IMG/VR virus record: IMGVR_UViG_3300006805_000190
Span: 1 to 21,706 of that record
From: a virus
DNA: 21,706 bases
Reading direction: 5' to 3' (one strand)
The position numbers and the translations under genes are program-made. A model generated the notes under the pieces. That model saw only the letters and a list, made by a program, of their open reading frames with translations. It was not told where the DNA came from and ran no database searches. Below, one piece after another: positions 1 through 21,706 of this stretch (within the stretch, counting starts at the first letter, position 1; each line of letters opens with the position of its first letter).

Positions 1-171
1 ATTTGCCAGATCCTTTCTAAGTTCATTAAGCCGTTCTTCTCTTTGGGCCGCCGCTGCGTCACGCTGGGCTGCAAGAGAAGCGGCGGCTCGATTCTTGAGT
101 TCATCGTCCGCAATCTCACCGGCGCCCTTGAACCCGCCGGCAATCGCCGTACCCAGAAGCCCGAGTCCCAT
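1..171 (-). CDS. Probable virion protein, N-terminal 57 residues (cut by window edge)
   Basis: Reading leftward, the ATG at 171 overlaps the TAA of the upstream gene by one base (TAATG), so it is probably translationally coupled. The 57 visible residues begin MGLGLLGTAIAGGFKGAGEI and continue as a highly charged, Ala-rich helix (AAQRDAAAAQREERLNELRK) likely to form a coiled coil. There is no stop before the left edge. As the next gene after three internal-virion-like proteins, it is most simply another internal or ejection protein. That function is inferred from position and composition only. Confidence 0.7.
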   Translation of the reverse strand, partial: MGLGLLGTAIAGGFKGAGEIADDELKNRAAASLAAQRDAAAAQREERLNELRKDLAN

Positions 172-734
172 TATTGCATTCCCCCAGAAAGCAACCCACC
201 GCCTTGAGGGGCTGGTTGTTGGTTGGCAGGTTCACCGGATTCTTCTGCCGGGCCTTGCTGAGTCTCGCCAGATTCTTCCGAATCACCCTGGTCGGCAAAT
301 TGTCCAATCTTTTGGATAGCTGCGCTCACCTCGTCCGTCCCTGCACCTTCCCACAATCCCGCAGCTTCGCCAAGCTCAAGAAGGAAAACAACGACCGCAG
401 GCGCAACCGCGAATACGACCTTCGGATTAACACCAGAAATGGAATCCTGCATCTTCCGCATGACAACCATGCCGGCGGTTGCCGCTGCCGTGGCAGGGTC
501 CTTAATTTTCGACATCATGTCGATCAGGGCCTTTGATGTTTGCTTGTCATAGATAATCTTTGACGCAGCAATCCCAAGCCGTTGAACACCCTCCATTGCT
601 TTTGGGTCCGGCTGACCCTGTTGCTGTCCTTGATCTGGCGCAGCAGGTGGCGCTGGAGCGGGCGTGGCAGCCGGTGGTGCAATAGGTGACTGAGCCTGCC
701 CCATCGCTTGAGATTGATCTTGATTAACGTCCAT
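171..734 (-). CDS. Internal virion (ejection) protein, putative, 187 aa
   Basis: The first 45 residues are rich in Gln, Pro and Ala. A predicted helical core at about 47-135 (IAASKIIYDKQTSKALIDMM, then a hydrophobic stretch VVFAVAPAVVVFLLELGEAA) follows, and then an acidic Gln/Gly-rich tail ending GGGLLSGGMQ. Podoviruses often carry a protein with this layout among the internal virion proteins encoded after the tail genes; this is from memory of the family, not from a search. The hydrophobic stretch could insert in or cross the host membrane during ejection (inference). The start at 734 is the last base of the upstream stop codon region and the gene ends in a one-base overlap with the next. 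An exact role cannot be given. Confidence 0.75.
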   Translation of the reverse strand: MDVNQDQSQAMGQAQSPIAPPAATPAPAPPAAPDQGQQQGQPDPKAMEGVQRLGIAASKIIYDKQTSKALIDMMSKIKDPATAAATAGMVVMRKMQDSISGVNPKVVFAVAPAVVVFLLELGEAAGLWEGAGTDEVSAAIQKIGQFADQGDSEESGETQQGPAEESGEPANQQPAPQGGGLLSGGMQ

Positions 735-1582
735 CAGGAAGCCTCATTCAGGCGACGCGAGACAAGACCGCTGCGTCCATAGACTTGAGACCCATCTGGC
801 CGCATAAGCTGCCTTGCATAATCCGGTGCTTTGAACCCAACGTCTTGCCCGAAGTAGTTTGAATCGGCGTAGTTTTCCGCAGTAGCTTGGTTGTCCCACC
901 GGGTGCGGTTCTTGGCGATCTCAAGTTGGTTCTTATCGGACGCCGCCTGCGCGTCTGCGGACAGCATAGACGCTCCGATGGTTCCTGCTACCTTGAATGC
1001 AGCGGGATTGCTTTGAATGGCCGATCCCACACCGCTCAACATTCCGCTGATGCTGTACTTTGCGCCCTGGCTCACCCCAAGCTCTGCCATCGTAGGCCCA
1101 TATTCTGCCGCCGCGCCAGTGACCGACCCAGCGGCGCCTGAGCCTGACAAGTAGCTGAATGCGTTACTCGCCGTTGTTGAAAGATTCGACCCAACGGTTG
1201 ACCAAAACCCCTGCCCGCCAGCGCCCATTGCGCCAAACGCAGACGTTGTTCCAGCACCCCAGGCGCCAAGTGCAGCGCCGCCGGTGTATACCCCAGCCAC
1301 CAACATGGCAATGTCGCCAATGTTTCCATGCAGGGCGCCACTTACCACGCCTTTCGCGCCCTTGACGACACCCTTAACCGCTTTCTTGGCGCCCTTGAAC
1401 ACTTTGCCAAGCGAGAAGTATTCAGGAAGCCCGGTTTCAGGGTTGATCGTGGCCTCACCATGTGGCGACATGCGGTCGAGCATCGCCTTCTCATCCTTGT
1501 TCATATGGACAAGTTCGGTATCGCCATATCGGCCAGCGTCTTTTATTCGCTGCGCCAGCAAACCCATTTGACGATTTTTCAT
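734..1582 (-). CDS. Internal virion (ejection) protein, putative, 282 aa
   Basis: The ATG at 1582 overlaps the stop of the upstream gene by four bases (ATGA). Residues 17-60 contain RYGDTELVHMNKDEKAMLDR and NPETGLPEYF, a pattern known from podoviral proteins encoded near the tail genes (GDTELxH...NPxTGLPE). A Lys/Gly/Val helix follows at 61-82 (VFKGAKKAVKGVVKGAKGVV), then a long Ala/Gly/Ser-rich segment with membrane-like stretches around 90-120. The C-terminal part (about 205-275) is polar and charged. The composition and place in the operon suggest a protein packaged inside the capsid and ejected with the DNA. Function is inferred from family pattern and context. Confidence 0.75.
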   Translation of the reverse strand: MKNRQMGLLAQRIKDAGRYGDTELVHMNKDEKAMLDRMSPHGEATINPETGLPEYFSLGKVFKGAKKAVKGVVKGAKGVVSGALHGNIGDIAMLVAGVYTGGAALGAWGAGTTSAFGAMGAGGQGFWSTVGSNLSTTASNAFSYLSGSGAAGSVTGAAAEYGPTMAELGVSQGAKYSISGMLSGVGSAIQSNPAAFKVAGTIGASMLSADAQAASDKNQLEIAKNRTRWDNQATAENYADSNYFGQDVGFKAPDYARQLMRPDGSQVYGRSGLVSRRLNEAS

Positions 1583-2751
1583 AGCTGCATCCTGGAAATT
1601 ACATTGGCCAAGTTGATCTTTCCATTATTGCTCGTCGCGCCACTGGTAGTGCTTGTGGTGGATGGTGCCCCGCCGCTCCAATTAAGCAGCGAGACATAAT
1701 CAACATTCGCCGATGATCCTATCACCGAGAGTCCCGACCGCAGCAAATCCTGATACACACCGACAGCCTTGTTCTTGTCATCTGGCTTCAGGTCAGGATT
1801 GCCCATGATAGAAGCAATGCTTCCCATAGTCCCCGTATATAGACTTGCTGCGCCTGCGTTTGATTGAAGTAGCACCCTGTTGCTACCTTCAATGTCTGCA
1901 AGCTGTGCGGCTTGATCGCCCTGTAGCTGTTGCCTTACATACGCTGCTGCGTCGGAGTTAATGTTAAGCTGGCTCTGCTGCGCGAATCGCTCGGACTGCA
2001 ACGTAGACTGCTGTTCCGCAGATGCAGCCTGAAGCTGTCTGTCGATCTCACCTTTCTGCGCCGTCAATGTTTGAAGCTGATTCGCCTCTTGTGCGCTCAA
2101 GCTAGAAATGTTCCGAGCCTTCAGGGCCTCAAGCTCTTGGTTTATCTTCCCGGAACGATCCAGAAGATAGGCCTTGTTGGCCTCTGTAACCCCGACTTCA
2201 TTTGCGGTATTGGTCGCTGTTTGATTCGCCAATCGTTGCGCAGAGTATGTTCCGGCGTCAGCCGCCGCTATCGGCGTAGCAGCATCAATGGCCGCCGCTT
2301 CGCCTGCCCCGGCAGCCATTGACGAATTTGACAGCCCCCGCGCATTCGCAGCTTGCGCAGCCGATGTCCTTGCCCGCGTGATAAACGGTGAATCCTGACT
2401 CAACAGACCGCGAAGCTGGCCCGCTACGGTATCGGTATTCTGGTTTACCGACCCGAGAGAGGGGTCATAGCCAAACTTCCGGTTGTCGTAGGTGCCGACT
2501 GTATTTGCAGTGGCTGTATTTGAAGTCACTGTATTTGCGGATGGTTGCAAATCCGGCCATGGCGCGTTCACATTTGTTGGACGCTTAATTACCCACGGGC
2601 TTGTGTTGCTGGTTGTTAGCAGACCTGAACTGGGTGGCGCAGGCCCAAATCCACTGGGTGCCGGTGGGGCCGGGCCGAACCCACTTGGCGCAGGGGGCGC
2701 AGGCCCGAACCCACTGGGGGCCGCCAGATCGTATTGTGCGTTATTGGCCAT
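1579..2751 (-). CDS. Internal virion (ejection) protein, putative, 390 aa, with N-terminal Pro/Gly repeats
   Basis: An ATG at 2751 is chosen over the in-frame TTG at 2757 because AGAGG lies eight bases before it. The protein opens with a three-fold tandem repeat of PSGFGPAPPA. A segment QLRGLLSQDSPFITRARTSA, followed by ARGLSNSSMAAGAGEAAAID, matches a recurrent podoviral virion pattern (QDSPxxxRARxxA...RGLxNSSMAAGA). A long Gln/Ala/Ser-rich helical region (about 190-300) and a Ser/Thr-rich tail follow. It lies between the nozzle-like gene and the 282-residue virion protein and overlaps the latter by four bases. It is likely a capsid-internal protein released at infection; that role is inferred. 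Confidence 0.78.
   Translation of the reverse strand: MANNAQYDLAAPSGFGPAPPAPSGFGPAPPAPSGFGPAPPSSGLLTTSNTSPWVIKRPTNVNAPWPDLQPSANTVTSNTATANTVGTYDNRKFGYDPSLGSVNQNTDTVAGQLRGLLSQDSPFITRARTSAAQAANARGLSNSSMAAGAGEAAAIDAATPIAAADAGTYSAQRLANQTATNTANEVGVTEANKAYLLDRSGKINQELEALKARNISSLSAQEANQLQTLTAQKGEIDRQLQAASAEQQSTLQSERFAQQSQLNINSDAAAYVRQQLQGDQAAQLADIEGSNRVLLQSNAGAASLYTGTMGSIASIMGNPDLKPDDKNKAVGVYQDLLRSGLSVIGSSANVDYVSLLNWSGGAPSTTSTTSGATSNNGKINLANVISRMQL
2632..2718 (-). repeat. Three tandem 30-bp units encoding PSGFGPAPPA
   Basis: The codons for residues 12-40 of the 390-residue virion protein repeat three times with a 30-bp period and synonymous differences between copies. The unit is Pro/Gly-rich and probably unstructured. 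The last copy ends in Ser rather than Ala. Confidence 0.85.
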
Positions 2752-2780
2752 TTTCAAAACCTCTATATCTGTGGATTATA

Positions 2781-5717
2781 TCACCGCATGAGTTTTCGTT
2801 GGGCATAATTCACGATAGCACCAGAGAACGTCACCGGATACGAATAGTCAGAGCTTCCGCTTAATTGAAGCGCAATGCTCTCTGCCTGACCGACCAGGTG
2901 AATAACCGCCTCAACGTCGCGCTTCGATCCGGGCGAAAGGTCGATGCTGCATGATGTTGGTGACGGTTGAGGCATCAGGGTGGTATTTGCCCCCAAGGAA
3001 TAATCCACGTTGAACTGCGCATATCCTGCGGACGAACATTCCAGCATGACGGTTGAAAACCGCTTTTCTACTCTTGGTGCCTTCAGAACATCACGCGCTA
3101 GCTTGAATGACCATCCGATAGCGGCACCGTCAAACGACGTTCCCTTTTCCATTTCGTAGACATATCCGTTGTCGGACCCAAATAGTATGACCTCTGATCC
3201 GTTGCTGTCCTCACTAGAATGGATGCAGACCACTTTATTCGGAAGGGTAACCGTGCTCATCCCGACAACAGACGCCCCGTATTTTCCCGGGCCTACCGTG
3301 ACATATACTCCGGTTCCGTCAGTAAAATACAGCCTGTACTGGCTTTTTTTCCTTGCTACACAAGAGGTTATAGCCGACTTTCCGGAAAAGAATGTCTTTA
3401 TCTGATTACTCAACGTGGCGTGAGAGAAATTCCCAAATTCCTGAACGGTTTGAAGGCTGGTAATTCCTTGGTCATCAAGGAATATCGTGAGCCCAACATC
3501 CTGCATCGTCCCGGATATTGCCCCCAATTCTTCACGGTAGGTCACCAGGTTCCAGTCCGCCGAGCTTGAACCGTACAGAGTAGCCGTTCGGTTTCTGGTG
3601 AAGATCGTCAATGCACCGCTTGTTTGTGACCCCGGTTGAGCAATAAACCCGGTAACAGTGTCCCCCATGGCCAACTCACCCGCCCCTGTTATTGGACTCC
3701 ACTGATACGGAAACCCGGGGCTTGAATGCTGCACCGATCCGCCGAAGGAAAAGAACAGGTGGTTCTTGTGGGAAAACACATGACTTGGGGTATCTGTCGT
3801 CATCCCGGTTCTTATCGGAACAAGGACGGTGCCGTCAAACTCAAATCCTCGATCTACACCATTGGCGCCATAGACACGCTTAGTCGTCGTGCTTCCGGTG
3901 TAGTTTGTCGTGACGAACTTGTAGTTACCATTTGGGTTTAGCGTGATCGCTGTTGCTGTCGATGTCGCAAGGGCTATGGTGTTGTCGATTGCAGGACTGG
4001 TCATCACCCTGTTGCCGGCTCCGCTTGCTGCTACGACTACGAATAATCCCCCCCCGTAAGCTATAGATGTCCAATTATTATCCGCAGCGCTTGTTCGGAT
4101 AGCCCATGTTATCCCGTCAGGACTTGTCATTACCCTGTTTCCGGTTCCAGAACCTGCTACGGCAACAAACAGTCCTGCGCCGTAGACGACAGACCGCCAC
4201 TGATTATCCGCAGCGCTTGTTCTGATGGTCCAAGTAATGCCATCGGGGCTCGTCATCACCCTGTTTCCGGATCCGTCGAAAGCAACAGCAACAAATAAAC
4301 CATTACCGTAAACGACAGACACCCAAGTATTGTCTGCGGCGCTTGTTCGGATGGTCCAAGTAATTCCATCCGGACTTGTCATTACCCTGTTGCCGGTTCC
4401 AGTCCCTGCTACGGCAACGAACAACCCATTACCATAGGTGACAGATAGCCAGTTATTATCAGCAGCACTTGTTCGAATAGTCCAGGTTATCCCGTCAGGG
4501 CTCGTCATTACCCTGTTTCCGGTTCCGCTTGTTGATACTGCGACAAACAGCCCGTTTCCGTAGATGACAGACCGCCATTGATTATCGGCAGCACTTGTTC
4601 GGATAGCCCATGTTATCCCGTCAGGGCTGGTCATCACCCTGTTGCCGACTCCTCCGAGGTTGGCAACAACGACAAATATACCGTTGCCGTAGGCGACGCC
4701 GTACCACTCATTATCGGCAGCACTTGTTCGGATAGCCCATGTTATCCCGTCAGGACTTGTCATTACCCTGTTGCCGGTTCCAGTCCCTGCTACGGCAACG
4801 AACAGTCCTGCGCCGTAAGCGATAGAATTCCAAACGTTATCGGCTGCACTTATACGGGTTGTCCAATTGATTCCGTTCGCCGCTGTCACCGAAGGATCAC
4901 CGGTGATGTATCCTTGCGCAAAACTACCACCCGACGGTGTGGTGACGATCAGTCGGCCTTTTGCAGAGTTAAGCGCCCAGTCGCCACTTTCCAATGCAAC
5001 GCGCTTGACCGTCGCTGTTACTGAACCCTGAGAAATCTGAGAGCCCTCCGCGGGCGGCATTATCACGCCCTGCTCAAACGGAAGCTCATAGAACAAGGGG
5101 ACATTCACCCATCCAGAAGCGGATGATTTGTAAATGTCTGTCGCCGTCCCCCCGGAATTATTCCGGAAGGCATAGGTTACGTCGTTGTATCGCACAACCC
5201 CCGTGACCGATCCTGATCCAGGGACAGCAGATATATCAGCCCGATAAACATCCGCCGCAAGGTTGTTGTACTGGGCGTTCAGAAGGTTGGTCGAAGCGCC
5301 ACTTACTACCGCAGCCGATGTCGTGGTAGCTTGTGGGGCTGCAGCGACATTTAATACTTCCCCGGAAACAAACGTCCCGGTTATCTTGGTGACGGCTATA
5401 TAACCAGAAGTTATGGCTATGACATAACCAGTTGCGCCAGACGTTACCCCGGTGACGGTATTCCCTACGGATATGCTTCCGGTTAGTGTTATATTGATTA
5501 TGGAATACGTCGCCGCCGAAGGTTTCGGTTTCCCATTTGACGCTTCATACCCTGCCGTTGTGACATACCCGCCATAGAGGTCGCATTCGATGTTATTTGC
5601 CACCCGGCAAAGCCCGGGGCGCAGTTCAAGCGGGGGTGTAACGGTATCAAGACCGCCACCGAAGGCGATATGGCTTTGCCCTATCCCGCGTGTGCGTGAC
5701 CGCGCCTGGCGGATCAT
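2781..5717 (-). CDS. Tail nozzle-like protein with an inserted seven-unit Asp-box propeller, 978 aa
   Basis: The ATG at 5717 overlaps the upstream TGA by one base (TGATG); an in-frame GTG three bases earlier is less likely. The N-terminus (AFGGGLDTVTPPLELRPGLC, then NNIECDLYGGYVTTAGYE) matches a widespread podoviral tail protein thought to form the distal tail tube or nozzle. Residues 280-576 are seven near-identical 42-residue units, each with SPDGITW, SAADNxW, YGNGLFVAVA and GNRVMTSP. SxDGxTW is an Asp-box signature of beta-propellers, so the block is probably a seven-bladed propeller. The sequence then returns to nozzle-type sequence (RVYGANGVDRGFEFDG) through to the C-terminus. The propeller may bind a surface glycan, or it may be only structural; this is inference. 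Confidence 0.85.
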   Translation of the reverse strand: MIRQARSRTRGIGQSHIAFGGGLDTVTPPLELRPGLCRVANNIECDLYGGYVTTAGYEASNGKPKPSAATYSIINITLTGSISVGNTVTGVTSGATGYVIAITSGYIAVTKITGTFVSGEVLNVAAAPQATTTSAAVVSGASTNLLNAQYNNLAADVYRADISAVPGSGSVTGVVRYNDVTYAFRNNSGGTATDIYKSSASGWVNVPLFYELPFEQGVIMPPAEGSQISQGSVTATVKRVALESGDWALNSAKGRLIVTTPSGGSFAQGYITGDPSVTAANGINWTTRISAADNVWNSIAYGAGLFVAVAGTGTGNRVMTSPDGITWAIRTSAADNEWYGVAYGNGIFVVVANLGGVGNRVMTSPDGITWAIRTSAADNQWRSVIYGNGLFVAVSTSGTGNRVMTSPDGITWTIRTSAADNNWLSVTYGNGLFVAVAGTGTGNRVMTSPDGITWTIRTSAADNTWVSVVYGNGLFVAVAFDGSGNRVMTSPDGITWTIRTSAADNQWRSVVYGAGLFVAVAGSGTGNRVMTSPDGITWAIRTSAADNNWTSIAYGGGLFVVVAASGAGNRVMTSPAIDNTIALATSTATAITLNPNGNYKFVTTNYTGSTTTKRVYGANGVDRGFEFDGTVLVPIRTGMTTDTPSHVFSHKNHLFFSFGGSVQHSSPGFPYQWSPITGAGELAMGDTVTGFIAQPGSQTSGALTIFTRNRTATLYGSSSADWNLVTYREELGAISGTMQDVGLTIFLDDQGITSLQTVQEFGNFSHATLSNQIKTFFSGKSAITSCVARKKSQYRLYFTDGTGVYVTVGPGKYGASVVGMSTVTLPNKVVCIHSSEDSNGSEVILFGSDNGYVYEMEKGTSFDGAAIGWSFKLARDVLKAPRVEKRFSTVMLECSSAGYAQFNVDYSLGANTTLMPQPSPTSCSIDLSPGSKRDVEAVIHLVGQAESIALQLSGSSDYSYPVTFSGAIVNYAQRKLMR
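3990..4880 (-). repeat. Seven tandem 126-bp coding repeats (propeller blades)
   Basis: Seven units of 42 codons lie head to tail inside the nozzle-like gene. The protein units are highly alike, but the DNA shows many synonymous changes (for example, codons for TSPDG and TSAADN vary from unit to unit). This suggests selection on the protein repeat rather than very recent duplication. The first unit has NGINW in place of DGITW and the last ends SPAIDNT, as expected where a circular fold closes on itself. Confidence 0.95.
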
Positions 5718-6394
5718 CACTCTGCCCGGATAGAATTGTCGGCGTTCGCGCCCATCGTGCGTTGAGCATGGCCGAACAATTGCGATGATTCCAATTTAGT
5801 CATTTCAACAGCGTGTTCGAGCATGGCTTGGTTAAATCCTTCCCACGATTCGTTGTATTCATTCACCTTCGCCTTCGCCAAAGTGACAATGGCCCGCTCA
5901 AATTCCGCCGGGATCAGAGAAACATCAGCATCCGCCGACATCTTCAAAGGGGTGCGGAAATACTCTGCCGTCAAGGTCAAAGCAGCGGTCGGAATTGGGG
6001 TGAGTCGTACCTTTTTGTTGGGAAGAAGGATCATCGCGGTAGGCGTCCCTGACAGCGTTGAGTTCGCCAAGGTGCGATTCGATTCGTATTCGTATATCCG
6101 TATCGGGTTGGTTCCGATCAGGGTTGCATAGTCATCTGAAATGAATGCCCTGACCGTGGTCGGTGGGGTGTATTCGTTGTACAGGCCGCTATTCGCCCCT
6201 ATCGTCAACACCTGCGTCCATGTGTTCCACAGAAAGCGCCAGTCAACCGACGACCCCTGAATGAATACGTCGGCTTCAATGACCGCTTCGACCAGCATTT
6301 TGTAGAACCCGGTCGCCCCCGTAACCGTTGTAAGCCCATCATCCGGCATCCCGGTTTCGCGCAATACCGTTTGGCAGATCGTCAATAGTGACAT
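5717..6394 (-). CDS. Head-to-tail adaptor protein, putative, 225 aa
   Basis: The start at 6394 is preceded by TAGGA at suitable spacing. The N-terminus (SLLTICQTVLRETGMPDDGL), an early helix with DWRFLWNTW, the middle strand-rich region (IRIYEY, VRLTPIPTAALTLTAEYF) and the C-terminal helix (IPAEFERAIVTLAKAKVNEY) resemble the podoviral adaptor family placed between portal and nozzle. In the operon it immediately precedes the nozzle-like gene with a one-base overlap, which fits an assembly partner. The assignment rests on sequence feel and context; other small connector families remain possible. Confidence 0.7.
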   Translation of the reverse strand: MSLLTICQTVLRETGMPDDGLTTVTGATGFYKMLVEAVIEADVFIQGSSVDWRFLWNTWTQVLTIGANSGLYNEYTPPTTVRAFISDDYATLIGTNPIRIYEYESNRTLANSTLSGTPTAMILLPNKKVRLTPIPTAALTLTAEYFRTPLKMSADADVSLIPAEFERAIVTLAKAKVNEYNESWEGFNQAMLEHAVEMTKLESSQLFGHAQRTMGANADNSIRAE

Positions 6395-6480
6395 CGATTG
6401 ACATCCTAAAAATTCTTAAAGGTGATGTTTCTCGGAAGCCGGGATGAGCGGATCACAATGGATTGACGTACTTAGGCGGG

Positions 6481-6531
6481 TCATTTGAGAGGGCCAGCCC
6501 TAACTTGAGATTCCAGTATTCCGCCTTTCAT
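6481..6531 (-). pseudogene. Decayed copy of the start of the adjacent fibre gene
   Basis: On the minus strand, ATGAAAGGCGG followed by TGGAATC and CAA recurs here in the same order as at the start of the 382-residue fibre gene (7747 downward), with about four fifths of the first 27 bases shared. The reading here gives only MKGGILESQVRAGPLK before TGA, against MKGGVMESQQGSGG in the intact gene. GAGG lies upstream at ribosome-binding distance. The surrounding 6395-6598 gap holds no other gene. It is likely the remnant of a duplicated or exchanged fibre gene, or else a short leader peptide. Confidence 0.45.
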
Positions 6532-6598
6532 TATATTAACCTCATCAGTTTAATACACCTAAGGAACAAACTGGAATTAAGAAGTAAAACACCGATGG

Positions 6599-7747
6599 TC
6601 ACACCATGATCTCCTCAATGGAGATGAATGATTTATTGGTAGTCCCCAACAATCTATCACTAGACCCATTAAACGTAGTTGTGGCAGACGTAGTTATTCC
6701 GGCCCGAACCGATATAACAGTGCTTGCAACACTCCCGGCGACAAATGGAGTAGGCGCAACTACTATGCGAGTTGTCCCCCCGGCTGTGGGATGGGTGTAA
6801 AAGAACCCTGCCGCAAAACAATCAGTTGCTGAATCTCTAAACAACGCCACCGTTAGCCAGTTGGAGTTGATGGAACTGGCAAACTCACCTTCCGCATTTA
6901 TCTTCAAAAGGTTCGCCGCCGCGGCAGGGAGCAATGCCGGCGTGGCCATATACTGGTTACCCTCAGTACTTTGAGGGATCGTATCGTCCATAGGGAGTAC
7001 TGTTGTCCCCGTGGCCGCTGCGCTGTAAGAATTATGCGCACGCTGAACAACATCCCCCGGCAGCTTGCTCCCTTGGCTGAACAACTTGATCGTCGGTGCG
7101 GTGACCCACGTCCCGGCGGTCGTCAGTGTGTAGTCCAGCCGCCCGAGAATCCGATAGACTTTCGAGGTTACCGCCGTGCCGGTGTAGAAAACACCCGCGC
7201 TGCCCGCTGCTCCGGCCCCGCCCTCGGCAGTACTCGACGCTACGCCGTTGTCCTCAAGACCAACAATCGCAGTGCCGGTGTAGCATTTGATTACACCCAA
7301 ACGCAGGGTTCCGGCATCATTGAATGCCACGATCCAGATACGGAACGGCTCATTATTGAGCGCACCCAACGTCGATCCGCTGGAAAGTGTCAGCGATAAT
7401 ACGGCAGTAATGGATAACACCGAAAACCCACCAGTGCCGTCCTGGAACGCCAGATAAGCGGGGTCGCTCGCGGAAGGATCAGTACCCGCCTGTGTTTTTA
7501 CCGCGATCGTTTCCGAGTTATCCGTGCGGCTAGTAACGAGCGTTAGATTACCAATCAGGAAACTGTTCGTCGTCATGCGGCGTTTTATTTTGCTGAGCTT
7601 GAGCGGCGTAACAATCCGCACATCATCGGCTTCGTTATCAACCTCAGCTTGCGTCGCCAATTCCGCAATACCAGCTACAGTCTCGCTAGCTTGAGATGAA
7701 GAGATGCCTCCAGACCCCTGTTGGGATTCCATCACCCCGCCTTTCAT
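6599..7747 (-). CDS. Fibre or appendage protein, putative, 382 aa
   Basis: The ATG at 7747 overlaps the upstream TGA by four bases (ATGA); an alternative start is the ATG at 7732. Residues about 20-55 contain ETVAGIAELATQAEVDNEAD followed by DDVRIVTPLKL. This motif (TQAEVxxxxDDxRxVTPLKL) recurs in the N-terminal part of phage tail and head fibres. The rest is Ser/Thr/Gly/Ala-rich and beta-strand-rich, typical of trimeric fibre shafts or heads. A hairpin ATGGT-CAC-ACCAT at 6595-6607 covers its stop codon. It probably contacts the host surface; whether it sits on the head or tail cannot be told from sequence. Confidence 0.75.
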   Translation of the reverse strand: MKGGVMESQQGSGGISSSQASETVAGIAELATQAEVDNEADDVRIVTPLKLSKIKRRMTTNSFLIGNLTLVTSRTDNSETIAVKTQAGTDPSASDPAYLAFQDGTGGFSVLSITAVLSLTLSSGSTLGALNNEPFRIWIVAFNDAGTLRLGVIKCYTGTAIVGLEDNGVASSTAEGGAGAAGSAGVFYTGTAVTSKVYRILGRLDYTLTTAGTWVTAPTIKLFSQGSKLPGDVVQRAHNSYSAAATGTTVLPMDDTIPQSTEGNQYMATPALLPAAAANLLKINAEGEFASSINSNWLTVALFRDSATDCFAAGFFYTHPTAGGTTRIVVAPTPFVAGSVASTVISVRAGITTSATTTFNGSSDRLLGTTNKSFISIEEIMV

Positions 7748-8043
7748 TGGCCGATCCTCACGTTAGCGGTGCCGCTGGTGTAGTTCCCGGTTTTGAATCC
7801 GACTCTGTAGAGGACGCCAACAGCCGGCTCATTCCCGGTATCCTCGAAATTAGCGGTGTAGTTCTGCACGTCGAGCCAGGTTGTTCCAGCATCGAATGAC
7901 CTCTGGATTGTCACAGTCCCGGCCCAGGTACCACTGATCGATAGACTGAACGCCCCACTCAATACTACCCCTGAGGTGAATGTATTCTGCGCGGTAAGGC
8001 TCGCAGACGCCGACTTTGATACGACAGCCGTGAAGGTAGCCAT
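7744..8043 (-). CDS. Small beta-sandwich virion protein, putative, 99 aa
   Basis: Its ATG shares one base with the upstream TAA (TAATG) and its stop shares four bases with the fibre gene start. The protein is almost entirely Ser/Thr/Val strand sequence, with GTWAGTVTIQRSFDAGTTWL and YRVGFKTGNYTSGTANVRI. Small phage virion proteins with the pattern GTWxGTVTxQRSFDxGxTW and YTSGTxNVR are common next to fibre genes. It may be a base or cap for the fibre encoded next. Function is inferred from context. Confidence 0.8.
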   Translation of the reverse strand: MATFTAVVSKSASASLTAQNTFTSGVVLSGAFSLSISGTWAGTVTIQRSFDAGTTWLDVQNYTANFEDTGNEPAVGVLYRVGFKTGNYTSGTANVRIGQ

Positions 8044-8354
8044 TAGGATTCACCCAGGAACTTAATAGCCGCTTCCGAATCCGTCCACACGCCGCCTTTT
8101 GCTTCTACTTGCGCCTTGAGTGTGCGCCAGTGTGGCTTTCCGTGCTCGTCGGGTTCTTCCTGAACGCTTGCGGGTTCTTCCTGAACGCTTGCGGGTTCTT
8201 CCTGAACGCTTGCGGGTTCTTCCTGAACGCTTGCGGGCTCTTCGTGAACAAGGACGGTTTTCTTGTCAGGCAAGTATTCAACGCCATCCTGAATGTATTT
8301 TTGAGCACCGCCAACGCCCCACACCATGTTGTAAGGCCGCTTCTCGTCCAACAT
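8043..8354 (-). CDS. Small phage protein with an EEPASVQ repeat, 103 aa
   Basis: The start is taken at 8354, where ATG shares a base with the upstream TGA (TGATG) and GGTGG lies ahead; the reading frame is open further upstream but would run inside the previous gene. The N-terminal 35 residues (MLDEKRPYNMVWGVGGAQKY...) are followed by four exact EEPASVQ repeats plus a partial fifth, an acidic linker. A C-terminal module about 30 residues long follows (HWRTLKAQVEAKGGVWTDSE, ending FLGES). The C-terminal pattern WxxLKxxVEAxGG resembles small helical modules in phage proteins. The linker probably varies in length between relatives. Function unknown. Confidence 0.8.
   Translation of the reverse strand: MLDEKRPYNMVWGVGGAQKYIQDGVEYLPDKKTVLVHEEPASVQEEPASVQEEPASVQEEPASVQEEPDEHGKPHWRTLKAQVEAKGGVWTDSEAAIKFLGES
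8151..8234 (-). repeat. Four perfect 21-bp tandem repeats
   Basis: Four identical 21-bp units lie end to end (8151-8171, 8172-8192, 8193-8213, 8214-8234), each encoding EEPASVQ on the minus strand. A diverged fifth begins at 8235. No base differs among the four, so expansion is recent. Because 21 is a multiple of three, gain or loss of units keeps the frame. Confidence 0.97.
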
Positions 8355-8545
8355 CAGAGTCCACCTTTGTACATGGGGTAATCGTTCGGGTTCAGCGGCT
8401 TGCACAAACCAAGCCCAAGTTCACGCGCTTTCTCGTTCGACTTGTTGTCTTTCGCCCATTCCTCTCGCGTTCGCTCTTGTCGCGACCGAGTTGGCGTCCC
8501 GCCGGTGGGATAGGTTGTCATCGTGCAGTGGTCGTCGGTTTCCAT
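8354..8545 (-). CDS. Conserved-looking small protein, unknown function, 63 aa
   Basis: A strong ribosome-binding site (GGAGGA, five bases before ATG) marks the start at 8545, just downstream of the hairpin at 8554-8583. The protein is hydrophilic and carries TYPTGGTPTRSRQERTREEW near its middle and NPNDYPMYKGGL at the end. The stop shares a base with the next start. No family is recognised. Its position among capsid and fibre genes suggests a minor virion or assembly protein. Confidence 0.75.
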   Translation of the reverse strand: METDDHCTMTTYPTGGTPTRSRQERTREEWAKDNKSNEKARELGLGLCKPLNPNDYPMYKGGL

Positions 8546-8553
8546 AAATCCTC

Positions 8554-8583
8554 CGAAAGAAACCGGGGCCGTTAAGCCCCGGT
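8554..8583 (-). terminator. Hairpin terminator candidate after the capsid block
   Basis: On the minus strand an eight-base stem ACCGGGGC / GCCCCGGT with a six-base loop is followed by the pyrimidine-rich TTCTTTC. The stem is strong but the T run is interrupted, so it probably only partly stops transcription. It lies between the 62-residue gene and the 63-residue gene and could lower expression of fibre and tail genes relative to capsid protein. Confidence 0.6.
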
Positions 8584-8587
8584 GTTA

Positions 8588-8776
8588 TCACTTGATGGTA
8601 AAACCTTTCGCCAGTTTTTCTGGCTTACGAGCAGGAACCTGGTTTCCAGTAGGGCCATCATTGCCCTGAGCGCCGCGATCATCTGCGATCTTCTCCTGCT
8701 TGTACAAGCCAAGCTTTTCCATGGCTTGGGTTTCGCCTGCGTTTTCATCCGTCCCAGTGTATTTCATGCTTTTCAT
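8588..8776 (-). CDS. Small hydrophilic phage protein, 62 aa
   Basis: The ATG at 8776 is preceded by GGAGG five bases upstream, so this start is preferred over in-frame starts that lie inside the previous gene. The protein is polar and lysine-rich (QAMEKLGLYKQEKIADDRGA, ending KPEKLAKGFTIK) and probably largely disordered. It follows the decoration-like gene and precedes a terminator hairpin. No family is recognised; a minor head protein is possible. Confidence 0.75.
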   Translation of the reverse strand: MKSMKYTGTDENAGETQAMEKLGLYKQEKIADDRGAQGNDGPTGNQVPARKPEKLAKGFTIK

Positions 8777-8792
8777 TTCAGCCTCCAGATCA

Positions 8793-9185
8793 TTAGAACC
8801 AGCTAATGACAACATCGTAGGTGATGACACCCGCCGGTGAGCCGCCCGCATTGGCCACGGTTGTCAACAGGACCAACTGGTCAGCGTCGATGTTCACGTT
8901 TACGGGGAACGCCGAAGCACCAGGTTTGTCGCTCAACGCAGACCCAGCTGGGGCCGTCATAGCCGGCGGAAGAAATGCACCGAACTTTTCCAAGGTTCCA
9001 GAAATACCAATCTGAAGTTTGGTCGGTGTAGACCCCAAAACATGGGTGGTGGTACACCGGGCGATGACATCCACCAGTCGGCCTTGCTTCCCCTTCGGAC
9101 CACGAATGGGAAGAGTGACGGCGCCGGCGGTCGTGGTGATAGCGCCAGTGGTGTAGGTAATCACATTGCCTTGATCGTAAGCCAT
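8793..9185 (-). CDS. Capsid decoration or stabilising protein, putative, 130 aa
   Basis: AAAGGAG lies seven bases ahead of the ATG at 9185, a strong site suggesting abundant product. The protein is strand-rich with little charge: TLPIRGPKGKQGRLVDVIAR near residues 24-43, then long Thr/Val/Ala stretches ending GVITYDVVISWF. It sits directly after the major capsid gene, the usual place for a head decoration protein. The capsid-associated role is inferred from position and the strong ribosome-binding site, not from a recognised domain. Confidence 0.7.
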   Translation of the reverse strand: MAYDQGNVITYTTGAITTTAGAVTLPIRGPKGKQGRLVDVIARCTTTHVLGSTPTKLQIGISGTLEKFGAFLPPAMTAPAGSALSDKPGASAFPVNVNIDADQLVLLTTVANAGGSPAGVITYDVVISWF

Positions 9186-9197
9186 GTCAGTTCTCCT

Positions 9198-10148
9198 TTA
9201 CGCTGCGCTGGACCATTTGACAATCCGGCTTTCGACGGCAGTGTCATGGACAATTCCGTATCCACCCAGCATGTACCAGGCGATACCCCGTGAGCGACCG
9301 AAGTCAGTTGCCAGCTTGCCGCGAATCTCCTCCGGAATCACCAGGGCTTCCGCCACGGTATCTTCACCGAAGAAAAACACTTCATCGGACTTCGCATTGG
9401 TCCATGCGGCTGACGCGATGTTGGTTTGCTCGAAGAACCGAACACCATCGTAATGGCGACCGATCTCACCGTTCAGCATGGATTGAAAGCCGTCCTGAAC
9501 ATAGACGAACTTCGCTTCCAGTGAGTCCTTGAAGGTTCGGAACGTCGCCGGACGGCCAATAGCGCAGTAGTTCGCCCCATCGTAGGACGGAATGTTGCGC
9601 TCCTTCATAAGATCAGCAATCAGCTTGACGTGGGTGTCACCCAAAGCGACGTTGTTGGTTACCGCCGTTGACCCCGTGGTGGATACGTCCAGAGCGGTGG
9701 TTGACGTACCGCCAGAAGGCGCAACATAGAGCTTCGTCAGGTCAAACTGCGCCTTTGCCTGACGATCCAGCACCTTCGCGGCGTGGTTCTTCAGGCTCTT
9801 TTGAACAATCTCCGTCACCGGGGTACGGCTTGAATCGTCGTACTGACCAGTAAACGGAACTGCCTTGCCGTATTCCCGAAGCGTCAGGCTGCCCTGACTG
9901 TAGGAAAACGAACCTTCGGGCATGGGGGCATTTTCAGCCAGGTAGGTGTCCGTTGACGCATCAACGTCGCCGTACCGTTCCCAGTAATACTTGTCACCGG
10001 CATGAAGCCCGGCGGTGGATGCGTCTTTCGCATCGCAAAATTGGCGAAAGCGAACACGCGGTTGAATGGCCATGCGCAGCATGTCGCTGAACTCATACGA
10101 GTACGCCGTCATGCTTGCAAGTTGTACAGACCAGAGTTGTCCAGCCAT
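9198..10148 (-). CDS. Major capsid protein, N4 gp56-like family, 316 aa
   Basis: AAGGAG precedes the ATG at 10148. The protein has the expected size and composition of a HK97-fold capsid protein. The region at about 70-105, with ENAPMPEGSFSYSQGSLTLR followed by EYGKAVPFTGQYDD, matches the pattern of the N4-gp56 capsid family (xEGxxPxxxxxTLxEYGxxVxxT). The gene follows a scaffold-like gene and precedes a decoration-like gene, the canonical order. It would assemble the icosahedral shell around the scaffold and portal. The capsid role is confident; the exact family is moderately sure. Confidence 0.88.
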   Translation of the reverse strand: MAGQLWSVQLASMTAYSYEFSDMLRMAIQPRVRFRQFCDAKDASTAGLHAGDKYYWERYGDVDASTDTYLAENAPMPEGSFSYSQGSLTLREYGKAVPFTGQYDDSSRTPVTEIVQKSLKNHAAKVLDRQAKAQFDLTKLYVAPSGGTSTTALDVSTTGSTAVTNNVALGDTHVKLIADLMKERNIPSYDGANYCAIGRPATFRTFKDSLEAKFVYVQDGFQSMLNGEIGRHYDGVRFFEQTNIASAAWTNAKSDEVFFFGEDTVAEALVIPEEIRGKLATDFGRSRGIAWYMLGGYGIVHDTAVESRIVKWSSAA

Positions 10149-10160
10149 AACACTTTCTCC

Positions 10161-11168
10161 TTAATAGACTGCCAAACCCCGAGCGCGCCGCTGATCGGCG
10201 ATTATCTCGGAGCTTGTCTTTTGTCGTGGTTCCGGCGCCGATGGCATTCGGCCAGACGTGCCGGAAATGGATTTCAAGTTGCGCTTCATGTCACGCTTAT
10301 CAACCGCCATGGTTCGATTGCGCCAGTCCAGAACACGCTTACCGGCTTCCGAAAGGATGGCTTCAAGGTCTCTGTCGGCATTCCACTCGGGATGCTCTTT
10401 GAGAACCAACAGCGTCTCTTCGTCGGCAAGTCGGTACAGCATGGGGTCTTCGGCAATCTCTTTGTACTGGTCCTTGAATCTGGATACAGCACGCTCATGC
10501 GCGATTTCAGCCATGGCATCAGAACGAATCTTCTCTGCCTTTGACACTTCGGCGCGTGCAATTTCTTGCGCCCTGTTCAGCAGTGCCTGACCATCAAGGG
10601 TGGTGTTGCCACGCCCCATCATGCTTGCCAGCGCTTCTACTGCTTCGTCTTCATCGCCAAACAGGACTTTGTTGTAGACCTCTTTGGCCGCTTCTTTCAG
10701 ATTGGCAGCGTCCGCATGGGATAGCGCCTCTCCGCGTTCTCGCTCTTTTTGCGCCATCAGCTCATTGGCCAGCGCCTGAACTTCTGCCGCCCGCGCTTCC
10801 GCTGAACGGCGCATTTCCACGGCTTCCCGCAATCGGGCATCCGCTGCAATTTCTTTCTGTAACGACCGAACCCCGTGGTCGATGATTTCGGAAAGCGGCA
10901 TTTCACGCTCTTCGCCATCAATCTTCAGGGTCATGGTTTTGTTTGTTTCAGGCGGTTCTTCTTCCCGCCGGTTACTGGTAGGCTCGTCAGCGGCCCCCAT
11001 CGTCGCTTCCCGCCGACGATCCGCCATGTCCTTGATAAGCTGCTCTCTTGGTGAAAGAACGCGCTCTACCGGCTCATGTGTGGTGTCATTGCCTTTCTGC
11101 TGATCATCATGGCCTTCTTGATCCGCTTCATGAAGTTCAGCTTCAAGAACGATTTCATCATCACTCAT
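10161..11168 (-). CDS. Scaffolding protein, putative, 335 aa
   Basis: The ATG at 11168 overlaps the upstream gene by eight bases. The protein is highly charged: an acidic N-terminus (SDDEIVLEAELHEADQEGHD), long heptad-like helices from about 95 to 260 rich in Ala, Glu, Arg and Lys, and a basic C-terminus ending SEIIADQRRARGLAVY. Basic helical C-termini bind the inside of capsid shells in known scaffolds. It immediately precedes the major capsid gene. The scaffold role is inferred from composition and order; no protease signature was noticed. Confidence 0.82.
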   Translation of the reverse strand: MSDDEIVLEAELHEADQEGHDDQQKGNDTTHEPVERVLSPREQLIKDMADRRREATMGAADEPTSNRREEEPPETNKTMTLKIDGEEREMPLSEIIDHGVRSLQKEIAADARLREAVEMRRSAEARAAEVQALANELMAQKERERGEALSHADAANLKEAAKEVYNKVLFGDEDEAVEALASMMGRGNTTLDGQALLNRAQEIARAEVSKAEKIRSDAMAEIAHERAVSRFKDQYKEIAEDPMLYRLADEETLLVLKEHPEWNADRDLEAILSEAGKRVLDWRNRTMAVDKRDMKRNLKSISGTSGRMPSAPEPRQKTSSEIIADQRRARGLAVY

Positions 11169-11472
11169 CGTCGAAATTCTCCATCAATCTAAGGTTCAAC
11201 GTGGCCGCAATGCCCGCTTCAACACCTTCTATTAACCACGTCTTGAACAACTTTGCCACACCAACCCGTTGCCGCGCTGCCAGACTCTCTTTTGATCCAT
11301 CCTCGGCGGCCAACAAGTCTTCAACCCCCGCCGCCTCTTCCGCCTCACCCCTGTCCACCAGATAACGCCCCACATCGGACGCCAAGAACTCTTCGATCCT
11401 CAACCCCATCCGTGCATCTGCTAAAAGTGCGTCATCCGTGCTGTTTTGATTCTGGTCATAACCCTCATTCAT
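11161..11472 (-). CDS. Small acidic phage protein between portal and scaffold, 103 aa
   Basis: The protein is acidic and helical (RIEEFLASDVGRYLVDRGEA, then EAAGVEDLLAAEDGSKESLA), with a C-terminal helix ending LMENFDDE. The pattern of an early IEEFLxSxxGxYL followed by a second Ala/Glu helix is seen in small proteins encoded at this position in other podoviruses (from memory). The gene is separated from portal by 55 bases and overlaps scaffold by eight. Function unknown; it may help portal or head assembly. Confidence 0.75.
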   Translation of the reverse strand: MNEGYDQNQNSTDDALLADARMGLRIEEFLASDVGRYLVDRGEAEEAAGVEDLLAAEDGSKESLAARQRVGVAKLFKTWLIEGVEAGIAATLNLRLMENFDDE

Positions 11473-11527
11473 TGATAACCCTACACTATTGGACTTAAAA
11501 CTTCAACAATCATGACGAAAAGTTATA

Positions 11528-13660
11528 TCAACCCCTGGCAAACGGGACTTCCCCATAATCACCCCGGGTCATGACGCCAACCTTGTTGTCTCTGTTGATG
11601 TTTTGCGACAAATTTGCCAGCCGCTCATCCATTTGGCGTGTCTGGCGGGCGATTTCAAACCGTAGCGCACTGGCTTGAAGCTGAAGTTCACCACGTTTGG
11701 TGTCGGAATCGGCCATCTTCAAGTTGGTTTCCACGGTTCCAAGTTCAGCATTGAGCCGCGCAAGTTCCATGGCGTACTCACCCTTCAGGTGTTCGCGCTC
11801 GGACGCAGCCGCCTGAGTCATTTCAGCCGCTCGCAGCCTGGCTTCCGCATCAATCTGCTTCCCTTCAATCAGGCTTTGCGCACGGATATTGGCGACATCC
11901 ACACCGGACCTGAGCCGCTGTATTTCTTCCTGCATGGCTTGAATTTGCTGCTGCATTTGCGGCGGAACGGCATTTTGATCCTGTTTGAAGAATCTTCCGC
12001 CGTCCTTATAACCCAAAGCACCAAATACCTCTTTTATCATTTCCTGAGGGTCTATCATGGCCATCGCTTGAGGCGCGAACTGCCCAATCGCCTGAAGCCC
12101 CATGGCGATCTTCTCAATCCTGCTTTGCGGGCTGGTTGATCCAAACCCGACATTTACCCTACAGGTCAGTTCGGCCATCAGCAGCTTGTCGGTTATCTCA
12201 GTTATGCCGAACTTCTGATAAATCTTGGCCTCTTCCCCGGCAAGCGCCAGAATGGTCTGGTCGTTTTCGTAGGTCTGTATCAGCAGAAGCATTTGTCGCA
12301 GGACAGGCTCAACCCATGTCTGGGCAAACACCATCATTTCGTATTCGGTCAGCGCGCTTGATGCCGAACTCAGCAGGTTCATTCCGCCAACCGTCTCGTT
12401 CAATTGACGATTGCTTGCCACCGAACTGGGTGAAAACGCGCCCAAAAGCTCGTCAATATCTGCATTGACTCGGTCCTGTTCCATGTACGCGGTTTGGGTA
12501 ATGTCTTCCATCGGTTCGGGTTGGACAGAATCAAATTCGTCCATCATCACAATCCCGCCGGGAACACTGCGGCGCAGCATGTTCCAATCGACGTTTCGTC
12601 CCCGTTTCCCAAAATATCGCTTGTTCAGGATCAGCTTTACGTTGTCCAACCGCTGATTGACGATGTCATTCGCTTGGGACGACAGCCCATCAACCAATTC
12701 AGGCGCACCGGCGGGATAGGCTTTGTGCGGCTCAATATCAATCGACCCAAGAACAAAGGGTCGTTTGCCGAAGTGGTAAACCTCTTTAAGCGGAACCGGC
12801 TCAGTCAATAGGCTGTTGTGCCCCAGCGTCCAGAACACAACGTCGGACCCTTCATGCCGGACGATGTATTCCCTGACCCACACGGTGTCGAAGTCTCGAA
12901 GGTGGTGCCTTTGATCGGTCGGGTCCGTTCTACCGTCCTGTCTTACGACCCGGGTTGATGTCGTTCCCTCTTGCGTTGCGGACAGGATTTCATTGTCAGT
13001 ATGTTCCCGCCATTCGCCCGACTTCATCCTTTCCTTGACTTCCCCGACAGATATGGGAATCAACTGAATCAGGTACGGGCTGGTGTTTATCGGGTCCAGC
13101 CAATCCGCCGCAGCAGAGAACCGGAAATTCTCAGCCGGTATCAGGGCAATGTCAGGTCTGTCTGTCTCAACCTTGCCGTTGGATTCCCGGTAAATCCATT
13201 GCTGTTTGGATACAACAATACCCTGAACCTTGGCGTCAGTGAGTGCGCCAATCAGGATGCGAAACCATGGGATTGATTTGTCCAGCCGGTAGTTGAGAAC
13301 GGCTTGGTTAATCGCCGCACTAGCCGCCTGTTCGTCGGAATTATCGTTAGGGGTGATGGAAACAACATCGGACGTTGAAAAGAACGCCACCGCACCCGCA
13401 GCAGCCGACTTTCGAATGCTGGCCCTTACCTTCGGACGGAATACCCGCGAGCGGTATTTGTACGCATCTGTATTGTACTTACTTCCCTGTGGATGCTTCG
13501 ATTGAAACATCGACACATTCTTCTCAATCCTTGAGCGAACATTGGCATCGAACCATGTCGTTGACGTGGTATAGGCGTCCTTGGCAACCTGCAGCCAGAA
13601 GTCCGACCCCGTATCCTTGACAATCTCGGGGGTATCGTTGACTTCCTGAATCCCAATCAT
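11528..13660 (-). CDS. Portal protein, 710 aa
   Basis: The start overlaps the upstream stop by four bases (ATGA). The layout is that of large podoviral portals: an N-terminal helical wing (TTWFDANVRSRIEKNVSMFQ; RVFRPKVRASIRKSAAAGAV), a strand-rich wing (about 145-320), the stem/clip region (ELVDGLSSQANDIVNQRLDN; SSASSALTEYEMMVFAQTWV), and a long C-terminal coiled coil at about 568-690 that would form the internal barrel. It forms the dodecameric ring through which DNA is packaged and ejected, and it docks terminase and adaptor. Large size fits a barrel-bearing portal. The very C-terminus (VMTRGDYGEVPFARG) is polar and probably flexible. Confidence 0.92.
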   Translation of the reverse strand: MIGIQEVNDTPEIVKDTGSDFWLQVAKDAYTTSTTWFDANVRSRIEKNVSMFQSKHPQGSKYNTDAYKYRSRVFRPKVRASIRKSAAAGAVAFFSTSDVVSITPNDNSDEQAASAAINQAVLNYRLDKSIPWFRILIGALTDAKVQGIVVSKQQWIYRESNGKVETDRPDIALIPAENFRFSAAADWLDPINTSPYLIQLIPISVGEVKERMKSGEWREHTDNEILSATQEGTTSTRVVRQDGRTDPTDQRHHLRDFDTVWVREYIVRHEGSDVVFWTLGHNSLLTEPVPLKEVYHFGKRPFVLGSIDIEPHKAYPAGAPELVDGLSSQANDIVNQRLDNVKLILNKRYFGKRGRNVDWNMLRRSVPGGIVMMDEFDSVQPEPMEDITQTAYMEQDRVNADIDELLGAFSPSSVASNRQLNETVGGMNLLSSASSALTEYEMMVFAQTWVEPVLRQMLLLIQTYENDQTILALAGEEAKIYQKFGITEITDKLLMAELTCRVNVGFGSTSPQSRIEKIAMGLQAIGQFAPQAMAMIDPQEMIKEVFGALGYKDGGRFFKQDQNAVPPQMQQQIQAMQEEIQRLRSGVDVANIRAQSLIEGKQIDAEARLRAAEMTQAAASEREHLKGEYAMELARLNAELGTVETNLKMADSDTKRGELQLQASALRFEIARQTRQMDERLANLSQNINRDNKVGVMTRGDYGEVPFARG

Positions 13661-13965
13661 GATAAGGCTACCGCGTCGCCGCGTATTGTTCGTGGAATCG
13701 CCCGATAATGATCCCTATCGGCCTTGCCCCGCTTTTGCCGGAATCGCTCAAGTATTTCACCACCAGCCAGCATGATCTTCTTCGGGGTTACCCTATCCTG
13801 ACGTATGGCAAAACCCATGACCCCGTTCAGTCCTGGTGCTTTGACGCTGACAACCCCACCGCTGACATCGACCGACCAGACGTGCATCGGATAATGTCTG
13901 TCAAGCACCGCGAGAACGTCACGCATCAACATCGCCTCGCCCAGTGTGGTGGTCGTATCAAGCAT
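13657..13965 (-). CDS. Small phage protein upstream of portal, 102 aa
   Basis: The stop overlaps the portal start by four bases, implying coupled translation. The N-terminal helix (GEAMLMRDVLAVLDRHYPMH) is followed by strands (WSVDVSGGVVSVKAPGLNGV) and a basic C-terminal half (RFRQKRGKADRDHYRAIPRT). An internal ATG at 13926, with GAGG eight bases upstream, is an alternative start. No family is recognised with confidence. Coupling to portal suggests a role in head assembly or packaging. Confidence 0.7.
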   Translation of the reverse strand: MLDTTTTLGEAMLMRDVLAVLDRHYPMHVWSVDVSGGVVSVKAPGLNGVMGFAIRQDRVTPKKIMLAGGEILERFRQKRGKADRDHYRAIPRTIRGDAVALS

Positions 13966-13998
13966 GGTTATTACCGAACGGCATAATAGTCCGCATTA

Positions 13999-14154
13999 TT
14001 ATAACTCATCCGAAACAACAACTACACGGGACGACTCAGCAGTCATGCCGGTTGCGCCATACGAATCATCAACCGCCACAACGCGGGGCGATTCGGTCGC
14101 CGATGCCGTTGACCCATATGAGTCATCGACCAGCACAACTCGGCCGTCAACCAT
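13999..14154 (-). CDS. Very small protein made of 19-residue tandem repeats, 51 aa
   Basis: The ATG at 14154 overlaps the upstream gene by eight bases; a weak AGGA lies just ahead. After MVDG the protein is two 19-residue repeats and a partial third: RVVLVDDSYGSTASATESP, RVVAVDDSYGATGMTAESS, RVVVVSDEL. The frame is open upstream to 14220, but that stretch is inside the previous gene. The repeat and near-zero spacing argue that it is real. Function unknown; the alternating hydrophobic strands could form a short beta-helix or fibre-associated peptide (inference). Confidence 0.5.
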   Translation of the reverse strand: MVDGRVVLVDDSYGSTASATESPRVVAVDDSYGATGMTAESSRVVVVSDEL

Positions 14155-14617
14155 GAATCCTGCCCGCAACATCGGCCCGCAGCGCGTCGCTAGTGATCCC
14201 AAGCCGCGCAGCCACCGCATCGATTAGCGCCGAGAATTCAGGGTTACTGGCGATCCTTTCCCGGGCCTGATCGCGTTTATCCGCTGCCACGACTTCCGGC
14301 GCAGGCGGCACCCAGGCTTTCCCGTTCCACGTTTCGAGGTGCGACGCTGGGGGTTCAGGGACTTCAACCGCATCCACCGGGACTTCGGGCCATTCCTCGC
14401 GCTCAATCACGACCGGTTCCGGATGCTCAATGCGCACCACCGGCGAGCCGTCCTTCGTCAGCACGGGTTTGCCGTCGCCATCGACAATCTGCGCCTCGAC
14501 GGGCTCGGGCGTTTCTATTTCCACGATCCGCAGCCCGCCGACCGATCCCCAGTATTTCCCATCCGCGCCGACGTAGTGCCGAGATTCGAGCGGTTGTACT
14601 GTTCGTGAAGTTGCCAT
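14147..14617 (-). CDS. Fibre-associated small protein, putative, 156 aa
   Basis: The ATG at 14617 is chosen over an in-frame TTG two codons earlier because AAGGG lies eight bases before it. Residues 10-80 are strand- and Pro/Glu/Val-rich (RIVEIETPEPVEAQIVDGDG; VEVPEPPASHLETWNGKAWV). The C-terminus is helical (RDQARERIASNPEFSALIDA). A C-terminal Trp-rich segment and helix after a fibre gene recall tail-fibre assembly proteins, but no specific domain is recognised. The gene follows the 386-residue fibre by ten bases and may be its chaperone or cap. Confidence 0.65.
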   Translation of the reverse strand: MATSRTVQPLESRHYVGADGKYWGSVGGLRIVEIETPEPVEAQIVDGDGKPVLTKDGSPVVRIEHPEPVVIEREEWPEVPVDAVEVPEPPASHLETWNGKAWVPPAPEVVAADKRDQARERIASNPEFSALIDAVAARLGITSDALRADVAGRIHG

Positions 14618-14627
14618 TTTCAAACCC

Positions 14628-15788
14628 TTATTTGATTGCTACGAACCGCGCTTTCCAGTTTGCCAGGGTGATCGACGCGGGAGCCCCCGTGGTTCTATTC
14701 ACTACCTGAACCGCAGCAGAGCTGTACCGAACATTGACGTTCGTGCTGTCTGGCCATATGGCAGGAAAGCCGCTGGATAACGTCACGACATCGCCGGCTG
14801 AATAGTTCAATTCGGCGGTTTGGCAGACGAGCATGACAAAAACGAATCGCGGGGCAGACCCCAAACCGTGTGCCAGCGTCAACCCGCCGGAGGACGTGAT
14901 CGTCTGATCCGCACTGACAAACGTGTTGAACGACTCGGTGCCGAGTGTGGCGAGTTGCGCAGCGGCATTGGCATCATCAATCAACGCCCTGCCCGCTGAC
15001 GTAATCGCAGCCTCAGCCCACGTATCAACACCCGTGGTATACAGCATTTTGTCGGCAGCAGTGCCTTTCGATGCGATGCTCGTTAGGGTTGCGTCATAGG
15101 CTTGGACATCCGTGCCTATCACAAGTCCAAGCGTTGTTCGTTGTGCCGCCGCGTCAGCATCATCGATCAGAGCCCTACCGGCAGCCGTCAGCGGGGTTTC
15201 GGCCCATGTATCAACCCCAGTGGTGTACAGCGCCTTGTCAGCAGCAGTTCCTTTTGACGCAATGCTTGTCAGGGTTGCGTCGTATGCCTGTACGTTCGTC
15301 CCCGGGACCAACGACAGTGCTGTCTGTGCAGCCGCCACATTCGCCGCGATAAACACCGCATCCCCTACCGTGGTAGACCCCAGAGTTCCCCTAGCTGCCG
15401 CCGCATTCGCCGCAGTGAACAATGCGTCACCCGTCGCGGTAGACCCTAGCGCAGTCCTTGCCCCCGCCGCAGTGCTCGCACCCGTCCCACCATCTGCTAT
15501 CGCAAGATCAGTGATGCCGGTGATAGTCCCGCCAGTGATCGCCACCGAATTCGCCGCTAGATTGGTAATCCCTGTGATAGTCCCACCGGTGATCGCCACC
15601 GCACTCGCCGATTGGATGGACATCGTGCCCAGTCCATGCACCGCCGTCCCAGTGGCCGACGTGTGAGGCCCCATCAAGCCATTCGCGGTGACCTGCTTGC
15701 TCTGCCCAGATTGGACCACCTCAAACTGCTCGGTGCCGACAATCGTCCCAGCAGCAGGAAGCTCTGTAATCTTCACGCCCAGGGTCAT
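14628..15788 (-). CDS. Tail fibre protein, putative, with internal duplication, 386 aa
   Basis: The N-terminus (VKITELPAAGTIVGTEQFEV) is a common attachment module of phage fibres. The shaft contains Gly/Thr/Ala repeats: SVAITGGTITGITxLA twice at about 62-97, GGTGASTAAGARTALG-type repeats at 100-160, and a 60-residue duplication at 163-222 and 225-283 built on VQAYDATLTSIASKGTAADK. The C-terminal about 95 residues (LAHGLGSAPRFVFVMLVCQT onward) are a compact strand-rich end domain, probably the receptor-binding tip. The start overlaps the previous stop by four bases, coupling it to the terminase block. A fibre gene between terL and portal is unusual placement. Confidence 0.82.
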   Translation of the reverse strand: MTLGVKITELPAAGTIVGTEQFEVVQSGQSKQVTANGLMGPHTSATGTAVHGLGTMSIQSASAVAITGGTITGITNLAANSVAITGGTITGITDLAIADGGTGASTAAGARTALGSTATGDALFTAANAAAARGTLGSTTVGDAVFIAANVAAAQTALSLVPGTNVQAYDATLTSIASKGTAADKALYTTGVDTWAETPLTAAGRALIDDADAAAQRTTLGLVIGTDVQAYDATLTSIASKGTAADKMLYTTGVDTWAEAAITSAGRALIDDANAAAQLATLGTESFNTFVSADQTITSSGGLTLAHGLGSAPRFVFVMLVCQTAELNYSAGDVVTLSSGFPAIWPDSTNVNVRYSSAAVQVVNRTTGAPASITLANWKARFVAIK

Positions 15789-15997
15789 TCTTTTAACCTC
15801 GCGTTGCCATCTTCTGTGATCCGGGGGAATCCTGACTCGGTATAGATCATCGTCACACCATACGCCCCGGTGTTAGGTTGTTCCCTAAACTCACGATCCC
15901 CGAACCGATACGCCACTTCTGGATCATTCAAACTAGGATCAAGAGCGTACATCATCGCCCGCCAATCCTGAGTACCGCCGAGCGGCTTACGGTTCAT
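15785..15997 (-). CDS. Small protein coupled to terL and fibre gene, 70 aa
   Basis: Both ends are ATGA overlaps: the start lies in the terL stop and the stop lies in the fibre start. The protein is polar with aromatic residues (KPLGGTQDWRAMMYALDPSL; GAYGVTMIYTESGFPRITED). No family is recognised. Tight coupling on both sides shows it belongs to the late operon and is translated, but it does not reveal function. Confidence 0.75.
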   Translation of the reverse strand: MNRKPLGGTQDWRAMMYALDPSLNDPEVAYRFGDREFREQPNTGAYGVTMIYTESGFPRITEDGNARLKE

Positions 15998-18021
15998 AGG
16001 TCATACGCCCATTCAGGAAACGGGTTTACAACAGCGTGCTCGCCGTACTTCCCAGCGGGCCACGATAGATCAATATCGAATAAGCGCGACATGCAATCAA
16101 GCATAATCCTATTAGAACCCGTTGGAAACAGCAGGTACTCTTGCTCAATGAACAGGTCGATCATGTCCGCCTGTTTGCCATCCGATCTATCCTTTATCAG
16201 CTTCTCGGGCAGCCACATCAACCGGCGTTCAAACGTAGACGTCAGTCGCCGTATCCGGTCCTCTATCTTCAGCGAGCCGTTGCCGTCCTTCGCTTCTTTT
16301 ATCTCGAAGTGGTATTTCTGGCTGTCCATCTCGTCGCGAAGGTGTTGCCGGTCAGAGTCGAACCCGTACTCGTCGTACACCACCGCCAATGGTCTGTATT
16401 TCCTGTGCAGCGCGAATACCAACTTGGTGCGCTCGACCAGGCTCAGTTTGTCCCTGAAGGCGTCCAGCAGGTAGAACCGACCGTCTTCACTCAGGGCGAT
16501 CACCATCACCCCGGTTTCAGTCTGCTCTGGCTGGTTGCGCTTCCTGCCAGCGGGCGACACCAGAATGTAGACGTTATCCCCGGAAATGTTGTGTTGTGCG
16601 TAGAATTTCAACCATTCGATCCGGAAATCCCGTGCACCAGCAGCGGCAACATGGATTCCCGACATCATCAAATAACGTAGGCAGTCCATCAGGTGGTCGT
16701 TTACCTTGACGATCTGCCCCTTATCGTCCCTTCGGTACAGCCTGAATTCAGACAGGAAATTAGTCAGGCTCTTGAACACCTTGAGTCTACCGCCCACCAG
16801 CGCTTGCCAGACCTCGTTAATACCCGCTTCCCGCGAGTTATCGGCGGGGGTTAGGTCAAGTCCTAGGTCCAGGTATTGCTGCATCAACTGCGTGCCGTCA
16901 CTCTGGCCACGACCACGAGCGGCGGGGTCGATAACCCCAGGGATTCTGGTACCCCTCGCCATGACGGACTCAGCGTGTACCGACGGCTCGACCTTGCCTT
17001 GGTAGTGTTCGCTGTAGCAGTACCATGTCCGGGTTTCAGGGTCCTGCGCAGCCCACAGACACGCGGTACGGTTCCAACCAACATCGAGGGCATAGGCTTT
17101 CCGCCAGTGGCCGGGAATCTCGAAATCGTCCACCGTAAATTCGGACTCGGGAACCGGATAGATCGCACCGGACCCCAGTTGAGGGACGCCTTTCGACCGT
17201 GCATCCCGCTGGAACGGTGGAATTGCGTCCCATAGTTCTTTCTTGACCTCTTCGCTCAGGTGAGGCGCGTCATCCCACGTCGCGGTGCAAACGTACTTCC
17301 CGGGTGCGACTTCGTTATCGCCATCCAGCTTCCCACCAGGCAGGAATGCCATAACGACCTCAGAGACGCCCATCAACGGGGTGAACGTCAGCATCAGCAT
17401 CCCGTTGTTGGTCATCGTTCGTAATAGGCATTCGGTGTACACGTCGAGCGGGGGTTCCTCGTCCAGCAGGATAACGTCACGTTCAGTCCCCTGAAACGAC
17501 TCTCGACGCTGGTCGTACGATTTGAGCGTACAGGACGACACCCCGCCGGACGAGTGCTTGACGAATATCGTGTCCACGGCATCGGCAACCCCCGAACTGC
17601 GGGTTACCCGCTCAATCGCATCCCCGGGGATCAGGCCGGTTCCCATGCTTTCCAGCGGGCCAAGCAGCTTGGATTGCAGAATCTCTCTGACAGTCTTGCC
17701 CGTATCCCCAGCAGCCCATGCGGTAATCGCCCTGCCGAAGCGTCTGCCGACCCACCAGTCCGGATATTGCCCGGTGAGGTGCAGCGTGAGTTCGTACAGC
17801 CCCACACCCTCGGTTTTGCCCACACGGTTCGCAGATAGGAACAGCCGCTCGCGGTATCTTGCCCCAGCTTCGAAATACCCCAGGTGTTTGACGTACAGTT
17901 CCCGCCGTAACCGACCGGTGTCAGGGTAATAGTTGAGGATTTTCCGCCGGGACTGTCTGCGCAGCCGCTCCTCGGCTATCTGGATGTACCGGATCTTCTC
18001 TGCCCGTGCGTCCAGATTCAT
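15994..18021 (-). CDS. terL: Terminase large subunit (ATPase plus nuclease), with an extra C-terminal nuclease-like domain, 675 aa
   Basis: This is the packaging motor. Walker A is SANRVGKT at 63-70, Walker B with catalytic acid is DVILLDEE at 182-189, and the coupling motif is TFTP at about 213. A first RNase H-like nuclease follows with D313 (LDVGWN), D365 (IDPAA) and D442/D446 (NDHLMD), completing a normal terminase by about residue 460. Residues 485-654 then read like a second terminase nuclease domain (SEDGRFYLLDAFRDKLSLVE; YRPLAVVYDEYG; LFPTGSNRIMLDCMSRLFDI), but the first expected Asp is Ser489 (VSPAG) and the usual HDDxxDA is NRIMLDC. ATG at 18021 is preferred to TTG at 18024. No Shine-Dalgarno is visible; a hairpin with a T run abuts the start. 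Confidence 0.93.
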   Translation of the reverse strand: MNLDARAEKIRYIQIAEERLRRQSRRKILNYYPDTGRLRRELYVKHLGYFEAGARYRERLFLSANRVGKTEGVGLYELTLHLTGQYPDWWVGRRFGRAITAWAAGDTGKTVREILQSKLLGPLESMGTGLIPGDAIERVTRSSGVADAVDTIFVKHSSGGVSSCTLKSYDQRRESFQGTERDVILLDEEPPLDVYTECLLRTMTNNGMLMLTFTPLMGVSEVVMAFLPGGKLDGDNEVAPGKYVCTATWDDAPHLSEEVKKELWDAIPPFQRDARSKGVPQLGSGAIYPVPESEFTVDDFEIPGHWRKAYALDVGWNRTACLWAAQDPETRTWYCYSEHYQGKVEPSVHAESVMARGTRIPGVIDPAARGRGQSDGTQLMQQYLDLGLDLTPADNSREAGINEVWQALVGGRLKVFKSLTNFLSEFRLYRRDDKGQIVKVNDHLMDCLRYLMMSGIHVAAAGARDFRIEWLKFYAQHNISGDNVYILVSPAGRKRNQPEQTETGVMVIALSEDGRFYLLDAFRDKLSLVERTKLVFALHRKYRPLAVVYDEYGFDSDRQHLRDEMDSQKYHFEIKEAKDGNGSLKIEDRIRRLTSTFERRLMWLPEKLIKDRSDGKQADMIDLFIEQEYLLFPTGSNRIMLDCMSRLFDIDLSWPAGKYGEHAVVNPFPEWAYDL

Positions 18022-18022
18022 C

Positions 18023-18139
18023 AAAAAAGGCCGTTTTCAGGCCAAAGTGGGGAATGGTTTCGTTCCCGCCGCTGGTGGCTTGAGACAAAGTGGGGAATTT
18101 GTACCAAAAAAGGCCCGTTTTCAGGCCAAAGTGGGGAAT
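18023..18139 (-). repeat. Repeat cluster between terS and terL with terminator-like hairpins
   Basis: The 117 bp hold three copies of AAAGTGGGGAAT (plus strand; 18044-18055, 18087-18098, 18128-18139). Two are preceded by AAAAAAGGCC(C)GTTTTCAGGCC. On the minus strand those two read GGCC-TGAAAAC-G(G)GCC followed by six T, like short intrinsic terminators, and the left one ends against the terL start codon. The first copy is followed by TCGTTCCCGCCGCTG at 18060-18074; the same pair recurs at 20640-20672. The right-most copy overlaps the terS stop codon. Function unknown: an attenuator, or a mobile-element remnant. Confidence 0.8.
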
Positions 18140-18471
18140 CAGTGCATATTGGCAATGCGCGCATCCTCTTGCCTGCGGTATTCTTCAACCAGGCGGTCCA
18201 ACTCTTCGTCTGGCAGGTCCGCCAGTGTCGGGCCGATGTTCTTGACCTCTTGTCGTGTGAGCTTAGGTATATGATATTCAATGGTTTTTAGGAATATCTC
18301 ACACCTTCGGGCGGGGTCTTCGACTTCCTGCAACCAACCGACGAATTTGTCAATGTTGCCTTCCGCGAAACGGGCTATCGCCTCTCGAACATCCATGTGA
18401 ACCTTGAGCGCCTGACCCTTCTGCCGGCCGGAACCGGGGATTTTCTTGTGACCTTTCTCGAATTTCGCCAT
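18139..18471 (-). CDS. Terminase small subunit, putative, 110 aa
   Basis: It is the first gene of the packaging block and lies just before terL, where the DNA-recognition subunit normally sits. The N-terminus is basic and Gly-rich (FEKGHKKIPGSGRQKGQALK), a pattern common at the front of small phage DNA-binding proteins next to terminases, and the rest is helical and charged (RRCEIFLKTIEYHIPKLTRQ; PDEELDRLVEEYRRQEDARI). Length fits the family. No clear ribosome-binding site precedes the start. It would bind the packaging site and load DNA on TerL. A different small late-gene regulator cannot be excluded. Confidence 0.65.
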   Translation of the reverse strand: MAKFEKGHKKIPGSGRQKGQALKVHMDVREAIARFAEGNIDKFVGWLQEVEDPARRCEIFLKTIEYHIPKLTRQEVKNIGPTLADLPDEELDRLVEEYRRQEDARIANMH

Positions 18472-18529
18472 ACTAATTACACTTTAGCCACTGTACTCAC
18501 ACCGTTTCGTGGTTTGCATAACCATACCG

Positions 18530-18558
18530 ACTATATCCAATAATCCCTATTCCTTCAA
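18530..18558 (-). promoter_or_regulatory. Leftward sigma70-like promoter candidate before terS
   Basis: On the minus strand TTGAAG, 17 bases, then TATAGT (five of six matches to TATAAT). Transcription would start near 18523, about 50 bases before the terS candidate, and run into the whole virion operon. Confidence 0.5.
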
Positions 18559-18581
18559 GTGATGCCATTACCAGGTGGTAT

Positions 18582-18594
18582 ATACAGTCTGTAT
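18582..18594. promoter_or_regulatory. Perfect inverted repeat, possible operator
   Basis: ATACAG-T-CTGTAT is a perfect six-base palindrome with one central base, lying about 24 bases upstream of the -35 of the terS promoter candidate. A repressor or activator site is plausible. It does not match the LexA consensus. Confidence 0.35.
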
Positions 18595-18598
18595 GTGT

Positions 18599-18627
18599 GG
18601 GGAACTATTTACCTGTGAATGTTCCCC
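18599..18627. promoter_or_regulatory. GGGGAAC inverted repeat upstream of terS
   Basis: GGGGAAC and GTTCCCC form seven-base arms with a 15-base loop. The sequence GTTCCCCTAT recurs at 18687-18696, 66 bases from the first copy (18621-18630). It could be an operator pair or a hairpin in a transcript started further upstream. No T run follows, so it is not a terminator. Confidence 0.35.
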
Positions 18628-18862
18628 TATGCGGTAGGATTGGCTTGATCCCTTGATTGATTCGCTTAGGGGTTTGTTTGTTAATCGTTCCCCTATCCCG
18701 ACTTACCGCCCTACCGCGCTGGTTGAGCCGGGTTGCGTACTGTGCGCGTTGGGTTGAGTCTGTGTTGGCAATCAACTGGTGCCCATTCCCTTTGGGCCGG
18801 TGCCTGTTCCTGATTGTGGTGCCCATTCTTGGCTGGCTTACTCTGCCCAGCGGCGCGTCCAT
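18605..18862 (-). CDS. Possible small basic protein, 85 aa (uncertain)
   Basis: An open frame starts at an ATG at 18862 with GGGGTG close ahead and encodes a very basic, polar sequence (MGTTIRNRHRPKGNGHQLIA; INKQTPKRINQGIKPILPHR). It overlaps the GGTGCC direct repeats and ends in the GGGGAAC inverted repeat, so it may be a chance frame through regulatory DNA. No family is recognised. Apart from this candidate, 18472-18898 holds only the repeats and promoter described. Confidence 0.22.
   Translation of the reverse strand: MDAPLGRVSQPRMGTTIRNRHRPKGNGHQLIANTDSTQRAQYATRLNQRGRAVSRDRGTINKQTPKRINQGIKPILPHRGTFTGK
18777..18828. repeat. Three GGTGCC-type direct repeats, about 20-bp spacing
   Basis: TGGTGCCCATTC occurs at 18777-18788 and again at 18817-18828, with a variant CGGTGCCTGTTC between them at 18798-18809. 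The GGTGCC cores start at 18778, 18799 and 18818, 21 and 19 bases apart, about two helical turns. They lie some 300 bp upstream of terS. Such phased repeats could be a packaging-initiation site, an operator array or an origin. Confidence 0.6.
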
Positions 18863-18898
18863 TAACACCCCGCGACAATCGTCCCGGCTGGCGTCTGT

Positions 18899-19036
18899 CT
18901 ACTGCAACCGATCAGCCCATCGTCTGCACTGAACCGATAGTTTCGCTGCCCCTACAGATACCAGAGACAGCAACCACGCTACCGCGCCGAGTGTGTAACG
19001 CGCCGATACCCGTGCCACCTTGATGATTTTGTCCAT
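18899..19036 (-). CDS. Possible small membrane protein, 45 aa
   Basis: A short frame begins at ATG 19036, about 25 bases after the predicted start point of the promoter at 19067-19094. It reads MDKIIKVARVSARYTLGAVA, then a hydrophobic stretch WLLSLVSVGAAKLSV, then a basic end CRRWADRLQ. It looks like a single-pass membrane peptide with positive flanks. The ribosome-binding site (GGTTGGAT) is weak. It could be a holin-like or host-modulating peptide. Being short and without a recognised family, it is tentative. Confidence 0.45.
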   Translation of the reverse strand: MDKIIKVARVSARYTLGAVAWLLSLVSVGAAKLSVQCRRWADRLQ

Positions 19037-19066
19037 TATCCAACCCAATCAATGAGTTACACGATA

Positions 19067-19094
19067 ATTATACCACTAAATTCCTTGTTGTGCA
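19067..19094 (-). promoter_or_regulatory. Leftward promoter candidate with extended -10
   Basis: On the minus strand TGCACA, 16 bases, then TATAAT preceded by TGG (extended -10). The start would be near 19060. It would drive the 45-residue frame and possibly read on toward terS as a long leader. Confidence 0.5.
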
Positions 19095-19096
19095 GT

Positions 19097-19118
19097 GACC
19101 GGATTGCGTGAATCGGTC
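19097..19118. promoter_or_regulatory. Imperfect palindrome between divergent promoters, possible operator
   Basis: GACCGGATT and AATCGGTC flank GCGTG, an inverted repeat with one extra base in the left arm. It lies just upstream of the leftward -35 and about 20 bases before the rightward -35, so a bound regulator could control both directions. Confidence 0.4.
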
Positions 19119-19139
19119 GCCAAATAGATTAAAAACAGG

Positions 19140-19168
19140 TTGATTCTCTAGTTCGGCCGTGAGACATT
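19140..19168 (+). promoter_or_regulatory. Rightward promoter-like block, copy 1
   Basis: TTGATT, 17 bases containing CTCTAGT and CGGC, then GACATT. The -10 is weak, but the block recurs at 20808-20836 with TTGAT, TCTAGT and CGGC conserved and at nearly the same distance from the ATG of a gene (67 versus 63 bases). This is best read as a phage-specific early promoter. Confidence 0.5.
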
Positions 19169-19187
19169 ACACATGCACCAACAAACA

Positions 19188-19200
19188 GCCCCGGGAGGGC
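19188..19200 (+). promoter_or_regulatory. Ribosome-binding hairpin, copy 1
   Basis: GCCC-CGGGA-GGGC forms a four-base stem with the Shine-Dalgarno sequence GGGAGGG in the loop and right arm. Exactly six bases separate it from the ATG at 19207. The same layout occurs before three other genes here. Confidence 0.75.
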
Positions 19201-19206
19201 ACAACG

Positions 19207-19365
19207 ATGAAATACGCCAGACTGTACAAAGTGCGCGGTAAGTGGGAGCTGACCATCGGGCTCGATATTGAATGCAACAGCATCATTAGCATCCGCATGT
19301 ACGAAAAGAAAGCCGACGCACGGCTCGCAGCTCAGGCTGTCGGCGCCAAGCCTGTCAACTTCTGA
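19207..19365 (+). CDS. Small early-type phage protein, 52 aa
   Basis: First gene of the rightward group. The ATG at 19207 is set by the hairpin ribosome-binding site; the frame is open upstream but has no initiation signal. The protein is compact and mixed (KYARLYKVRGKWELTIGLDI; RMYEKKADARLAAQAVGAKP), with two or three strands followed by a helix. No family is recognised. Position and size fit an early phage protein that modifies host physiology (inference). Confidence 0.7.
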   Translation: MKYARLYKVRGKWELTIGLDIECNSIISIRMYEKKADARLAAQAVGAKPVNF

Positions 19366-19395
19366 CCATCCCGCGCCACGGACGGCGCACCACCA

Positions 19396-19408
19396 GCCCC
19401 GGGAGGGC
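19396..19408 (+). promoter_or_regulatory. Ribosome-binding hairpin, copy 2
   Basis: GCCC-CGGGA-GGGC, identical to copy 1, with six bases to the ATG at 19415. Confidence 0.75.
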
Positions 19409-19414
19409 GAGAAA

Positions 19415-19675
19415 ATGAACAAGTTATCTTACCTGGACGTGTACGGCGTTATCCAGCTATACGCAGGTAGCGTCCTGCCCATGTACGCAGACGGCTGGGA
19501 GCGGTTCCCGTGTGGCCAGTATGCGCGCCTGGTGGTTGAAAAGCTGCGCGATGAGGCGCGGTTTTGGTCGGGCCGGAAAGATGATGTCGCGCGACGGCTA
19601 ACAGAGGCGGCAGATGAGATCGAATACCGCGCTAACAGCCAACCACAAGCCCGGGGAGGGCGAGAAAATGAGTAA
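19415..19675 (+). CDS. Small early-type phage protein, 86 aa
   Basis: The start follows the second hairpin ribosome-binding site. The protein reads KLSYLDVYGVIQLYAGSVLP, then a charged helical half (RLVVEKLRDEARFWSGRKDD; ARRLTEAADEIEYRANSQ). Its last residues (QPQARGGRENE) are the translation of the third ribosome-binding hairpin, so the reading frame runs through the control site of the next gene and overlaps that gene by eight bases. Ribosomes finishing here would open the next hairpin, which suggests coupling. No family recognised. Confidence 0.72.
   Translation: MNKLSYLDVYGVIQLYAGSVLPMYADGWERFPCGQYARLVVEKLRDEARFWSGRKDDVARRLTEAADEIEYRANSQPQARGGRENE
19649..19661 (+). promoter_or_regulatory. 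Ribosome-binding hairpin, copy 3
   Basis: GCCC-GGGGA-GGGC with six bases to the ATG at 19668. It lies inside the 3' end of the preceding gene. Confidence 0.75.
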
Positions 19676-19898
19676 CGTAGTGCACGAAAAAGGGAATGAA
19701 TGGGGCGGGTTCACCATCCGCGAGGCGCCGACCGGGCATATCTTAGAGCGCTGGTCGCGCATAGAGGGCAACGTGGACGGGCTCCGGGTTCTGGTGCCAT
19801 ATGGCGGAGACTTCCCAAAAGGCACCGACTTTTCGGCACCGTGGAATGAGTGGGTTGAAAACGGGTCGGAGTTTGCGCACCTAACGCTTCCGACTTAA
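19668..19898 (+). CDS. Small early-type phage protein ending in an attC-like site, 76 aa
   Basis: The start follows the third hairpin ribosome-binding site, placing it with the phage's own small genes. The protein is mixed polar (VVHEKGNEWGGFTIREAPTG; RVLVPYGGDFPKGTDFSAPW) with several aromatic residues, and no family is recognised. Its last codons (HLTLPT) and TAA stop are part of the attC-like site at 19879-19942: the first core box ACCTAAC is read through and the stop lies 11 bases later. Cassette genes usually end in or near this box, so the 3' end of this gene may have been set by a cassette insertion. Confidence 0.7.
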   Translation: MSNVVHEKGNEWGGFTIREAPTGHILERWSRIEGNVDGLRVLVPYGGDFPKGTDFSAPWNEWVENGSEFAHLTLPT

Positions 19899-19942
19899 CC
19901 GGCGACGCTGAAGGCGGCGTCCGGTTGAAGGAGTGGTTAGCC
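19879..19942 (+). mobile_element. attC-like integron recombination site 1 (64 bp)
   Basis: The left core ACCTAAC (fits RYYYAAC) and right core GTTAGCC (six of seven to GTTRRRY) flank two inner arms, AACCGG-CG-ACGC and GCGTCCGGTT, which pair over ten bases with two bulged bases. Core boxes at the ends, paired inner arms and unpaired extra bases are the hallmarks of folded single-strand attC substrates of integron integrases. The preceding gene ends inside the site and the next gene starts 34 bases after it, as in cassette arrays. Confidence 0.7.
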
Positions 19943-19975
19943 GAGCCACGACGGAAACAACAAAAGGAGGAAGAC

Positions 19976-20221
19976 ATGAACGACCTTTTGAATATGGACT
20001 ACATCAACAGCCTGCCCCAACCGCTATTGATGCGGTTCTACGGTGACAAGGATACTTGGTGGGAAGTCGAGAGCATCGACGTTGAAACCGGATGTCTCCG
20101 AATCTTGGTGTGTGGGTTACTCCAGGTGAGCCATATCGGAGAGGTTGCCGCTTTCAAAGATCTGAATGACGTGGAGTATGACCCCGACACGTTATACAAC
20201 GAATCTGAAATGGTCGGCTAA
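19976..20221 (+). CDS. Putative integron-cassette gene, unknown function, 81 aa
   Basis: AAAGGAGG lies five bases before the ATG at 19976, a standard ribosome-binding site unlike the hairpin type of the neighbours. The protein is acidic with DKDTWWEVESIDVETGCLRI and CGLLQVSHIGEVAAFKDLND, a compact strand-rich fold. Small hypothetical proteins with WWEVExIDVExGxLRI and HIGxVxxF patterns occur in bacterial genomes, but no function is known to me. The gene lies alone between two attC-like sites, and its TAA is inside the left core of the second (GGCTAAC), so gene plus site form one complete cassette of about 332 bp. Different start signal and context indicate acquisition from outside the phage. 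Confidence 0.78.
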   Translation: MNDLLNMDYINSLPQPLLMRFYGDKDTWWEVESIDVETGCLRILVCGLLQVSHIGEVAAFKDLNDVEYDPDTLYNESEMVG

Positions 20222-20274
20222 CGCCTGAATTAAGCCGACAGCGAAGCCAGTTCGGCTTGAATGAATTGTTAGGC
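20216..20274 (+). mobile_element. attC-like integron recombination site 2 (59 bp)
   Basis: The left core GGCTAAC and right core GTTAGGC lie at the ends. Inner arms AAGCCGA and TCGGCTT pair over seven bases. The spacers contain GAATT and GAATGAATT, leaving unpaired bases, and a short GC/GAA/GC tip lies at the centre. The length equals the classical 59-base element, and the strand complementary to this one closely recalls the attC of aadA-type cassettes (TAACAATTCxTTCAAGCC... GGCTTAA...GCGTTAG), from memory. The upstream stop codon is in the left core and the next gene starts 24 bases after the right core. Confidence 0.82.
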
Positions 20275-20297
20275 CTCAACCTGCATAGGAGCAGAAG

Positions 20298-20558
20298 ATG
20301 CAAGCCGAAGACTACAGAGAAACAATGCCAAAAGACTGGCAAGAAGGCTATCGGGCGGCGATGAATGATGCCGCGTGCGTTGTACGCGAGTTGTACGCGA
20401 ACTACACGTACCACGGCGGAGCTGACGGCCTGTTGGCGCGGTGCCAAGAGGCTGAGCAGGTCTTCATTGGCGATGCCGAAAAAATGCTTGGGCTGTTGAG
20501 GCCTAACTCCCGCCGACCCGGCGCCAAGGTGCTGCGACGAGGCCGAATCGTGGAATAG
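20298..20558 (+). CDS. Putative second cassette gene with altered 3' end, 86 aa
   Basis: AGGAG precedes the ATG at 20298 at normal spacing, and the gene starts just after the second attC-like site. The protein begins QAEDYRETMPKDWQEGYRAA and contains MNDAACVVRELYANYTYHGG and a helical middle. At residues 68-71 the frame reads through GCCTAAC, a perfect left-core sequence, as Arg-Pro-Asn, and continues with a basic tail (SRRPGAKVLRRGRIVE) to TAG. No matching right core follows. A cassette gene that lost its attC and fused to foreign sequence fits this best. Function unknown. Confidence 0.7.
   Translation: MQAEDYRETMPKDWQEGYRAAMNDAACVVRELYANYTYHGGADGLLARCQEAEQVFIGDAEKMLGLLRPNSRRPGAKVLRRGRIVE
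20501..20507 (+). mobile_element. Possible remnant left core of a third attC site
   Basis: GCCTAAC fits RYYYAAC exactly and sits near the 3' end of a short gene at the expected cassette distance, but no GTTRRRY partner follows before the terminator at 20583. Seven bases can match by chance, so the call depends on the neighbouring intact sites. Confidence 0.3.
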
Positions 20559-20582
20559 ACCAACCACCCAACACACACCAAC

Positions 20583-20605
20583 AGCCCCTTAACCGGGGCT
20601 TTTTT
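20583..20605 (+). terminator. Intrinsic terminator after the cassette-like genes
   Basis: AGCCCC and GGGGCT form a six-base stem with a six-base loop followed by TTTTTG. It lies 24 bases after the last cassette-like gene and would end rightward transcription there. Confidence 0.8.
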
Positions 20606-20639
20606 GTGCCCGAAAATCACAAAATCACCCGAAAATCGA

Positions 20640-20672
20640 CCAAAGTGGGGAATGCAATCGTTCCCGCCGCTG
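20640..20672. repeat. Second copy of the bipartite repeat
   Basis: CCAAAGTGGGGAAT (20640-20653), four bases, then TCGTTCCCGCCGCTG (20658-20672). The same two blocks with the same four-base spacing occur at 18042-18074 between terS and terL. The 312-bp gap 20559-20870 otherwise holds the terminator, a hairpin and a promoter-like block. Confidence 0.9.
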
Positions 20673-20762
20673 ACGCTTAGGAATCGACGCGGCAACAAGA
20701 GCGAGCAGAATAAAACCTGAACATACTGATTTATATCGGAATATACCCAATAATTCGTATAA

Positions 20763-20788
20763 ATGACCGGATTTATTTTTCTGGTCAT
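20763..20788. other. Hairpin in the AT-rich part of the gap
   Basis: ATGACCGGA pairs with TCTGGTCAT over nine bases (one G-T pair) around an AT-rich loop of eight bases. On the minus strand it is followed by TTTAT. It could be a weak terminator or a regulator site before the promoter-like block. Confidence 0.4.
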
Positions 20789-20807
20789 AAAATAAATACA
20801 ATTCTAG

Positions 20808-20836
20808 TTGATATTCTAGTCTATCGGCGGGATAGT
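20808..20836 (+). promoter_or_regulatory. Rightward promoter-like block, copy 2
   Basis: TTGATA (five of six), 17 bases containing TTCTAGT and CGGC, then GATAGT (four of six). It parallels the block at 19140-19168. The start would be near 20843, shortly before the hairpin ribosome-binding site. Confidence 0.55.
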
Positions 20837-20851
20837 TCATCTACAGCAACA

Positions 20852-20864
20852 GCCCGAGGAGGGC
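20852..20864 (+). promoter_or_regulatory. Ribosome-binding hairpin, copy 4
   Basis: GCCC-GAGGA-GGGC with six bases to the ATG at 20871. The stem is unchanged while the loop differs from the other three copies. Confidence 0.75.
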
Positions 20865-20870
20865 AATGAC

Positions 20871-21155
20871 ATGAGCACATACGACCAACTCTGCGGCGCG
20901 CTCGGCATGTTGAAACAGAACAATGTCGAACTGGACTACCCGGCCATAAACGAACGGATGCGCGATCTGGGCCGGCGCGTTGGTATTGCGCGATTCGGTG
21001 ACCCGATTGCCAACATGCCAGCGACCGGATTCTCCGACCCGGTATTTGCGGAGGTGCAGGAAATGCATCGCCAATACAGGGACCTGTGCCTGGATCGCAA
21101 CCTGATAGAACGCGGGTATTTGTTTGATGATCGTGACTGCGTGCCGCTGGTATGA
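20871..21155 (+). CDS. Small early-type phage protein, 94 aa
   Basis: The start is set by the fourth hairpin ribosome-binding site and lies behind the second promoter-like block, so it belongs to the same regulated set as the genes at 19207-19898. The protein is helical and charged (YDQLCGALGMLKQNNVELDY; INERMRDLGRRVGIARFGDP; VFAEVQEMHRQYRDLCLDRN). No family is recognised. Its TGA overlaps the ATG of a tiny membrane-protein gene by three bases. Confidence 0.75.
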   Translation: MSTYDQLCGALGMLKQNNVELDYPAINERMRDLGRRVGIARFGDPIANMPATGFSDPVFAEVQEMHRQYRDLCLDRNLIERGYLFDDRDCVPLV

Positions 21156-21253
21156 TCCGCCGCATCGCATCCCTGATACTCAACGCCATCGCCATCGTTG
21201 GCGGTGGTTGGCTCCTGCTGGCGGTGTTCGCCGCCTGCGTTAACTTCTACTGA
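21152..21253 (+). CDS. Tiny single-pass membrane protein, 33 aa
   Basis: The ATG overlaps the preceding stop (ATGA), a typical coupling. The peptide reads MIRRIASLILNAIAIVGGGW then LLLAVFAACVNFY: two Arg at the N-terminus and about 25 hydrophobic residues, one membrane helix, N-terminus probably cytoplasmic. Similar tiny peptides in phages act as holin-like, inhibitor or exclusion proteins; which applies here cannot be told. Confidence 0.6.
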   Translation: MIRRIASLILNAIAIVGGGWLLLAVFAACVNFY

Positions 21254-21264
21254 GGGTAACTAAA

Positions 21265-21706
21265 ATGTGGATGACAACGCTAGAACAAATTAGATCACAT
21301 TCGCCGTGCGAAACCGGGTGGAAGCGGCTTCTCAAACACCTAGGTAAAACCAAGGCCGACGACGAGCCGCTTTCGATCATATCAATACTCGACAGTAACG
21401 GGCTTGATGACGCGCTGTGGTGCTTGCGGGCGGCGGAGGGGCATGACGCTGAGATACGACTCTACGCAGTTTGGTGTGCGCGCCAGGTTGAGCACTTGAT
21501 GACCGATCCGCGCAGCCTCAACGCTCTGGACGTAGCCGAACGATATGCACATGGGGCTGCGACCCCGGATGAATTGGCTGCTGCGGGGGCTGCTGCGGGG
21601 GATGCTGCGTGGGCTGCGTGGGCTGCTGCGCGGGCTGCTGCGGGGGCTGCGCGGGATGCTGCGTGGGCTGCTGCGCGGGATGCTGCGGGGGCTGCTGCGG
21701 GGGCTG
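21265..21706 (+). CDS. Phage protein with Ala-rich repeat tail (cut by window edge)
   Basis: GAGGG lies eight bases before the ATG at 21265. The N-terminal about 100 residues are folded-looking (TTLEQIRSHSPCETGWKRLL; RLYAVWCARQVEHLMTDPRS; ALDVAERYAHGAATPDELAA). Proteins with the same CLRAxxxHxxxxRLxAVWCARQVxHLMxDPRSxxALDVAERxAxG core followed by long AAxAAW/AAR tracts occur in other phages, from memory. From about residue 107 the sequence is a repeat of Ala with Gly, Asp, Trp and Arg, encoded by GCT-GCG-NGG units. There is no stop before the window end. Function unknown. Confidence 0.82.
   Translation, partial: MWMTTLEQIRSHSPCETGWKRLLKHLGKTKADDEPLSIISILDSNGLDDALWCLRAAEGHDAEIRLYAVWCARQVEHLMTDPRSLNALDVAERYAHGAATPDELAAAGAAAGDAAWAAWAAARAAAGAARDAAWAAARDAAGAAAGA

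Follow-up and report, generated by a model that had tools for sequence, protein, structure and literature searches.

The window, which is the whole stretch of DNA that was analysed, comprises the entire IMG/VR virus record IMGVR_UViG_3300006805_000190 (21,706 nucleotides; 21.7 kb). A leftward late module with the terminase, an SU10-type portal and an SU10 adaptor can be distinguished from the rightward small early genes, and two integron-type attC sites lie among the latter. The features considered in this paper are displayed below, with R1 denoting the attC covariance model described after them.

11528..13660, minus strand: SU10-type portal protein (PF23899, 3.8e-39)
15994..18024, minus strand: terminase large subunit (PF03237, 2.9e-19; phrog_2, 2.7e-26)
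19174, 19382 and 19635 (within 19174..19671), plus strand: leader repeat CAACAGCCCCGGGAGGGC of the phage (repeat family D2), each of its three copies here preceding a phage gene
19668..19898, plus strand: gene 1, 76 aa, a phage gene with its 3' end apparently replaced by site 1
19879..19942, minus strand: attC site 1, with a length of 64 bp, R' GTTAGGT and crossover 19885/19884 (R1 32.8 bits, E=1.7e-6)
19885..20221, minus strand: cassette 2, a mobile unit of 337 bp by boundary calculation, consisting of antisense gene 2 and attC site 1
19976..20221, plus strand: gene 2, 81 aa, with Shine-Dalgarno sequence AAAGGAGG; its stop codon is the final triplet of cassette 2
20216..20274, minus strand: attC site 2, with a length of 59 bp, R' GTTAGCC and crossover 20222/20221 (R1 68.2 bits, E=6.8e-16)
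20222..20506, minus strand: cassette 1, a mobile unit of 285 bp, consisting of the antisense 5' 69 codons of gene 3 and attC site 2
20298..20558, plus strand: gene 3, 86 aa, of which the C-terminal 17 are encoded by the flank
20495..20507, minus strand: outer G^TT boundary of the insertion, crossover 20507/20506 (no R1 match)

The combination of SU10 portal, adaptor and terminase (PF23899, PF24175, PF03237) identifies the record as an SU10-like podovirus. A second IMG/VR record, L004, is 99.99% identical over 13.6 kb and contains both attC sites. The claim that integron cassettes reside within a phage genome was thus borne out by the portal and terminase in the record and by the agreement of L004. 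No match to PF00589, and hence no integrase, was obtained in the record, which is a fragment; the intI, attI and Pc of a complete integron were likewise not found in this fragment. Two attC sites 337 bp apart, with intI absent from the record, correspond to the arrangement known as CALIN.

The preliminary description had claimed two attC-like sites of 64 and 59 bp and proposed a covariance-model scan of both strands. Model R1, which was derived from 16 attC sites of bacterial plasmids and includes no phage sequence, was run over the whole window with filters off. Both sites were confirmed, each on the minus strand, and the third-best place in the 21.7 kb reached E=0.2. At both sites the core boxes (RYYYAAC/GTTRRRY), the L'' and L' arms, an extrahelical base and an imperfect palindrome can be recognized. 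When 2793 plasmid records were searched with site 2, matches were obtained to the attC of aadB, sat2, aadA16, catB and SMR cassettes, the best place per record being mostly 80-90% identical and reaching 90% for class 1 cassettes; site 1 had no attC match in the plasmids. A search of Rfam gave no match. The two sites are, by these comparisons, genuine integron attC. Examination of the fold, also proposed previously, gave a divided outcome, as the extra C in L'' is visible in the R1 alignments but the single-strand folding energies (z -1.1 to -2.4) are weak support by themselves; folding energy was dropped as proof of attC identity for this reason. A third attC suspected at 20494-20560 was rejected, having no covariance-model match and an unremarkable fold.

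The orientation of the sites is the reverse of that described previously, in which each gene was followed by its attC on the plus strand. On that strand, R1 does not recognize site 1 at all and gives site 2 only 13.7 bits, so that site 2 has 68 bits on the minus strand versus 14 on the plus. When class 1 integrons and a Desulforapulum plasmid array are superposed on site 2, their cassette genes and the phage genes fall on opposite strands. As both attC sites are oriented minus and the phage-type open reading frames plus, the genes are antisense to their own attC, and with this inverted polarity the cores formerly called left and right are swapped in function. The usual cassette arrangement, in which the gene is sense to attC and stops at the R'' side, was not found in the window. 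The canonical plus-strand reading was therefore rejected on the basis of the covariance-model polarity and the boundaries of the blocks shared between contigs described below.

Crossovers at G^TT (19885/19884, 20222/20221 and 20507/20506) mark off two units, each extending from one G^TT to the next and possessing its own attC, as gene cassettes do, with each attC located just 5' of its gene. It had been supposed that the one small gene between the sites was the sole cassette; because the third G^TT boundary at 20507/20506 closes the unit of gene 3, two complete cassettes are present. The start of cassette 2, TTAGCCGA, is fully complementary over 9 nt to its own R'' core, TCGGCTAAC, and the start of cassette 1, TTAGGCCTCAAC, is perfectly complementary over 13 nt to the core at its own R'' (20268-20280), which can also be seen as inverted repeat I2 (20268-20280 / 20495-20507). 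Such complementarity is expected of a circular cassette. Neither an attC nor an attI structure was found behind the outer boundary at 20495..20507, and the crossover at 20507 is consistent with an attG-like (GWT) secondary target, a minimal G^TT.

The product of gene 2 is 50% identical over 78 aa to gp20 of the Pseudomonas phage phiAH14a, and more distant homologues exist in Vibrio phages. These phage homologues indicate that gene 2 is real and reads on the plus strand. No homologue was found in plasmids, and in the genome contigs only a spurious short match to a large Desulfobacterales protein was obtained. Gene 2 is a phage-type gene and none of the known bacterial cassette genes. Gene 3, for which no family match was found, reads out of cassette 1, and in the closed circle it would stop two codons on, after ...LLRPNA. 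As to the preceding gene, it was correctly observed that gene 1 stops inside site 1, but it is not a cassette gene and is apparently a truncated phage gene. Its homologue at L089:935-1213 (92 aa), which adjoins a phage terminase, has TDFSAPWN in common with it and extends ~20 aa beyond it, and gene 1 appears to have been shortened by the cassette insertion. The leader repeat, of which a fourth copy occurs at 20838, precedes early genes that are the phage's own and is absent before genes 2 and 3. Additionally, a scan of ~80 terminase relatives showed no attC above noise except in L004. The truncation of gene 1, the missing leader, the attC-free relatives and the complementarity of cassette starts to R'' together argue for a foreign insertion.

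The recurrence of this arrangement was surveyed in IMG/VR with three pattern scans blind to gene orientation, followed by R1. A total of 61 non-redundant viral contigs with 182 attC sites were collected, from a database in which most records are fragments; as the search patterns target one attC type, most of these attC belong to the class 1 / Xanthomonadales type. Polarity was scored for each site with a simple ORF caller, according to whether a gene with a Shine-Dalgarno sequence and start codon leaves the attC antisense or sense. In the viral contigs, 125 sites were antisense, 1 sense, 6 both and 40 neither, and the distance between the end of the attC and the start codon is 15-31 nt. The corresponding numbers were 0 antisense and 16 sense in Desulfobacterota genomes, and 0 and 10 in plasmids. 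Compared to this bacterial control of one phylum plus plasmids, with 26 scorable sites, the viral polarity differs with a Fisher p of 2e-28 when sites are compared and of about 1e-15 when contigs are (45-46 antisense contigs). When cassettes were counted instead, 94 viral ones were antisense and 3 sense. The published phages H101 and ctTUS972 are also inverted: in H101 the attC are on the plus strand and all genes on the minus, and in ctTUS972 the attC are on the minus strand and the genes on the plus. No match was found in TJE1 and P12002L at the R1 threshold used, and one weak sense match in TJE1 (18.4 bits) was left uncounted. Of the 46 whole records, 11 have a phrog_2 terminase, and further loci contain portals and terminases of other kinds. 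The window is, by these counts, one case of a larger group of environmental viruses whose cassette genes lie the opposite way round from bacterial ones. With its 10 attC, the array at L103:6190-10400 was the richest seen; the phage contig that carries it measures 59 kb and also encodes a terminase.

Single cassettes, 72-97% identical, are common to otherwise unrelated contigs. The pairs include L126/L138 (97% over 373 bp), L119/L179 (95% over 294 bp), L104/L159 (91% over 345 bp), L142/L159 (78%) and L103/L162 (76%), and in the first three of these the 5' ends of the shared blocks are at G^TT. The L126/L138 block extends from R' to the next R', with attC at the 5' side of the gene. Among all 24 shared blocks, 6 start <=3 bp from a called crossover and the remaining 18 do not; random sliding of the 24 blocks gave a mean of 0.5 and a maximum of 4 in 2000 trials. 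Because the shared blocks carry attC on the 5' side of the gene, the called polarity coincides with the unit exchanged, an independent confirmation of it. These findings suggest that cassettes have been swapped between unrelated phages as single units. Separately, an attC marks the exact start of a 1.4 kb stretch over which the related viral contigs L145 and L165 are 93% identical; upstream of this attC the two diverge, a candidate for a recent array rearrangement.

The cargo of these arrays includes phage accessory genes. Among the 129 cassette proteins, those assigned to a known family include N6_N4 DNA methylases, Mom, N4 gp49/Sf6 gp66, dATP/dGTP pyrophosphohydrolase and several phage DUFs. 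In Pseudomonas phage KPP23, a gene was found that matches one of the L103 cassette genes at the DNA level, in the gene body only, and no attC was found around this gene in KPP23, which indicates that ordinary phage genes occur both inside and outside cassettes. With the exception of two isolate-derived records, no tyrosine recombinase was found in the first batch of array records, the window included; some other array phages carry ordinary integrases. Among the array-carrying viral records checked, only the isolate-derived L106 and L160 and the contig of L127 exceeded the IntI cut-off. As the record contains no integrase, the IntI of the host, acting in trans, is the likely enzyme, and the role proposed for it in the preliminary description remains plausible by inference. 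It is supported by the published finding that five of six attC tested from other virulent phages recombine with IntI1 (PMC9892861). The contig of L127 (G051), a 45 kb viral contig, has an IntI above the family cut-off at 42135-43070. An attC lies near this IntI (L211:6019-6076), and L127 contains an attC whose gene is antisense; the contig may represent a phage that encodes an integron integrase of its own, or a prophage that has become linked to an integron.

The attC identity, the polarity, the unit boundaries, the recurrence, the exchange breakpoints and the contrast with bacteria are demonstrated here by comparison of sequences. The model proposed to account for them, to which a probability of roughly three in four is assigned, is that two tandem cassettes in an SU10-like podovirus belong to a phage-borne pool of inverted polarity, exchanged between phages and moved by host IntI. 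Both cassettes would have entered at a single G^TT downstream of an early phage gene, each consisting of an attC and then, in the reading direction of the gene, a small phage-type gene antisense to it. Host IntI most likely acts on the folded bottom strand of attC, by which cassettes could enter, exit and be swapped; preference of IntI for the bottom strand is reported in PMC9892861. In the window, this bottom strand is the coding (plus) strand. The cassette genes are co-directional with the neighbouring early genes and probably co-transcribed with them, presumably from phage promoters.

A reason for the inversion can be suggested. In chromosomal integrons the bottom strand is on the leading-strand template, and in a Vibrio cholerae array that was inverted, which placed the bottom strand on the lagging template, excision was sharply increased (PMC11023631). 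In phage arrays it is the coding strand, and hence also the one that transcription displaces; wherever the genes are co-directional with the fork, it would serve as the lagging template. The inversion may thus place it on the lagging-strand template or the displaced coding strand, allowing more folding and recombination; perhaps it also keeps the phage genes unexpressed behind Pc once a host integron has captured them. Agreement with GC skew was found in 43/61 viral versus 6/30 bacterial cases, a comparison confounded with coding direction. It is a tentative idea, somewhat more doubtful than credible, that inversion opens the arrays of the phage pool to rapid exchange in infection, with host integrons serving as a shared silent exchange station.

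Other explanations of the arrangement can be divided according to whether the cassettes are considered bacterial. Uptake by the phage of ordinary bacterial cassettes with standard polarity, gene then attC on the plus strand, would explain why the placement of the plus-strand genes looks canonical, with a short leader, a Shine-Dalgarno sequence and the stop codon in the core. However, this is very improbable, for the attC asymmetry is minus at both sites, the genes that accompany homologous attC in plasmids and Desulforapulum point in the opposite direction, the cassettes shared by related contigs have attC at the 5' side of the gene, and the second unit would be left on the plus strand without an attC after gene 3. 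Alternatively, phages may sample bacterial cassettes with reversed ORFs, in arrays that insert in either orientation and of which the phage would transcribe only the reversed ORFs, and no distinct pool would be needed. Reversed ORFs are believed to be present in some bacterial cassettes, and insertion at G^TT requires no polarity. Nevertheless, free orientation predicts that sense cassettes dominate in co-directional arrays, and only 1 of the 126 scorable sites is sense; the cassette genes match phage families and the cassettes are common to different phages, which makes this explanation unlikely.

The sites could also be regarded as relics or as RNA hairpins between phage genes, acting in termination, processing or translation control instead of recombination. 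With start codons so close to the attC end, hairpins would indeed form in the mRNA leaders; yet the core boxes and unpaired features are retained, shared blocks start at G^TT, both cassettes begin with a sequence complementary to their own R'', and the recombination with IntI1 of most tested attC from other virulent phages, cited above, also speaks against a purely RNA function, so that little weight can be given to it. Mis-called bacterial integrons or chimeric assemblies are the remaining source of error, and the few matches from isolate genomes with IntI (L106, L160) are bacterial-looking. Against this, the window has portal, terminase and adaptor with L004 in agreement, terminases or portals occur in many other contigs, and complete published phage genomes show the same arrangement; an artifact of this kind is extremely improbable. 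The reading preferred here remains that of an inverted, phage-borne cassette pool.

Phage attC sites were known before this study. According to Qi et al. 2023 (PMC9892861), 17 attC clusters without integrase exist in 10,705 phage genomes, both virulent and temperate. The statement that phages carrying cassettes are rarely described holds less well than was thought, since such sites are already published and dozens of IMG/VR contigs show the arrangement again. The window resembles these phage-borne CALINs; unlike the present analysis, the text consulted does not comment on the polarity of gene versus attC, and the exchange of cassettes between phages is not described there. Two of its phages were re-scored here and both are inverted. 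In attC sequence and structure, the window is similar to the cassettes of class 1 mobile integrons (aadA, aadB, sat2, SMR), but the gene polarity is opposite, intI, attI and Pc are missing, and the cargo is phage genes instead of resistance. Tandem small-gene cassettes and attC without a nearby integrase are shared with sedentary chromosomal integrons and Xanthomonas CALINs, whereas the scorable genes of the bacterial control are sense to attC and chromosomal integrons are reported with the bottom strand on the leading-strand template (PMC11023631). Like cassette insertion at attG (GWT) sites (Loot et al. 2024, cited in PMC11023631 and PMC12901181), that in the window involves a minimal G^TT outside attI, at 20507/20506, except that the target here is a phage genome. 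No earlier account of the inversion or of phage-to-phage cassette exchange was found in the open-licence literature.

Integrons are viewed as bacterial devices and phages as their occasional carriers. The data point to a distinct phage-borne cassette pool, with inverted polarity as its mark and with Mom and DNA methylases among its cargo. If true, a site-specific route would be added to phage mosaicism, host integrons would be tied to the phage-host arms race, and a clean prediction would follow on the attC strand used in phages.

Several other elements of the record can be mentioned. The leader repeat with its Shine-Dalgarno sequence may be a phage-wide translation or regulatory element. A probable intrinsic terminator, AGCCCC TTAACC GGGGCT TTTTT, was read from the sequence at 20583-20605, directly after the cassette insertion. 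In the late region, an in-frame tandem repeat at 8150-8249 encodes PASVQEE units. At the end of the window (21569-21706), a run of GGGCTGCTGCG-type repeats encodes an Ala-rich tail that runs off the window; the same type of repeat is found at 1243-1430 of L004, the sequence of which extends beyond.
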